Source of the DNA: a virus
DNA length: 50,776 nt
Virus record (IMG/VR): IMGVR_UViG_3300046816_000391
Location: 1 to 50,776 of that record
Strand: one strand, 5' to 3'
The notes beneath the pieces are model-generated. The model was not told the origin of the DNA, did no database searches, and saw only the letters and a list, made by a program, of their open reading frames with translations. Both the position numbers and the translations under genes were made by a program. Below are positions 1 through 50,776 of the stretch, piece after piece. The first letter of the stretch is position 1, and the number at the start of each line of letters is the position of its first letter.

Positions 1-127
1 CATGACGAGCGCCCGGGCAGCCGGAAGTTGCGACCATGCTGGGTAATTGATCGACTCACGATGATCGACAAAAACTCCCGGATCGACCGACGCCTGACGG
101 CATTTCTCAAGGTCATTCATCCGCAGC
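1..127. repeat. Terminal direct repeat, left copy (assembly overlap of a circular genome)
   Basis: These 127 bases are identical to 50650-50776. A gene on the minus strand stays open across the join when the copies are merged, so the repeat most simply marks circular closure of a 50,649-bp molecule. A length of exactly 127 equals a common assembler k-mer, so it is more likely an assembly overlap than a biological terminal repeat. It is coding sequence, which is unlike most packaging repeats. Confidence 0.95.
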
Positions 128-267
128 CAGATGTCATCGAGCTGTCGATGGGGCGACCCTTCTGTCTGGGTTCTCAAAGTGAACTGATTCCATAGATCCG
201 TCTTCGCCAGAGCCAGTTGCAATGGCACCATATCGATGCCATCGGCCAGCTTCACGAAATTCCTCAT
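1..267 (-). CDS. 2OG-Fe(II) aspartyl/asparaginyl beta-hydroxylase-like protein, 5' part (continues at 50649 after circle closure)
   Basis: The ATG is at 265-267 and overlaps the stop of the preceding gene by four bases (ATGA). The frame runs leftward through position 1, re-enters at 50649 and stops at 50329, giving 195 residues. This segment holds the N-terminal ~89 residues, starting MRNFVKLADG, a helical region ahead of the catalytic core. The iron-binding motif lies in the other part (see 50329-50769). The four-base coupling places the gene in the late virion operon, directly after the protein in the tail-needle position. Confidence 0.85.
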   Translation of the reverse strand, partial: MRNFVKLADGIDMVPLQLALAKTDLWNQFTLRTQTEGSPHRQLDDIWLRMNDLEKCRQASVDPGVFVDHRESINYPAWSQLPAARALVM

Positions 268-935
268 TGTTTCCAAACCCGCACTTTCAGTGTCCCAGAC
301 GCAAGATTGACGTTCGTAGTGTGATTGTTTCGGATGTACACGGACACCGTATCTGCCGCCGTGACCTTCGCGACTAGTTCCACCTTGTCGGCATTCGAGG
401 TGGAAACATCCGCATGGGATGCCAGCGCGAAATCCCCTGCTGCTGCCCCGGTCACCGTCACCGTCGTGATATCGAGCGCATCTGTGGCAAGGTCCGGCGG
501 GTCATAGGTCTTGGAACCGCTCAGGACGTTCGCTGACAGGAGGTAGCGCGCATCCGCGGACGTCTTCGTGTAATAGTCGGCGAGCGCCGTAGCAAGCTCT
601 GCTGCGGTCGTATACACCGGATGCGGATCAGGGGCTGCAACATGCGCTGCCAGCGCATCTGATGCGCCCGTGGCCACTGCAACAACCGCTGATGTGCGCG
701 CGATGCTGAGCGGAATGTCTCCGTCATCCAGCGTGTCGTAGGCCATATCGGCCCCACGACGGATCAGAAGCTGACCAGTGGACCCTGCAACCTCAAGCTT
801 GATGAGCGTGACGGAATGATCCGCCAGCTGATCCGGACCGACGCTTCCGTCGGTGGGGATGACCTCGGTATCCTGAAAAAAACGAGCCCATTCACGTTCA
901 TTGGTCGGGGTAACCTTGAACGGTTTGATCGACAT
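264..935 (-). CDS. Putative tail-tip/needle-position structural protein
   Basis: The product has 223 residues and lies directly downstream of the gp10-like tail-closure gene, where P22 encodes its needle gp26 (233 residues). Residues 1-50 are a short N-terminal segment. The middle (about 75-140) is Ala-rich with a YTTAAELATALADYYTK segment typical of trimeric fibre shafts. The last ~75 residues are a Thr/Val-rich beta domain of the kind found at the ends of phage tail proteins. The start codon is at 935, shared with the stop of its upstream neighbour. The needle role is inferred from position and size; no long gp26-type coiled coil is visible. Confidence 0.7.
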   Translation of the reverse strand: MSIKPFKVTPTNEREWARFFQDTEVIPTDGSVGPDQLADHSVTLIKLEVAGSTGQLLIRRGADMAYDTLDDGDIPLSIARTSAVVAVATGASDALAAHVAAPDPHPVYTTAAELATALADYYTKTSADARYLLSANVLSGSKTYDPPDLATDALDITTVTVTGAAAGDFALASHADVSTSNADKVELVAKVTAADTVSVYIRNNHTTNVNLASGTLKVRVWKQ

Positions 936-2332
936 CAGTTCGCCGCCGCCTTGTCGACGCGATCTGCGATATCTACATTGGTCGTTGCAAGTATGAGCGT
1001 ACGCCTCACCGGATCGGAGATGGCATATTCATAGACGCGGTCACGAGACCAACCGAGCTGATTCCAGATCGTGCGCGCTGTATATTTTCCGGTCCGTCCA
1101 AGGCTTCGCCAATGTCCATTGGACCAGGTACGACCACCGTCATCTGACCAGCGCAACATGACCTGCGGATCTGATCCTTGGCCCGTGATGAGGCCGACGC
1201 CCTGCTCAAAGATCAGCTCGAGACGAAAGTGCCGTACGCGTTCGCCGTCGTTCGATACCGAGGCCGAGGCAGCGGAGCTGCGCAGGATCTCGTTCCACTC
1301 GGTGAAGATATCCGGGTCGAGCTTGCCGAGCTTGTTGCTGAATTGATCACCGACGAACCATTCGTCATAGGCTCTCAAGACAAAACGAGGTCGCCACTGA
1401 TCATAGCCGCGACTTTTTCGCTCGTGCCATTTACCGGTGGAGATGTCGTAGACGACCGCGCCACTGGATGAAGACAGGCCATAGAATTTATGGCCGCCCT
1501 CGACCCATGTCATTCCATAACAGGTCTTGTTTGGCCAGCCTTCTATGATCTGCTCGATCCAGTGAGTGGAAACTCTCTCTGGTTTATAACCATTCAGCTT
1601 GTAAACGATGCCGTCATGTCCTGGAAAGAAAATGGTGTTGTCGATCTTCCCGGGACCAAATCGTGACAGACAGCCCACCTCAAATATCCCGTTGGGAACG
1701 GCTTCGATTGGAAAGTCGGCATTTCCGGTATCGGTGAAAACTTCACCCGACATCTTGCCAAGCAAGATCAGCTCACCGTGATCCACGATCCCCGAGACGA
1801 TGTCATCCGGATAGCGCTCAGCGCTTGCGAAATCGAGCGCATCCCACGCGGCGGGATTTCGATTCGAACTGATCGCGAAGCGCCCACTGTTGGGAACCCC
1901 GACGATGAAATAGCCATCGAGCGTCTCAACCCAATCCGCGCCCGGGAAATCCTCATCCACGATCCGTGTGACCAGAGTGCCATCCCAGTAGTATCCAAGG
2001 CCTTCAGTGACCAGCATGACGTGCGTTTCATCGCCCGCCATATCCACATAGCCTGTGCCCGGAATAGATCCTAATTCGATGGCGGCGCCAGTTTCTGGAA
2101 TGCGATAGAGCTTCGTTCCCACGACCACATAAGGAACGCCGTTGACCGCAAGACCCCCGCGAACCTTCCCGCTTCCGATCGTGAGATGATCCGCAATCCC
2201 ATAACTCTGAACGATCGCCGCAAAGGTCTTCGCCTGCGCAGGCGCGATCTCCAGATAACAATTAATCATGCGCTGGGCAGAAAGCGACCGCGAACGATGC
2301 TGGTAACTCTCAAGCCCGAAGGACAGCCTCAC
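935..2332 (-). CDS. Packaged-DNA stabilisation protein, P22 gp10-like
   Basis: The 465 residues compare with 472 in P22 gp10. In P22, gp10 binds below gp4 on the portal and closes the tail after packaging. Family-like features are the N-terminal SYQHRSRSLSAQRMINCY segment, which matches the usual start of gp10 proteins (residues in a short-tail stabiliser that read RSxPLSAQRxxNxY), and repeated beta-strand blades with WDG, GYFI and FFPGHDG turns, as expected of a beta-propeller. It overlaps the gp4-like gene by four bases and is followed by the needle-position gene, the same order as in P22. The family assignment is confident; the exact contacts are inferred. Confidence 0.88.
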   Translation of the reverse strand: MRLSFGLESYQHRSRSLSAQRMINCYLEIAPAQAKTFAAIVQSYGIADHLTIGSGKVRGGLAVNGVPYVVVGTKLYRIPETGAAIELGSIPGTGYVDMAGDETHVMLVTEGLGYYWDGTLVTRIVDEDFPGADWVETLDGYFIVGVPNSGRFAISSNRNPAAWDALDFASAERYPDDIVSGIVDHGELILLGKMSGEVFTDTGNADFPIEAVPNGIFEVGCLSRFGPGKIDNTIFFPGHDGIVYKLNGYKPERVSTHWIEQIIEGWPNKTCYGMTWVEGGHKFYGLSSSSGAVVYDISTGKWHERKSRGYDQWRPRFVLRAYDEWFVGDQFSNKLGKLDPDIFTEWNEILRSSAASASVSNDGERVRHFRLELIFEQGVGLITGQGSDPQVMLRWSDDGGRTWSNGHWRSLGRTGKYTARTIWNQLGWSRDRVYEYAISDPVRRTLILATTNVDIADRVDKAAAN

Positions 2333-3246
2333 CGCACATTTCTCGACAAGATGACCGAGGCGTTTTCAGTGTCGTAATCGAGCAATGTTTCGAGCTTTTT
2401 GGTGGCTCGGCGCTCCAGATCCATCCGCTCTTTGAGCGGCATGCCGTAATCAGGAGAAAGCTCCGAGGCCAAATTCCACACCAGCGCATTGGTCCATTCA
2501 ATGGGGAACTGCGGCGCATCGTTCAGCGCATCGAAGTTATCGACGAGGTTCTGCGTGATGAGCACGAGCTTGTCGCTTCCAGAGGTTGCCCAGACGAACA
2601 ACGTTCCATTGTCGAAGGTTGGCGTGTAGTACGCCTGATTCACATAGCCCGGCTGATCCTTGCGCGCGAGGCCCTGGTATTCCGTATCTCCGATCAGAGT
2701 GACCTCAACATCAAATCCTTGCGCATTACGGCGCAGGGCGTAGATCACTTTCTGCGGTCGATAGGCCTTATCCGTATAGGCATAGACGGAATTTCCGGCG
2801 GAAGCCCCCGAGACGAGCCCGTCCGCGATAATCACACTTGCCGCATCGGCAAGCGTGGACCAGTGAATCACGCCACTATCGAGCTTGATCCCGATGTGGT
2901 CCCCATCCGACATCCCTGTGATTGAGGTCAGCGCGAGAGCGATAGCCCCCGTATCTGCAGCGGTGGCTAGTGTCGTCTCGACATAGGCGCTCGTTGCATT
3001 GTCCCCCGTGGGACCGATGAGGTAGGACTGCTGCCCAGGCTGCACGAAGAGCGTGATGGTGGTACGCCACGGCACATCGATGCCGAGCGCCGACCATTCT
3101 TTCACCATCGTGTTGAGGGCGAACTTTGCGTCTTGCACTTCCTCTGGACTTGCCTGCTCACCGCTTTGGTAGACGCCCGCTTTCTTCAGTGCAGCCGCAA
3201 TGATGTCATTGCAGGTAACGCTCAAGTTCTTGGAACCGGAGGGCAT
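2329..3246 (-). CDS. Tail accessory factor, P22 gp4-like
   Basis: The product has 305 residues, starting MPSGSKNLSV at the ATG 3244-3246, whose T is shared with the upstream stop. A longer open frame reaching 3474 exists but its extra part is antisense-like and lacks a start context. The N-terminal ~60 residues (DIIAAALKKAGVY, then ALNTMVKEWSALGIDVPW) match the helical start of gp4-type head-tail connectors. The middle carries a beta-rich insert, and the C-terminus (LNDAPQFPIEWTNALVWNLA) is the conserved family segment. In P22 gp4 is the first factor added to the portal ring. It is larger than P22 gp4 (166 residues), which is common in related phages. Confidence 0.85.
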   Translation of the reverse strand: MPSGSKNLSVTCNDIIAAALKKAGVYQSGEQASPEEVQDAKFALNTMVKEWSALGIDVPWRTTITLFVQPGQQSYLIGPTGDNATSAYVETTLATAADTGAIALALTSITGMSDGDHIGIKLDSGVIHWSTLADAASVIIADGLVSGASAGNSVYAYTDKAYRPQKVIYALRRNAQGFDVEVTLIGDTEYQGLARKDQPGYVNQAYYTPTFDNGTLFVWATSGSDKLVLITQNLVDNFDALNDAPQFPIEWTNALVWNLASELSPDYGMPLKERMDLERRATKKLETLLDYDTENASVILSRNVR

Positions 3247-3647
3247 CAGCTTTTCCTGAACTTGAGGATCAGCATGCCGATATTCGATGTGGAAACGACC
3301 CCGAATGTGTCGATCAGGAGCGCCCCCGTGCCGTCGATACCGGTTGCATTTGCAAGCGGACCGACGGGGCGAAAATCGATGTGATTGCTGGCACCAGGGG
3401 TGAATACCCAGGCTGTCTGATCGACCGGCGCATCGTATTTCACGCGTACCGCAAACCCGTTCAGGTCGTACCACGCCTCCACCAGCGCCATATTCGTGAT
3501 CGGGACGGGCTGGGAATTGAGGTCGGCCGGATCGAACAGCAGATAGTTGGACAGATCCGGCGCCGTACCATCGCCGTGAATCAGAACGCGAAGGATGAGG
3601 AAGCGATCCCCATCACTCGTTTTGGTGACGCTCACCGTGTGTGCCAT
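3246..3647 (-). CDS. Virion-associated protein of unknown function
   Basis: The product has 133 residues, starting MAHTVSVTKT. It is beta-rich with no Cys, no signal peptide and no membrane segment. It lies between a terminator-like hairpin upstream and the gp4-like gene downstream, sharing a base with the latter's start, so it is probably co-translated with tail-closure proteins. It is compact and ends LKFRKS. No family is recognised beyond a typical small phage structural protein. A minor head or tail component is an inference from context. Confidence 0.7.
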   Translation of the reverse strand: MAHTVSVTKTSDGDRFLILRVLIHGDGTAPDLSNYLLFDPADLNSQPVPITNMALVEAWYDLNGFAVRVKYDAPVDQTAWVFTPGASNHIDFRPVGPLANATGIDGTGALLIDTFGVVSTSNIGMLILKFRKS

Positions 3648-3657
3648 GGAACTCTCC

Positions 3658-3687
3658 GCAAAAAGAGAGGGGGCTTTCGCCCCCTTT
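3658..3687 (-). terminator. Hairpin terminator or attenuator between structural genes
   Basis: A seven-base perfect stem AGGGGGC/GCCCCCT (3668-3674 and 3679-3685) closes a four-base loop. On the minus strand it is followed by a pyrimidine run rich in T (complement of 3661-3667 and beyond). It sits in the 46-bp gap between two virion genes, so it probably trims or attenuates transcription rather than ending the operon. Confidence 0.65.
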
Positions 3688-3693
3688 GGAAAA

Positions 3694-4218
3694 TCACACC
3701 GGCACTTCGGCCCACGTCATCTCAGTGATTCCCACGGGGGCCGTGGTGATGTAGCTGATCTGAATGTAGGAGCCAGGAACGAGGATGATTTCGCCATCGA
3801 TCTGGGCTCGCATGGTGAGGCCACTGGCGGTCGCAGGCGTCGTCGGGGAATACCCGAGGATGCGGGTATAGACCGGCAGGTTTGGCGTTGTAGAGGCGCT
3901 GTAGGCGCGCCCTACCGCCTTGCCTGAGGCACCCGATCCATCGGCTGAGTAGACGTTTACGGCGGTTACGGAAGCATGCGCGATGGCACTTGGCGCAATG
4001 CTTTGCGCGAGGAAGATGATCGCCGTCGCAGTCGGTACCGTCGTGTAGGCGAATGCCGCCGAGAGCAGTGCCAGCTTCGCGTTCGAACCGAACGGATTGG
4101 AAAGAATGAACCCCGTCGCGGTTGAGGTGTTGATGAGGGTGACCGTCGCGGCGGCCTGATTGCAGGCGGTGAAGACCTGACCCCGGCGGTTGTAGTCGAA
4201 ACCATTGATGATGGACAT
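3694..4218 (-). CDS. Putative minor head/decoration protein
   Basis: The 174 residues begin MSIINGFDYN, followed by Thr/Ala-rich beta segments (AAATVTLINT, ATAIIFLAQS) and end MTWAEVPV. No enzyme motif, signal or membrane segment is visible. The gene lies two genes after the major capsid gene and directly after a beta-helix protein, in a block of surface-type proteins before the tail-closure genes. Function is unknown; a capsid- or vertex-associated protein is the most likely role by position. Confidence 0.65.
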   Translation of the reverse strand: MSIINGFDYNRRGQVFTACNQAAATVTLINTSTATGFILSNPFGSNAKLALLSAAFAYTTVPTATAIIFLAQSIAPSAIAHASVTAVNVYSADGSGASGKAVGRAYSASTTPNLPVYTRILGYSPTTPATASGLTMRAQIDGEIILVPGSYIQISYITTAPVGITEMTWAEVPV

Positions 4219-4243
4219 GGAAAATCTCCGAAAGGGTTACAGA

Positions 4244-5215
4244 TCAGGATCCGTCACTGTCAGCGGCCGGGATCACGATTCCAGAGGAATCGGCGGTGCC
4301 TGACATGAGGTTGTTCGTAAAGCCGTACTTGCTACCGGTCGTGATGATGAGCATTCCGGCCACATCCAGAGACTTCACGTAGTTGTCGTAGACCATGCCG
4401 GTATTGGTCGTGGCTGTGGTCGTGATGAGAAGTCCGCCGCTCGATGTGTCGGTCGTCGGGCTGAACACGAGGTTTCGACCCATGTCGAGGTTTGTGACCA
4501 CGAGCGCCGCATGCGCAAGCACCGCGGCCGTATTGCTGATCGCAGCCCGGGTGAAGTAGTTGTCGCAGATCGTGAGCTTGTCCTGCGTGCCCAGAACCTT
4601 GATGGCAGTGGTTGCCGCCGTGGTCCCGAGAGATAGCACCCGATTACGCGAAAAGGTCAGATCGTCCGCTACCACCGCGACAGTCGTCGTGACGACAGTG
4701 AGGAAATTGTGAGTGGCATCCGTATCACGGAACTCGCAGCGCTCAACCGTAAAGCCCGGCGCAGTCGTGAGCAGGAACACCGTTGCGATGTCGGCAAAGT
4801 TTGCGACAAACACGCAGTTCTGAAACGAAACATTCGCTGCGGACACGGGGATCTTGGCGGTCGCGATCGTATCGATCGTGAAGGTCGGGCGTGCGGTGCC
4901 GATACCCAAGCCGATGATTGCAACGCCTGCGATGTTCGCCACCAACGCCGTGGCGGTTGACAGCGTTTCCGCATGCCCCGGCTTGACGAACACGATATCG
5001 CCACGACTTGCGACACACTGAGTGATCGCATAATTGACCGAGGCGAAAGGCGATTCGAAGGTCCCTCGATTTCCATCCGATCCGCCGCGATGCCCCTGAA
5101 GGACGGATGCAGCATTGTTTGAGACCCAAAACGCCTTGCCGGGGTGCGTCTGCACCAGCGGCACGCCCCGAATACTCACGGCATTGAAGCCGTTCGGGAA
5201 ATTGGAAGCAGCCAT
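4244..5215 (-). CDS. Right-handed beta-helix virion protein (possible head fibre or decoration)
   Basis: The 323 residues show a repetitive pattern of short hydrophobic strands and Asn turns (VSFQNCVFVA, FTVERCEFRD, LTFSRNRVLS, LTICDNYFTR, NLDMGRNLVF), which is the ladder of a parallel beta-helix from about residue 100 to 310. The N-terminal ~70 residues precede a VKPGHAET segment seen at the start of such domains. It follows the major capsid gene after a strong hairpin. Unlike the tailspike at 43559 it has no head-binding domain. Surface exposure and carbohydrate contact are inferences from the fold. Confidence 0.75.
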   Translation of the reverse strand: MAASNFPNGFNAVSIRGVPLVQTHPGKAFWVSNNAASVLQGHRGGSDGNRGTFESPFASVNYAITQCVASRGDIVFVKPGHAETLSTATALVANIAGVAIIGLGIGTARPTFTIDTIATAKIPVSAANVSFQNCVFVANFADIATVFLLTTAPGFTVERCEFRDTDATHNFLTVVTTTVAVVADDLTFSRNRVLSLGTTAATTAIKVLGTQDKLTICDNYFTRAAISNTAAVLAHAALVVTNLDMGRNLVFSPTTDTSSGGLLITTTATTNTGMVYDNYVKSLDVAGMLIITTGSKYGFTNNLMSGTADSSGIVIPAADSDGS

Positions 5216-5273
5216 TTACAATTCTCCTGTGAACCCCGATGGGGTCCTTGGAAATTTCACAGTTTGAAAATGA

Positions 5274-5298
5274 GAAGGGCCCCGGAGTGGGGCCCTTC
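5274..5298 (-). terminator. Strong GC-rich hairpin after the major capsid gene
   Basis: A ten-base perfect stem GAAGGGCCCC/GGGGCCCTTC encloses a five-base loop (5284-5288). On the minus strand the stem is followed by TCATTTTC, a weak T tract. It lies 25 bases after the capsid stop at 5323, where phages often place a leaky terminator or an mRNA-stabilising hairpin. Confidence 0.65.
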
Positions 5299-5322
5299 AG
5301 ATCGAACTACCTTGCGAAGTCT

Positions 5323-6234
5323 TCAGGCACCGGGGCTTGCGTACACGGTGCGCGGGTCTCCCCATACGGTGCTAAAGCGACGATACACTTTCGCTTTGGC
5401 ATTCTCCGTATCGAAATCGGAGTCCTGCGTGAACTGCGTCATCTCGCGGTCGAACCACGTGAGGCCATTCGGCGCATTCGTCTTCACGAAGAATGCATCG
5501 GTGTCGGTCAGATAGTGGTTGATCGCGACTTCGGGAATGATGCCGCGAGCCTTCAATGCGTTGATCGCATTGTTGACCGTATCGTTCTGCAGCTCTGACT
5601 TCAGGATGCGATCCGCATCGAACACCAGCGCCGTCGGCAGAATCAGCCGCTTGGGCATCAGTGAGATCTTGAGCCCGCGCGGATTGAGCGCGTTCATGAT
5701 CTGCACCGCGAGGTCTTCGAGGGAAGCTTCCGAGAGATCCGCCGCGGTAGCGAGCGTATTCGACCATGTGCCGCCGATCGCCAGCGGATGCGAGGCCGAC
5801 GCCAATACCACGCCGTCACCACCGTTGTAACCGGAGGTGTAGGCACGATTCAGCACGTTGGCGCCGACGTTCTCTTCGGTCTGTCGCAGCGAAAAGGCGA
5901 GATTTGCCGCACGCTGCATCGACTTTTCCCCGTAGAGATTGTCCGCGAGTTCCTCCTTGGTCACGACATAGCCCAGCGAATAGGCCACATGCACTGCACG
6001 GGCGATGTAGCCCTGCGAGTGACTGTCGTACTTGGTCCCCTGTCCTTCGGGCTTCACCGGCACGAGGCCGAAGCCGTAGGACTGAACCATCTCCTCGTAG
6101 TTCTTCTGCGAGGTCGTGGTTTCGAAGATCTGTGTGTACTCGACCGGATGCTCGTCGTACTTGGCTCCGAACCAGGAGTAAACGCCTGGCCAGAGGGCCT
6201 TCGGATGATTGCCTGTTGCGATAATACCGGCCAT
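5323..6234 (-). CDS. Major capsid protein (HK97-fold, gpT-like)
   Basis: The 303 residues begin MAGIIATGNHPKALWPGVY. The HPKALWPGV...FGAKYDEHPVEY start, the segment ALNPRGLKISLMPKRLILPT and the ending RRFSTVWGDPRTVYASPG match the family of Mu-gpT-like major head subunits, which adopt the HK97 fold and assemble the shell. The gene follows the scaffold and a putative decoration gene, the standard head-gene order, and is followed by a strong hairpin, in keeping with high expression. It is shorter than the P22 coat protein (430 residues), so it lacks a P22-type I-domain. Three bases separate it from the upstream gene. Confidence 0.85.
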   Translation of the reverse strand: MAGIIATGNHPKALWPGVYSWFGAKYDEHPVEYTQIFETTTSQKNYEEMVQSYGFGLVPVKPEGQGTKYDSHSQGYIARAVHVAYSLGYVVTKEELADNLYGEKSMQRAANLAFSLRQTEENVGANVLNRAYTSGYNGGDGVVLASASHPLAIGGTWSNTLATAADLSEASLEDLAVQIMNALNPRGLKISLMPKRLILPTALVFDADRILKSELQNDTVNNAINALKARGIIPEVAINHYLTDTDAFFVKTNAPNGLTWFDREMTQFTQDSDFDTENAKAKVYRRFSTVWGDPRTVYASPGA

Positions 6235-6236
6235 GT

Positions 6237-6794
6237 TCAGACTCCCGTGGCATCGCCGCGCAGCGACGATTCACTGATGCGAACCAGCAGTTTCGCGTAC
6301 TGGCCGACTTCGTTATCCGCTCGATCCGCAAAGCCGAGGATCATGATCGAGGCCGCCGAGGAACTCGACGTGCTCTGCCCATAGACCATCGCGGAAATCC
6401 CGGTCGTGGTGCTGCCCGAGCCCACCACGATGTCACCGAGTTCACCTACGGAGCCAGAGGTCGGCGTTCCGTTGCTCTGAATCTCGAAGATCACATCGAG
6501 CGCAGGAACGACCTGGCAGTAGCGCTCGGTTGAAGCCGTACGATACGTTTTTGAGAGGTCGTCCCGATTGGGATCGAAGGAGGTGATGACACCGAAGATC
6601 TCATTACCCGCCGCGGCCTGAATGACCGAAGGATATGCTCCCACGGAGTCGCCCGAGAGCTTCACCGCATCGCCGATGAAGGTTGCCGTGCCATCCCCCG
6701 AAGGAACCACACAGCGAATCGTCGCCCCGTTGTAGGGGCTGCCGTCGAGCATCGAAACAGGACGGAAGCCGAACGGGGTATTTGTGTTAGCCAT
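6237..6794 (-). CDS. Putative capsid decoration (cement) protein
   Basis: The 185 residues begin MANTNTPFGFRPVSMLDGSP, a start seen in small virion proteins encoded next to gpT-like capsid genes. The body is beta-rich with Gly/Ser loops (SSSSAASIMILGF) and no Cys or membrane segment. It is encoded immediately upstream of the major capsid gene with a three-base gap and after the scaffold region, which supports a role in stabilising or decorating the shell. The assignment is by position and sequence flavour. Confidence 0.7.
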   Translation of the reverse strand: MANTNTPFGFRPVSMLDGSPYNGATIRCVVPSGDGTATFIGDAVKLSGDSVGAYPSVIQAAAGNEIFGVITSFDPNRDDLSKTYRTASTERYCQVVPALDVIFEIQSNGTPTSGSVGELGDIVVGSGSTTTGISAMVYGQSTSSSSAASIMILGFADRADNEVGQYAKLLVRISESSLRGDATGV

Positions 6795-6810
6795 TTACCC
6801 ATCTCCGAAA

Positions 6811-6835
6811 AATGAAAAGGCCCACAAGGGGCCCG
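6811..6835 (-). terminator. Short hairpin with T-rich 3' flank
   Basis: GGCCC (6821-6825) pairs with GGGCC (6831-6835) around a five-base loop. On the minus strand it is followed by TTTTCATTTTT. It falls in the 65-bp gap between two head genes and resembles the other intergenic hairpins in this operon, though its stem is short. Confidence 0.45.
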
Positions 6836-6859
6836 GATGAGCGGCAATGGCTATCGAAC

Positions 6860-7279
6860 TCAATTCTGCAACTGCACGTTGCCATACTGGTTCTCGACCG
6901 TCACACCGCCCGCTGTACCAACACGGACCGCTTCATCCACGCGCTTGTTCACGGCTTCCTTTTTCGCCATGTCTTCCGCGCGCCATTCGTCGCGGATCTT
7001 CATGAGGAAAGCCCGAACCGGCACGCCCTGAGCGTTCCGACCAACGACCCGACTCACCTTGGAGTTGAGGTCCGAATTACCGCCGTGGACTTCTTTGTCG
7101 CCCACACTGCCTATTTCGTCCGGCTTCACGAACTCATAGCCCGCATCCAGTGCTCGTTGAATGCGGCCACTTTCATCGTTGAAAAATCGCAAGTGATGAC
7201 CGGCTATCTGTTTATCTACCTGAAGACGCGTGCGATTCGCAGAAAAGGGAATGCGCTCGCGACGAGTTTTGTCACTCAT
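6860..7279 (-). CDS. Small head-region protein of unknown function
   Basis: The 139 residues begin MSDKTRRERIPF; the ATG at 7277-7279 lies two bases past the scaffold stop. The frame is open further upstream to 7354, but that part overlaps the scaffold gene and is not needed. The protein is charged and partly helical, with KKEAVNKRVDEAVRVG near the end and a C-terminal VENQYGNVQLQN tail. A protein of this type is often found between scaffold and capsid genes in phages with gpT-like capsids. Its role is unknown. Confidence 0.7.
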   Translation of the reverse strand: MSDKTRRERIPFSANRTRLQVDKQIAGHHLRFFNDESGRIQRALDAGYEFVKPDEIGSVGDKEVHGGNSDLNSKVSRVVGRNAQGVPVRAFLMKIRDEWRAEDMAKKEAVNKRVDEAVRVGTAGGVTVENQYGNVQLQN

Positions 7280-7281
7280 GA

Positions 7282-8049
7282 TTAATCCCACCTGTAGCTT
7301 TCGAGGTATTTCTCCGGCGTGAAGCCCTTGATCGTGCGCACGAACATCGCGCACGCCTCCTTGGCATCCTGCGGAAGATCATCGAACGATCTGCCTTTCT
7401 TCTGACCTGCCTTCATCGTTTGTGTTTCCGTCACCGTTTCGGTCCGGCGCGGATTCACGAATTTATGCGGCATCTCTGCCTTTACCCGCTCCGTCAGCTT
7501 GTCGAGGAAAGCCCGGCCCTTGAGAGTGGGGTTTTCCTTCTTCACCAAATCAGAGAGACCATCGGCGATCGCCTGCAGCGCAGGGTCCGTGTTGTACCAG
7601 GCGTTGTCGTTGAGCCAGCCCTGCGTTTCTGTGCTCACACGCGGAGCGGTTTTCACCGGCTCCTCGGTGCGCAATTCCTTCAGGCGCGCTTCGGTCTGGA
7701 CGAACGTTTGCCCGTCACCTTCGGTTACTGCCTTTGCCCGCAGCGTCTCGAGCTCTGCGATCACCCGCTCACGCTCCTTCTGTTCCCGAGCAAGAGTCTT
7801 CTCGTGATATTCGCGAAAGAGACTCGATCCCTCTTCTAGCTCGCCGACCTTTTTCGTCAGCGATTCGACGGTTTCGACGAGATGCCGATTCTTCGCCTGC
7901 ACAATTGGCAGGATCTGGGCACCGCGCTCGACAAACGTCTTCGCATCGACCCATCGATCGGCGGGACCTTTCCATGACTCGGCCGGAACCCAGCCATCGG
8001 TGCGGGCGATTTCCTCGAAATTCTGCTCGGTCTCATTTTCGGGAGGCAT
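7282..8049 (-). CDS. Capsid scaffolding protein
   Basis: The 255 residues are highly charged and mostly helical. The N-terminus carries the EIARTDGWVPAESWKGPADR segment followed by WVDAKTFVERG, which is characteristic of this scaffold family (consensus WxP..EW.G....WVDA..F..RG). A long coiled coil spans about 55-130 (KKVGELEEGSSLFREYHEKT, KERERVIAELETLRAKA). The C-terminal ~40 residues are basic with FDDLPQDAKEACA, the likely coat-binding end. It lies between the co-chaperonin and capsid genes, overlapping the former by 17 bases. Scaffold proteins direct procapsid assembly and leave before DNA packaging. Confidence 0.85.
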   Translation of the reverse strand: MPPENETEQNFEEIARTDGWVPAESWKGPADRWVDAKTFVERGAQILPIVQAKNRHLVETVESLTKKVGELEEGSSLFREYHEKTLAREQKERERVIAELETLRAKAVTEGDGQTFVQTEARLKELRTEEPVKTAPRVSTETQGWLNDNAWYNTDPALQAIADGLSDLVKKENPTLKGRAFLDKLTERVKAEMPHKFVNPRRTETVTETQTMKAGQKKGRSFDDLPQDAKEACAMFVRTIKGFTPEKYLESYRWD

Positions 8050-8440
8050 GGAATGAAGTCCTCGCTTTTAGATCCGTGAAATTGACACCTTCTTCGACGA
8101 TTGCCGTCACATCGACGTCATTCATGATCCGGTAGGACTTTTCGTCCTTCCCCGTGACCTGCAAGCCGCCGTATTTGGCGAAGGCCACCCGGTCCCCGGG
8201 GCTCGCAAAGGCTTTGGTGAAGCCTCGCGTGGCCGTGATGCGCCCTTCCGAATCACGTTCGACGTGATCCTTGTACGCATCGGGACCGCAGGCGATGAAC
8301 GTGCCGATGGACTGGGCCATCGCGTGCAGTTCACCGACACTCCCCGGAATGATGATGCCGCCTTCGGTGACTTCCTCGATCTCATCGGGTTTTATGAGAA
8401 CCCGGTCTCCGCAGGGATGGATTCCCGACGTGTTCTTCAT
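8033..8440 (-). CDS. GroES-like co-chaperonin (Cpn10 family)
   Basis: The 135 residues compare with about 97 in GroES. Residues 8-18 (HPCGDRVLIKP) match the Cpn10 opening strand (PLxDRVLVK). Residues 21-36 form a mobile-loop-like segment with GGIIIPGS, equivalent to the GGIVLTGS that docks into GroEL. GTFIACGP (46-53) and PGDRVAFAKYGG (81-92) match GVVxAVGxG and VGDxVxFxxYxG, and the last strand is NDVDVTAIVEE. About 20 extra residues lie between positions 54 and 75, and the tail is longer by about 15. A GGAGGAG ribosome site precedes the ATG. Its place between portal and scaffold suggests help in folding capsid proteins with host GroEL, as T4 gp31 does. Confidence 0.88.
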   Translation of the reverse strand: MKNTSGIHPCGDRVLIKPDEIEEVTEGGIIIPGSVGELHAMAQSIGTFIACGPDAYKDHVERDSEGRITATRGFTKAFASPGDRVAFAKYGGLQVTGKDEKSYRIMNDVDVTAIVEEGVNFTDLKARTSFHASRK

Positions 8441-8672
8441 CTAGCTCCTCCAGCTCACTCACTTGTTTCGATTCAAATGCCTCGATCAACTCGCTCAGAA
8501 CATCTTCCTGGCCCAACAAAAACGCTTTGCCTTCCTGGGTGCGATGCGGCTCGCCGGGGTAGTACACCTCCGCACGGCGCATGAAGGTCGCATCGAGCCT
8601 TTCTTTCAAAACCCTGAGGAACCAGCGGGTGGTTTCACCTTCCAGCCATTCCTCAATCTGCGGTTGCTGCAT
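8382..8672 (-). CDS. Small acidic protein between portal and co-chaperonin
   Basis: The 96 residues begin MQQPQIEEWLEGETTRWFL, starting 20 bases inside the end of the portal gene. Upstream of this ATG the sequence is A-rich with no clear ribosome site, so translation may be coupled to the portal. It contains RTQEGKAFLLGQEDVLSEL and an acidic SELEELDEEHVG stretch. The 3' end overlaps the co-chaperonin start by 59 bases. Proteins of this kind (short, WxxxxETxxFL) follow portal genes in several podoviruses, but no function is known. Confidence 0.7.
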   Translation of the reverse strand: MQQPQIEEWLEGETTRWFLRVLKERLDATFMRRAEVYYPGEPHRTQEGKAFLLGQEDVLSELIEAFESKQVSELEELDEEHVGNPSLRRPGSHKTR

Positions 8673-10839
8673 CTTTTTTATTCTTCGCAGCGGTGAGGGC
8701 TGCAAGGGCTGCGATTCGGTCAGTGAGCGCCTGGAACTGGCTGATCTCGACGTTCGCGTCGAGTTCCTGCGCCTTGTAGGCGTTCAACATGACGTTGCTC
8801 TGATCGACCAGGATCCCCGACTGTGCCGTCGCGGATGAAATCTCCATTCGGTGCTGGGCCTCGAGTGTCCGACGCTGCTCTTCTGATGCCTTGAGTGCGA
8901 TTTCCGGATTCTGCGGAGGAGGAATGACCGGCTGACCCTTCTCATCGACCGGGTAGATTTCCTGCACGTTCGGAATATCCATCGCGGCCAGAAGTCGCCG
9001 TTCCACTGCGGCGGGGTTGTACCCCGGGGTTGAGCCTGCGCGCTGGGCGAGGAACTGCGCTTTGAGCACATGTTCCATGTTGGAGAAGGCATTGGGGTCG
9101 GCGGCCGGCAGAACATCTTTCTCATCGGCGGTGTAGTCGTTCTGCGTGACCGAGAATCGCCCATCCATCGTCTCGTAGTAGTCGATCGGATTTAAGTACA
9201 CCCGATTGAGCACGTAGAGCTTTCGAAGTTCCTTTCGGAAGGAGCGATACAGGCGCTTGAAGATGCCGTTGAAGACCTGCAGGCCCTGTTCGAGCATCGC
9301 CTGCATGTTATAGGCCGGAGTATTCTGGCCCGGATTGTTGCCGCTCATCGCATCGTTGACGGAAGACACCTTCTCTCCGTAGTTGATGAGCATCGACAGC
9401 AGCTGAAAGAGCACCGTGGAGGGCTGATTGATCGGCAAGGGCACGAGCGAATCACGCAGGGTCGAGCCTGCAACATTCACCCGCTTCCACTCGAAGGGCT
9501 CGAAGCGCACCTTGCCGCCCTGGATTCTCGCCCCTTTGCCGATGAATCCCTGCGAGCCGTTCTGTAACGTTCCCGCATCGATCAACTGGTTGATGAGCGT
9601 GTTGACGCTATCGTTGATCGGACCCAGAAGGGCGCCTAACCCGAGGTCGTAAAACCCGCCATCCGGCGAAGGAATGAAGCCGCACTTGGTGTAACACTCA
9701 AGGGGCGCGATGCGCAGCACGGTGGGCGCGGTTTTGTCCTGTTGCTGAAGCTGCGCGATCTGGCCATCGAGGGCCTGCGCCTGCTGCTGCAGAAGATTCG
9801 CTTGCTGCGCGATGATCTGGGCGGCGGCCACATGGTTGTCGGTCTCGTTTCCGCTCGGAGGCGGGACCTGACTCACCAGATCCTGCACCTGCAGCAGCAG
9901 CATCTTCTTCTGATCGGTGAGCTGCTTTATGGCGAGCGACTGCTCGGTCACCACCTCCCCGAAACGGGACTTGAGGCGAAAGACCTGCTTGGAGCTTCGA
10001 TCCACCGTGACGATGTAGGGCTCGGGATAACCATCGCCATCGAGGTCGAGGTAACAGTGCTGCTCCAGGAACTCCCGGGGGGTGTGTTTACCCACAGGAG
10101 GCGCGGTGACGCCCTGGCGTTTATCGGAAAGCTTCACCTCTTTGGGCTGAACGGGGGCGAGATCCTTTTTCGAGTACAGTCCTTTCAGCTGCCGCTCTTT
10201 GATCTCGCGCTCGTAGAGCTCGAATATCTCGGTCTTGCGTTCACAGTCCTCGATGGTGCGGGTGTAGTAGTGCACCACGAGGTTCTGCGGCAGGACCAGG
10301 CGGGAGCAGTTCTTGCCTTTCAACGCATCCCAGTAGGTTTTCTTGAACGCGCACCCAATGATTGGAATGACGATGAACGCCCGGTCGGCGTCCTCTTCCC
10401 ATTCCTCGTCCTGATCCAAAAGCTGATAGGACATGTGGCGGGAGATACGCTCGGCCCGGGAGGCTTTCGCCCCATCCGGGTCCTCGCCCATCACCCGATA
10501 GCGCACGAGGTCCGGGGCTTTGACCAACGCCGGATAGGCACGTGCGGCAAACTGCAATGCCGCGATCGTGACGAGCGGAAACTTGACGTTCGAGGCCTTC
10601 GGCCAGGGGAAGGACTTCTCCTCCACCATCTGAAGCGCAAGTTTGATCGCCTCTTCCGAGCGGGTTTCCCATTCCTTGCGGCTTTGCTTATCCTCTTCAA
10701 ACGCGAGCACGACATCTGCCCCGATGCGGTCGGACTGCTCTTTGGTGAGCATCGGCTCGATGTTCTCGGCCGCCTCGATCTGGCGCAGGGGGAGTTGAAT
10801 CGCCGAATCGGAGGGCTGAAGGACCGCGGCCATCGTCAA
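8653..10839 (-). CDS. Portal protein, P22 gp1-type
   Basis: The 728 residues are close to P22 gp1 (725). The N-terminal region (about 45-170) has the portal-type RKEWETRSEEAIKLALQ and SNVKFPLVTIAALQFAARAY segments. A Gln-rich helical insert lies near 330-370 (LLQQQAQALDGQIAQLQQQ). The stem and crown region contains YGEKVSSVNDAMSGNNPGQN and the long C-terminal helices end AALAALTAAKNKKDAATAD. Portal dodecamers form the DNA entry vertex and the base for tail assembly. The gene overlaps TerL by four bases (ATGA). Confidence 0.9.
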   Translation of the reverse strand: MTMAAVLQPSDSAIQLPLRQIEAAENIEPMLTKEQSDRIGADVVLAFEEDKQSRKEWETRSEEAIKLALQMVEEKSFPWPKASNVKFPLVTIAALQFAARAYPALVKAPDLVRYRVMGEDPDGAKASRAERISRHMSYQLLDQDEEWEEDADRAFIVIPIIGCAFKKTYWDALKGKNCSRLVLPQNLVVHYYTRTIEDCERKTEIFELYEREIKERQLKGLYSKKDLAPVQPKEVKLSDKRQGVTAPPVGKHTPREFLEQHCYLDLDGDGYPEPYIVTVDRSSKQVFRLKSRFGEVVTEQSLAIKQLTDQKKMLLLQVQDLVSQVPPPSGNETDNHVAAAQIIAQQANLLQQQAQALDGQIAQLQQQDKTAPTVLRIAPLECYTKCGFIPSPDGGFYDLGLGALLGPINDSVNTLINQLIDAGTLQNGSQGFIGKGARIQGGKVRFEPFEWKRVNVAGSTLRDSLVPLPINQPSTVLFQLLSMLINYGEKVSSVNDAMSGNNPGQNTPAYNMQAMLEQGLQVFNGIFKRLYRSFRKELRKLYVLNRVYLNPIDYYETMDGRFSVTQNDYTADEKDVLPAADPNAFSNMEHVLKAQFLAQRAGSTPGYNPAAVERRLLAAMDIPNVQEIYPVDEKGQPVIPPPQNPEIALKASEEQRRTLEAQHRMEISSATAQSGILVDQSNVMLNAYKAQELDANVEISQFQALTDRIAALAALTAAKNKKDAATAD

Positions 10840-12347
10840 TATCCAGTCACTGCATTGCGGCCCGAATCGGTCTGCGAATCAAACGCCATCTGGTATTCCT
10901 CGTCCTCGATCTCTTTGTCGGTCTGCGGCTCGATCATTTCTTCCAGGATCAACCCCAGCCACGCAAAGGCATCGACCTGGTCCTTGTAGGGGAATTTCGG
11001 ATACTTCAGGAGTTCTTCCTCGAAGGCGGCATACCAGTCGGCGTCCTTGTCAAAGCGCACCTTCCCGGCTCTCATACGGGCCTGAATACTCCTCGCCCGT
11101 TTGTCTTTGTCCTTCGTCGGGGAGGCCGATTCAATCTGGATGTAGCACTGTTCCTCATCCATGCGCCGATAGAGAAAGGGCCCAATTGCCTTTTCGATGC
11201 TCTCGGACTCGGTCCGGAACAAGGCGGGCTCCCACCGTCGGTGGACCGAGAAGAGCTCGTTCACGATCTGCTCACCGTCCATACGGGAGCGACGCACATC
11301 AACGATGTTGAGGAAGCCTTCCGCGTCGAGCCCTCCCACCACCATGGCGGTATAGGCATTGCGCTCGGTTTCCCCGATCGCCAGGTCCGCCGCGGCGTAA
11401 TAGGTCTTGCGGGTCTCGAAGTCCCCGGGCTTCATCGCAATGAAGTCCTGGGGGCGGAAATAGGCGGTGCCCTGATCGATCGGGTCGTTCAGGTATTCCT
11501 GCCCGTACACATCGAGCATGCCCATCGCGGCATACTCGGCGCGGATCTTCTGTAGTTCAGCCGCGTTCTTCTGCTCGGGCCAGAGAATTTCGGAAAAGTC
11601 CTCCGAGTGCGCCCGGTACTTGACCGAGGCCCAGCCGCGGGGTTTCTTCGAGTAGATCCGCAGAGGCTCCCGAACCGTATCCGGGGACTTCTCGTTCGGC
11701 ATCATCCGTTCAAGGAGCGAGTCGAACCCAATGATGGTTCCCACCCCGCGGATCTTCCCGCCACCGGCCAGAATCGGCCTCACCGTGCCGTAGAACCAGC
11801 GCCGGAATTTCTCCCGCCGCTGCTCGTTCAGCACCATCTCCTCATCCTCCATGTCGTCAAAAACCACATGGTCGGGACGCTTCCGCTCCCACTTGATGCC
11901 GCGCATCCTCTGCCCGGCACCCTTCACCAGAATCCTGAACTTGTGCCCGTCGGCCATCCGCACGACAAGCTCGGTCTCGGTCTCCTTCTGGAAGTCCTCG
12001 ACCCCGAAATCCCGCCGCAGCGCCTCGTTCTCCTCGAGCTCACTCTTGATGTCGTAGAGGAAGGCCGAGGCCAGCACCTCGTTCGAGCCCAGCAGCAGAA
12101 GGTGACTGGCCCGCCGGTCGAGCAGGATGTACAGCACATACGCAAACGTGATCCCGGTCGATTTCGCATGCCCCCGGGGAGCAGCAATCGCCACCTGCGG
12201 GAAATCCGACATGCACAGCGCCCACCACTCCCGGTGAGCTTCCGGTATCGCCCTGGGAGAGTCGTACCGGGAAACCAGGTACTCGCGCGAAAAGCCCTCC
12301 ACCTCCCGCGCCAGATCCCAATCGGCCGGGGTGAGGAACGGAATCAT
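10836..12347 (-). CDS. Terminase large subunit
   Basis: The 503 residues (P22 gp2 has 499) show both catalytic halves. The Walker A-type loop APRGHAKST is at 56-64 and Walker B HVVFDDMED at about 160-168, giving the packaging ATPase. An RNase H-like nuclease follows, with AAADLAIGE at about 318-326 and a C-terminal YKDQVDAFAWLG providing a further acidic residue. The protein cuts concatemers and pumps DNA through the portal. It is encoded directly upstream of the portal, and its start lies 95 bases from the end of TerS. The P22-like gene set suggests headful packaging, an inference. Confidence 0.93.
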   Translation of the reverse strand: MIPFLTPADWDLAREVEGFSREYLVSRYDSPRAIPEAHREWWALCMSDFPQVAIAAPRGHAKSTGITFAYVLYILLDRRASHLLLLGSNEVLASAFLYDIKSELEENEALRRDFGVEDFQKETETELVVRMADGHKFRILVKGAGQRMRGIKWERKRPDHVVFDDMEDEEMVLNEQRREKFRRWFYGTVRPILAGGGKIRGVGTIIGFDSLLERMMPNEKSPDTVREPLRIYSKKPRGWASVKYRAHSEDFSEILWPEQKNAAELQKIRAEYAAMGMLDVYGQEYLNDPIDQGTAYFRPQDFIAMKPGDFETRKTYYAAADLAIGETERNAYTAMVVGGLDAEGFLNIVDVRRSRMDGEQIVNELFSVHRRWEPALFRTESESIEKAIGPFLYRRMDEEQCYIQIESASPTKDKDKRARSIQARMRAGKVRFDKDADWYAAFEEELLKYPKFPYKDQVDAFAWLGLILEEMIEPQTDKEIEDEEYQMAFDSQTDSGRNAVTGY

Positions 12348-12442
12348 GGGACCCTAAAACGAACCGAATGTTTCTACTGGCTCGGAAGCACTCGGAATAA
12401 CGTTGCGTGAGAACGCCTCTGAACGAACCATACGTTTCGTCA

Positions 12443-12958
12443 TCAGCCCGTCTTGAGCACCGAAACACTCGCCGGCTCCCCAGCCACCGCCTTCAACCGC
12501 TCCCGTCGCTCCTCCCGGCTCTCGGGCTTGCCCGGCACATTCGCAAACTGCTTCAGCTTGTCCGCCGCAATCCCCGCAATGACCGCCGCTTCCTTCGCCG
12601 GAACCCCCTGCATCACCACCTTCCCATCCTTCGCAACCTTCGGATCCCCCTCCTCCAGACGCTTCTCCATCACCTCGATCGCCTTCCCCAGTACCCGAAC
12701 CCACCCCGGACGGTAATTCCCCTCAATCTCCACGATAAGTTCCGCACAGGTGCGATCCCACCACGCCCGATCCCGGTTCTTCCAGTTCATGATGCTCGGT
12801 ATCGGGATCCCCGTGTCCTGAGAGACACGATCGACCGTACCGTGCAGCAGGTACAGCCTCACCGCTTCACGCCGCTCAGCCTCGCTATAGGGCTCCGTAG
12901 AGCCTCTTTGCGACTCAGCGGTTTTGGACGGGGGTACCAGTGAATTTGGCTGACTCAA
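12443..12958 (-). CDS. Terminase small subunit
   Basis: The 171 residues begin MSQPNSLVPPSK. Residues 24-62 (YSEAERREAVRLYLLHGTVD followed by RVSQDTGIPIPSIMNWKNRD) form a helix-turn-helix of the terminase small-subunit type, which recognises the packaging start. A helical middle (WVRVLGKAIEVMEKRLEEGD) and KEAAVIAGIAADKLKQF follow, the latter suited to ring assembly. It is the first gene after a 308-bp gene-free region, so its promoter and possibly the pac site lie there. Confidence 0.85.
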   Translation of the reverse strand: MSQPNSLVPPSKTAESQRGSTEPYSEAERREAVRLYLLHGTVDRVSQDTGIPIPSIMNWKNRDRAWWDRTCAELIVEIEGNYRPGWVRVLGKAIEVMEKRLEEGDPKVAKDGKVVMQGVPAKEAAVIAGIAADKLKQFANVPGKPESREERRERLKAVAGEPASVSVLKTG

Positions 12959-13266
12959 GTTTTGCCCCTGCCGGCCCCCTCAAAAGGGACCCGACGGCTA
13001 ACGTTATCGAACGTGGATAAGATCGCCTGGTAGCGGCGATGTCGCATTATGTCCAACTTAACATAAACGTTATTATATGTGCCGCGACCGCACAATGTGT
13101 TTGGTATCAGTGAATTACTACTCGCTCACTCAGTGCCAATAATCTGCTCATGCACGCTCACCTGCTGATGTGTGCATAAACCACATGATCGAGGCCAATA
13201 CTCAGTGCCACTGATGGTTGCAATGCTCACCAATCGCAGTGCATCAAGGGGTGAAAATCAGGCCAA
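12959..13266. promoter_or_regulatory. 308-bp gene-free region upstream of terminase genes
   Basis: No convincing gene lies here. A perfect TATAAT reads on the minus strand at 13072-13077 inside an AT-rich patch, aimed at TerS, but no good -35 box is spaced correctly. The motif ACTCAGTGCCA(A/C)T occurs twice on the plus strand, at 13128-13140 and 13200-13212, 72 bp apart, with weaker relatives nearby (ATCAGTGAAT at 13107, CGCAGTGCATC at 13235). A promoter or terminase recognition (pac) region is plausible; neither is proven. Confidence 0.45.
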
Positions 13267-13752
13267 TCAGTCCGATTGAATCGAGTGAAGCGCGGGGGTA
13301 CCCCCTACGCTCGTGTATCTCGTCACCTGAGCCATTCCTGCGTCATTCACAAGCACGGTGATCTCTCCTCCGGTCCAGGCATCGAAGCGCATGGCGAGCT
13401 CTACAGCCTCTCTGGCGCTTCTCCCTATGTACATGGCGGACAGGGCGAAGTCTCGGCCTGATCCCACAGCATGGAAGCTCTCAGCGATGGGCATGAGGAC
13501 GCACTTGCTTTCGATTCGGTAACTGCGTGTTCCGTCGATGAGCAGACCTGAGAAGTCATCGAGCTTGTCGGGCTTCGTTCCGCCATTCAGCCAGTCACGA
13601 ACCAGCAGCACTTCCTGATACTCGCCTGAGCCGCCGTATAAGCGGCCATCGGTGAGTCGGAAGATCTTCTCTGCCGTTCGTTTCAGTCCACCGCCACTCA
13701 CAGCGAGGGTATCGGCGGCCAGTGTCTTGCCGTCCCATGCAATCGTGGTCAC
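13267..13752 (-). CDS. Ntn-hydrolase-fold protein, HslV/proteasome beta-like
   Basis: The 161 residues begin MTTIAWDGKTLAADTLAVSG from a GTG start. After Met removal Thr2 would be the N-terminal nucleophile; the pattern TTIAxDGxTLAAD with a following KIF and LYGGSGEY matches phage-encoded members of the HslV/proteasome superfamily. Such proteins occur in many phages and are annotated as ATP-dependent protease subunit homologues, with no settled role. It overlaps the next upstream gene by four bases and is the last gene of the adsorption cluster before the terminase region. Peptidase activity is inferred from the fold only. Confidence 0.75.
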   Translation of the reverse strand: MTTIAWDGKTLAADTLAVSGGGLKRTAEKIFRLTDGRLYGGSGEYQEVLLVRDWLNGGTKPDKLDDFSGLLIDGTRSYRIESKCVLMPIAESFHAVGSGRDFALSAMYIGRSAREAVELAMRFDAWTGGEITVLVNDAGMAQVTRYTSVGGTPALHSIQSD

Positions 13753-13988
13753 CAGAACAGCCCTTGGGGGCGTGTAGAGCGTATGGCGTTACATAGCTCA
13801 CGATGGCGGCGTTCTTCGGTACGCTCTCTGCGTCGTCGCTCCCGAGCTTCTCGGTGAGCTTGCAGGGCCTCGTAGCGATGTTCTGCGGGCAGGGTATTGA
13901 TGTACTCCAATGCCTTGGCTTCGTACTGTCTCTCGGCCTCTGCTTCAGCTAAGGCGGATGCAGCAGCGATGACAAAGCTCGCGAACAC
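13749..13988 (-). CDS. Small protein with N-terminal hydrophobic segment
   Basis: The 79 residues start from GTG (13986-13988). Residues 1-14 (MFASFVIAAASALA) are hydrophobic and could be a membrane anchor or signal. The rest is a highly charged helix, EAEAERQYEAKALEYIN, then HREARERRRRERTEERRHRE. It overlaps the Ntn-hydrolase gene by four bases. No family is recognised; the anchor plus charged helix resembles a spanin- or holin-accessory layout, but this is weak. Confidence 0.55.
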   Translation of the reverse strand: MFASFVIAAASALAEAEAERQYEAKALEYINTLPAEHRYEALQAHREARERRRRERTEERRHRELCNAIRSTRPQGLFW

Positions 13989-13990
13989 GC

Positions 13991-14056
13991 TTACAGCCCC
14001 TCACTGTGACGGATGGGGTAGAGATAGCCGGAATCTTCAGGTGCTTCACAGGTCAT
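13991..14056 (-). CDS. Possible 21-residue peptide
   Basis: An ATG at 14054-14056 opens a 21-codon frame (MTCEAPEDSGYLYPIRHSEG, then Leu) that stops two bases before the GTG of the next gene. The tight packing fits an operon member or a coupling leader, but the length gives little coding evidence. Confidence 0.3.
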   Translation of the reverse strand: MTCEAPEDSGYLYPIRHSEGL

Positions 14057-14062
14057 CGATCG

Positions 14063-14242
14063 TCACCTTAACGAGAGCAGTCGATCCAGAGGCGTGCGGG
14101 GTAGCCATGTCCTCAATTCCTCTTCGGTCATTGGCGCATGGCCTTCGATCTTGAAGCGGCCGTCGCGCATTCGGCTGCATTCCCCCAAGGTGGGGATCGA
14201 GACGGAATGCTGCCGATGGAATCGCCATTCCTCGTCGGTCAT
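14063..14242 (-). CDS. Small protein, unknown
   Basis: The 59 residues run from MTDEEWRFHRQHSVSIPTLG to a TGA at 14063-14065. The start lies three bases after the stop of the YW-repeat protein gene. The protein is charged with two Trp and MTEEELRTWLPRTPLDRLL near its end. No family is recognised. Position between virion-type genes suggests co-expression in the late phase. Confidence 0.55.
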   Translation of the reverse strand: MTDEEWRFHRQHSVSIPTLGECSRMRDGRFKIEGHAPMTEEELRTWLPRTPLDRLLSLR

Positions 14243-14245
14243 GGT

Positions 14246-15595
14246 TCACAGCTCACTGGCGCTCACCTCTTCCTCTACGAACTGGTCGGGACCTTCGGGT
14301 CTTACGCTGCCCACGTGCTTCTCGGGGCGTCCCTTGACGAAGTCCTGCATGTGCCTGGGCTCCCAGGATTGTTTGCGGACCTTGGCGCCGGTCCATTCGG
14401 TCGTGAGGGTGCCGGCGGGCTGCTTGAAGCCTGTTCGGTCACAGATCTCATAGTTGCTCGGGATCGCGACGGCCTGGGCGTTCTGGGGCCCGAGGTCGAC
14501 AATGATCGGCAGGGGTTCGAAGAGCCCCAGCAGATCACTATGGACATCTTCCAGGGTGAGCTGGATGTAGCCGACATCGGCATAGCCGGTGAGCGCAAAA
14601 CCGGTGATCGAGGCGCTGAAGTCTTCGAGACTCGAGATGAGCTGCGCCACGGTGTGCGTGAGCAGCTGCTGGCCCTGAAAGTTGGCCTGCGCATCATCGA
14701 GCGTGCTGGCGAGTGCACCGGTGCGCACCACTTGCGCCGCCAAGCCGGTGAAGCTTGCGCTCGCATCCTGCAGGGTGACGGCAATCGCACCCACGGCGCC
14801 CGCGGGGTTGGCATGCGTGCCAGCGAAGGCGCTCGTCGCTGCCTGAAGTAAGACACTGATCGAACCACTGGCCGAATCCGGTGGCAGGATGACGCCGGTT
14901 GCCGCGCTGGTCGTATCGGCCAGGGTGACGGCAATAGAGCCGGTGAAGACATCGCTCGCTGTGATCTGCCAGCCGATCCCGATTGGGACCGTGAGGTCCA
15001 CGTATTCGGTCTGGGCAATCGAGCCGACAAACGCCGCACTCGCATCCGCAAGCGTCGGGGCGAGGTTCCCGGTAACCGTGCCTGATACCGCGAAGGTACC
15101 GGTAAAGGTTCCCGTCGCAGTATCCAGCGTGCTGGCAAGAGACCCTGTGGAAAGACCAGGCTCAACATCCTGCCAGTAATGGGCGCCCCAATAGTGCGGA
15201 GCCCAGTAAAACTCCGCCCAGTAGTTACCCAGATTGACCGATGGGGCGAATGTGCCGGTAAAAGCGCAGCTTGCCGCATCGAGCGTGACTGCGATCGTTC
15301 CGGTGGCAGAGCTTGGCTCGTGGTCCTGCCAGTAATGGGCGGACCAATATTGACCGTGCCAGTAATTCTCAGCCCAGTAGTTCCCGAGACTGATCGCCGT
15401 GCCGGTAAAGGCGCTCGTCGCGTTCTCAAGGGTAACTGCAATCGACCCGGTCCGATCAGACGAGCCTATCGAACCGACAAATGCGGCGGCGAACGGATCA
15501 AGAGTAGGAGCTATCGAGCCGCTGTAATTCCCCTGGCTCCAGTAGCTGAGCGGCCAGTAGCTGTCTTGCCAGTATCGGGCAGACCAGTAACGCAC
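14246..15595 (-). CDS. YW-block and GIATL-repeat virion protein
   Basis: The 449 residues start from GTG at 15593-15595. Three blocks of regularly spaced Tyr-Trp pairs (YWxxxYW) lie at residues 3-19, 73-89 and 125-141. Eleven copies of a ~18-residue unit with consensus TGSIAVTLxDATSAFTG follow one another from about residue 24 to 345, for instance RTGSIAVTLENATSAFTGT, ATGTIAVTLDAASCAFTGT and VTGNLAPTLADASAAFVGS. The final ~100 residues differ and contain ITTEWTGAKVR-like and RPEKHVG segments. No enzyme motif, signal or membrane helix is present. The same unit opens the 1147-residue protein encoded upstream. A repeated beta-structure on the virion is likely; the function is unknown. Confidence 0.7.
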   Translation of the reverse strand: MRYWSARYWQDSYWPLSYWSQGNYSGSIAPTLDPFAAAFVGSIGSSDRTGSIAVTLENATSAFTGTAISLGNYWAENYWHGQYWSAHYWQDHEPSSATGTIAVTLDAASCAFTGTFAPSVNLGNYWAEFYWAPHYWGAHYWQDVEPGLSTGSLASTLDTATGTFTGTFAVSGTVTGNLAPTLADASAAFVGSIAQTEYVDLTVPIGIGWQITASDVFTGSIAVTLADTTSAATGVILPPDSASGSISVLLQAATSAFAGTHANPAGAVGAIAVTLQDASASFTGLAAQVVRTGALASTLDDAQANFQGQQLLTHTVAQLISSLEDFSASITGFALTGYADVGYIQLTLEDVHSDLLGLFEPLPIIVDLGPQNAQAVAIPSNYEICDRTGFKQPAGTLTTEWTGAKVRKQSWEPRHMQDFVKGRPEKHVGSVRPEGPDQFVEEEVSASEL

Positions 15596-15599
15596 ATGC

Positions 15600-16247
15600 T
15601 TAGTCCGTGGCGTCCAGTGTGACGGTGGTGCGCTGGTTGCTCGAATCGGTGACCGTGGTCACGCGGGTCTTTACGTTGTCTGCGGTCTTGAAGGTCACCG
15701 TGGAACCACTGATGGAGACACGACCCATGATCACCGCGCTCATGAGACGCATCAGGCCCTTGAACGTGAGCGTGCCATTATTCTCTGTGGTCGTGCCCAT
15801 GAGTTCGGTGACCACTGCGGTATTTCCGGTTGAGGTCAGCGCCACATTCCCGGAAGTGGTGGCAAGCTGCGCAGTCCCCGTGCCATTGGTCAACAGTGCC
15901 CCGGCACTTCCGCTTGCGACATTGGGGAATGCCGTGAGGCCCATGCGCACACCATCATGCACATCCATGGCGACGACGTCGTAGAGCGTGTCCGTGGGAT
16001 CAGCACCCGTCGCCGACGCATGCAGCAACAGAGGCCCGAGTGTGTTGCAGTCCGTGGAGTTGCCGGCCACGGTATACCAGCCATTGGCGATTTCCGTGAC
16101 CGCCCCCGAGGGCGAGGCGAATGAACCCGCCACTTTTCGAATCGTCACCGTGGGCGACAATCCCGTCTTCCCGGTGACATGATCCGTCGAATCGGTCATG
16201 AAGAAGTTGAGCGGGCGAGTCCCACTCAACGGCAGCATGTAGCTCAT
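15600..16247 (-). CDS. Conserved phage structural protein with adsorption-module flavour
   Basis: The 215 residues begin MSYMLPLSGTRPLNFFMTDS. The segments DSTDHVTGKTGLSPTVTI, GAVTEIANGWYTVAGN and TLGPLLLHASATGADPTD match a conserved beta-domain that recurs in tail-fibre-like and baseplate-like proteins of diverse phages. The C-terminal half is Thr-rich and repetitive (TSGNVALTSTGNTAVVTELM). It overlaps the upstream gene by four bases and precedes the YW-repeat gene by four. A surface virion role is inferred; no receptor is predictable. Confidence 0.68.
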   Translation of the reverse strand: MSYMLPLSGTRPLNFFMTDSTDHVTGKTGLSPTVTIRKVAGSFASPSGAVTEIANGWYTVAGNSTDCNTLGPLLLHASATGADPTDTLYDVVAMDVHDGVRMGLTAFPNVASGSAGALLTNGTGTAQLATTSGNVALTSTGNTAVVTELMGTTTENNGTLTFKGLMRLMSAVIMGRVSISGSTVTFKTADNVKTRVTTVTDSSNQRTTVTLDATD

Positions 16248-16966
16248 AGGTAAGGACCTGTTTCAGAAGTTCGTTGACGGTGTCTGCGTTGAGGCGCGGT
16301 ACTGCCCGTGGCCGCTTTGTACGTGGCAACGAACGCCACCGCGTCATCGTTGGCCGTCCACGTTATCGTCGGGTTCTGCACACCCGTTGCGGCCACAACC
16401 TTGTAGCCACCGATGCCGGCCGAATGCGCGGCGGCGTTGTCTTGCTTGAAAAGCTGGGTGTAGCCACCCGGTAGCGCGAAACCCTTCGGGTTGCCGCCGT
16501 TGTTACGGCCGCCCGCCATTGCATAAACGATCTCATTGGCCTGAGTCGTTGCGGCAGTGGTAGGCGTGAGCGACGTTGCCGCGGTGAACACCGTCTCTGC
16601 GGTTGCTGTCTTATCGACGGCCGAGCTCTGCGCGCTACCGGCTTCCTCGATCAATGCGCCGGTGAGGTAATCCCCCGCCGTCGTTGGGATGGTGACCGTG
16701 AACGTCCCGGCAGAGGTATTGATCTTGTCGCACTTGAAGAGATAGCCGCGCGTACTCGAGCTGTTGCTGTTCTGGATCGAAATCTCTTGCGTCCAGGTAT
16801 TGCCACCGCCCTGATTGTCACTGACGGAGGCAACAGCCCCACCAGACTGGCTGAACATCAGTCGCGCGGCATTGCCCACTGTCGGCAACGAACCGAAGGA
16901 TACGGTGATGCTCGTTCCCGTATTGTCGTTCGTGAACGCCTGTACCTGGGGGACGGTCTGCGCCAT
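16244..16966 (-). CDS. Beta-sandwich-like virion protein
   Basis: The 240 residues begin MAQTVPQVQAFTNDNTGTSI. Alternating strands and Gly/Ser loops (NAARLMFSQSGGAVASVSDN, AGTFTVTIPTTAGDYLTGAL, VQNPTITWTANDDAVAFVAT) give an Ig/CBM-like beta-sandwich, a pattern seen in many phage adsorption-cluster proteins. The last ~20 residues are basic (PQRRHRQRTSETG). The gene shares four bases with its downstream neighbour and abuts the 1147-residue protein gene without a gap. Role by context: minor virion or fibre component. Confidence 0.65.
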   Translation of the reverse strand: MAQTVPQVQAFTNDNTGTSITVSFGSLPTVGNAARLMFSQSGGAVASVSDNQGGGNTWTQEISIQNSNSSSTRGYLFKCDKINTSAGTFTVTIPTTAGDYLTGALIEEAGSAQSSAVDKTATAETVFTAATSLTPTTAATTQANEIVYAMAGGRNNGGNPKGFALPGGYTQLFKQDNAAAHSAGIGGYKVVAATGVQNPTITWTANDDAVAFVATYKAATGSTAPQRRHRQRTSETGPYL

Positions 16967-19900
16967 TTATGCAACCCCAGTCACGGCTACGGGGGTAGCG
17001 GGCGCGTTAGGCGTGTCACTCACCGGGTTGTACCCATCCCATGCTCCGACAATCGTGACTCCGGCGGTTGAACCGCCGATGGTTGAATTGAACGCACGCC
17101 ATGTCGCACCACTCGTTTTCTGGATGCCATTCGCCAGCGAATCCTGATTCATCGTCCACGCCCCATCACCGCCCGAGGATTCACCGCCCCAGACGTTGTT
17201 CCAGCTGAAAAGCGTCTGACCCCACCCGTTGCCGCCGTAGAACAGAAGTGGCCGACCCGTCCCGAATCCGGTACAGGTGTTGTGGTAGAAGTACCCGCCG
17301 AACGGGCACAGGTTGACGGGGTCCCCTCCGTTCGAGCTGTCGCCCATTGAGACTGCTGTCACGGTCGAATTGACGTTCACGAAGGTGTTGAACGCGATAT
17401 CGACAGGTCCCACCGGATTGCGCACACGGATGCACGGGCCATCCGAGCCCGCCTGCGTCACCGTGAAGGTGTTCCACAGCACCTTGTGCAAACACTGATT
17501 GATCGTCGTGGGCGGCGATTCGAGTTTGCCGTCGAGATTGATCAGGCGCTGAGTCGTAGAGTTCGCGCCGTTCGAAATCGCGTTGTCATGGATGAACGCA
17601 CTGATGGGCGCGGAGAACGCCGACAGTCCGTAGGCACTATGGAAAAATGCCTGCAGACACGTGCCCGTCGTCGTGAACGTGTTGGCCCACGCCTCGTAAA
17701 CGCCGCACATCCCGAACATGCCGGAGCGATGCGCCACCGAGGACATCGTGCACGTGTTGTCGTATGCCAGGAAGTTCGTGCAGTACGCCACCATCGATAC
17801 GCCCTCATCGGGCGATGCCACCGGATAGGTGTTGAGGCACGTGTTACCAAAGATTCGTGCGCCATTGATGTTGCAGCCGTTGCCGCCGTTGCCATCAAGC
17901 CCCGCATTCTGCCGGCAGACGAAGTTGTTTCTGGAAAAGAAACAGCCCGTGCCGATCGAGCTCGGCAAGCGGATATTCGATCCCGTTCCAGAGGCATGCG
18001 AGAAAGCAATGCCATCGATCCAGACATTCGTGACGCCACTCGCCAACACAATTCCGTGCACGCCCGAGCCGTGCGTCAACGTGCGCTTCGTCACACCGTC
18101 GTCGTTGAAGCCCGTCAGGTAAACATTGCTCGCGCTGATTGTGATCGGGCCCGTCGCGCCGCTCGCTGCAATCCGATACTCCCCGGCAGAGGTGATGTTG
18201 TTCCCACCAGGAACCGCGCTATTGGCCCGCGTCGCAGGGACATAGACCGCCGCTGTGCCGGCAAACTCCGCGCTATCGGCACTCTCGTTGCCGGCACTGT
18301 CTATCGTACGGACGCGGACATAACAGGCGCCGCCCACCGCAAGTCCCGTGATGCGACACTCGGTCGCAAGGCGCTGCGCAGTAGTCGAGAGGTCGAGCCC
18401 CGCAATCAGGTTCGATGCGCCCGGTGTCGTTCCTGCAAAAATCCTGAATGTCTTGAGGTCGTGCAGGTTCGAGGTGTCGGTGTTCGTCGCGGGCCGACCC
18501 CAGCGGGGCGCCACGCGCGCAATGCCTGCACCGACGTCCAGCTGCAAAATGCCGCCCGAAATCGACGCCGAGAATGCGGTGGGAGTATTCGACAGAACAA
18601 GCCCAGTGCCAGCCGCAAGCGTCACGGACGTGACAGGGGCGCCGTTGTTCGTGACCGGGTCGTGCGTGCCGACCAGGCGATAAAATATGCCGCCGAGGTT
18701 TACCGAGCTGTAGGTGGCACCTGGCGCGGCCCACAGATAGATGCCGTTGACGCAGTCGCGCCGATAGATACCAATTCCATTTGCGCCGGCCTGATAGCGC
18801 GGCGTCCACTGCGGCGGATCGATCGCCGGACCCAGAGCGAACGTCTTCTCGTCATAAACGACCGAGCCCAATTCCTCCGCGAGATAGCCACTCGTGAGGT
18901 GCAGGTACAGGTAGGTACCCGTGAGACCTGCGATGCAATGCCAGTAGCGCATCACATCGTAGGAGGTCGCCGATGGCAGTTGAATTTCGAGCACGCCGAG
19001 CTTGGCGCCCCGGTAGGCATCCACCTGCACCTTGATCGCGTTCAGCAACGACGTTGCGGTGGAGCCCCGAAAGCCGTTGACCCACTCATCGATGTTCTCC
19101 ATCAGGCCGCCGTCGTATTGCTGATCGAGCGGCTGACCAGCAAGGCCGGCCGGATACCAGACGGGCCAGTCCGTGGAATTAGCGAGCAGAAAAGAGTTCG
19201 CAGGAGCGAGCGATCGCCAGTACGCGCAACTGCTCGCGTGACTGGAATTGATCAGGCTGATGTTGGCGGCGCTGGACACCGCTTCTGATACGCCATCAAC
19301 GTTGTAGTCGCCCGCCGAACGCTCGCGCGCGTAAATGTTGTCTTCGTAGCGACCGTCGAGGGCGGGCGTGGCAGTGACGTTCTGATTGTTGACGCCGTCG
19401 CTGAAGACACCGCCGGTGTACAGCAGCTTGTAGTCCCAGCGCGCCTTCCACTTCGATGCGATATCGCCGGCAACCGGCGGGCAAGAGGTCGTGTAATTGG
19501 GCTTCGACTGATCGCTCTGACTGCCCTGAATCTTGCCGGTGTGCGTCAATCCGTTCGTGTAGACGAACCACTGATTTGCAGTGAGCTTGTTGTAGACCTC
19601 CCAATTCGCCTGCGGCGCGGTACCCCACGAATCGAACGCATCGGTCGAGAGCGTGTAGGGAATGATCTTCGAGCCGATCGTGCTCGCCGCTTTTACCGCG
19701 TTAACCTTCGATTGCAGAGTTCCGCGGCTATTTTCCCAGCCGGGCCAGTACGAAATGATGTTGACGTGAGTAGCGGCAAGCGCCGCATTCGTGGAGTTCG
19801 CGGTACCGCCGAGCGCATAGGAGCCAAAGCGCGGATAGTCAGGATTGTAGAACCCGCCCTGCGCAACCCCCGTCGTCTTTGCGCTGGCTATCGTGCTGTA

Positions 19901-20410
19901 GCCAGAAGAGTTCCCCGCCACATCATAGGATCGAACGCGATAGAACTGCGTTGTCCCGACCGGCAGACCTGTATCGATAAAGGTCTGCGCGGTATTTTGA
20001 TAGATCTGCGTCCACGCCGTTGCGCCATCGGCACTGCGCTCGAGCTTGTATCCTGCAAGACCTGACCCGCCGGTATCGGAGGAACTTCCCCATGAAGGCT
20101 GCAGAGAAGTGTCCCCCAACACCGCAACCGTCAAAGCACCCGGGACCGTGGGCGCCGTGAAATCCGATTGCGAGCTGCCCTGCAAGGCCGCTGTCGCATT
20201 GTCGAGTATTGAGACGAACGTGCCGATCCGATTCGGATTGGCGATGAATGCGCCCATCACCTGCGAGGCGTGATCGGCGAGCCGTGCCGCAATCGTCCCA
20301 GTCCTGCCTGCAGGCAGCACATGCGTACCTGCGATGGATGCCGTCGAATCCGCTAAAGTTGACTGCATCAGCCCAATGAGGACTGAACGATCAACAAATC
20401 GAATCGGCAT
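16967..20410 (-). CDS. Large modular adsorption protein: repeats, Fn3, glycosidase-like barrel, Fn3, beta-helix
   Basis: The 1147 residues split into modules. Residues 1-85 hold three degenerate copies of the GIATL repeat (e.g. RTGTIAARLADHASQVMGAF). About 88-180 is a fibronectin type III domain (TAPTVPGALTVAVLGDTSLQ, then FYRVRSYDVAGNSS). About 185-560 looks like a TIM-barrel glycosidase-like domain (HVNIISYWPGWENSRGT, SKIIPYTLS, GGLMENIDEWVNGF). A second Fn3-like domain lies near 600-700 (CYVRVRTIDSAGNESAD). About 730-1140 is a Cys-containing right-handed beta-helix (GCFFSRNNFVC, NGARIFGNTCLN, DIAFNTFVNVN). Polysaccharide binding or cleavage is plausible. It shares a base with the upstream gene. 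Confidence 0.75.
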   Translation of the reverse strand: MPIRFVDRSVLIGLMQSTLADSTASIAGTHVLPAGRTGTIAARLADHASQVMGAFIANPNRIGTFVSILDNATAALQGSSQSDFTAPTVPGALTVAVLGDTSLQPSWGSSSDTGGSGLAGYKLERSADGATAWTQIYQNTAQTFIDTGLPVGTTQFYRVRSYDVAGNSSGYSTIASAKTTGVAQGGFYNPDYPRFGSYALGGTANSTNAALAATHVNIISYWPGWENSRGTLQSKVNAVKAASTIGSKIIPYTLSTDAFDSWGTAPQANWEVYNKLTANQWFVYTNGLTHTGKIQGSQSDQSKPNYTTSCPPVAGDIASKWKARWDYKLLYTGGVFSDGVNNQNVTATPALDGRYEDNIYARERSAGDYNVDGVSEAVSSAANISLINSSHASSCAYWRSLAPANSFLLANSTDWPVWYPAGLAGQPLDQQYDGGLMENIDEWVNGFRGSTATSLLNAIKVQVDAYRGAKLGVLEIQLPSATSYDVMRYWHCIAGLTGTYLYLHLTSGYLAEELGSVVYDEKTFALGPAIDPPQWTPRYQAGANGIGIYRRDCVNGIYLWAAPGATYSSVNLGGIFYRLVGTHDPVTNNGAPVTSVTLAAGTGLVLSNTPTAFSASISGGILQLDVGAGIARVAPRWGRPATNTDTSNLHDLKTFRIFAGTTPGASNLIAGLDLSTTAQRLATECRITGLAVGGACYVRVRTIDSAGNESADSAEFAGTAAVYVPATRANSAVPGGNNITSAGEYRIAASGATGPITISASNVYLTGFNDDGVTKRTLTHGSGVHGIVLASGVTNVWIDGIAFSHASGTGSNIRLPSSIGTGCFFSRNNFVCRQNAGLDGNGGNGCNINGARIFGNTCLNTYPVASPDEGVSMVAYCTNFLAYDNTCTMSSVAHRSGMFGMCGVYEAWANTFTTTGTCLQAFFHSAYGLSAFSAPISAFIHDNAISNGANSTTQRLINLDGKLESPPTTINQCLHKVLWNTFTVTQAGSDGPCIRVRNPVGPVDIAFNTFVNVNSTVTAVSMGDSSNGGDPVNLCPFGGYFYHNTCTGFGTGRPLLFYGGNGWGQTLFSWNNVWGGESSGGDGAWTMNQDSLANGIQKTSGATWRAFNSTIGGSTAGVTIVGAWDGYNPVSDTPNAPATPVAVTGVA

Positions 20411-20802
20411 CAGCCGATTACCGTCGAAAGATCAACGGCGAGTTTCTTTCCTGCTGCCGCGACGAATGCGACTGTCAGATCCTTGAAGTGCCGACATACC
20501 GAACCGCGAATGATCGCAACTCCGGTTACTGTCGCAGACCAGCCCCCCGTTGCCGTCCACGTGGGATTGACCGGTGAGCCGTGGGAATAAGTGAGAATCC
20601 CGTTGACGCTAATCCATGTGCCGTCGAGCGTAATCGGCGCATATCCGTTCGCCGATGAGGGCTGCGTCAGATCGGATGCGACCGTCGTCGCCCCCAGCGA
20701 TGAGGCCGTGTTGACGTACGCTACAAGCGTGAGCGCTCCGGAAACATATGCAAGCGCTGCAATGTCATCGAGTCCGCCATTGGGACTTCCAAAGGAGGCC
20801 AC
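20410..20802 (-). CDS. Small virion-type protein, unknown
   Basis: The 130 residues begin MASFGSPNGGLDDIAALAYV and end VDLSTVIG. The composition (Ala, Ser, Thr, Gly rich; beta-prone) matches its neighbours. It contains IRGSVCRHFKDLTVAFVAAA near the end. The gene is 16 bases from its upstream neighbour, and its stop overlaps the start of the 1147-residue protein. No family recognised; a fibre-associated protein is the likely class. Confidence 0.62.
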   Translation of the reverse strand: MASFGSPNGGLDDIAALAYVSGALTLVAYVNTASSLGATTVASDLTQPSSANGYAPITLDGTWISVNGILTYSHGSPVNPTWTATGGWSATVTGVAIIRGSVCRHFKDLTVAFVAAAGKKLAVDLSTVIG

Positions 20803-20818
20803 TCAAAACCCCTAATTT

Positions 20819-21223
20819 CTAGGGATTGCCACAAGTGATCGTGGCACTCGACACGGCGACAGTGCCACCGAGCACAATACTCGTGGAGTCGAGCTGCAAA
20901 TCTCCCGTGCCCGCCGCGACCGTTGTAACCGATCCGTCGAGCACATGAGTTGAGCCACCTGACTGCACGATGCGAAACCACGTGGCCGTACCGGTCGCCG
21001 CGGCGGACGTGGCCGACGCAATGGCGTTCAGCGTCAGAACACCACCCGAGGCGCCTGGAGCGAACGTGGCGTTACAGGTGAGCTGCGCGAGCAGGTTGGT
21101 GGCCGTACCGCCTGTGGCCGGCCTGCTGCCGTCATAGATTCGAAGCAATGCACTGGCGCCAGCACGCGTCGTGATCGCGTCGAGCATCGCATTGCGCGTC
21201 GTCGTGTTGATGCCAAGTGTCAT
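20819..21223 (-). CDS. Conserved phage protein of the adsorption cluster
   Basis: The 134 residues begin MTLGINTTTRNAMLDAITTR. The layout (RNAMLDAIT, LLRIYDGSRPATGGTATN, LLAQLTCNATFAPGASGG, STSIVLGGTVAVSSATITCG) matches a widespread family of small tail-region proteins in tailed phages and prophages with no assigned function. The fold is probably all-beta after the first helix. It is the first gene after the minus-strand terminator at 21242-21264, so either an internal promoter or antitermination must serve it. Confidence 0.68.
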   Translation of the reverse strand: MTLGINTTTRNAMLDAITTRAGASALLRIYDGSRPATGGTATNLLAQLTCNATFAPGASGGVLTLNAIASATSAAATGTATWFRIVQSGGSTHVLDGSVTTVAAGTGDLQLDSTSIVLGGTVAVSSATITCGNP

Positions 21224-21241
21224 TTACGAGCTCCAGAAATG

Positions 21242-21264
21242 AAAAAACCGCCTCAGGGGCGGTT
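21242..21264 (-). terminator. Rho-independent terminator (minus strand)
   Basis: The stem AACCGCC/GGCGGTT (21246-21252 and 21258-21264) has a five-base loop and, on the minus strand, is followed by six T residues. It follows the 57-codon gene and separates it from the rest of the adsorption cluster. Confidence 0.8.
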
Positions 21265-21291
21265 CGTTGGGAAATGGGCGGTGGGTTCGGA

Positions 21292-21465
21292 TCAGTGCAT
21301 GGCCTGGCGCACGGAGTCCACCATGCGACACAGCTCGTCCGGGGTGGGCGGGGCTCCGCCCGTCTGCTCCATGAGCGCGTGAAACGCATCGTCAGGCAGA
21401 GAACGGCGCGCAGCATCCATCATGTCGGCGGGGGGCGTGACCTCACCTACGAATTTCTTATCCAT
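21292..21465 (-). CDS. 57-residue protein, unknown
   Basis: ATG at 21463-21465 and TGA at 21292-21294 enclose a 57-residue product starting MDKKFVGEVTPPADMMDAAR and containing LPDDAFHALMEQTGGAPPTP. It is acidic, helical and soluble. A terminator follows 28 bases later. The size and Pro-rich linker resemble small phage accessory proteins. No family recognised. Confidence 0.6.
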   Translation of the reverse strand: MDKKFVGEVTPPADMMDAARRSLPDDAFHALMEQTGGAPPTPDELCRMVDSVRQAMH

Positions 21466-21510
21466 CACAACCTCAGTGCATGAGCCTGCATAGAAACAGG
21501 CACAGGGATC

Positions 21511-21807
21511 TCAGGATTCGGTTAGACGCAAATTGGTGGGTGCATCGGGTGGCACAAAATCCAAAGGGCCGCTCACCTGAGCGTGTTTGCTCTCAAGCCC
21601 TACGTCATCGATGGCGTTTACCGAGAAGTGATAGTCCCCATCGGCATTCGCCAGAAAGGGGATCTGGGTGAGATCGACGAAATCGACGTTACCTGCCGGA
21701 TAGGCAGGATCGCTATCCACTGGATCGACATCCTTCTTCGCACGAACGCTGTAGCCGACAACATCGGCGGATGTCGACTTGTCCCATCGCAGGAATCGAT
21801 TCGCCAT
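21511..21807 (-). CDS. Fibronectin type III-like single-domain protein
   Basis: The 98 residues begin MANRFLRWDKSTSADVVGYS at the ATG 21805-21807, preceded by a GGAGCC ribosome site; an upstream start at 21882 is less likely. The pattern W-DKSTSADVVGYSVR ... YHFSVNAIDDVGLESK ... PPDAPTNLRL is that of one Fn3 domain (WxxP..YxVxA.D.xGNeS). It resembles the Fn3 modules of the 1147-residue protein. It lies between two minus-strand terminators with its neighbour. A virion-surface role is inferred. Confidence 0.65.
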   Translation of the reverse strand: MANRFLRWDKSTSADVVGYSVRAKKDVDPVDSDPAYPAGNVDFVDLTQIPFLANADGDYHFSVNAIDDVGLESKHAQVSGPLDFVPPDAPTNLRLTES

Positions 21808-21974
21808 TATGTAGGCTCCATAGAGTTCATAGGCCAGCCAATCTGCATCGACGGAAACTGAAACATCGAAAGCGACAATCACTCTCGATGCCTCCGAAAA
21901 TAGAGGGCCCGCGTGACCAGCCGGGGTGTCTAAATCAAGACGCTAGAGTGAGCTGGGGCGGGCCAAACCAAAGC

Positions 21975-21998
21975 AAAAAGCCCGCACAGGGCGGGCTT
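21975..21998 (-). terminator. Rho-independent terminator downstream of the Q-like gene
   Basis: An eight-base stem AAGCCCGC/GCGGGCTT (21978-21985 and 21991-21998) with a five-base loop is followed on the minus strand by TTTTTGC. It lies 33 bases after the stop of the putative late regulator, the place where lambdoid phages keep the Q-controlled terminator. Confidence 0.8.
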
Positions 21999-22030
21999 CA
22001 GGGACAGTTAGGCAGGTTGATGGAGTGAAT

Positions 22031-22441
22031 TTAGCCCCGGAATCGCATCAACGCAAGTAGGTCGCTGTGTTTGCTCTCAATAAATTTCCACTGCAGGAAG
22101 TTCAACGAGATTTGCCACGCAATGGTGAGCGTGCGCTCCGTGAGATTCAGTTGGCTTGCGATGACTGGCTGCGGAAGCTGCGTGCGATACCACTTCACGA
22201 TGATGCGCTTGGTCTTCTCGGGCGACTTCAGGATGATCTGGTCGACCACGATTGCGGTCACGTCATCGAGCGGAGGCGGACGCGAGGCCATTCCGTCCAT
22301 CCAGGTATCGGTGGGTAGTCCGAGCCCGACCGAGACGGCCCAGCGCTGGCAGATTCGATCGGTAGTTGCAAGTTCTGCCGGCATCGCTTGCCGGGTGCGG
22401 CCGAGCCATTCGGCTTTCTGAGCAACCGAGACTGCGTTCAC
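22031..22441 (-). CDS. Putative Q-like late regulator (antiterminator)
   Basis: The 136 residues begin MNAVSVAQKAEWLGRTRQAM. The second half, SPEKTKRIIVKWYRTQLPQP, then VIASQLNLTERTLTIAWQ, reads as a helix-turn-helix of the kind in phage Q/ArpU-like late regulators, which often carry a WY-R-T-P-x-A-L-x-ER signature. It is the last gene of a leftward operon and is followed by a terminator and then the late genes, the arrangement used by lambda-type Q. It overlaps the upstream gene by four bases. The family call is tentative; the context strengthens it. Confidence 0.55.
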   Translation of the reverse strand: MNAVSVAQKAEWLGRTRQAMPAELATTDRICQRWAVSVGLGLPTDTWMDGMASRPPPLDDVTAIVVDQIILKSPEKTKRIIVKWYRTQLPQPVIASQLNLTERTLTIAWQISLNFLQWKFIESKHSDLLALMRFRG

Positions 22442-22752
22442 ATCATCCCCTTTTCGTTCTCTATACTGACGATCTGAGTGATTACGCTCACATGAGGGCG
22501 CCGGCGTTTCCGCATCAAAATCTCCATGAGCGCCAAGAACTCCCGTTCGTTGGTAAGCGCTCGGAGTAACGCTTCTTTCGGTACTCTTTCCCCCGTTCTA
22601 CGGATCTTGATCAGGCGCGCCATGACATTGGTGAGGTAGTTGCACGGGATGCCAGTCTCGTGCGAAAGCGTCTTGTAGGCAGGAACCTCGATAACGTGAC
22701 GAGCGACTTCGTCTAGCCGTTCGATGTACTCCTCGACCTGACTGTGTTTCAT
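22438..22752 (-). CDS. Small helical protein of the regulatory operon, HTH-like
   Basis: The 104 residues begin MKHSQVEEYIERLDEVARHV at the ATG 22750-22752, which overlaps the stop of the DUF1064-type gene (ATGA). PAYKTLSHETGIPCNYLTNV looks like a helix-turn-helix core, followed by a basic region (LMRKRRRPHVS). It is linked by four-base overlaps on both sides to the nuclease and the Q-like gene. A DNA-binding function is plausible, but no family is recognised. Confidence 0.6.
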   Translation of the reverse strand: MKHSQVEEYIERLDEVARHVIEVPAYKTLSHETGIPCNYLTNVMARLIKIRRTGERVPKEALLRALTNEREFLALMEILMRKRRRPHVSVITQIVSIENEKGMM

Positions 22753-23189
22753 GCAACCTCGACTATTTCGATGCCGTGTTCTGCCCGCAGATGAAGGCGC
22801 TTCCATTTGTAGATTGCGGTCCGGGTGGAGCTGTTCTTCTTCGGGTCCTTCACGTCCTCGTGAATCTTCTTCCCGCTGGCGTGGTCGAGATACTCAAAGT
22901 CGAGTTCGATATAGCCGAGCAGGAGCCCGCAGGCGTGGAGATCGTAACGAGGGTGTATGGAGAGCCCACTGATGGCGCCAGCCTCCTGCATGAGCTTGAG
23001 GTCCATGTACCGTCGAAGTTCAGCCTGTGAGCCGAAGTAGATGCCATCGTGCCATTGCGGTTTCGCGGTGTACTTCGGCTTTGATACGCGCGCGATCATC
23101 GGCACCGAGTGATTGCTGACGGTACCGGATGGGCCGACAGTCCGGGCCTGATACCGCTCTAGGTCTGCCTCTGACCAGCGCAGGCTCAC
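22749..23189 (-). CDS. DUF1064-type nuclease-like protein
   Basis: The 146 residues contain KPKYTAKPQWHDGIYFGSQA followed by ELRRYMDLKLMQEAGAISGL, the family signature (KY..k...dGi.FdS..EA.RY.eLkll..aG.I..L). The segment YIELDFEYLDHASGKKIHED, then VKDPKK, supplies the acidic and Lys residues (D, E, VKG/DxK) expected of a VRR/RecB-like nuclease core. Such proteins occur in the Q-proximal region of temperate phages and may process recombination intermediates. It is coupled to its neighbours by four-base overlaps. Confidence 0.75.
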   Translation of the reverse strand: MSLRWSEADLERYQARTVGPSGTVSNHSVPMIARVSKPKYTAKPQWHDGIYFGSQAELRRYMDLKLMQEAGAISGLSIHPRYDLHACGLLLGYIELDFEYLDHASGKKIHEDVKDPKKNSSTRTAIYKWKRLHLRAEHGIEIVEVA

Positions 23190-23377
23190 TTTGGCTGCGC
23201 CCCCACGCTATCAGTGCACTCCACGATGCCGTAGATCCGATCCGCGATCTCGTCCTCGCCCGGTGTTGAAGCTCGTAACCAGAATGGCGGATCGCATCGA
23301 CATCCAAGTTGATGCTGGCAACCAGGGCGGATCTGTGGAGGTACGCGATAGGCGTTCAGCTCACGAGGTGGATTCAC
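23186..23377 (-). CDS. Small Cys-containing protein, unknown
   Basis: The 63 residues use a GTG start (23375-23377) with a GGAGGGG ribosome site seven bases upstream. The sequence has PGCQHQLGCRCDPPFWLRAS and TPGEDEIADRIYGIVECTD. The clustered Cys/His could bind a metal. The last four bases overlap the DUF1064 gene start. No family is recognised; Nin-region proteins of lambdoid phages have a similar size and position. Confidence 0.6.
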   Translation of the reverse strand: MNPPRELNAYRVPPQIRPGCQHQLGCRCDPPFWLRASTPGEDEIADRIYGIVECTDSVGAQPK

Positions 23378-23532
23378 AAAGGCCCCTCCGGAACGGTGTC
23401 TTTCTGGTCTGGTTTATTTTCAAGGCGGTCGATCTCATGTCGAGCCGCTTCGCAAACGGCCGCCCAACCGTCTTTCCCTGCCGCTCGCAGCGTCTTCTCG
23501 AGGAGTTCAAGCCGTTTGGCGTGAGGATTCAC
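23374..23532 (-). CDS. 52-residue protein, unknown
   Basis: The GTG start (23530-23532) overlaps the stop of the upstream gene, and its own stop overlaps the GTG of the next gene (GTGA both times). The product, starting VNPHAKRLELLEKTLRAAGK and ending TVPEGPL, is a charged helix with DGWAAVCEAARHEIDRLENK. The overlaps on both sides support translation in spite of the small size. Confidence 0.55.
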   Translation of the reverse strand: MNPHAKRLELLEKTLRAAGKDGWAAVCEAARHEIDRLENKPDQKDTVPEGPL

Positions 23533-23903
23533 TGAGCTGCCTCGCAAAGCTGTTTAGCTTCATCACTTGTTCGGCAGCAGCCGAGTGGCTCAGGCATTTC
23601 CTTGTAGCGTTTCCCGTTCGCGAACATGTCGGGGTGGCGGCGCCACGCGGAATACGTGAACCCAAGTTCATGGGCGTCCTTTGAGACCGTAAACCGCCCA
23701 CACGCTGTTAGGAGGTAGCCGGAACCGAGAGGGCCGTGCGAGCTCGTCCACACCGGCGGGTTCCATTGGAGACTTACTTTCGCCTTCGGCGACTGCGCTG
23801 CGTTTGAGACTTGAGCTTGAGGCTTCGTGTTTCTGGCCAACTTCTCCCACATGTCCTCCTGAGTAACGTGCTTCTGCGGCTCGTGCAGCGGGCTGTAGGG
23901 CAT
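23529..23903 (-). CDS. Unknown protein opening the leftward regulatory operon
   Basis: The 124 residues begin MPYSPLHEPQKHVTQEDMWE; a GTG four codons upstream (23915) is also possible, and neither has a strong ribosome site. The C-terminal half (GYLLTACGRFTVSKDAHELG, FTYSAWRRHPDMFANGKRYK) resembles small phage proteins that bind a short ligand or DNA, but no family is recognised. It ends in a GTGA overlap with the 52-codon gene. The gene faces away from a small plus-strand frame across a 57-bp AT-rich interval. Confidence 0.6.
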   Translation of the reverse strand: MPYSPLHEPQKHVTQEDMWEKLARNTKPQAQVSNAAQSPKAKVSLQWNPPVWTSSHGPLGSGYLLTACGRFTVSKDAHELGFTYSAWRRHPDMFANGKRYKEMPEPLGCCRTSDEAKQLCEAAQ

Positions 23904-23960
23904 TACCCGGCCCACGACTTGCTACACCATACTGTATTAGCGATGTGATACACTAACTTC

Positions 23961-24158
23961 GTGCAGAACGTCATGGAAAAGCTCACCACTCTGTTGCTCG
24001 AGCACCCGGAGCGCTTTACGGCTAGCGAAATACCCTGCTGCCTTCTCGGTATCTGGGAGTCAGCTCTGGAGCTGTTACCTGACCCTGTATCCGTACCCCT
24101 GAGTGGCAGGCAGAATGAACCCCAGCCCCGAAACATTCGGAGTCTGGAGTTCACCTGA
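23961..24158 (+). CDS. Possible small plus-strand protein
   Basis: An open frame of 65 codons (GTG 23961, or ATG 23973) encodes MEKLTTLLLEHPERFTASEI and further residues with a Leu-rich helical N-terminus and a polar tail. It is the only plus-strand frame of this size here and diverges from the leftward operon. There is no clear ribosome site, so it is uncertain whether it is expressed. Confidence 0.35.
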   Translation: MQNVMEKLTTLLLEHPERFTASEIPCCLLGIWESALELLPDPVSVPLSGRQNEPQPRNIRSLEFT

Positions 24159-24366
24159 CCCTCGTAGAGCCGCATGGCCCGTCGAGCAGGAACAGTCACA
24201 GCAGCGGTCTGTTTCCGGGTTCACTTTCGAGAGGACTTGCTCTCTCGTCAGCTCGGGCCACCCGTTTCACTCGGCCCTATCGCGTGCGCTGAAGCCCACC
24301 AGTGGCGATTGATGAAGTGGTGCGCGCTGATGTCTTGGTAACCGTCCGCGCACCGCTGGAGTTCTG
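24159..24366. other. Region without a convincing gene
   Basis: A 55-codon plus-strand frame (24174-24341, MARRAGTVTAAVCFRVHFRE at its start) lacks a ribosome site and any recognisable similarity. No hairpin terminator, tRNA or repeat is visible. The region lies between the leftward regulatory genes at 24367 and the small plus-strand frame. It may be a decayed or recently gained segment. Confidence 0.4.
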
Positions 24367-24678
24367 TTAGCTGGGTGCCGGTCTCCCGGATAAGTCCTCG
24401 ATATCAACCTGAGTGACACCAGGAACGCGCACATAGCGCCGAGGTCCGCCGTCGTACGTGAGTTCGAGACCGCGGAACCAAAGCTCCCGATCGTTCACCG
24501 CATCGACACCGTGCGCGTGGGCCGCCCTCGGCCAGCGCTTGAGGATGTCGTAGTCGTTACGGGTGAGCGTGAGGTGTTGCTGATTCGGTTTGAACTTTCG
24601 CGTCCACTCAGCCAACGGGCCGACACGCTTCATGATGTCTTCAATGAGGCGGTAGCCCTGCGAGACACGGTCAGCCAT
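24367..24678 (-). CDS. Unknown protein downstream of the Cro-like gene
   Basis: The 103 residues begin MADRVSQGYRLIEDIMKRVG and contain KFKPNQQHLTLTRNDYDILK followed by RWPRAAHAHGVDAV. The stretch QHLTLTRNDYDILKRWP suggests an alpha/beta DNA- or RNA-contacting fold, but no family is recognised. It overlaps the upstream gene by eight bases and is the last gene of the leftward early transcript starting at the Cro-like gene. Confidence 0.6.
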   Translation of the reverse strand: MADRVSQGYRLIEDIMKRVGPLAEWTRKFKPNQQHLTLTRNDYDILKRWPRAAHAHGVDAVNDRELWFRGLELTYDGGPRRYVRVPGVTQVDIEDLSGRPAPS

Positions 24679-24904
24679 CGCGCGCCTCCGTAAGTCGCAA
24701 CGTCCCGTTCCATCGGGCTGAAGGCGTTAGCTTTCGCAGGCGACGCACATATGTGAATTCAGGTGCTCGTGGAGCACGCTGTCTCGGAATCTGGGGGCCA
24801 CCGATCACCCGCATGCGCTTTGCCCAGCCGCGGCAGTGCTTGCAGCCAGACATGTGAAGTTCATGTATTTCGCAGGGCCGGTGATACTTGCGCGGGGCCG
24901 GCAT
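24671..24904 (-). CDS. Small basic protein with Cys/His cluster
   Basis: The 77 residues begin MPAPRKYHRPCEIHELHMSG, with CEIHELHMSGCKHCRGWAKR giving C-x6-C-x2-C and nearby His, a possible small zinc knuckle. The rest is strongly basic. The start shares a base with the stop of the Cro-like gene (TGATG). It may bind nucleic acid; no family is recognised. Confidence 0.6.
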   Translation of the reverse strand: MPAPRKYHRPCEIHELHMSGCKHCRGWAKRMRVIGGPQIPRQRAPRAPEFTYVRRLRKLTPSARWNGTLRLTEARDG

Positions 24905-25152
24905 CAGTTCGCTCGCGGTTCAGCACGCTCACGAAACCGTTTCGCCGCTTGATATTCGTTGAGAAACGCGAATAGTTTCTCGAGTCGCTTCACGCCCGGG
25001 TCGTCAATGCCGCCATAAACAATCTTGCGGACCCACTCGTGGCCGACCTCGGCGCCCTCTGCGATCTGTCGCAAAGTTAAATCACCGCGTTGATCCAGCA
25101 GCTTTTTTGTCTTTGCCAGGAGGGATTCTGTCGCATCGCGCTTTTCATCCAT
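24904..25152 (-). CDS. Cro-like helix-turn-helix regulator
   Basis: The 82 residues begin MDEKRDATESLLAKTKKLLD. LTLRQIAEGAEVGHEWVRKI followed by VYGGIDDPGVKRLEKLFAFL is a five-helix Xre/Cro-type DNA-binding domain with the recognition helix near residues 38-50. It is transcribed leftward, divergent from the larger repressor gene at 25180, with 27 bp between the two starts. The shared operator at 25161-25176 lies directly upstream of its ATG, so it should be repressed by its partner or by itself. It is the positional equivalent of cro. Confidence 0.75.
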   Translation of the reverse strand: MDEKRDATESLLAKTKKLLDQRGDLTLRQIAEGAEVGHEWVRKIVYGGIDDPGVKRLEKLFAFLNEYQAAKRFRERAEPRAN

Positions 25153-25160
25153 GAACCAAA

Positions 25161-25176
25161 GTGTAGTTTATGACAC
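25161..25176. promoter_or_regulatory. Operator O1 between divergent regulators
   Basis: GTGTAGTTTATGACAC is an imperfect palindrome (GTGT...ACAC) that fills most of the gap between the two divergent start codons. It differs from the copy at 25706 at two of 16 positions and from the copy at 25676 at three. Its place would let one bound repressor block both initiation regions. Confidence 0.7.
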
Positions 25177-25179
25177 AGC

Positions 25180-25626
25180 ATGAGTGCAACCACAAACACA
25201 CCACTTCCCTTACCGTACGGGGGAATGCGTAGCGAGATACACAGCAAGGACCCCAAAACGATCTTGGGGCGAAACTTGAGCGCCGCCTTTAAGAAGCGCG
25301 GGCTCAGTGCGCGTTCTGTTGCGCGCTCGTTAGCTGCCTCCGGCATGAAAATATCGAACAAGACCGTGAGCAACATGCTCAACGGTGAAGGTAACCCGCA
25401 GCTCGACAATCTACTTGCCGTCGCGAAACAGGCTCGTGTCCCCCTCTGGCAATTACTGAGCCCAGTAATGGATTTATCTCACCTCGGTAAGGAAGATTTG
25501 CACGAACTCATTGAGGGAGTTGCTGGGCTGTCAGAGATCGGACTTAGCCAAGTGCGCCGCGTCATCCAGGGCGAGCACGCCATCAATAAGCTCGCTGAAG
25601 CCCAATCGGCACGTTCCGATCGATAG
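25180..25626 (+). CDS. CI-like repressor (Xre-family helix-turn-helix)
   Basis: The 148 residues contain an Xre-type domain from about residue 30 to 90: LGRNLSAAFKKRGLSARSVA, SNKTVSNMLNGEGNPQLDNL and LLAVAKQARVPLWQLLSP. The C-terminal ~50 residues are helical, and no LexA/CI-type Ser-Lys autoprotease is visible, so induction may not use RecA cleavage. No ribosome site precedes the first ATG; a leaderless message or the internal ATG at 25225, just behind GGGGGA, are options. It sits between the shared operator and the early promoter, the place of a lysogeny repressor. Confidence 0.75.
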   Translation: MSATTNTPLPLPYGGMRSEIHSKDPKTILGRNLSAAFKKRGLSARSVARSLAASGMKISNKTVSNMLNGEGNPQLDNLLAVAKQARVPLWQLLSPVMDLSHLGKEDLHELIEGVAGLSEIGLSQVRRVIQGEHAINKLAEAQSARSDR

Positions 25627-25675
25627 CTAAACCATTGTCTGTGTAAGCAATTTCAAGCATACGCACGTGTATGCT

Positions 25676-25691
25676 GTGTAGTAGTTGACAC
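25676..25691. promoter_or_regulatory. Operator O2 over the -35 box
   Basis: GTGTAGTAGTTGACAC matches the GTGTAGTNNATNACAC pattern with one deviation in the half-site centre. The TTGACA -35 box of the early promoter is inside it, so a bound repressor would block RNA polymerase. Confidence 0.7.
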
Positions 25692-25714
25692 GCTCACTGT
25701 TTGTTGTGTAGTCT
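25685..25714 (+). promoter_or_regulatory. Early rightward promoter
   Basis: A perfect TTGACA (25685-25690) is followed after 18 bp by TAGTCT (25709-25714). It is the only strong-looking promoter facing the long plus-strand operon, the first gene of which starts 30 bp downstream with a good ribosome site. Both boxes are overlapped by operators, one each, whose starts are exactly 30 bp apart. Confidence 0.7.
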
Positions 25715-25721
25715 ATTACAC
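25706..25721. promoter_or_regulatory. Operator O3 over the -10 box
   Basis: GTGTAGTCTATTACAC is a palindrome with five-base arms (GTGTA/TACAC). It covers the -10 box and the likely transcription start. With O2 it is spaced three helical turns, which suits side-by-side repressor binding. Confidence 0.72.
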
Positions 25722-25743
25722 ATTGAGAACGGAGGGCGAGACG

Positions 25744-26058
25744 GTGAGCCAGACCAACCAGACGCGCAGTGAAGAGAACATGACCTCAGTCGAGGTCGTG
25801 AATCAGTCCACCAAGAGCTATTCGAACTTGCGCCGCACGGTGACCTACCTCGAGGGCCGCGCCGGCAAGCACCACGCCACGATCGCTGTTGCGCACGGTT
25901 CCGATGTGCAGGTCATCGTGCACAACGCCGCTAATCGCTGCTGGCGCGGAATGGGGAAGAACTACCCGACGATCGACAAGGCGCTGGCTGCATACAAGAC
26001 GCCGGAAGTTCGCGCAATCATCCAGGCCGCTGCGGATGCCGCGAAGGCGGCGGCATGA
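25744..26058 (+). CDS. First gene of the early operon, unknown
   Basis: The 104 residues start from GTG (25744) with GGAGGG seven bases upstream; a slightly longer TTG-start form is possible. It contains SYSNLRRTVTYLEGRAGKHH, AVAHGSDVQVIVHNAANRCW and an Ala-rich end. Mixed alpha/beta; no family recognised. As the promoter-proximal gene it should be made first after infection or induction, a position often held by host-takeover or antitermination proteins. That role is an inference. Confidence 0.65.
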   Translation: MSQTNQTRSEENMTSVEVVNQSTKSYSNLRRTVTYLEGRAGKHHATIAVAHGSDVQVIVHNAANRCWRGMGKNYPTIDKALAAYKTPEVRAIIQAAADAAKAAA

Positions 26059-26318
26059 GCGCTACCGTGCAGAACGAGTGGACCAAGGAGTACTGCCGCG
26101 TGCAGCACCTTGTAAAGCGGCAAGGAACCAACGGTCGCTGGGCCACCGTCACGAACTGGGGCTCATTCGCGGAACTGGACGGCTGGTATCAGGGCTGCCA
26201 GTTCAGCCCCCACACTTCGACCTTCCGCACCATCGAGGAAGCTCGCGCCGCCGGTGAGCGGTGGACGGAGAGCGGCGTTTTCCCGGCGACTGATGAATAC
26301 GGCTGGGTGCGCTCGTGA
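26055..26318 (+). CDS. Small protein, unknown
   Basis: The 87 residues begin MSATVQNEWTKEYCRVQHLV and include NWGSFAELDGWYQGCQFSPH followed by TSTFRTIEEARAAGERW. It is aromatic-rich with an ATGA overlap at each end. No family recognised. Confidence 0.65.
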   Translation: MSATVQNEWTKEYCRVQHLVKRQGTNGRWATVTNWGSFAELDGWYQGCQFSPHTSTFRTIEEARAAGERWTESGVFPATDEYGWVRS

Positions 26319-26539
26319 CTTCCTCACAGAGCAACAGTGCGCCGGACTTCGTGGAGATCGCCGCGCAGGTTCGTAAGGCAATGATCGACTGCCTCGATCG
26401 TCGCGAGGATGGCCGCTACTACGCCACTGAAGCCGGCTGCGTGAAGCTCCGGCAGATCCTCGCCAATCACGGCATCAACGCGAAGGTCTCCATCGACGAC
26501 GACGAGCGCTTTGAAGTTTCGCTTGGGGTGTCGCAGTGA
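26315..26539 (+). CDS. Small protein, unknown
   Basis: The 74 residues start from GTG, overlapping the preceding stop. The central YYATEAGCVKLRQILANHGI and NAKVSIDDDERFEVSLGVSQ suggest a small alpha/beta fold. The end overlaps the next GTG. No family recognised. Confidence 0.62.
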   Translation: MTSSQSNSAPDFVEIAAQVRKAMIDCLDRREDGRYYATEAGCVKLRQILANHGINAKVSIDDDERFEVSLGVSQ

Positions 26540-26877
26540 CCCGCTCACAAGAAAAACGATTAGCTCGGCACACACCGGGGCCGTGGTCGGTTGAAGACCC
26601 GATCGATCATGAGCTGTCCATTGTCGAGGCCGGCAAGCCGACTCATGAGTGGCAGTTCATCGCCTGTGTTCCGCACGGTGGCAAGAGTGAGGGCGACTTC
26701 CCGAGAGTCACCGCCGAAGCCAACGCCCGTCTGATCGCCGCCGCTCCTGAGTTGCTCGAAGTGCTGCGTATCTACGCGGCATATGACGAGTACATCAACG
26801 GCGTTGAGGGCGATCCTTCGACCGATCGCCTGCAGAAAGCCAAGGCCGCCATCGCGAAGGCGGAGGGCCGGTCATGA
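26536..26877 (+). CDS. Small conserved phage protein of unknown function
   Basis: The 113 residues include HTPGPWSVEDPIDHELSIVE near the N-terminus and ANARLIAAAPELLEVLRIYA followed by a helical tail. The pair HTPGPW and EANARLIAAAPELLEAL is a signature of a very common phage protein family found in early regions of many temperate phages. Its function is not established. The gene overlaps both neighbours by four bases. Confidence 0.75.
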   Translation: MTRSQEKRLARHTPGPWSVEDPIDHELSIVEAGKPTHEWQFIACVPHGGKSEGDFPRVTAEANARLIAAAPELLEVLRIYAAYDEYINGVEGDPSTDRLQKAKAAIAKAEGRS

Positions 26878-27143
26878 CGCTCCGCTCAGTGGAAGAGAAC
26901 GCCTCTCCGTGGATCAGCACGAAAGAGCGCCTGCCCGAAGTGGGCGCGACGGTCCTCGCGTACTGGCCGTCAATCAGCATCCAGAAAGATGCGTATCCGG
27001 CGATGTATGGCGTCGCGACGTACCAGCGACGCAGTGCTCGCCACGAACTCAATCGCCAGATCTGGCACAACCCCGAGGCTCGTGAGGATGAGTTCAGCAT
27101 CCCCGAGTATTGGATGCCGCTGCCGGAGGTGCAGCGCCCATGA
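26874..27143 (+). CDS. DUF551-like protein
   Basis: The 89 residues show SPWISTKERLPEVGATVLAY near the start and EYWMPLPEVQRP at the end. The layout W-I-S-x-K-x-R-L-P ... W-M-P-L-P-E is the DUF551 pattern, a small phage family with no known function. It overlaps both neighbours by four bases. Confidence 0.78.
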   Translation: MTLRSVEENASPWISTKERLPEVGATVLAYWPSISIQKDAYPAMYGVATYQRRSARHELNRQIWHNPEAREDEFSIPEYWMPLPEVQRP

Positions 27144-27340
27144 CGTCATCACACACCAGGAAGAAAGCCAAGCGGCAGTCCGTTCGGCAGTTCATGTCCG
27201 ACGCGACGCATCCGTCCACAACGCTCTCGCGCTACGGCTTCGGGCCACACGTGCGCTTCCTGCTGCAGAAGGCGTACCGCATTGGGCTCAATAACGGGAA
27301 GTTGCTGGCTTCTAAGTCGGATGAGGACGTAAGCAAGTGA
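27140..27340 (+). CDS. Small basic protein, unknown
   Basis: The 66 residues begin MTSSHTRKKAKRQSVRQFMS, starting with the ATGA shared with the DUF551 gene. A basic N-terminus is followed by YGFGPHVRFLLQKAYRIGLN. Possible nucleic-acid binding; no family recognised. Confidence 0.62.
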   Translation: MTSSHTRKKAKRQSVRQFMSDATHPSTTLSRYGFGPHVRFLLQKAYRIGLNNGKLLASKSDEDVSK

Positions 27341-27579
27341 ACGCTCGTCTCGAAACGCTTCCGGAAGCCCTGCAGCCGCCCACGTACGACAACGAGTATC
27401 TGGGCTGGGAGTCCGACTGGATCGCCGCCAACAGGACCGCCCTGCTCGACTGGTGGCATGCGCTGGGTGAGCAGATCGGTGACACGAGCGAGAACGAGTT
27501 CCCGAGCTTTGCCCGCAGCCAGCACGACATCGAACTGGCGCGGCGCGAGGACTTTCGCAACACACTGAGGCAATACTGA
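27337..27579 (+). CDS. Small acidic protein, unknown
   Basis: The 80 residues from a GTG start include YLGWESDWIAANRTALLDWW followed by HALGEQIGDTSENEFPSFAR. It is Trp-rich and helical. The GTGA overlap upstream and the TGATG junction downstream show tight coupling. No family recognised. Confidence 0.62.
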   Translation: MNARLETLPEALQPPTYDNEYLGWESDWIAANRTALLDWWHALGEQIGDTSENEFPSFARSQHDIELARREDFRNTLRQY

Positions 27580-27785
27580 TGTTTGCCATCGACGACATTC
27601 TTGAGTTCCGAAACGAGAGCCTGCAGCGCTTCGTTGCCAATCGTGGCCAGGAACGGCTGCTGCTCGACGAAGAGCGCAAGTTCTGGCGGGGGAAGCTTTC
27701 GCGCGCGGTGACTGCGGCCGAGGTAAAGAGCATCCGCGAAGAGCTGGACAAGCTCGACGAGATGGAGGCGGCATCACGTGGCTGA
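27579..27785 (+). CDS. Small helical protein, unknown
   Basis: The 68 residues begin MFAIDDILEFRNESLQRFVA. LLLDEERKFWRGKLSRAVTA and EVKSIREELDKLDEMEAA form a likely coiled coil. The start shares a base with the upstream stop. No family recognised. Confidence 0.62.
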   Translation: MFAIDDILEFRNESLQRFVANRGQERLLLDEERKFWRGKLSRAVTAAEVKSIREELDKLDEMEAASRG

Positions 27786-28008
27786 CGAATCCGTGAGCCT
27801 CGCTGAGGCCCTGCCTCGCGAGATGGCGCGTGTGCGCGATGAGATTCTGCCGCAGTTTCTCGCCATGCGCGGCATGCCGAACGTCATCGTGGAGCCGCAA
27901 ATCATGATGATGCGCGCCGAGCTGGACGAGGCCGCACGGGCAATGGTGACAGGTGACGTCGTGGCGATGCTGCGCGTGTACCAGTCGCTGAAGGACTACG
28001 AATCGTGA
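27778..28008 (+). CDS. Small helical protein, unknown
   Basis: The 76 residues start from GTG inside the last eight bases of the preceding gene. The Met- and acid-rich sequence (IVEPQIMMMRAELDEAARAM) looks helical. It ends in a GTGA overlap. No family recognised. Confidence 0.6.
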   Translation: MADESVSLAEALPREMARVRDEILPQFLAMRGMPNVIVEPQIMMMRAELDEAARAMVTGDVVAMLRVYQSLKDYES

Positions 28009-28481
28009 GCGACCGAAACATCCCCACTGAAGAGCGCGTCGAGCGCCTGTGGGTTACCTCAGGCAACGAAGTCTTTCGCGAGAAGCCCAAGACCATTCTC
28101 GCCGTCGAGTATGCCCGCGTGCGCCGCCATGACGGAGAACACGGACGCAGAGTGGATGCACCGCCCGGCGGTAGCCCGCAAGGGAGCCGAACCGGAACCG
28201 CGCTGACCGTCGCTCGTGCACGTCAGATTGACGTCATGGCGGCCATCGGTGCCTTGCGCGCCATCGTTGCGTTCGCCTATGAGAGCGGCTTCCACGAACT
28301 TGGGTACGACCCAGTTGATGAGTTGGCGACGGCGCTTACCGGTCGCTACGACCGCCTCACGATGATTCGCGACGCCGCGAAGGATGGCGCGAGCCTTACG
28401 TGGATTCGTGCCGTTGCTGACGAGGGCATGCGAGACGAGCCCATGGCTAACCTCACCGCACTTCAGGAGAGCCAGAAATGA
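28005..28481 (+). CDS. Unknown early protein, possibly two-domain
   Basis: The 158 residues start from GTG. The first ~65 residues (RLWVTSGNEVFREKPKTILA, VEYARVRRHDGEHGRRVDA) are followed by a Gly/Pro/Ser linker (PPGGSPQGSRTGT) and a helical second half (ARQIDVMAAIGALRAIVAFA, DELATALTGRYDRLTMIRDA). The linker suggests a fusion of two small genes. It overlaps both neighbours by four bases. No family recognised. Confidence 0.6.
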   Translation: MSDRNIPTEERVERLWVTSGNEVFREKPKTILAVEYARVRRHDGEHGRRVDAPPGGSPQGSRTGTALTVARARQIDVMAAIGALRAIVAFAYESGFHELGYDPVDELATALTGRYDRLTMIRDAAKDGASLTWIRAVADEGMRDEPMANLTALQESQK

Positions 28482-28927
28482 GTCAGCAACCAGGCTTTGG
28501 CGCGATGATCCACTACCTCGGCGGCGGCTCGAAGAAGAACGCATCCGACTACTACGGCCGAAAAATCATCGCTGCCTCAACGTCCACCGAGCCGGGCTAT
28601 CGGAGCATTGGCGACGGCGAGAAGGCGGCGCTCAACATCACCTTCGATGACGGCGTAACGATTCGCCTGACCGACGAGGGGCAGTCCTGCTGCGAGCATC
28701 GCTACATGACCTGCGACGACGACCTGTCGAAGCTGGTGGGTGGCAAGCTGACCAAGATCGAGGTCCGCGAACTCAAGGACGAGACCGACTCGGAAGGCTG
28801 CGGCGATCACGAGCAAGCGTTCGTGGAAGTCGCGACGGACGAGTGCTTCGTCACAGTCGTCACGCACAACGAGCACAACGGCTATTACGGCGGGTTCGGC
28901 CTGTCGATTGACGAGGTGCGCTCGTGA
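28478..28927 (+). CDS. DUF7448-like protein
   Basis: The 149 residues include LNITFDDGVTIRLTDEGQSC followed by CEHRYMTCDDDLSKLVGG, and FVTVVTHNEHNGYYGGFGLS near the end. The combination DEGQSCCEHRYMTCDDDL plus THNEHNGYYGGF is a strongly conserved signature of a small protein family found in phages and bacteria with no known function. The paired Cys and His residues could bind a metal. ATGA overlap upstream, GTGA downstream. Confidence 0.7.
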   Translation: MSQQPGFGAMIHYLGGGSKKNASDYYGRKIIAASTSTEPGYRSIGDGEKAALNITFDDGVTIRLTDEGQSCCEHRYMTCDDDLSKLVGGKLTKIEVRELKDETDSEGCGDHEQAFVEVATDECFVTVVTHNEHNGYYGGFGLSIDEVRS

Positions 28928-29673
28928 CTCACGGGACCTCAAATCCGGTGAATGCGTGGCCTGAGTTCGACGACTTCGCGCGGGAGGCGATGCGCGATAA
29001 GGCGCGGCCTAACATCGCGAACAAGACGGAAGCCTACGGCCACATGAGCGACGAGTGGGTCGCGAATCGAGTTCGCATGCTCCACCGCAGCGACTTGGAG
29101 TTCGAGCCGATCTGCTCGGCAGGCCGAGATCGCATCATGCGGCTGTCGATGGAAGTGGCAGAGCTGCGTGGGATTCTCGCAGCGAGACGTGCAGACGAGA
29201 CAGCCCGTGAGCCTGCGCGCGATGCGGAGCACTGCGACTTCCCGGACTGCGAGCAGCACTACAAATACCTGTTCCTGTTGGCCCTGAGCCACGTGGACAT
29301 GGGGGCGCTGGAAATCTCGCACCGAAAGGATTGGGCGACATTGCGCGTCGGAAAAACAGGGCTGGATCACGGCCCTGCTCCTGAGACGGCAGAAAAGCCT
29401 GTTTCCGGCTGCCCGATCCATGGGCGCTGCCCTGTGTGCACAGCGATGGACGTTCTCGGAGATCCACGCGTGGGCGTGGTAATCGCCGGACCGGATGCCG
29501 GCGCGGTCTTCAAGGTCGGTAGCACGCTCTACACCGCTGCGCCAAATGCCGCCGCCGCAGCTCAGCCGGGCGTCTTCGCGTGGGTGTGCACGAAGCACGG
29601 GAACATTCCGTTTCAGGACTGCGCGCAGTGCGCGGAGGAACAAGTGAAATCCTCCGGTGAGGTGGCGCCGTGA
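28924..29673 (+). CDS. Unknown early protein with Cys/His-rich C-terminus
   Basis: The 249 residues start from GTG. N-terminal helices (EFDDFAREAMRDKARPNIAN; RIMRLSMEVAELRGILAARR) precede CDFPDCEQHYKYLFLLALSH, then GCPIHGRCPVCTAMDVLG, and finally CTKHGNIPFQDCAQC. Three Cys/His clusters suggest zinc binding. It is one of the two largest unassigned early genes. No replication motif (Walker A, primase or helicase) is seen. Confidence 0.62.
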   Translation: MTHGTSNPVNAWPEFDDFAREAMRDKARPNIANKTEAYGHMSDEWVANRVRMLHRSDLEFEPICSAGRDRIMRLSMEVAELRGILAARRADETAREPARDAEHCDFPDCEQHYKYLFLLALSHVDMGALEISHRKDWATLRVGKTGLDHGPAPETAEKPVSGCPIHGRCPVCTAMDVLGDPRVGVVIAGPDAGAVFKVGSTLYTAAPNAAAAAQPGVFAWVCTKHGNIPFQDCAQCAEEQVKSSGEVAP

Positions 29674-29825
29674 ACTGGCTCCGCTCTCTCTGGGCCGCAT
29701 TCAAGCGCGAGCGCAATCGCCGTCGACGCTGGGCCTACCGCAATCGAATTCATTACACCTGGCAGGACCCGCGTTGCTGGCAGGATCAATTCAACGCGGC
29801 CGAACGCCGCGCGAGGCAATCATGA
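29670..29825 (+). CDS. 51-residue basic protein, unknown
   Basis: The GTG at 29670 overlaps the upstream stop, and the TGA at 29823-29825 overlaps the ATG of the ERF gene. The product (VNWLRSLWAAFKRERNRRRR at its start) is rich in Arg and Trp. Both overlaps and the composition support a real, translationally coupled gene. Confidence 0.58.
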   Translation: MNWLRSLWAAFKRERNRRRRWAYRNRIHYTWQDPRCWQDQFNAAERRARQS

Positions 29826-30496
29826 ACGACTTTGCAGAACTGGAACCACGTTTGAAGGACATCTCTGCGGCCCTCTCCGCTGCGCAGGGAGAGTTTGGCG
29901 CGGTGATTCGTGACAAGACCGTCACCGTGACAATGAAGTCCGGTGGCAAATACACGTTCAGCTACGCGCCGCTTGAATCGATCTTGCATGCGGTAAAGCC
30001 GGCCCTGAGCAAGAACGGGCTGTCGTTGACGCAAGCCATCATCTTCATCGAAGGGAAGGAGTACGTCGAAACGACGCTGCGCCATTCCAGCGGGCAGACG
30101 ATCAGTAATCGCATTCCGATCTTCGTTCGGGAGGATGGACCGCAGGCCTACGGTTCAGGCCTTACCTACGCGCGCCGCTATGGCGTGACCCTTCTGCTGT
30201 GCATCTCGGCCGACGACGACGACGACGGGAACGCGGCCGAAGGTAACTCGGCCGAGGCGAAGCAGAAGGAAGCCAGCACCAGCGCCAAGTTGCTGGCAAG
30301 CAGTTTCAAGGCCGCTTTGAAGGTGGGAGACAAGAAGGTCTCCGAGGTGCACGAGAGTGCGAACAAGGATCAGGAACTCTACAACGAGGCCTGGGGGCTG
30401 CTCGACTCGAAGGAGCGCAAGGAGATCAAGGCAGCGATTGAGCGCGTGCGCGTGCCCAATACCAACCGCCCTGCGCGGGAGCCGGTCGAAGCATGA
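29822..30496 (+). CDS. ERF-family single-strand annealing protein
   Basis: The 224 residues begin MNDFAELEPRLKDISAALSA. The core matches ERF recombinases: YTFSYAPLESILHAVKPALS, KNGLSLTQAI, YVETTLRHSSGQ and AYGSGLTYARRYGVTLLLCI followed by SADDDDDGN. These proteins form rings that anneal complementary single strands; in P22 Erf helps circularise and recombine the genome. The C-terminal ~60 residues are variable, as usual. ATGA overlaps link it to both neighbours, and NinB-like and Ref-like genes follow, making a recombination block. Confidence 0.9.
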   Translation: MNDFAELEPRLKDISAALSAAQGEFGAVIRDKTVTVTMKSGGKYTFSYAPLESILHAVKPALSKNGLSLTQAIIFIEGKEYVETTLRHSSGQTISNRIPIFVREDGPQAYGSGLTYARRYGVTLLLCISADDDDDGNAAEGNSAEAKQKEASTSAKLLASSFKAALKVGDKKVSEVHESANKDQELYNEAWGLLDSKERKEIKAAIERVRVPNTNRPAREPVEA

Positions 30497-30660
30497 GGCG
30501 CGGCCAACTGCAAGCCACTGATGTGCGCGCGATTCGTCGTGCGCTCGCCAAGCATCGGCGGACACGAACGCCGTTGCAGTTGGCCGGTATCTATCAAGTG
30601 AGCAAGTCCACAGTGCTCAAGATCGAGCAGCGGCGGCTCTACAAGTGGGTGCGGCCATGA
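30493..30660 (+). CDS. 55-residue helix-turn-helix protein
   Basis: ATG 30493 overlaps the ERF stop, and the TGA overlaps the next ATG. The product, MRRGQLQATDVRAIRRALAK then HRRTRTPLQLAGIYQVSKST, with VLKIEQRRLYKWV at the end, reads as a compact helix-turn-helix: LQLAGIYQVSKSTVLKIEQ aligns with (Q..A..YGVS..TV..I...R.Y), as in small phage DNA-binding proteins. The role is unknown. Confidence 0.65.
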   Translation: MRRGQLQATDVRAIRRALAKHRRTRTPLQLAGIYQVSKSTVLKIEQRRLYKWVRP

Positions 30661-31124
30661 AGCCGGTCATTATCCCCAAGGGTGCACGCGCGCGCATGCG
30701 CACGGTGGAGCTCACACAGATTTCCATCGCGAATCTCGACCCTGACGAGGCCTGGAAGATCACAGCGGAGCCTGTCAAGGCCACTCGCAGCAACTCGCAG
30801 AACGCCTATTTGTGGGCAGTCCCGTACAAGCTCATTTCGGAAGCGACGGGATACGAGGTGGAAGAAGTGCACGAATATTTCCTCGGGCGCTTCTTCGGCT
30901 GGAAGGACAAGAAGGTTCCAAAGACGCCACGCAACCCCGAAGGCGTGGAATCGGTGCCCATGCGCACTACAACGACCGACGAGCATGGCAAGCGTTCGGT
31001 CCTTTCTTTCGAGGTCTTCAGCGAGTACGTGGCCTACATCCAGCGCTTCGGCGCGGTGAAGCTGGGCCTCGTGATCCCGGACCCTGACCCGATGCATAGC
31101 GAGCAGCAGGAGCGCGCGGCATGA
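30657..31124 (+). CDS. NinB-like recombination protein (tentative)
   Basis: The 155 residues begin MKPVIIPKGARARMRTVELT. KATRSNSQNAYLWAVPYKLI followed by SEATGYEVEEVHEYFLGRFF resembles the RSxxQNxxLWAxxxxI core of NinB-type proteins found beside annealing proteins. The C-terminal part carries LSFEVFSEYVAYIQRFGAVK. NinB proteins bind single-stranded DNA and can replace RecFOR functions. Context (ERF upstream, Ref-like downstream) fits; the family call rests on a short motif. Confidence 0.6.
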   Translation: MKPVIIPKGARARMRTVELTQISIANLDPDEAWKITAEPVKATRSNSQNAYLWAVPYKLISEATGYEVEEVHEYFLGRFFGWKDKKVPKTPRNPEGVESVPMRTTTTDEHGKRSVLSFEVFSEYVAYIQRFGAVKLGLVIPDPDPMHSEQQERAA

Positions 31125-31474
31125 TCTGGCATGCGAACGCGAAGCCCTGGAGGAAGTTCGAGCAGGAGCGCGCGGATCGTATGGCGCTTGAAATTGGCTG
31201 CATCTTCTGCTGGCTGGACGAGGGGCAGCGGGGCCCGTGCGAGTGCCGGCACCACATCATCAGCGGCAACAAGCGCATGGGCCACTGGTTCACGCTGCCC
31301 TGCTGTAACCGGCATCACGCCGACTGCCACAACAGTACGTTCAGTCACGCGGTGCAGATTGATCGGTGGCTGAAGGTGCAGCACGCGCTTGGCTTACCTG
31401 ACGATCTGCCGCCGTCGAAAATCTACAAGCGTCGTGAGGCGCTTCCCGAAGCGGATGTTTCAAATGCCTCTTAA
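31121..31474 (+). CDS. Ref/HNH-type endonuclease
   Basis: The 117 residues contain GCIFCWLDEGQRGPCECRHH followed by IISGNKRMGHWFTLPCCNRH and HADCHN. This matches phage P1 Ref and its relatives (C..C...G......HH..SG.R.GH..T.PLC..HH), which are HNH-superfamily nucleases with paired Cys binding zinc; P1 Ref cuts at RecA-bound displacement loops. The C-terminus (HALGLPDDLPPSKIYKRREA) is short. Overlap with the NinB-like gene is four bases. Confidence 0.8.
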   Translation: MIWHANAKPWRKFEQERADRMALEIGCIFCWLDEGQRGPCECRHHIISGNKRMGHWFTLPCCNRHHADCHNSTFSHAVQIDRWLKVQHALGLPDDLPPSKIYKRREALPEADVSNAS

Positions 31475-32009
31475 GACCATTCCAGGCTTACCTGACGACC
31501 AGTACAACGCCCGCTGGATCGCGCGATTGATGCAGCGTGTACGGCCGGGCGAGAACGGCTGCATAGAGGTCGACGGGTTCCACAACGCTGACGGCTACGC
31601 GAACGCCTACCATCGGAAGTGGGGCGACTTTCCGCACCGGGTGTTGATGATCATCCTGCACGGCCCGATTGCACCGGGGCTGATGGCCTGCCACCGCTGC
31701 GGCAACCACGGCTGCGTGAATCCCGATCATCTGTACATCGGCACGATGAAGCAGAACGCACGGGACACCGTGAACCACGGCCGCCACCTCGAAGCCAACA
31801 AGACCCACTGCGTCCACAATCATCCGTTCGATGAAGAGAACACGTGGATCTGCAAGAAGGGTAAACGTCACTGCCGTACATGCGCGCGCATCAATGGGCG
31901 AATCGCCAACGGCTGGACCCGAGAAGAGGCTGAGGCGGAGCCCGTCCAAAACGTCGGCGGACGACTGGGCCGGAAATACCTGGAACGCCACAAGAGTCCG
32001 CAGGCATGA
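31455..32009 (+). CDS. HNH endonuclease (HNH_3 type) with extra zinc-finger tail
   Basis: The 184 residues begin MFQMPLKTIPGLPDDQYNAR (or three codons later at 31464). The nuclease core runs HRVLMIILHGPIAPGLMACH then RCGNHGCVNPDHLYIGTMKQ and NARDTVNHGRH, the classic HNH_3 pattern. A second Cys/His cluster follows (THCVHNHPF, CKKGKRHCRTC). The gene overlaps the Ref-like gene by 20 bases. Free-standing HNH_3 enzymes in phages often act as homing or packaging-associated nucleases; here the role is unknown. Confidence 0.85.
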   Translation: MFQMPLKTIPGLPDDQYNARWIARLMQRVRPGENGCIEVDGFHNADGYANAYHRKWGDFPHRVLMIILHGPIAPGLMACHRCGNHGCVNPDHLYIGTMKQNARDTVNHGRHLEANKTHCVHNHPFDEENTWICKKGKRHCRTCARINGRIANGWTREEAEAEPVQNVGGRLGRKYLERHKSPQA

Positions 32010-32179
32010 CCGAAGCGGACCCCATGCCCGAGCTGTGCCACCACGACGATTCTTCGTGGTGTAACGAGGAATGCGAAGAGAAGGCGCGCAAGTTTGATGA
32101 GTGGATCAAGCGCGAAGTGCAGCGGACCGGCGATATCGCGACGATCTTGGAAATCACTGGAGGGAATCGAAAGTGTTGA
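32006..32179 (+). CDS. 57-residue acidic protein upstream of csrA
   Basis: ATG 32006 overlaps the HNH stop (ATGA). The product begins [20 protein letters not shown] and continues [21 protein letters not shown]-x-H-H plus two further Cys could bind metal. It ends TGGNRKC, seven bases past the csrA start, so csrA may be translated by coupling as well as from its own ribosome site. Confidence 0.6.
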
Positions 32180-32373
32180 TACTTACCCGCAAAACTGGCG
32201 AAGAAATCGACATCACGCTGGAGGACGGCCGGCGCATCACCATCACGCAGCTCGGCGTAAAGGGCAACCAAGTGCGTTATGGAGTTTCTGCGCCAAAGAC
32301 CGTCATCGTAGACCGTCACGAGATAACGGAGCGGAAGTGGGATGAGCAACACCCGGGGAATGGCAATGTCTGA
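32173..32373 (+). CDS. csrA: CsrA/RsmA-family RNA-binding translational regulator
   Basis: The 66 residues start from GTG (32173) with GGAGGG eight bases upstream. The sequence begins (as M) [18 protein letters not shown], then [20 protein letters not shown] and [12 protein letters not shown], which is a full-length CsrA. The key RNA-contact residues are present: Leu4 and Arg6 in LILTR, and the Arg of VDRHEI equivalent to Arg44. About six residues (ITLEDGRR) lengthen the first loop. CsrA dimers bind GGA motifs near ribosome sites. GGA in its own leader (TGGAGGGA) allows self-control. Confidence 0.92.
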
Positions 32374-32635
32374 CGCGCTCAGTACCGAACAGCAGGTCGC
32401 GTATCGGCACACGCACATGTGCATCGACGTGCGCGGCGCCCTTCGCAACTACAAGGCCAGCCTGTGGCGTGGCGTCGTGTCGCGCGAGAACGGGACGAGG
32501 ATGACGGCCAACGAAGCGCGGGAGTGGCTGATGGATCAGCTCGCGATGGGTCGCAAAGTGATCCCGTTCGGCAAGCCGTGCGATGGCTTCAGCTACGAGA
32601 CCGGCTGCCCCGGTCATGAGGGGCCATCGAAATGA
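32342..32635 (+). CDS. Small protein, unknown
   Basis: The first ATG (32342) gives 97 residues with a 32-base overlap with csrA; internal ATGs at 32360 and 32366 give a shorter overlap. The body has [20 protein letters not shown] followed by [20 protein letters not shown], a motif common in small early phage proteins. Function is unknown. It ends in an ATGA overlap. Confidence 0.65.
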
Positions 32636-32805
32636 GCGACCCCGTCCTGCACTATGGGCCTCACTACGGTGACCGGCTTCTGCCGTATGGCCATTCGCTA
32701 GCGGCCTGCCGTCCCGGCGAAGTGCCAAGCAATCTCACGACGCACAAGCCGTGGGTGACCTGCGAAGCGTGCAAACAAACCGAGGCGTATCGCAATGGCA
32801 AATGA
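32632..32805 (+). CDS. 57-residue Cys-containing protein
   Basis: ATG 32632 overlaps the upstream stop, and the TGA overlaps the next gene by 11 bases. The product contains LHYGPHYGDRLLPYGHSLAA and ends KPWVTCEACKQTEAYRNGK, with C-x2-C. Phage proteins with LxxCR...TxxxxxVTCxxCxxxx are widespread zinc-ribbon-like fragments. Role unknown. Confidence 0.6.
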   Translation: MSDPVLHYGPHYGDRLLPYGHSLAACRPGEVPSNLTTHKPWVTCEACKQTEAYRNGK

Positions 32806-33001
32806 TGTTGATACCAGCGATCTGGAACAGACCTTTGATGCGTGGCTTGATGCTCGTGACCCGCACGCAAGCACGGCCCAGCGATTGAGCTACTGGTTCG
32901 CGTTCAAGGCCGGCGCCGAATGGGCGATGGCTGAAATTCGCAAGAACGCGCGCTTGCCAGAAACACAGCCGGACGACGTGGAGGCGCTGCGCCGTGGCTG
33001 A
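32795..33001 (+). CDS. Small helical protein, unknown
   Basis: The 68 residues begin MANDVDTSDLEQTFDAWLDA and contain LSYWFAFKAGAEWAMAEIRK. The FxAGaewa pattern is frequent in small phage proteins of unknown role. It overlaps both neighbours by 8-11 bases. Confidence 0.63.
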   Translation: MANDVDTSDLEQTFDAWLDARDPHASTAQRLSYWFAFKAGAEWAMAEIRKNARLPETQPDDVEALRRG

Positions 33002-33440
33002 GCTACTGACTGCAGATCTCGTGACTCGGCTGCGAGCCGAAGTGGTCGTCCCATACAAGGAAGGATACGAACCATTTCGCGCACCGCCGAGCAAGTTGAT
33101 GACCGACGCAGCGGACGAGATTGAGCGGCTGCGCGCTGAGCTGGCCCGCATCAATGGGCTTGCCGTCCACCTGAGCAGCGGCGGTCGAGACCCGGACGAG
33201 AAGTGCTACACGAAGCGCGATGTCGAGGCATTGATAGCGATCACGCGCGCCGTGGAGAAGAAGCACGACACGAAGCGGCGCGGGGACAAGAGCTACCTTG
33301 ACGGCAAGGGCGGCCACTTCTGGACCTGCGCGAAATGTCAGTACGTCAACGACGCCGGCATTCGATTCAATCGATGCGGCGAGTGCGGTGAATTTCAGAG
33401 CGGCTACGCTGACACAAGGTCGGGAGAGCCTCATGGCTGA
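32994..33440 (+). CDS. Unknown protein with C-terminal zinc ribbon
   Basis: The 148 residues from a GTG start include DAADEIERLRAELARINGLA (a coiled coil common in phage small proteins) and end with HFWTCAKCQYVNDAGIRFNR followed by CGECGEFQSG. The C-x2-C ... C-x2-C pair is a clear zinc ribbon. Function unknown; overlaps both neighbours by eight bases. Confidence 0.65.
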   Translation: MAELLTADLVTRLRAEVVVPYKEGYEPFRAPPSKLMTDAADEIERLRAELARINGLAVHLSSGGRDPDEKCYTKRDVEALIAITRAVEKKHDTKRRGDKSYLDGKGGHFWTCAKCQYVNDAGIRFNRCGECGEFQSGYADTRSGEPHG

Positions 33441-33636
33441 AGAAGTCTTCACGCATGTCGCGTGCGGCCCCAGCTCCGCGAGCTGCAAGTGCCAGTGCCC
33501 CAATGGGCCGTGCGAGCACAAGTGGGACGGCGAAGAGCGCGTGCACGAGTATCCAGAAGGTGGTTGCTCCTGCTCCGTTACCTGCTCCCGCTGCGGTATG
33601 GATTCGATGAGTCACGATATGTGGGTGATGCCATGA
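33433..33636 (+). CDS. Cys-rich small protein
   Basis: The 67 residues begin MAEEVFTHVACGPSSASCKC and include QCPNGPCEHKWDGEERVHEY and GGCSCSVTCSRCGMDSMSHD. Ten Cys and several His residues point to two bound zinc ions. This type is seen in many phages without a known function. ATGA overlap downstream. Confidence 0.65.
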   Translation: MAEEVFTHVACGPSSASCKCQCPNGPCEHKWDGEERVHEYPEGGCSCSVTCSRCGMDSMSHDMWVMP

Positions 33637-33914
33637 GCAGCTACACGCTTACCCAAGACTGGGTGCGCCGTCTCCGTAATCCGCTTGCCGGCCTGCGCTG
33701 GTTCAGTCGCTGCAGCGACGACGCCCCAATGATCGTCGCCAGACACTACCCGCACCTGTTGTGCTGGTCGTGGTCGATCACATGGCGACCGCACGGAGCC
33801 CTCTGGGTCCACCTCATGCGCCACAACTGCGGTGGCAATGCATGGATTGGCTCTCTGTGCTTCGACTGGCAGAACTACCGCATCAGACGCACTGAGAGCG
33901 AGGAAGGAAAGTGA
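33633..33914 (+). CDS. Trp-rich small protein
   Basis: The 93 residues begin MSSYTLTQDWVRRLRNPLAG and contain PHLLCWSWSITWRPHGALWV followed by HLMRHNCGGNAWIGSLCFDW. Seven or more Trp residues and short strands suggest a beta-sheet protein. It is linked by four-base overlaps at both ends. No family recognised. Confidence 0.62.
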   Translation: MSSYTLTQDWVRRLRNPLAGLRWFSRCSDDAPMIVARHYPHLLCWSWSITWRPHGALWVHLMRHNCGGNAWIGSLCFDWQNYRIRRTESEEGK

Positions 33915-34177
33915 GCAGCGCTCAAAAGTATGCGGAGACCAATCCGCTGGAGTTCACCGCTGAGCAAGTGCGGAAAAAGCTATGGCTGTCCGTCGCCAGT
34001 AAGCCGCGCCGCATTGGCGGCCACACGCAGTTGAGTCTGGCTGCCGCCATCGGCATCTCCGCGCAGTACCTGAACGACATACTGCACGGCAATCGTGAGC
34101 CCTGCGAGAAGTGCTTGGCGTATCTGGGGCTGGAGAAGGTCGTCGTGTATCGCGTGCCGACGAAGCTTTCAAGGTAG
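33911..34177 (+). CDS. Small helix-turn-helix protein
   Basis: The 88 residues from a GTG start include GGHTQLSLAAAIGISAQYLN followed by DILHGNREPCEKCLAYLGLE, an Xre-type helix-turn-helix (QLSLAAAIGISAQYLNDILHGN). Position upstream of the integrase cassette suggests a local regulator, though this is not shown by any nearby operator. Confidence 0.68.
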   Translation: MSSAQKYAETNPLEFTAEQVRKKLWLSVASKPRRIGGHTQLSLAAAIGISAQYLNDILHGNREPCEKCLAYLGLEKVVVYRVPTKLSR

Positions 34178-34191
34178 ATGGACCTGTAGAC

Positions 34192-34569
34192 ATGGCCGAA
34201 GTCCCATTCGACGCACTCGCTAAGCTCGCCGGCACCCGCAAGGTGAAGGCCGTGGCGATGTGGTGCGCGCGATATCGCATCCTGACGTTTCGGGATACGA
34301 AGGGCCGGCCCTGCACGACCGAGACCGCCCTTGACCGCGGACTGTTCCGCGGCAAGGATGACGAAAACGAACCGAACTACGAGCCGCCGCCGTGTCACAG
34401 CTCTCCTGCGGACTCTCAATCCCCGGTGTCGTCGAGAAAGACGGCCGGTATTACAAGATCATCCGCAACAAGTGGCACCCCCTCAGCCGAATCGACGAGG
34501 GGCAGAACGCCCTTTACCGCGCGCTCTACGAACTCGACCCGGCCCGGCCCGGAACGATCGGGGAACTGA
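34192..34569 (+). CDS. DUF4224-like protein, long overlap with integrase
   Basis: The frame starts MAEVPFDALAKLAGTRKVKA and continues VAMWCARYRILTFRDTKGRP, resembling the DUF4224 pattern (AxLTGxKrx..Q..WLr..gi.f....GRPvv) of small proteins encoded just upstream of tyrosine integrases. After about residue 67 (PPPC) the sequence turns Ser/Thr/Arg-rich and looks like out-of-frame integrase. The stop lies 178 bases inside the integrase gene. Family members are about 70-90 residues, so the real end may differ, for example through a frame change near 34390. Confidence 0.55.
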   Translation: MAEVPFDALAKLAGTRKVKAVAMWCARYRILTFRDTKGRPCTTETALDRGLFRGKDDENEPNYEPPPCHSSPADSQSPVSSRKTAGITRSSATSGTPSAESTRGRTPFTARSTNSTRPGPERSGN

Positions 34570-35312
34570 TCAACGTGTACCGAGCGACCGGCATGGACAA
34601 TCTGCGCACGAGCACACAGGCCCGCTATGGGCTGATGCTCACGCGCCTGGATCATCACTTCGGGAAAATGCGGATCGGTGCGCTGAAGCCGAGCCACGTC
34701 GCCGTGTTCCTCGAGAAGCGACGCAAGGCAGGACGCGGGGCAACGGCGGCGAACAGGGAGTTTGCCGTCCTGTCCTCCGTCCACAACTTCGGCATGCGTC
34801 AGGGCTGGCTTGAGACGAACCCCTGCAACGGAATACGCCGCAATCCCGAGAAGCCCCGCAAGCGTTACGTGACAAACGCCGAGTTCTTAGAGGCTTTCGA
34901 CAAGAGCCCCGAGCCGTTCCAGGACCTCATCGCGTTCGCCTATCTGACGGGCATCCGCCAGACCGATGTCATGAACCTTAAGCGCGCCGAGCACCTGAAG
35001 CCCGAGGGGATCGAGTGGGTGGAGAGCAAGACCGGCAAGCTGCACAAGCAGGAATGGTCCGATGCCGTGCGCTTCTTCGTACGTCGCGCGATGGAGCGCT
35101 TCCCCGAAGCCGAATACGTGTTCACCAACCGCTTTGGCCAGCAGTGGGGCGTCTGGGCGATCAACAGCCAGATAGCCAGGCTGGGAAGAGCGTGGTCGTT
35201 CAAGGACCTTCGTGCGAAGTCCCAGAGCGACGCTGAGCACTCGGTCCTAGGCCACGATGCCGCGATGGAGCGGCTCTATCGCAAGGTCATCAAGACGAGG
35301 CCGGTGCGATGA
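34392..35312 (+). CDS. int: Tyrosine recombinase (phage integrase)
   Basis: The 306 residues use a GTG start. The N-terminal arm-binding part (residues 8-35, VEKDGRYYKIIRNKWHPL) and a core-binding helical domain (55-150) precede the catalytic domain. The visible active-site residues are Arg189 in LTGIRQTDV, Lys213 in ESKTGK, Lys271-x2-Arg274 (KDLRAKS, where most relatives have His-x2-Arg), His288 in VLGHDA and Tyr296 in ERLYRKV. It integrates the phage by strand exchange at the attP lying 37 bases downstream. The stop overlaps an ATG (ATGA). The first His-to-Lys change is tolerated in some integrases. Confidence 0.93.
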   Translation: MSQLSCGLSIPGVVEKDGRYYKIIRNKWHPLSRIDEGQNALYRALYELDPARPGTIGELINVYRATGMDNLRTSTQARYGLMLTRLDHHFGKMRIGALKPSHVAVFLEKRRKAGRGATAANREFAVLSSVHNFGMRQGWLETNPCNGIRRNPEKPRKRYVTNAEFLEAFDKSPEPFQDLIAFAYLTGIRQTDVMNLKRAEHLKPEGIEWVESKTGKLHKQEWSDAVRFFVRRAMERFPEAEYVFTNRFGQQWGVWAINSQIARLGRAWSFKDLRAKSQSDAEHSVLGHDAAMERLYRKVIKTRPVR

Positions 35313-35314
35313 AT

Positions 35315-35343
35315 CTTAGAGGCTACGGCGTGTTTCTTAGAGG
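35315..35343 (+). promoter_or_regulatory. Candidate left arm-type integrase sites
   Basis: CTTAGAGG occurs twice as a direct repeat (35315-35322 and 35336-35343), 21 bp or two helical turns apart, ending six bases before the attP core. A further copy, inverted, lies on the other side of the core. The spacing and symmetry fit integrase arm-binding sites. Confidence 0.55.
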
Positions 35344-35348
35344 GAAAG

Positions 35349-35395
35349 TGGTGGGCCGTGAAGGAGTCGAACCTTCGACCAAGAGATTAAGAGTC
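35349..35395 (-). other. attP: attP core: 3' half of tRNA-Lys(CTT)
   Basis: On the minus strand the sequence runs from GACTCTTAATC (anticodon loop CTCTTAA, anticodon CTT) through the T arm GAAGG-TTCGACT-CCTTC to acceptor ACGGCCC-A-CCA. No 5' half of a tRNA exists upstream, so it is not a phage tRNA gene but the copy of the host tRNA end that rebuilds the gene after integration. The core boundary at the anticodon end is inferred from loss of stem pairing beyond GA. It lies just downstream of int. Confidence 0.88.
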
Positions 35396-35437
35396 GGTCG
35401 CCTTTATACTGGATTCACGCAGAAAACAGCGTTATTC

Positions 35438-35499
35438 CCTCTAAGCATGGCAGCGACGATGGGCTGTTTTTCGGCCTCATTTGCGGGGGACCTTAGAGA
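35438..35499 (+). promoter_or_regulatory. Candidate right arm-type integrase sites
   Basis: CCTCTAAG at 35438-35445 is the exact reverse complement of the left-arm motif, and CTTAGAGA at 35492-35499 is a one-mismatch copy. The region 35401-35591 has no convincing gene. With the left-arm copies they flank the core on both sides, as in lambda-type attP. Confidence 0.5.
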
Positions 35500-35591
35500 C
35501 TTTCCGAACTACCTCGCCGACAGAATGAGGCGCTGTCCGAAAAACGGTAGAGCGTTGATATCTGCCATCGATCCGCGTAATAAGCTACTTG

Positions 35592-36002
35592 ATGGAAGCC
35601 TTCGAAGACGTCGCTCTACGCGCACGTATGCGCTATTTAGCGCTCCGCAAACAGCCGGCTCGGCAAATCTACGTGATGCCGGCACGCGAATATCTGAAGA
35701 TCGGTATGGCGATCGATCCGGCCGCCAGATGGCGAACGCTGAGCAGCGCAAACCCATTCATCGAACTGCCGATTTATGTGAGCCGCAGCATGGCTTCCGC
35801 CCGCATGGCGGAACGAGAAATCCACCGAAGGCTCCGTCAGTACCAGGTGCTGAGCGCCATCGCAGGACGAGAGTGGTTCAGTTGCAGTCGTCAGCTCGCG
35901 ATAGAAATCGCTACACAAGTAACGGACGAATGGGCCACGTGGGAGCAGCAAGATGATCGATCTGATTACGGTACCGCGATTCTGCGCGCTCACCGGCTAT
36001 AG
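35592..36002 (+). CDS. MUG113/T5orf172-type GIY-YIG-like protein
   Basis: The 136 residues begin MEAFEDVALRARMRYLALRK. QIYVMPAREYLKIGMAIDPA followed by ARWRTLSSANPFIELPIYVS, then AEREIHRRLRQY and GREWFSCSRQLAIEI, match the T5orf172/MUG113 fold (YV......KIG.s.d...R...l.........e......A...E...H..l......G.EwF), a distant GIY-YIG relative. Nuclease activity is not proven for these. It is the first gene after attP and has no obvious ribosome site. Confidence 0.78.
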   Translation: MEAFEDVALRARMRYLALRKQPARQIYVMPAREYLKIGMAIDPAARWRTLSSANPFIELPIYVSRSMASARMAEREIHRRLRQYQVLSAIAGREWFSCSRQLAIEIATQVTDEWATWEQQDDRSDYGTAILRAHRL

Positions 36003-36147
36003 CGACGATGCCGTAAGGGCGAAATTTCAGGCCGGCATCTGGAAGGAAAACGAGGTCTGGCTCAGAGCGCCGGACAATCGAATCCTCATCAGTATCCTGG
36101 GTTACGAGGATTGGGCCCGCGGACGTACCAAGAAGGGGAAGTCTTGA
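35953..36147 (+). CDS. xis: Excisionase-like protein
   Basis: The 64 residues begin MIDLITVPRFCALTGYSDDA and continue VRAKFQAGIWKENEVWLRAP, ending NRILISILGYEDWARGR. The pattern (W)ItvxrFxxxTGYsxdAVraKxxxGxWxEgxxWxkaPDgrIlisixGyxxW is that of small winged-helix excisionase proteins of phages and genomic islands. It overlaps the upstream gene by 50 bases. It lies on the other side of attP from int, so in the prophage it is at the opposite end. Confidence 0.78.
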   Translation: MIDLITVPRFCALTGYSDDAVRAKFQAGIWKENEVWLRAPDNRILISILGYEDWARGRTKKGKS

Positions 36148-36184
36148 ACACTCAATCACCTCCTACATCCACACCGGAGCATCC

Positions 36185-36421
36185 ATGAGCACTGCCGGAG
36201 ATTGGTTCGCCGACGAGCACGAGTTCCGCCAGCTCTGTGGCGATGCTCAGTCGCAAGCCGTTGGCGAGTCGTCGCAGGACTTCGCGGCTGAGATGGTCAT
36301 CAAGGCGAAGGAGCGTGGCCTTTCCACGTATCTGAGCGACAAGCAACTGGCGTGGCTCTGCAAGCTCGCCGATTGGGACCTGCCGAAGCGGCGCTCCGGT
36401 GGCAATGGAGAAGCGAAGTGA
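36185..36421 (+). CDS. Small helical protein, unknown
   Basis: The 78 residues begin MSTAGDWFADEHEFRQLCGD and contain DFAAEMVIKAKERGLSTYLS followed by DKQLAWLCKLADWD. The pattern (F......A..mG...yLSdkQ..wL..La..d) occurs in a common small phage protein family without a known role. The end overlaps the next GTG. A 37-bp gap upstream makes this a possible restart of translation. Confidence 0.68.
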   Translation: MSTAGDWFADEHEFRQLCGDAQSQAVGESSQDFAAEMVIKAKERGLSTYLSDKQLAWLCKLADWDLPKRRSGGNGEAK

Positions 36422-36657
36422 CCGCTTGGCTGCAGCGAATCTACTACCGCTACTTCTTCCGCTTTCGGTTCACCCACTTCGAGATCAAACCGAAGCGGAT
36501 TGGTTTCGTGCTTGTGCCCCACGAGCTCGCCAACGGCTTGATGAAGGACGGCTGGACCATTGCGCCGGAAGAAGATAGCAATCGCCGAGCCGGTATGGTG
36601 TTCCTTGAGAAGTTGGAGCAGCCGTCATTTGTCAGCGCAGGAGCGCCTCGTGAGTAG
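36418..36657 (+). CDS. Small basic/aromatic protein, unknown
   Basis: The 79 residues from GTG begin with WLQRIYYRYFFRFRFTHFEI, strongly aromatic and basic, followed by ELANGLMKDGWTIAPEEDSN. It overlaps both neighbours (4 and 8 bases). No family recognised. Confidence 0.6.
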   Translation: MTAWLQRIYYRYFFRFRFTHFEIKPKRIGFVLVPHELANGLMKDGWTIAPEEDSNRRAGMVFLEKLEQPSFVSAGAPRE

Positions 36658-36862
36658 CTTCGACACATCGGATAGAGCGGCGCGACTTGAAGCTCACTAC
36701 TCGCGCATGTGCGTCTGCGGGCATCGATTCGGGACGCATACCCTGTTTTCCGGCTGCATACTTTGCGACTGCGGATGCGCGAACGACACACTTCGCACCG
36801 TCGAATACACGGACCTTACCAGCGTGAGCGGTCCTCCAACCGTGGGAGGTGAGCGTGGGTGA
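36650..36862 (+). CDS. Small Cys/His-rich protein
   Basis: The 70 residues from GTG include MCVCGHRFGTHTLFSGCILC then DCGCAND, with C-x-C-x-H and C-x2-C-x-C-x-C, a likely zinc site. It overlaps both neighbours by eight bases. Role unknown. Confidence 0.6.
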   Translation: MSSFDTSDRAARLEAHYSRMCVCGHRFGTHTLFSGCILCDCGCANDTLRTVEYTDLTSVSGPPTVGGERG

Positions 36863-37160
36863 GTCAATTCGACTGAGGCAGTTAGCCGCCGCCATCGAAG
36901 AGTACGAGGCCTTGAAGAGCTTCGACTTCAAAGTGGCCAGCGGCAGTGACGTCCGCGTGGAATGGCGACTCGGAGCCGCGTGCGTTGGCTACAAAGAAAC
37001 GGCCGCCGCTATCTCCACCATCGTTGGCGAACGATACGACGAACTGCGTGGTGAGGCGCTGTCTCGCGCGGCGGGGAAGATTCAGGCCGCACGAGTCGAT
37101 CTCGAAGACTGGCGGGCGCAACAAGGCCCCACGTCTTCAGCTCGGGAGGATGAGCGGTGA
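36855..37160 (+). CDS. Small helical protein, unknown
   Basis: The 101 residues from the GTG at 36855 (GGGAGG five bases upstream favours it over 36849) contain LRQLAAAIEEYEALKSFDFK and YDELRGEALSRAAGKIQAAR, a long charged helix. It overlaps both neighbours. No family recognised. Confidence 0.62.
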   Translation: MGESIRLRQLAAAIEEYEALKSFDFKVASGSDVRVEWRLGAACVGYKETAAAISTIVGERYDELRGEALSRAAGKIQAARVDLEDWRAQQGPTSSAREDER

Positions 37161-37492
37161 GCATTATCTGTGTGAGAGCTACGTTCGAATGCGACGGATG
37201 CGGCGGGCAGTTCCGTATCGAAATGGACCCTGCCAGCATGAGACCGAAGGGCTGGTCTCTCACCGAAGAGGCCGAAGACTTTCTCAGGGGTATGTGCGGC
37301 GCTGACGGCGGGATGCCAGCGATGGTGCATGACATGCACCTTTGCGACGACTGTGCGGGCGTTGCCGCGAGCTGCGGCCCCGATGATCAGGAAGGGTATT
37401 CGTCCAAAGAGGTGATCCAAGAGGCATTGGCCAGGACGCCTCGCAAGCCGAAACGACGCTCTGCCTCACCACAGGAAGCGACTCATGACTGA
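37157..37492 (+). CDS. Zinc-binding small protein
   Basis: The 111 residues from GTG include FECDGCGGQFRIEMDPASMR and HDMHLCDDCAGVAASCG; the C-x2-C pairs ~55 residues apart would build one zinc ribbon. GWSLTEEAEDFLRGMCGADG lies between them. A PKRRSAS tail is basic. This fold is common in small phage proteins; its role is unknown. Confidence 0.65.
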   Translation: MSIICVRATFECDGCGGQFRIEMDPASMRPKGWSLTEEAEDFLRGMCGADGGMPAMVHDMHLCDDCAGVAASCGPDDQEGYSSKEVIQEALARTPRKPKRRSASPQEATHD

Positions 37493-37688
37493 CTGCTGGT
37501 GCTGGAATTGCTGCTATGGGATCAATGATCCACATACCGGCTTGCCAATTGTGGGAAGTCGTATGATCGTGTGCCCAAAGTGCGGCAACAAGCGCTGTCC
37601 GCGTGCGACCGACCATCGATTCGCGTGTACCGATAGCAACGAGCCTGGGCAGGCTGGCAGCCGCTTTGCAGATCAACCAATCGGGTGA
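37485..37688 (+). CDS. Zinc-ribbon small protein
   Basis: The 67 residues begin MTDCWCWNCCYGINDPHTGL and contain MIVCPKCGNKRCPRATDHRF. The spacing CPKCGNKRCPRATDH is a signature of a widespread phage zinc-finger protein family. It overlaps the upstream gene by eight bases. Confidence 0.68.
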   Translation: MTDCWCWNCCYGINDPHTGLPIVGSRMIVCPKCGNKRCPRATDHRFACTDSNEPGQAGSRFADQPIG

Positions 37689-37691
37689 TGT

Positions 37692-37934
37692 ATGACGACA
37701 GACGAAATACTCACTGCGTTGACCGACGGGTACGACAACAGCACTGTAAAGATTAGCCGCTCGCTTGGCCCGACAGGCTCCTATGCGTGGCTGTGGGACA
37801 TTAACTTCACTCGGTCCATGGGACGCTATCCTGATCCGCCATTGTACGTTGAGGCCAAAGAGACCGCCTTTACGTTGCAGGGCGCGCTAGAAGGGATCAA
37901 GCGCCAGGTTGACGAACAAGTGAAGCGCGGATAA
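37692..37934 (+). CDS. Small protein, unknown
   Basis: The 80 residues begin MTTDEILTALTDGYDNSTVK and contain YAWLWDINFTRSMGRYPDPP. A helix plus beta-strand composition is apparent, with a terminal EGIKRQVDEQVKRG helix. No family recognised. Confidence 0.6.
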   Translation: MTTDEILTALTDGYDNSTVKISRSLGPTGSYAWLWDINFTRSMGRYPDPPLYVEAKETAFTLQGALEGIKRQVDEQVKRG

Positions 37935-37939
37935 CAACC

Positions 37940-38164
37940 ATGAGTGCCTACAGAGTGAGCGGTGTGGAAAGCAGACACACAGCGTGTGAACGTGTCGCGC
38001 GCCGCGTCGGAATCTCGCCCTTGCTGAACAAGGGAGAAGCAGGTGTAGGCGACCTGCACGGGCCACCTTTGAAGCACGTTGGGCCCGTTGGAGTTAAACA
38101 AGGCAGCCGGGGTAGCGTCCGGCCTCACTCTGTAGGCGCTGGTAACTCATCGGGACAGCCATGA
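37940..38164 (+). CDS. Small Gly/Val-rich protein, uncertain
   Basis: The 74 residues begin MSAYRVSGVESRHTACERVA and are unusually rich in Gly, Val and His. Codon and residue composition differ from neighbours, so this may be a spurious frame, but its ATGA overlap with the next gene and lack of an alternative gene here speak for it. Confidence 0.4.
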   Translation: MSAYRVSGVESRHTACERVARRVGISPLLNKGEAGVGDLHGPPLKHVGPVGVKQGSRGSVRPHSVGAGNSSGQP

Positions 38165-38409
38165 ACGTCGGACAGCCAGTGATGACGATTGCAACGTGGG
38201 ACGAGGAAGCGTGGATGCCGCCTCCACCAATCGGCAGCGTGGGCACGATCAGTGGCCCACTGGATGAGGGCGACTATCTGGTGCTATTCGATGACTATCC
38301 CTGCCCGGTTGGCGAGCCTGACTGGTATACGCCGAAGTGGGCAATCGTTCCAATTGGCGATGACCCGGACTCACGCCGCGTCGAGATGAAGGAGACACTC
38401 ACGTGCTGA
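38161..38409 (+). CDS. Small beta-rich protein, unknown
   Basis: The 82 residues begin MNVGQPVMTIATWDEEAWMP and continue PPPIGSVGTISGPLDEGDYL, VLFDDYPCPVGEPDWYTPKW. It looks like a small SH3-like barrel (GSVGTI..PLDEGDYLVLFD). It overlaps the next gene by seven bases. A similar architecture occurs in phage early proteins without a known role. Confidence 0.62.
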   Translation: MNVGQPVMTIATWDEEAWMPPPPIGSVGTISGPLDEGDYLVLFDDYPCPVGEPDWYTPKWAIVPIGDDPDSRRVEMKETLTC

Positions 38410-39353
38410 CAAACGAGCGGAGTCTGGATATTCCTGCGGACTACTTCAGCAGCGAAGAGTCGCGGGAGTATGTCGGCCGACAGTGGCAGCGGTTATGCGG
38501 CGAACTCGACGCAGCCGAGCAGAACGCGAAGATCCTGCGCGAGCAGATAGCCGCTCACGAACCGGTAAAGAGGTACTACGTCGATGCGGGCAAGCTTGCC
38601 GGCGTGACCGAATCGGCCGAGGGCGAGTTCGTACGCTATGCCGACATCAAGCACCTGCTACAGGTCGAACCGACACGTGAGCCGATGGCTACCAGCTCAG
38701 AGCGCGTCTCAGACGAGCGCCTCACGCAGATCAAACGCTCGTTCATCATGGCGCTCGACAAGGGCGACCCGAACTACATCGTGGACCTCGAATGGAACGA
38801 GGGTGTATCGATCCTGAACGAGCTGACGTTCAAACGAGCGATGTATAAGGGCAGCTGGGACGCGACCCTCTACGAATGGAATCGGCTGGCTGGGTCGGAA
38901 GCAAAGCCTGCCGCGAAATGCGTTCTGTGCGGCATGATGCCCGACGAGGTCGCGGCGCGGGGCTGCTTCTACGATTACGACAAAGAGCGCGGATGCGCAC
39001 AGGCGATCAAGGGGGCTGTGAACCGGCAGGAGCCATTCAGTGGTTCCATCTTCGGTGGCGGCCCGCCGCCGGGATCATACTACTCGTGGCAGGGCCGCTT
39101 CACATCGTGGAACGGAGACTTGCGCCCCCAACCGGTAGATGCTTCCAGAGCTGAGGAAATGAAGCGATGGGTTCTGCGTCGTCCTGATGGGAAGTACTAC
39201 GCTGAAGATGGCTGGGGCCGCGCGTTCTGGGTCAGCGACCCGACTCCATTCATCTGCACGCGCGCTAGTGCGGAGAGCCACAATCGGCAGGAGATCGCTG
39301 AGGGGTGCGCGCTTGAAGAGTTTCCTTTGAACCGGGAAGTAAAGCATGAGTGA
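38403..39353 (+). CDS. Largest unassigned early protein
   Basis: The 316 residues from GTG begin with a coiled coil (WQRLCGELDAAEQNAKILRE, QIAAHEPVKRYYVDAGKLAG). A middle part (RLTQIKRSFIMALDKGDPNY) leads to CVLCGMMPDEVAARGCFYDY, a Cys motif, then GGGPPPGSYYSWQGRFTSWN and EMKRWVLRRPDGKYYAEDGW. The N-terminal part resembles small phage proteins; the rest looks like added modules. No replication motif is seen. Confidence 0.62.
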   Translation: MLTNERSLDIPADYFSSEESREYVGRQWQRLCGELDAAEQNAKILREQIAAHEPVKRYYVDAGKLAGVTESAEGEFVRYADIKHLLQVEPTREPMATSSERVSDERLTQIKRSFIMALDKGDPNYIVDLEWNEGVSILNELTFKRAMYKGSWDATLYEWNRLAGSEAKPAAKCVLCGMMPDEVAARGCFYDYDKERGCAQAIKGAVNRQEPFSGSIFGGGPPPGSYYSWQGRFTSWNGDLRPQPVDASRAEEMKRWVLRRPDGKYYAEDGWGRAFWVSDPTPFICTRASAESHNRQEIAEGCALEEFPLNREVKHE

Positions 39354-39645
39354 TAAGGCGCGAGCCGGTACGCTGTTGTGCGTGGATTCTGGCTGCTATT
39401 CAGACTATGGCGTCACTGGTTTCTTCGTGGTGCTGAAGGACTTCGCGCCGAAGGCGGAGCTTGACGAGTTCGTTTCGACGCGGCCAGAGCAGGCTGCCGA
39501 CTACCAGTTTCAGGAGCATGAATTCATGGCTGCGTTACTGGCAAAGGGCTACTTACTGGAAGTCCCCTATGGAACGATGCATCTGACCGACTACAGCCGC
39601 GCGTCGGAGTTCTTTTTCACTCCCGCGGCCTCGGAGCCGCAGTGA
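39346..39645 (+). CDS. Small protein, unknown
   Basis: The 99 residues begin MSDKARAGTLLCVDSGCYSD and contain TGFFVVLKDFAPKAELDEFV followed by EFMAALLAKGYLLEVPYGTM. Alpha/beta; overlaps the upstream gene by eight bases. No family recognised, though the FVVLkdF...el..f pattern recurs in early phage proteins. Confidence 0.63.
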   Translation: MSDKARAGTLLCVDSGCYSDYGVTGFFVVLKDFAPKAELDEFVSTRPEQAADYQFQEHEFMAALLAKGYLLEVPYGTMHLTDYSRASEFFFTPAASEPQ

Positions 39646-39652
39646 GATCCGC

Positions 39653-39853
39653 ATGAGACCGAACTGCGGCACGTGTGGCAAGGACTCCGCCCAGCGCTAC
39701 CACTGCGGCGGTCCGAGCTACTGCGATCACGGCATCGGCCTGCAGCGCGAGTGCCCTGAGTGTCACGCGTCCAAGGTTGAGGAAACTGGCGCGAGCTACC
39801 AGTGGTTTTGCCATTGTGGGTGGCTGTCGGAACAAGTGAGCGCGCATGAATAA
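39653..39853 (+). CDS. Cys-rich zinc-ribbon protein
   Basis: The 66 residues begin MRPNCGTCGKDSAQRYHCGG and contain CDHGIGLQRECPECHASKVE and WFCHCGWLS. Ten Cys and several His residues suggest two or more zinc sites. The end overlaps the next gene. No assigned role. Confidence 0.62.
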   Translation: MRPNCGTCGKDSAQRYHCGGPSYCDHGIGLQRECPECHASKVEETGASYQWFCHCGWLSEQVSAHE

Positions 39854-40040
39854 GCAAGTTGGCAACTTCGAAATCAAAACGTATCAGGACAGCGAGACGG
39901 TCACGGTCGTTTACCACCATAACGCCAGCTTTGCCGAGCAGGTCACCTTTCGTGGCGCCAATGATCTTTGGGACCTTCAATACGCGATTAGCTGCGCACT
40001 GCGCGAGCGTTCGGAACGCTCCGCTTCGAGAACCACATGA
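39846..40040 (+). CDS. Small beta-rich protein, unknown
   Basis: The 64 residues begin MNKQVGNFEIKTYQDSETVT and continue VVYHHNASFAEQVTFRGAND, with a final helix (WDLQYAISCALRERSERSAS). Overlaps both neighbours by 4-8 bases. No family recognised. Confidence 0.6.
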   Translation: MNKQVGNFEIKTYQDSETVTVVYHHNASFAEQVTFRGANDLWDLQYAISCALRERSERSASRTT

Positions 40041-40285
40041 CAGCTAGAGACGGGCTTTTTCTATTGTTCGGCGCACTCTACGGCGTGGCGCCGTTCGTCT
40101 TGGCCGATCTATATCATCGTTGGCGCGCGCAGCGTCTAACCGGAGCAACGCCGTCGAGAGAGATCATCTGGCGGGCTTGGTGCTGGCTGCGCTGGCCGAA
40201 GAATGACGTTCGCCACTATGGTGCACGCGGTGATGGGGAGACTGACGACAGCGAAGCATTCAAACGCGCAGTGCGTCGAGGATAG
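40037..40285 (+). CDS. Membrane protein ending in a tailspike-type motif
   Basis: The 82 residues begin MTARDGLFLLFGALYGVAPF; residues 6-25 form one hydrophobic membrane helix. The C-terminal ~27 residues, NDVRHYGARGDGETDDSEAF then KRAVRRG, reproduce the (v.dfGA.GDG.tDDt.Af..A) motif that opens pectate-lyase-like beta-helices of phage tailspikes, but no helix follows. It overlaps the upstream gene by four bases. It may be a remnant of recombination with a tailspike gene or a membrane-tethered decoy; both are speculative. Confidence 0.6.
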   Translation: MTARDGLFLLFGALYGVAPFVLADLYHRWRAQRLTGATPSREIIWRAWCWLRWPKNDVRHYGARGDGETDDSEAFKRAVRRG

Positions 40286-40291
40286 AAGCCC

Positions 40292-40537
40292 ATGACGATC
40301 GACGAAGAAATCGCGAAGTGCCAGCGCATGATAGATCTCGCGAAGCAGGTAAAGGTCTTCGCCAAAGAGCCGCTGAACGTCGGCAACATCCCCGGCGAGA
40401 TAGACCGGGCCCTCGGGCTGGCTTGGTGGAATGAGCGGCGCTATCGCCTTGTCGTATCGGTACACGAAGGCCAGTGCCGTCACGAGACTCGGCTAGCCGA
40501 GCTGCGCGGCCTAAAAGCGCAGATGTACGCCGGCTAA
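40292..40537 (+). CDS. Small helical protein, unknown
   Basis: The 81 residues begin MTIDEEIAKCQRMIDLAKQV. Two or more helices (LGLAWWNERRYRLVVSVHEG, ETRLAELRGLKAQMYAG) are evident. No family recognised. Confidence 0.6.
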   Translation: MTIDEEIAKCQRMIDLAKQVKVFAKEPLNVGNIPGEIDRALGLAWWNERRYRLVVSVHEGQCRHETRLAELRGLKAQMYAG

Positions 40538-40585
40538 CATCCTAGCTGAGAATCAAAGCCCGAGACAGGGCAAAGGATAACGACG

Positions 40586-40801
40586 ATGGAACCGCAAGAC
40601 TTCCCGCAACAGGGAAACCTCGAAAATCACGAGTATGAGCCAGAAGGCCCTAAAATGCCGTGGGCGATAGCATTATGGAGAATGCTTTTGATCTTCCCGA
40701 TTATCGCGCTCTGCGGGATCGTGTGCGGCTTCGTGCTAATTGGCTGGGGCCCGAGACGGGCCCTGCGGTTCTGGGCCGATACGATGCGAGAGTCTGAGTG
40801 A
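40586..40801 (+). CDS. Small single-pass membrane protein, last early gene
   Basis: The 71 residues begin MEPQDFPQQGNLENHEYEPE, then a membrane helix (ALWRMLLIFPIIALCGIVCG, extended by FVLIGWG) and a short tail. It ends the plus-strand operon, convergent with the lysis genes. Role unknown; superinfection or membrane functions are common for such proteins. Confidence 0.62.
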   Translation: MEPQDFPQQGNLENHEYEPEGPKMPWAIALWRMLLIFPIIALCGIVCGFVLIGWGPRRALRFWADTMRESE

Positions 40802-40926
40802 TTAGTGTAGCGACGTCAGGTGTCCTTCCTGTGCCGCATGCACACCTCCAAAGCCAGTTATCTCCTGCCAACCGCTTCACGGCGGTAAGCCTGCCATTAA
40901 CATCGCCGGGATTGGTGAGCATCTAT
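40802..40926. other. Convergent intergenic gap
   Basis: This 125-bp gap lies between the last early gene (plus) and the Rz gene (minus), whose ends face each other. A short stem ACCGC/GCGGT is present near 40869-40884, but no T-run follows on either strand, so no good terminator is visible. Confidence 0.5.
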
Positions 40927-41439
40927 CTATTGTAGTCTTATCGCTCGCTGCTCTCTGTACCAATTCGTCCAGAACTCGACTCTGGCTGCATCGGCTTCGC
41001 AGTCGGTGCCAGTTCCTGTAATGCTGTCTCCAGCCGCTGTAGCGCGGCTTTCCCTTTCGGCGGCGTCAGCATCTCCGGTGACACTTCCGGCCACTCCGGA
41101 CACCGGCTCACGACAGGCACTGGCTGCTGCGATGCGCATGCTGAGATCATGAATGCGCCTATTAGCGCCAGCACTACGGAGGGTGAGCGATGAGAGGGCC
41201 TCGGCATATTGCTTCTCCAATTCCCGTGTTTGAGCAGTGCTCGCAGCTTCCAGCAACGCTGCACGAGCATTGGCTTCGTCGCGTGCGATCGCCGCGGCCG
41301 AAAACAGTGGCTGCCAGTGAGCCTCAGAAGCCGCGTAGCCGGATTTGTATCCTGCGTGATTCACCCATAGGGCCGCACCGATGAGGGCCATGGCGCCCGC
41401 GAGGATGGGCCAGAATCGTGCGAGTAGGCCAAGCCACAT
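40927..41439 (-). CDS. Rz: Rz-like inner-membrane spanin
   Basis: The 170 residues begin MWLGLLARFWPILAGAMALI; residues 5-27 are the single membrane anchor (N-in). A periplasmic coiled coil follows (ARDEANARAALLEAASTAQT, RELEKQYAEALSSLTLRSAG). The C-terminal part is Cys-containing. It is the last gene of the lysis cassette and contains the Rz1 frame entirely inside it, as in lambda. The complex fuses inner and outer membranes in the final lysis step. The start shares bases with the holin-like stop (TGATG). Confidence 0.88.
   Translation of the reverse strand: MWLGLLARFWPILAGAMALIGAALWVNHAGYKSGYAASEAHWQPLFSAAAIARDEANARAALLEAASTAQTRELEKQYAEALSSLTLRSAGANRRIHDLSMRIAAASACREPVSGVAGSVTGDADAAERESRATAAGDSITGTGTDCEADAARVEFWTNWYREQRAIRLQ
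40938..41207 (-). CDS. Rz1: Rz1-like outer-membrane lipoprotein spanin, nested in Rz
   Basis: The 89 residues begin MPRPSHRSPSVVLALIGAFM and then ISACASQQPV: a lipoprotein signal peptide with lipobox ISAC, Cys24 being the lipidated residue. A Pro-rich mature part (VPVVSRCPEWPEVSPEMLTP) follows. The ATG (41205-41207) has a GGAG ribosome site. The whole gene lies in another frame within Rz, the classic nested arrangement. This shows the host has an outer membrane. Confidence 0.88.
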   Translation of the reverse strand: MPRPSHRSPSVVLALIGAFMISACASQQPVPVVSRCPEWPEVSPEMLTPPKGKAALQRLETALQELAPTAKPMQPESSSGRIGTESSER

Positions 41440-41753
41440 CAGGGTTGTACCGTGGTTGTAATGGTGCTGGCGGAGGTGGTGCGCGTCGAGGTCGGCTGCT
41501 GGTTCCAGTCTCGACCGTTGGCCGAGTATTCGCTAAACACCATCTTCAGGAATCCCAGCACCGCGACAAAAACGATGCTCGCGAATCCAGATGCTTCGAT
41601 GCCGCGGTCTTCCTTGGGTAAGGCGATGTACCAGAACAGAAGCCAATGAGTGACTTCCACGGTCCAGAGGAAACAGCCGATCAGGAACAGACGCGGGAAG
41701 ATTCTCCAGCTATCGATGAGTTCCGCCCAATCTAGGAGCTTTGTTTTACTCAC
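41439..41753 (-). CDS. Holin-like membrane protein
   Basis: The 104 residues start from GTG (41751-41753), overlapping the endolysin stop (GTGA). Two membrane helices are visible: WRIFPRLFLIGCFLWTVEVT through HWLLFWYIAL, and GFASIVFVAVLGFLKMVFS, with a short charged loop. The Ser/Thr-rich tail ends TITTTVQP. It lies between the endolysin and Rz, where holins are found. Assignment to a holin class is not possible from this sequence alone. Confidence 0.7.
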   Translation of the reverse strand: MSKTKLLDWAELIDSWRIFPRLFLIGCFLWTVEVTHWLLFWYIALPKEDRGIEASGFASIVFVAVLGFLKMVFSEYSANGRDWNQQPTSTRTTSASTITTTVQP

Positions 41754-42277
41754 GTAATCCCCAGCGCCTTTCGCGCATAGATGAAATGATCTATGCGATC
41801 GTCGATGCCGTTCCAACCGCCATTCCAAACCTTGCAGGCGGTACCGAACTTGTGCGCATCGGCAATAGCGCTCAGGCCATGCGTCGACCAATACCAGCCA
41901 GCCGACTGGGCTGCATATTCGGGCTGCTCGAGTAGTTCAGGCTGCGCCAGTAGATCGAGGCCGAGTGCAATACCGCAAACCGTGTAGTTTCGTCGCCCAG
42001 TGATCTGCCCCAACCCTCGGCCAAGGAATCGAGGGCCGTCACCTGGCTCGGTATTACCGAGATCTGCACGACCTTCATAAGCGCTCCCGTCGGTAAGTTC
42101 CCGCACGTAATGAAGACTGCCGCTCTCTACCGCGATCTGCGCAAGGAAGATGGCTTGCCGCATGGGGGTGCTGATCGAGAAGTGATCGAAGGCATCATTT
42201 ATCGGCTGGACGAAAAGTTCGATGCGGTCTGCCGTGGCATGGGGGAGTGCGATGGCGAGCTGTGTACTGGAGATCAC
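41750..42277 (-). CDS. GH19-type endolysin (chitinase-like lysozyme)
   Basis: The 175 residues begin MISSTQLAIALPHATADRIE. AIFLAQIAVESGSLHYVREL has the first catalytic Glu51 of GH19 (AQxxxESGxF) and YEGRADLGNTEPGDGPRFLG followed by RGLGQITGRRNY is the GH19 core (YEGR.DLGN...GDG..y.GRG.iQiTGR.NY), with Glu68 the likely second acid. These enzymes cut the peptidoglycan glycan strand. There is no signal peptide, so a holin is needed for export. It overlaps both neighbours by four bases. Confidence 0.9.
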   Translation of the reverse strand: MISSTQLAIALPHATADRIELFVQPINDAFDHFSISTPMRQAIFLAQIAVESGSLHYVRELTDGSAYEGRADLGNTEPGDGPRFLGRGLGQITGRRNYTVCGIALGLDLLAQPELLEQPEYAAQSAGWYWSTHGLSAIADAHKFGTACKVWNGGWNGIDDRIDHFIYARKALGIT

Positions 42278-42528
42278 CGTTCGTCCATCCTCCGCTGCTT
42301 CTCGATCGCTGTGGCGTCCTTTCGGTTCAGGTTTATCAGTTCGTCCATACGCTGATTCATCTGCACGTGTGAGGCATCGAGCTTATCGCTGTTGGAGGCA
42401 GAGACCGCCGTCCCCTCATCGATCTTGCGGCTATTGCGGCGACTGACCTGCACATTCCACAGGGAGGCAAGCGCCGCAATGAGCACACCAGCGCCAGTCA
42501 GGATTTGGCCAACTTCGGTTGGGCTCAC
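42274..42528 (-). CDS. Small membrane protein of the lysis cassette
   Basis: The 84 residues begin MSPTEVGQILTGAGVLIAAL. One membrane helix (8-26) is followed by a coiled-coil tail (KLDASHVQMNQRMDELINLN). This matches small holin-associated or antiholin-like proteins, but function is unproven. It overlaps the endolysin gene by four bases. Confidence 0.65.
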   Translation of the reverse strand: MSPTEVGQILTGAGVLIAALASLWNVQVSRRNSRKIDEGTAVSASNSDKLDASHVQMNQRMDELINLNRKDATAIEKQRRMDER

Positions 42529-42743
42529 GGATCTTCAGCACTCATCACGGCCTTATCGATAGCCCAGCAGATGAAGAGTCGGTCCGAGAATGAGAAGGCC
42601 GCTGGAACTGGACGTGCTCGAAGCGCATCGATCTTGACAAGCTCCGCATCCGTGTAGTGATCGCGGACGCCTGCATACTCAGTACTGGCTGGATCGAAGA
42701 TGTCGAGCAGCGAATTCTGAATGATCACAATGCTGTGGCTCAC
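42525..42743 (-). CDS. Small soluble protein, unknown
   Basis: The 72 residues begin MSHSIVIIQNSLLDIFDPAS and contain YTDAELVKIDALRARPVPAA followed by FSFSDRLFICWAIDKAVMSA. It is in the lysis cassette, overlapping the previous gene by four bases. No membrane helix of full length is present. Role unknown. Confidence 0.62.
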   Translation of the reverse strand: MSHSIVIIQNSLLDIFDPASTEYAGVRDHYTDAELVKIDALRARPVPAAFSFSDRLFICWAIDKAVMSAEDP

Positions 42744-43124
42744 TTACTTTTTCTCCTGTGCATGTGGGTCGGTTTGAATGCCGCGTGCGGCGAGGGCCTG
42801 TTGCATGACACGTATATCCTCACGGGCTAGTGCGGAATTGCGCTCGGCAATCTGCACTCGGTCTCGCAGCGATTCCATGCGCTCGCTATAGACCATCGGC
42901 AAGACTATCGCCATGCCGAATGCCATCACGGAGAACGCGAACGCAATGATGGCAAGGTACAGTCCGGTACGGTCATGCAGTTCTGCATTTCCGCCTGTCG
43001 CGACGGGCCCGGTATTACCGGTGATCGATTCGTTCGGCGAGTCGTGATGGCGAATCAGAGTGGGTCTATCGTCTGTCACGGGAGAGCTGCTGGAGCTGCT
43101 GTTCGACACGGGTGGCTCGTTCAT
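42744..43124 (-). CDS. Single-pass membrane protein
   Basis: The 126 residues begin MNEPPVSNSSSSSSPVTDDR; the ATG at 43122-43124 has an AGAGGGAACAGG leader and is preferred to one seven codons upstream. A Ser-rich N-terminus precedes a membrane helix (TGLYLAIIAFAFSVMAFGMA, then IVLPMV) and a coiled coil (SLRDRVQIAERNSALAREDI). It may be an antiholin or spanin-related protein, an inference from place. Confidence 0.62.
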   Translation of the reverse strand: MNEPPVSNSSSSSSPVTDDRPTLIRHHDSPNESITGNTGPVATGGNAELHDRTGLYLAIIAFAFSVMAFGMAIVLPMVYSERMESLRDRVQIAERNSALAREDIRVMQQALAARGIQTDPHAQEKK

Positions 43125-43527
43125 CCTGTTCCCTCTGGTGATCACGGATGTTCGAGATCATGGCCGACTGGGAAGAAATCTGCATGGATAGCGACCATGC
43201 GGCTCCGATTACGGGGCCTGCCACGCCCACCACAACCGCAACAACGGCCAGTACAAGGTGCCAGCGCTTGATGCTGTCACCCTTGTCCCCGTCACTGTCG
43301 CCATTCGAGAACCTAGGGGCCATGCTACGTCCGATGCGAATGCCCCTTTCTAAGTCATTTTCCGGATAGTCCTTCGGACCCCGCTCCTGCTGCTTCAGAC
43401 CCTCGAGCACGCCCCTTAGCGCAGCAAAGCGCGCGTCCAGCCAGAACTTGAATTTCGTGGTCTCGACTTCCGGGTCACGTTCCATGGCGCCCAGAAATGG
43501 AACCTCTTCGGTTTGTGCGTTCGGCAT
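43066..43527 (-). CDS. Membrane protein upstream of the lysis genes
   Basis: The 153 residues begin MPNAQTEEVPFLGAMERDPE. A charged N-terminal domain is followed by one membrane helix (WHLVLAVVAVVVGVAGPVIG) and a coiled-coil end (SNIRDHQREQDERATRVEQQ). The end overlaps the next gene by 59 bases. Similar proteins of the form charged-TM-coil appear near tailspikes; role unknown, possibly membrane fixation of lysis proteins. Confidence 0.62.
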   Translation of the reverse strand: MPNAQTEEVPFLGAMERDPEVETTKFKFWLDARFAALRGVLEGLKQQERGPKDYPENDLERGIRIGRSMAPRFSNGDSDGDKGDSIKRWHLVLAVVAVVVGVAGPVIGAAWSLSMQISSQSAMISNIRDHQREQDERATRVEQQLQQLSRDRR

Positions 43528-43558
43528 GACTTCCCCGTCTAGCTTTTCTATTCTCTCA

Positions 43559-45820
43559 TCACTGCGCCAAATACCGGGACGACGGCGCAGAGTCGTTGTT
43601 GTCGATATGCGGAACTCGCGCCCTCAAGGTCGCATTGTCGAAATAGACAGTCTTCCCAATGGCGGCGCTCGCACGCGCGAGGAGATCCGTTGCCGTAGAG
43701 GAAATGAATCCGCCAACTTTGAGCAGTTTCCAGCCGCCGCCGGGATGATTCACGCCGCTTGAGAAAGTAGATCCGTCCGTCCAGAAAAGAGTTATGGAGC
43801 CATCCGCAGCCGCATCGGCCTTGACCCACATGGAAAGTTCCACGAAGGCCCCGAGGGCATATTTCAGACCATCCGTGATGAGCGTCGAATCCCCGCTTGC
43901 TGCGCTACTTCCGCCGACGAGCACCAAAGATGCCGGACTCTTGCGATTTGCTCCCGTGTGCCGGGATGACGAGCCGCCGCCGGGCGTCGAAAAAGTCCAG
44001 TTCGTAACATCCGCATCGAAGGTCGGATTCAGCAGCAGCTCGGTGTAATCGAGCGGGCAATCCGGAACTAGCACGTTCTGGCCACTGGCGAGATAGCCCG
44101 AGATCGCCTTGAAGCCGGTGTAATCCACGGGGCCCGGCAGAAAGCCGAAGCCGTCCACCTTGATGACGCCGTTCACGTTGTTGTCGAAGAACACCCCGTT
44201 ATGCTGGACGCGTTGGGAGATCTGCCAGCCACTCACGATGCTGGCGAGTGTGACCCCATTGTTGGCAGTGGTGGTGATGCTCACCGAGCCGGCAGAGTCG
44301 GTGGTAATCGTGCCGTAGCCTTGGAAGACGTTGTTCGCGTTGTAGAGCGCTACACGCGGGTAGCTGGTGGAAAGCCCTGAAGTCCAGCCGGTGGCGGTGA
44401 TGACACGCGGGGACGTTCCGGACGCGGCCGTGATGGGCCGCAGCTGTCGATCGTCGTAGCACTTGGCATCCACATTGATGCTGGTCGACCCGGCCGAAAA
44501 GTAAATGCCGTTCGGGAAGCTCGAGGCGAACGCAAGGACTCCCAGCGCTCGACCGTTGTTGTAGTACCGACCGCCTTTGACCGTGACGTTGTGCGAGGGA
44601 TCGTAGGAGGCGATCCCAGAGGCGTAGTTGTCGTACGCCTCACAGTCGATGTACTCGATGTCGTAGCAGGTCTCGGCCTCACCAGAAACGCCTGTGCCAC
44701 TGTCGTCAGCCGCGAGTGTGAAACCACCGTCATTGTTCTGCCAGCACAGACACCCGATGTACTTGATCGCATAGCTTCCCTGGTTGACGTTCAGCCCATC
44801 GCGGCCATTTTCTTGTGCCTCGCCTGCAATAATCGTGATGTGATGAGATCGATAACGAATCGCCATGCCGAAGGCGATAAAGCCGCTCGTGCTCAAGGTG
44901 AGCTGATAGCCGTAGCCGTTCCTATTCCAAGTACAACCGATAAATGTCTCATAGGATGAGGCGATGTGCTCAGAACCAAGCCCCGCATTGTCATCGAAAT
45001 GGCAGCGTGTGAATCTGGTACCGGTGGAGTAGTCACGCAGCCCGACCGCAGGACTTCTCGTGAGCACTACATCGGTCATTACAATATCGGATGCCGTATC
45101 GGCAAACTGCATAAGCCGCCCAACAGGCTCAGCGATAAAGGCAGATTGATTTCCGTCGACGGTCAAACCTGCGATCTTCACTCTGTCGCCCGTAAAGAGC
45201 AGATGCGTCGAGCCGTCCCCAACAAGACTCCAGCTATTGGCCTTGACCTTGAAGGTTGATCCGTTGCCGCGGATCTCGATACCGGAAGCCGTGACCGTGT
45301 TGAGCGGTCCGCACAGGTAGGTTGCGAACGGCAGATCGATGATCGCCGACCCAGCCTGATTCAGGACTGCCACCCAGTTGTTGAGGGCGTTCGTGTCATC
45401 GGTAAGGCCGTTGCCCGCAACGCCATAGCGGAAGGGATGCAGTGGCGGGTACGCGGAGTTAACCGGCGTCACCAAAGCCGCAATCTCGGCGTCCGTGATC
45501 TTGAGTGAATCCAGGCTCCCAGCCACCTCTGCGGAACTTAGGATGAGAGGGCTTGCAGGGTCCGTTTCCTGTGGATTCCCACCGTCCCTATCCGTCATTA
45601 CGACTTTTAGTGCGGTGGTTGCAGATGTATAGATCGCTGGGAAATATCCATCATTTTCAGCTACTACCGGGTTTGAATGTTCAATCGTCAAATCCGAGTC
45701 GTGATACACGATGACTGGCGTGCTGGTGCCGCTCAGATAGAAGCTTGCGAGCGCTCCCGGATACGGTGTGCCGTTGGCATCCAGATAGGACAGCCGCGGC
45801 ATGCATAAGAGAGTTGCCAT
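43559..45820 (-). CDS. Tailspike with beta-helix and C-terminal jelly-roll domain
   Basis: The 753 residues begin MATLLCMPRLSYLDANGTPY (or six codons later). N-terminal residues ~1-110 are the particle-binding part (GTPYPGALASFYLSGTSTPV, VYHDSDLTIEH). About 125-160 carries FRYGVAGNGLTDDTNALNNW, the opening of a pectate-lyase-like beta-helix, which continues to about 600 with Asn-ladder turns. The last ~150 residues form a carbohydrate-binding-like jelly roll (NPTFDADVTNWTFSTPGGGS, VYFDNATLRAR). It is the positional match of P22 gp9 and should bind or cut surface polysaccharide. A terminator precedes its promoter side. Confidence 0.85.
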   Translation of the reverse strand: MATLLCMPRLSYLDANGTPYPGALASFYLSGTSTPVIVYHDSDLTIEHSNPVVAENDGYFPAIYTSATTALKVVMTDRDGGNPQETDPASPLILSSAEVAGSLDSLKITDAEIAALVTPVNSAYPPLHPFRYGVAGNGLTDDTNALNNWVAVLNQAGSAIIDLPFATYLCGPLNTVTASGIEIRGNGSTFKVKANSWSLVGDGSTHLLFTGDRVKIAGLTVDGNQSAFIAEPVGRLMQFADTASDIVMTDVVLTRSPAVGLRDYSTGTRFTRCHFDDNAGLGSEHIASSYETFIGCTWNRNGYGYQLTLSTSGFIAFGMAIRYRSHHITIIAGEAQENGRDGLNVNQGSYAIKYIGCLCWQNNDGGFTLAADDSGTGVSGEAETCYDIEYIDCEAYDNYASGIASYDPSHNVTVKGGRYYNNGRALGVLAFASSFPNGIYFSAGSTSINVDAKCYDDRQLRPITAASGTSPRVITATGWTSGLSTSYPRVALYNANNVFQGYGTITTDSAGSVSITTTANNGVTLASIVSGWQISQRVQHNGVFFDNNVNGVIKVDGFGFLPGPVDYTGFKAISGYLASGQNVLVPDCPLDYTELLLNPTFDADVTNWTFSTPGGGSSSRHTGANRKSPASLVLVGGSSAASGDSTLITDGLKYALGAFVELSMWVKADAAADGSITLFWTDGSTFSSGVNHPGGGWKLLKVGGFISSTATDLLARASAAIGKTVYFDNATLRARVPHIDNNDSAPSSRYLAQ

Positions 45821-45834
45821 TCATGATCCCCAAA

Positions 45835-45857
45835 TAAAAAACCGCCCGAAGGCGGTT
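45835..45857 (-). terminator. Rho-independent terminator between ejection and tailspike genes
   Basis: The stem AACCGCC/GGCGGTT (45840-45846 and 45851-45857) has the loop CGAA, that is UUCG in the minus-strand RNA, and is followed by TTTTTTATTT. It is a textbook terminator. It lies between the stop of the upstream ejection gene and the tailspike start. Confidence 0.9.
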
Positions 45858-45884
45858 CAATGAATCACCAGCATTGAGTCGTAG

Positions 45885-47768
45885 TTACAGAGCGTTGCCT
45901 GACTGTTCAGCCACCGATCCGGCGGTTGCGCCAACTCCAGCTGCTTTCAAGCGCTCGGAGAACTGGGCCATTCGTTGAGGTGTTGCCCGCTGCAGCATCT
46001 GTGCTGCAAGCTTCGGGTCTAGCATTGCTCTCGTCAGCGCCTCGTTGACCCCTTCGTCCGATCCGCCGAGTTTGTAGAGCCAATCGACTGGCTTCGTGAG
46101 CACCTTCACAAACCCTGGCAGATTCTTCCCGCCTGCACCGATGGCCTGCGCAATCGAAAGATTCTGGAATGTGTCCGAACCTGGCGCCTTGATGAGTGCG
46201 CTGTTGAGCGTCTGCCCATATTGAAGATCGGTCCGGATAGCGTTGAGATTCTCCAGCTGCTGCTCGGAGAGTTGTCCGCCCTTTTTTTGAAGGGCTACAT
46301 CCAATGCGCGCGTAAAATTGGACGTCCCAAGAAACTGCTGCCCTGTCGTGACATCGGCGGATGTCAGTTGGGCGCGGCGCTGAATCTCCTGAATGATCTT
46401 GGCCTGATCGATTGGCTTGGACATCTCTGCATAGCGTTGCAGGTAGGCTTTGAATCCAGGCGCTGCAAACTCGATGGCATCATCGAGACTTGAGCGAACG
46501 TCCAGCAGCTCCTTACGGGCAAGCCTGAATTTCGCTGCATCCCCGCCGAGCTTGCCCGCCATGGCATCCCCGATGTCCTGACGAATCGCATAGAGCTGGC
46601 TTGGGTCGGTCTCGCCATCGAGCTTGTCGCGCACCCATTTAAGCGCGGCCGAAGGAATATCCCGATTGCCGATCGGGCTTGCGAGAATTGCGTCAATCTT
46701 GTCTGCCACGATGTTGACGGGGGCTCCGATCGTGCCACCCACAGGATTCCCCAGCGCCGCCTCCCGCATGGCGCCAGTTTCGGCATTGCGGGTATTTTGC
46801 ATGGCGGCAATATCCGCAGGAGTGCCCGCCAGATCTCCCAGCGCTTTCTGTCGCGCGACATTCTGCTCTGACACTCTCTCGCCAAAGGGGGCGGGGCTCC
46901 GCCCGCGTACGCCCTTCTCCAGCGCCATAAGGCCAATGTCTTTCGAGGCCTCGCCCGTATTGCGGGCCGACCCCGGAACGATTTCGTCAGCGTTTTGCAG
47001 GTTTTCAATAGCTCCAATCGGATCTCGGGCCTGATTCGCCATTACATTGCCAGCGATGCGCTCCTGCCCGCTTCGGGTAAGCGGGGCAACGATATTCGAC
47101 GCCGCCCGTCCCACGCCCCGCAGAGTTTCCTCAACCGCCATCGGCGCAAAACCACCGGCAAGACCGGCGATAAGTTGCACGCCCTGTCCGTAGCCCTGTT
47201 GGCGCGCAATCTCACTGGCGCCGGCACCACTGGCGCCAGCGACTCCCGTGCGCACGAGATTCGGGATCTGACTCATCGCAAGCGGTGCAGCATTTGCCAA
47301 TGCGCCGCCCGTCAATGCGGCAGTAGTACCGCGAGTTACGGCGGTCTCCATATGCTCAACCGGCGTCTCGGGGTTGTAAGCACCCGCCGCATCGAGCCCT
47401 TTGCGCGTCAGGGAACTGATCGTCATGTCCGGCATATCCGGGAGTCCAAGCTGCTTACCGATCGCATTCCTGATCGGTCCGATCAGTTGCTCTTTCATGT
47501 CGAGCGGCAGGGCCAGCGTGTTGATGACGCCTTCCGCTGCAGCTCGACTGATGAGCGCGATATGACGCGCGGCACCTCCGTCTGGAGTCACCGCTTCATG
47601 TGCGGCCGCAGAACCGCTCGGAACAAGCCCGCTCTCCGTAACGTCGAAGCTGCGGCCAGTGCCGAAGCGTGGCTTTGCATCAGCGAACTGCGCCCATGGA
47701 TCATTGCCTGATGTGTCTGGTGCAGCAGATGTCGGCGCATCGGGGAACTGGTCCCATGCATCAGCCAT
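45885..47768 (-). CDS. DNA-ejection protein, P22 gp16-like position
   Basis: The 627 residues compare with 609 in P22 gp16. The N-terminus carries two tandem WxQFxDA motifs (WDQFPDAPTS, DPWAQFADAK), typical of phage ejection proteins. Residues about 155-215 are Gly/Ala-rich and hydrophobic (GGALANAAPLAMSQIPNLVR, AGLAGGFAPMAVEETL), suited to membrane insertion. The C-terminal third is helical. In P22 gp16 enters the cell envelope ahead of the DNA. It shares a base region with the upstream gene (TGATG) and is followed by a terminator. Confidence 0.78.
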   Translation of the reverse strand: MADAWDQFPDAPTSAAPDTSGNDPWAQFADAKPRFGTGRSFDVTESGLVPSGSAAAHEAVTPDGGAARHIALISRAAAEGVINTLALPLDMKEQLIGPIRNAIGKQLGLPDMPDMTISSLTRKGLDAAGAYNPETPVEHMETAVTRGTTAALTGGALANAAPLAMSQIPNLVRTGVAGASGAGASEIARQQGYGQGVQLIAGLAGGFAPMAVEETLRGVGRAASNIVAPLTRSGQERIAGNVMANQARDPIGAIENLQNADEIVPGSARNTGEASKDIGLMALEKGVRGRSPAPFGERVSEQNVARQKALGDLAGTPADIAAMQNTRNAETGAMREAALGNPVGGTIGAPVNIVADKIDAILASPIGNRDIPSAALKWVRDKLDGETDPSQLYAIRQDIGDAMAGKLGGDAAKFRLARKELLDVRSSLDDAIEFAAPGFKAYLQRYAEMSKPIDQAKIIQEIQRRAQLTSADVTTGQQFLGTSNFTRALDVALQKKGGQLSEQQLENLNAIRTDLQYGQTLNSALIKAPGSDTFQNLSIAQAIGAGGKNLPGFVKVLTKPVDWLYKLGGSDEGVNEALTRAMLDPKLAAQMLQRATPQRMAQFSERLKAAGVGATAGSVAEQSGNAL

Positions 47769-49114
47769 CAGGGACGCACCTTCACTCGTCCGTCGGGCGT
47801 AACGAAATGTGTACCGGAAGGCAGTGCCATGGCCTCCTGAGGCGTTTTCACCTGCACCGGTCCCTTTGAAGCATCAGCTCCAGATGCGGTCGGTAACCCT
47901 TGCTGAGTGGCGAAATCGGCAATCGTGGCTTTGGAGTTCTTCGACTGCTGAAGCATGGTGATGTCGTGATGTGTGAAGGGAACAGATTTCTGCACATCAC
48001 CGATGATGCTGCGGATCAGGTCTTTCTGAGCGGGAGCCAGTTTCGGATTCGCAAGCTGCGGCTTCAGGTTCTCTTCCACAATCTGGCGCATCTCGGCCAT
48101 CTTGCGCAGCTTCGTCATCTGCGTATCGCCTTCACCCAGCAGCACGTTGTTCATCGAGTTGGTGATCGCGCCGTTCGGAGCAAGGCCCGCCGTCTCAATG
48201 GTCGAGAGGTTGCGCGAGACCCCCGCGACCATCGTCTTGAAATCCTGCGCTTCCTGCCCCGTGACTTTCTGAGCCAGAACATTCTTACCCGACTGCATGA
48301 GGCCGTGACCGGGTTCAGCAGTTCCAAACCATCCGGAGCTGCTCGTGACAGGAAGCTCCATGATGTTCTGAATCGCTTTCGTAGCCGCCTGCGCTGAGGA
48401 CGCTACGCGGTTGAACATCACGGAGCTACGAGAATCCATGCCGGTTGAGGTGGTATTGGGATCAGCCGGGCCGCCGGGAATCGGCTCAAGGCCGCTCTTG
48501 TCAGCTTTCCACTGGTAGCCCGATGGGGGCGCGGTCCCCGCTGCCGGCTTGCTCTTTTCCCAGTCCAACTTGGCTTGCTCCAGCTGCAGTCGCTGTTTGT
48601 CATTGCCGAGCTGCGCCTGTTGGTAAGCTGTAATCGCATCCGGCTTGTCCGGAACTGCAGCGATTTCCTTCGTTCCCTGATAACGCTTCTCGCCAGGTTT
48701 CAGGGTGTATTCATCGCCCTTCACTGGCGTGATGCCGAGTTCCGCTGCGGCATGTGCGCCAACACCTTGGGCGAGTTGTTTTACCGTGTTGTCATCAACC
48801 GTCGACCAGTCCCGCCCGTGAGCCTGATAGTCCTTGATGAACTCCGGAAACTGCTGCTCGACGAGTGCCTTCGGATTATCGGAGGCCATCACCTGCTGAG
48901 AAGCGGCGTAGACCTTCTTTGCCTGCACTTCCCCGAACTGAATCTGCGCCTGCTTCTGCTGGGTGTCGTGAGATTCCTGTGCGCGCGTGTTCTCAGCATT
49001 GGCAAGCGCCATGCGCTGTTCTTGAGAATCCTGCGACAGACGTAGTGCACGACCCTGAAAGAACGCGCTGACTGGCTGGGCCAGAATCTGTCCTGCGGCG
49101 ATATCGTATGGCAT
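47768..49114 (-). CDS. DNA-ejection protein, P22 gp20-like position
   Basis: The 448 residues compare with 471 in P22 gp20. The N-terminus (MPYDIAAGQILAQPVSAFFQ followed by GRALRLSQDSQEQRMALANA) starts a long charged helix up to ~120 (QKQAQIQFGEVQAKKVYAAS). A Pro/Gly-rich middle and a helical segment near 330-400 (KLRKMAEMRQIVEENLKPQL) follow. Composition fits a virion protein carried inside the head. Its start overlaps the stop of the gp7-like gene and its order (gp7-20-16) matches P22. Confidence 0.75.
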   Translation of the reverse strand: MPYDIAAGQILAQPVSAFFQGRALRLSQDSQEQRMALANAENTRAQESHDTQQKQAQIQFGEVQAKKVYAASQQVMASDNPKALVEQQFPEFIKDYQAHGRDWSTVDDNTVKQLAQGVGAHAAAELGITPVKGDEYTLKPGEKRYQGTKEIAAVPDKPDAITAYQQAQLGNDKQRLQLEQAKLDWEKSKPAAGTAPPSGYQWKADKSGLEPIPGGPADPNTTSTGMDSRSSVMFNRVASSAQAATKAIQNIMELPVTSSSGWFGTAEPGHGLMQSGKNVLAQKVTGQEAQDFKTMVAGVSRNLSTIETAGLAPNGAITNSMNNVLLGEGDTQMTKLRKMAEMRQIVEENLKPQLANPKLAPAQKDLIRSIIGDVQKSVPFTHHDITMLQQSKNSKATIADFATQQGLPTASGADASKGPVQVKTPQEAMALPSGTHFVTPDGRVKVRP

Positions 49115-49794
49115 CAGGAGAGCCCTCCATATTTTGGCGTGTAGTTCATGCCATACACGCCGCTACCGCCGTTGTTGCCACTGTTCCCGTACATCGCATA
49201 CCCCATGGCGGCCTGATTGATCGCGTTACTCCACGCGTTACCCTGCGCGATGTAGCTCGACGCACGGGCATCCCCCGCGTTCGTCAATGCAGTCCCCACA
49301 TTCGCACCAGTCTGCTGGATGATGTTGGTACTGGCATTCGTTGCGGTCTGGCCAAATCCAGCAATTCCCGCGATGCGGTTGTATACGTTCTGATATTCCT
49401 GGCTCGCGTAATTCTCAGCGTATCGAAGCGCGCTCTTAGTTGCCGCTCCAGAAAGAACGCCGCCTTTCGCGGCTAGCGAGTTCTGAACCGCCTTGTCGCC
49501 CTCGGCGAGCCGAAATGCGTATCCGGGATCAGTCTTGAAATCGTAGGTGGGATAATCGGCAAGGTTTGGTGTTTCGAAAACACCCGTCGAGGGATTCTGC
49601 GCAAGATCGATCGTTCGACCTGATGGTGTGCCACGGGACAAACCCGTCATGTCCATCAGTGCGGCCGTAGCTGCGTAGGATGCCTGACGGTATGGCGCCT
49701 GAAGGGCGAGTGCCTGATCGCGTGATTCACGCTGGAAGGCAATAGAATCTGAGGCGGCGCCTGTCTGCGCATTGGCGCCTTTCTTGGCCGCCAT
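49114..49794 (-). CDS. DNA-transfer protein, P22 gp7-like; true N-terminus probably upstream
   Basis: From the first canonical ATG the product has 226 residues (P22 gp7: 229), starting MAAKKGANAQTGAASDSIAF. The core PTYDFKTDPGYAFRLAEGDK then AVQNSLAAKGGVLSGAATKS and YASQEYQNVYNR is the conserved DNA-transfer protein region (D-P-G-Y-x-F-R...G..a....aA..G...sG...k.l). The same frame stays open for 22 codons upstream and there encodes IVAAAIVGGAVVGAVGSN, a glycine-zipper segment usual at the N-terminus of such proteins, but no ATG, GTG or TTG is present. Confidence 0.82.
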   Translation of the reverse strand: MAAKKGANAQTGAASDSIAFQRESRDQALALQAPYRQASYAATAALMDMTGLSRGTPSGRTIDLAQNPSTGVFETPNLADYPTYDFKTDPGYAFRLAEGDKAVQNSLAAKGGVLSGAATKSALRYAENYASQEYQNVYNRIAGIAGFGQTATNASTNIIQQTGANVGTALTNAGDARASSYIAQGNAWSNAINQAAMGYAMYGNSGNNGGSGVYGMNYTPKYGGLS

Positions 49795-49841
49795 GTTGCT
49801 GCCGACGGCACCGACAACAGCACCTCCGACTATGGCGGCGG

Positions 49842-49874
49842 CTACGATGTTCGCTGCTCCTCATTCGGTGCCAT
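49842..49874 (-). other. Ten-codon leader frame and ribosome site before the gp7-like gene
   Basis: The stop of the GNAT gene overlaps an ATG (TAATG, ATG at 49872-49874) that opens a ten-codon frame (MAPNEEQRTS) ending in TAG at 49842-49844. A GAGGAG ribosome site inside it lies eight bases before ATC 49846-49848, which is in frame with the gp7-like gene. Either ATC is used as start, or the leader is joined by a frame change or sequence error. Confidence 0.55.
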
Positions 49875-50332
49875 TACTCTGCTCCCAGGTACTTCGAATA
49901 ATAAGTTTCAACCGGCGTGTAGCCGAGCTTTTCAAAAAGCCAGTTCGTATCCCTGTGCAGCTTCGAGCCCATGAACATGCGCTGTACTCCCCGGCGCTTG
50001 GCTTCCTGTTCGACGGCTTTGAAAAGCTGCAACCCCGCGCCTCGGCCTCGGTAATCAGGATGAACGTAAAAGATGTCCATCGTGAGCGTTAGGCATGTCT
50101 TGTAGTGCAGACCAGGCGCGATGAAGCCGACGAAGTAGCCGACGAGCAGGCCCAGCTCTCTACCGGCGACGAAGAGAACCTCGCCATGCTCATCTCGTCG
50201 CAGGTAGATGTCATACTGCGGATCGAGCGGCACATTGCCTTTGTCGAGCGCCAGCTCTTCCCAGTGAAGAGGAAAAAGCGGCTTCATCTCTTCCAAGTGT
50301 TCGGTCAGAGACTCCACCGCAAAAGTAATCAT
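49874..50332 (-). CDS. GNAT-family N-acetyltransferase
   Basis: The 152 residues show LGLLVGYFVGFIAPGLHYKT, the strand pair before FYVHPDYRGRGAGLQLFKAV, which is GNAT motif A with acetyl-CoA loop RGRGAG, then EQEAKRRGVQRMFMGSKLHR and NWLFEKLGYTPVETYYSKYL (motif B). The substrate is unknown. It is coupled by four bases to the hydroxylase gene upstream and TAATG to the gp7-like leader downstream, so it is a late gene. A similar GNAT occurs next to ejection genes in other podoviruses; virion or host protein modification is possible. Confidence 0.85.
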   Translation of the reverse strand: MITFAVESLTEHLEEMKPLFPLHWEELALDKGNVPLDPQYDIYLRRDEHGEVLFVAGRELGLLVGYFVGFIAPGLHYKTCLTLTMDIFYVHPDYRGRGAGLQLFKAVEQEAKRRGVQRMFMGSKLHRDTNWLFEKLGYTPVETYYSKYLGAE

Positions 50333-50769
50333 TTAAAGTGACTCGTGCGAATGTCGGCGACGATGTGAATGCGGTCATCGGCGCTGTTGTTGATGACTTC
50401 GTGCTCGAGATCGTTCCGAAAGAACCATGCTTCCCCGGTTCTCATGCAGACTTCTTCCTCTTCACAGCGAAAGAGAGAGCCCGGCAATCCCTGCACGCAC
50501 AGGTGAAACCGCGAGTAATACGGCTCGTTGTCGTAGTACTTCGTGAGATCCCCTCCGATGTCTTTGTGCGGCAGGATGCGATTTCCCGGAGGCAAGCGAG
50601 AAACCAGCGCCCGCCCCAGTCGTTCTCCCTGAACCATTACCATGAGCGTCATGACGAGCGCCCGGGCAGCCGGAAGTTGCGACCATGCTGGGTAATTGAT
50701 CGACTCACGATGATCGACAAAAACTCCCGGATCGACCGACGCCTGACGGCATTTCTCAAGGTCATTCAT
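50329..50769 (-). CDS. 2OG-Fe(II) aspartyl/asparaginyl beta-hydroxylase-like protein, catalytic part (starts at 267 across the join)
   Basis: The linear frame from ATG 50769 gives 146 residues, but the gene in the circle begins at 267 and has 195 residues. In the full numbering RLPPGNRILPHKDIGGD gives the iron ligands His117 and Asp119, and FFRNDLEHEVINNSADDR gives His172; Arg182 is in the 2-oxoglutarate-binding place. RFHLCVQG and MRTGEAWFFRND are further family motifs. Members hydroxylate Asp/Asn residues in proteins; phage copies are of unknown target. It overlaps GNAT by four bases. The right terminal repeat (50650-50776) lies within it. Confidence 0.85.
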   Translation of the reverse strand: MNDLEKCRQASVDPGVFVDHRESINYPAWSQLPAARALVMTLMVMVQGERLGRALVSRLPPGNRILPHKDIGGDLTKYYDNEPYYSRFHLCVQGLPGSLFRCEEEEVCMRTGEAWFFRNDLEHEVINNSADDRIHIVADIRTSHFK

Positions 50770-50776
50770 CCGCAGC
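50650..50776. repeat. Terminal direct repeat, right copy
   Basis: Identical to 1-127 over all 127 bases, marking circular closure. It lies in the hydroxylase gene. Removing one copy restores the full frame. Confidence 0.95.

Follow-up and report, generated by a model that had tools for sequence, protein, structure and literature searches.

A modular phage protein with three aromatic pentad quartets, eleven short repeat units and a candidate docking partner encoded just upstream

Repetitive modular proteins are already a known kind of phage product, and those of the virion account for a large share of phage genomes that lacks annotation. The head decoration proteins of the T4 Hoc type carry variable beta modules and attach to the particle through a conserved C-terminal domain. 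The 449-residue protein described here (P), known from sequence alone, resembles them in general idea. However, Hoc-type proteins have Ig-like domains, whereas a Pfam search finds none in P. Pentapeptide repeat proteins such as MfpA and AlbG share the five-residue period of the aromatic blocks of P, but their repeat is A(D/N)LXX, whereas P has aromatic pairs, no Pfam match and no significant Foldseek match. The phage protein family phrog_28581 (for example HTVC027P gp65 and CRP-901 gp53) has in common with P a domain of about 70 residues and a location in the late structural region.

Two marine phage proteins combine elements similar to those of P. In gp68 of Pelagibacter phage HTVC027P three blocks of W pentads alternate with a TGxxxTAxLGSV repeat. 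However, this protein uses W only, in blocks of three, its repeat sequence is different and no anchor-like domain is seen. Roseobacter phage CRP-901 gp53 shares with P its short Gly-rich repeats and a terminal run of aromatic pentads, WGNNAWGNGTWGNGL, but the common domain is N-terminal and the pentads are C-terminal, making it a mirror image of P. W pentad blocks and short Gly-rich repeats are found in both (L208:5965-6909 and L214:6993-7958 for CRP-901 gp53 and HTVC027P gp68, respectively). These two proteins and one from L073 combine pentad blocks with short beta-like repeats, a likeness read from the sequences only; the two marine cases suggest that the architecture is broader than P.

We identified P in IMG/VR virus record IMGVR_UViG_3300046816_000391, all 50,776 nucleotides of which were analyzed (the window). 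The window represents the genome of a phage and encodes portal, large terminase, capsid, head-closure and ejection proteins. The gene for P (14246..15595, minus strand, as are all features given below for the window) has a GTG start 4 nt past the stop of an upstream gene, here called gene A. It lies between fibre-like genes and a block encoding an HslV-like peptidase, TerL and the portal protein. The fibre-like genes include one for an 1147-residue protein (16967-20410) that consists of N-terminal units of the GIATL type, an FnIII-like domain and then a long unassigned region. The units, about three additional copies at its N terminus (20156..20377), are similar to those of P, and the FnIII-like domain matches titin chains as well as Hoc-like and tail fibre J PHROGs. 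Given this setting, P is likely a virus-particle protein.

P consists of elements in the order YW4-u1-u2-YW4-u3-YW4-u4-u5-linker-u6..u11, followed by a C-terminal domain of about 70 residues. Each YW4 element is a quartet of YWxxx pentads, recognized by residue spacing and DNA pattern: quartet 1 at residues 3-19 (YWSARYWQDSYWPLSYW; 15539..15589), quartet 2 at residues 73-89 (15329..15379) and quartet 3 at residues 125-141 (15173..15223). The twelve YW pairs begin at residues 3, 8, 13 and 18, at 73, 78, 83 and 88, and at 125, 130, 135 and 140, an exact period of five. YWxxxYW occurs nine times in P compared with a maximum of one in 20,000 shuffles, and the DNA pattern TAYTGG-N9-TAYTGG is found nine times in the window, every time inside gene P, with none expected. 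There are exactly eleven copies of the repeat unit, with the consensus TGSIAVTLDDATSAFTG; the pattern [GA].[IL]...L.{8}G matches P in 11 places and reaches at most 4 in shuffles. The units were located by this pattern at 15398..15523 (units 1-2), 15251..15304 (unit 3), 15020..15148 (units 4-5) and 14522..14944 (units 6-11). They start at residues 25, 49, 98, 150, 175, 218, 243, 268, 292, 316 and 341, and advance in steps of 24-25 residues wherever no YW block intervenes.

The sequence-only reading from which this analysis started had described three blocks of YWxxxYW alternating with eleven units. Both elements are confirmed, with four pairs in each block, but the alternation holds for the first units only, as u6 to u11 form an array free of YW blocks. 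The very regular spacing it had noted, one aromatic pair per five residues, is exact in all three blocks and far above shuffles. Its description of P as a two-element protein overlooked the third element, the C-terminal domain at residues 380-449.

The units of P are diverged at the nucleotide level (mean identity only 50%, maximum 70%), and gene P yields no array in Tandem Repeats Finder. The array is thus either old or maintained at the protein level rather than a product of recent DNA slippage. Searches of Pfam, PHROGs, NCBIfam and PDB sequences with P return nothing significant for the repeats and no Pfam family at E<=1; neither element is covered in these libraries, in agreement with the sequence-only reading, which recognised no described family with both. 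Neither the quartet nor the units recover a relative when GTDB genome contigs are scanned with them, and a literature search for such repeats found no pertinent description. One relative was identified in L089, a contig of an unrelated phage. It encodes a 334-residue protein, cut at the contig end, that is homologous to P (blastp E 6e-35); in it (Y/F)W pairs form three quartets and the units number about eight. Identity to P in quartets and units is ~27-34%. The terminase, portal and coat-like genes of L089 lie downstream of this gene, an arrangement resembling that around P. The combination of pentad blocks with short beta-like repeats is therefore not unique to P, and both elements are conserved in a relative. 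The L089 protein lacks the C-terminal anchor domain, and the contig truncates the gene upstream of it. The three-part design of quartets, units and anchor is thus known once.

AlphaFold models of the units show two short strands each, and beta hairpins in series are weakly predicted, at low confidence (pLDDT ~54), for the array of units 6-11. The YW quartets have pLDDT values of 31-37 and no usable structure. Foldseek finds no significant match for either of two models, including fibres, curli and pentapeptide solenoids, the models being mostly of low confidence. For these reasons no fold name can be assigned. The possibility of a new repeat fold raised from the sequence is compatible with the lack of a family match, but the low-confidence models and the Foldseek result fit either outcome.

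The C-terminal domain (residues 380-449; 14249..14458) is found in other phages. A tblastn search links it to short proteins of two Manatee Spring phages (2e-7 and 1e-3), and a stepwise search from it reaches phages of Alcaligenes, Roseobacter, Pelagibacter and Planktothrix, in which it is encoded close to genes for major capsid, cement or tail-adaptor proteins. The marine members are included in phrog_28581, a family of unknown function. By alignment of about 70 residues (G..W.G..V....WEPRHPQDFV) P belongs with phrog_28581 and the anchor-domain family, a membership that runs via intermediates, the direct match being weak (E 0.086). Some members of the family (L140-L143), though not all, have zinc-ribbon-like CxxC...CxxH ligands. 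In P the motif is degenerate: the aligned residues are ICDRTG...VRKQSW, and the first Cys alone is retained. AlphaFold is confident at residues 381-410 (pLDDT 91-94) and of low confidence outside residues 380-420; an anchor profile search found no relative with a known structure. The three nearest relatives by TerL (70-81% TerL identity) encode the domain at the same locus in proteins of 413, 194 and 87 residues, with the N-terminal part different or absent. This comparison indicates that the C-terminal domain is the constant part of the protein and the N-terminal region is exchangeable. An Ig-like domain considered for the N-terminal part of L125 was dropped, as Pfam does not support it. Judging from its setting, the C-terminal domain probably ties P to the virion.

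We scanned the sequence collection for quartets with the pattern TAYTGG-N9-TAYTGG-N9-TAYTGG. Many raw matches are out-of-frame simple repeats; these were removed by eye, and loci with a plausible gene start were retained. At least about twenty contigs have a gene that begins in a quartet. An alignment of 29 first quartets defines them as four N-terminal [YF][WFY]xxx pentads, and P conforms. As an unnamed sequence motif, quartets of aromatic YW, YF or YY pentads occur widely among uncultured phages. Their number, spacing and N-terminal place are constant across very different phages, while the remainder of the protein varies. Most quartet proteins have a single quartet and no P-like repeats, showing that the quartet is independent of the repeat array.

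The gene directly preceding the quartet gene nearly always ends in a conserved domain of about 60 residues, GKSSGGG..RITATVDANGNRTAVTLDG, which we term the partner domain. In the window this is gene A (15600..16247; 215 residues), identified by the gene pairing, whose C-terminal partner domain (..STVTFKTADNVKTRVTTVTDSSNQRTTVTLDATD; 15603..15779) is conserved across phages. The final 56 residues align with the copy in L010 (blastp E 1.3e-13), so that P, too, has the partner domain immediately upstream. At 15 or more loci of the YW survey, in addition to the window, the gene directly upstream ends in this domain. At these loci the quartet gene starts a few bases from the partner-gene stop, and stop/start overlap is common. 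The pairing is also seen in an annotated phage record (L223). The libraries searched contain no family for the quartet and none for the partner domain. A likeness between the N-terminal part of gene A and the baseplate domain of BppU was considered and is unsupported by Pfam or PDB. The exception to the pairing is a set of near-identical MWSNQYWAKTYW quartet genes that are preceded by a different gene. In L092 and L102 the MWSNQYWAKTYW gene follows a gene of 761-776 residues that lacks the partner domain and appears portal-like by eye.

In a reverse test the partner domain was the sole query. It recovered 53 loci, many of them near-identical, which were reduced to 17 distinct ones. An aromatic-pentad gene comes next in 14 of the 17, compared with 2 of 6,707 background ORFs. 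These next genes start with YW, YF, YY or W-alone pentads; the failures are L231, L242 and L232, the last with a looser aromatic run. Start codons were chosen with a preference for the aromatic pattern, which inflates the exact odds; however, each locus offers only a few candidate starts, too few to account for a gap of this size. Quartet and partner domain thus adjoin far beyond chance in uncultured phages. However, no covariation between partner-domain and quartet identity is seen over 29 pairs (Mantel rho 0.10, with 425 of 2,000 permutations as high), and the adjacency can reflect an inherited operon, which counts against a docking function.

The nearest relatives offer a further comparison. 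Partner domain and quartets occur together in the window. The aromatic-pentad DNA pattern is absent from the records of all three relatives, two of the three have no match to a gene A profile, and a full gene A is found in none. In the third record (L127), the ends of which overlap by 90 bases, the gene A homologue retains the N-terminal domain and ends without the partner domain. The joint absence of quartets and partner domain suits a functional link between them, with few cases to draw on.

The element architecture, the common C-terminal domain and the gene pairing are features of the sequences themselves. The constant number, spacing and N-terminal place of the quartets, together with the single partner, make a protein-protein interface the simplest account of the quartet. 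The reading we favour, with a likelihood that falls somewhat short of even, is that P is a modular virion accessory protein in which quartets spaced by repeat units dock the partner and a C-terminal anchor holds P in place. An N-terminal quartet of about 20 residues would bind the product of the gene just upstream, at its C-terminal domain. In P each quartet would dock one C-terminal domain of the gene A protein, giving room for as many as three copies of that protein. The eleven 18-residue units may act as a spacer or stalk between docking motifs, and the C-terminal domain of about 70 residues would anchor P on the virion. That quartets serve docking at all is plausible without being probable. 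It is doubtful that four consecutive aromatic pentads constitute a hitherto undescribed docking code used by tailed phages, tripled and hairpin-spaced here as a multivalent scaffold. Through the pairing, what had been a row of hypothetical genes becomes an interacting pair that can be tested, with a handle for annotating both modules, and the triple-quartet P is a natural multivalent reagent for testing the interaction.

Stacked YW pairs could instead form a host-facing surface that binds glycans, which would make P an accessory fibre for receptor binding or decoration. Carbohydrate platforms typically contain aromatic pairs, P is located among fibre-like genes, and the neighbouring 1147-residue protein combines P-type units with an FnIII-like domain. 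However, the invariant quartet format and the single partner gene fit an internal interface better, and Pfam carbohydrate-binding (CBM), choline-binding repeat (CW_binding) and pentapeptide models have no match in P. We therefore consider this reading unlikely. The sugar-binding or fibre-forming surface proposed in the sequence-only reading is without direct support, and pairing with one upstream partner domain indicates a protein-protein interface instead.

It is also improbable that P self-assembles, as a trimeric beta-structured fibre or an amyloid-like beta roll, with the partner gene merely co-produced. The five-residue and ~25-residue periods of P are regular, and the models, which are all-beta with two strands in each unit but of low confidence, would suit such an assembly. 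So would a 463-residue protein in L222 (L222:64-1452), a near-ideal array of 18 units (TGTLATTLDDSVLAATGTET) with a period of 21 or 23-24 residues, which has no match in cultured phages, possibly owing to the low-complexity filter. However, fold comparison with fibres, curli and pentapeptide solenoids gave nothing significant, and the single quartet of most quartet proteins occurs without such repeats. Finally, that P is largely a disordered low-complexity spacer, its patterns being compositional drift and the C-terminal domain alone mattering, might explain why three relatives retain that domain alone or with other N-terminal parts and why confidence is low outside it, but is very unlikely given the homologous quartets and units in L089 and a quartet-partner pairing kept in many phages.

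Elsewhere in the window, the HslV-family peptidase-like gene (13267-13752) adjoins the terminase genes and has 119 relatives in viral contigs. The record is probably a complete genome, since an exact direct terminal repeat of 127 bases occupies positions 1-127 and 50650-50776.
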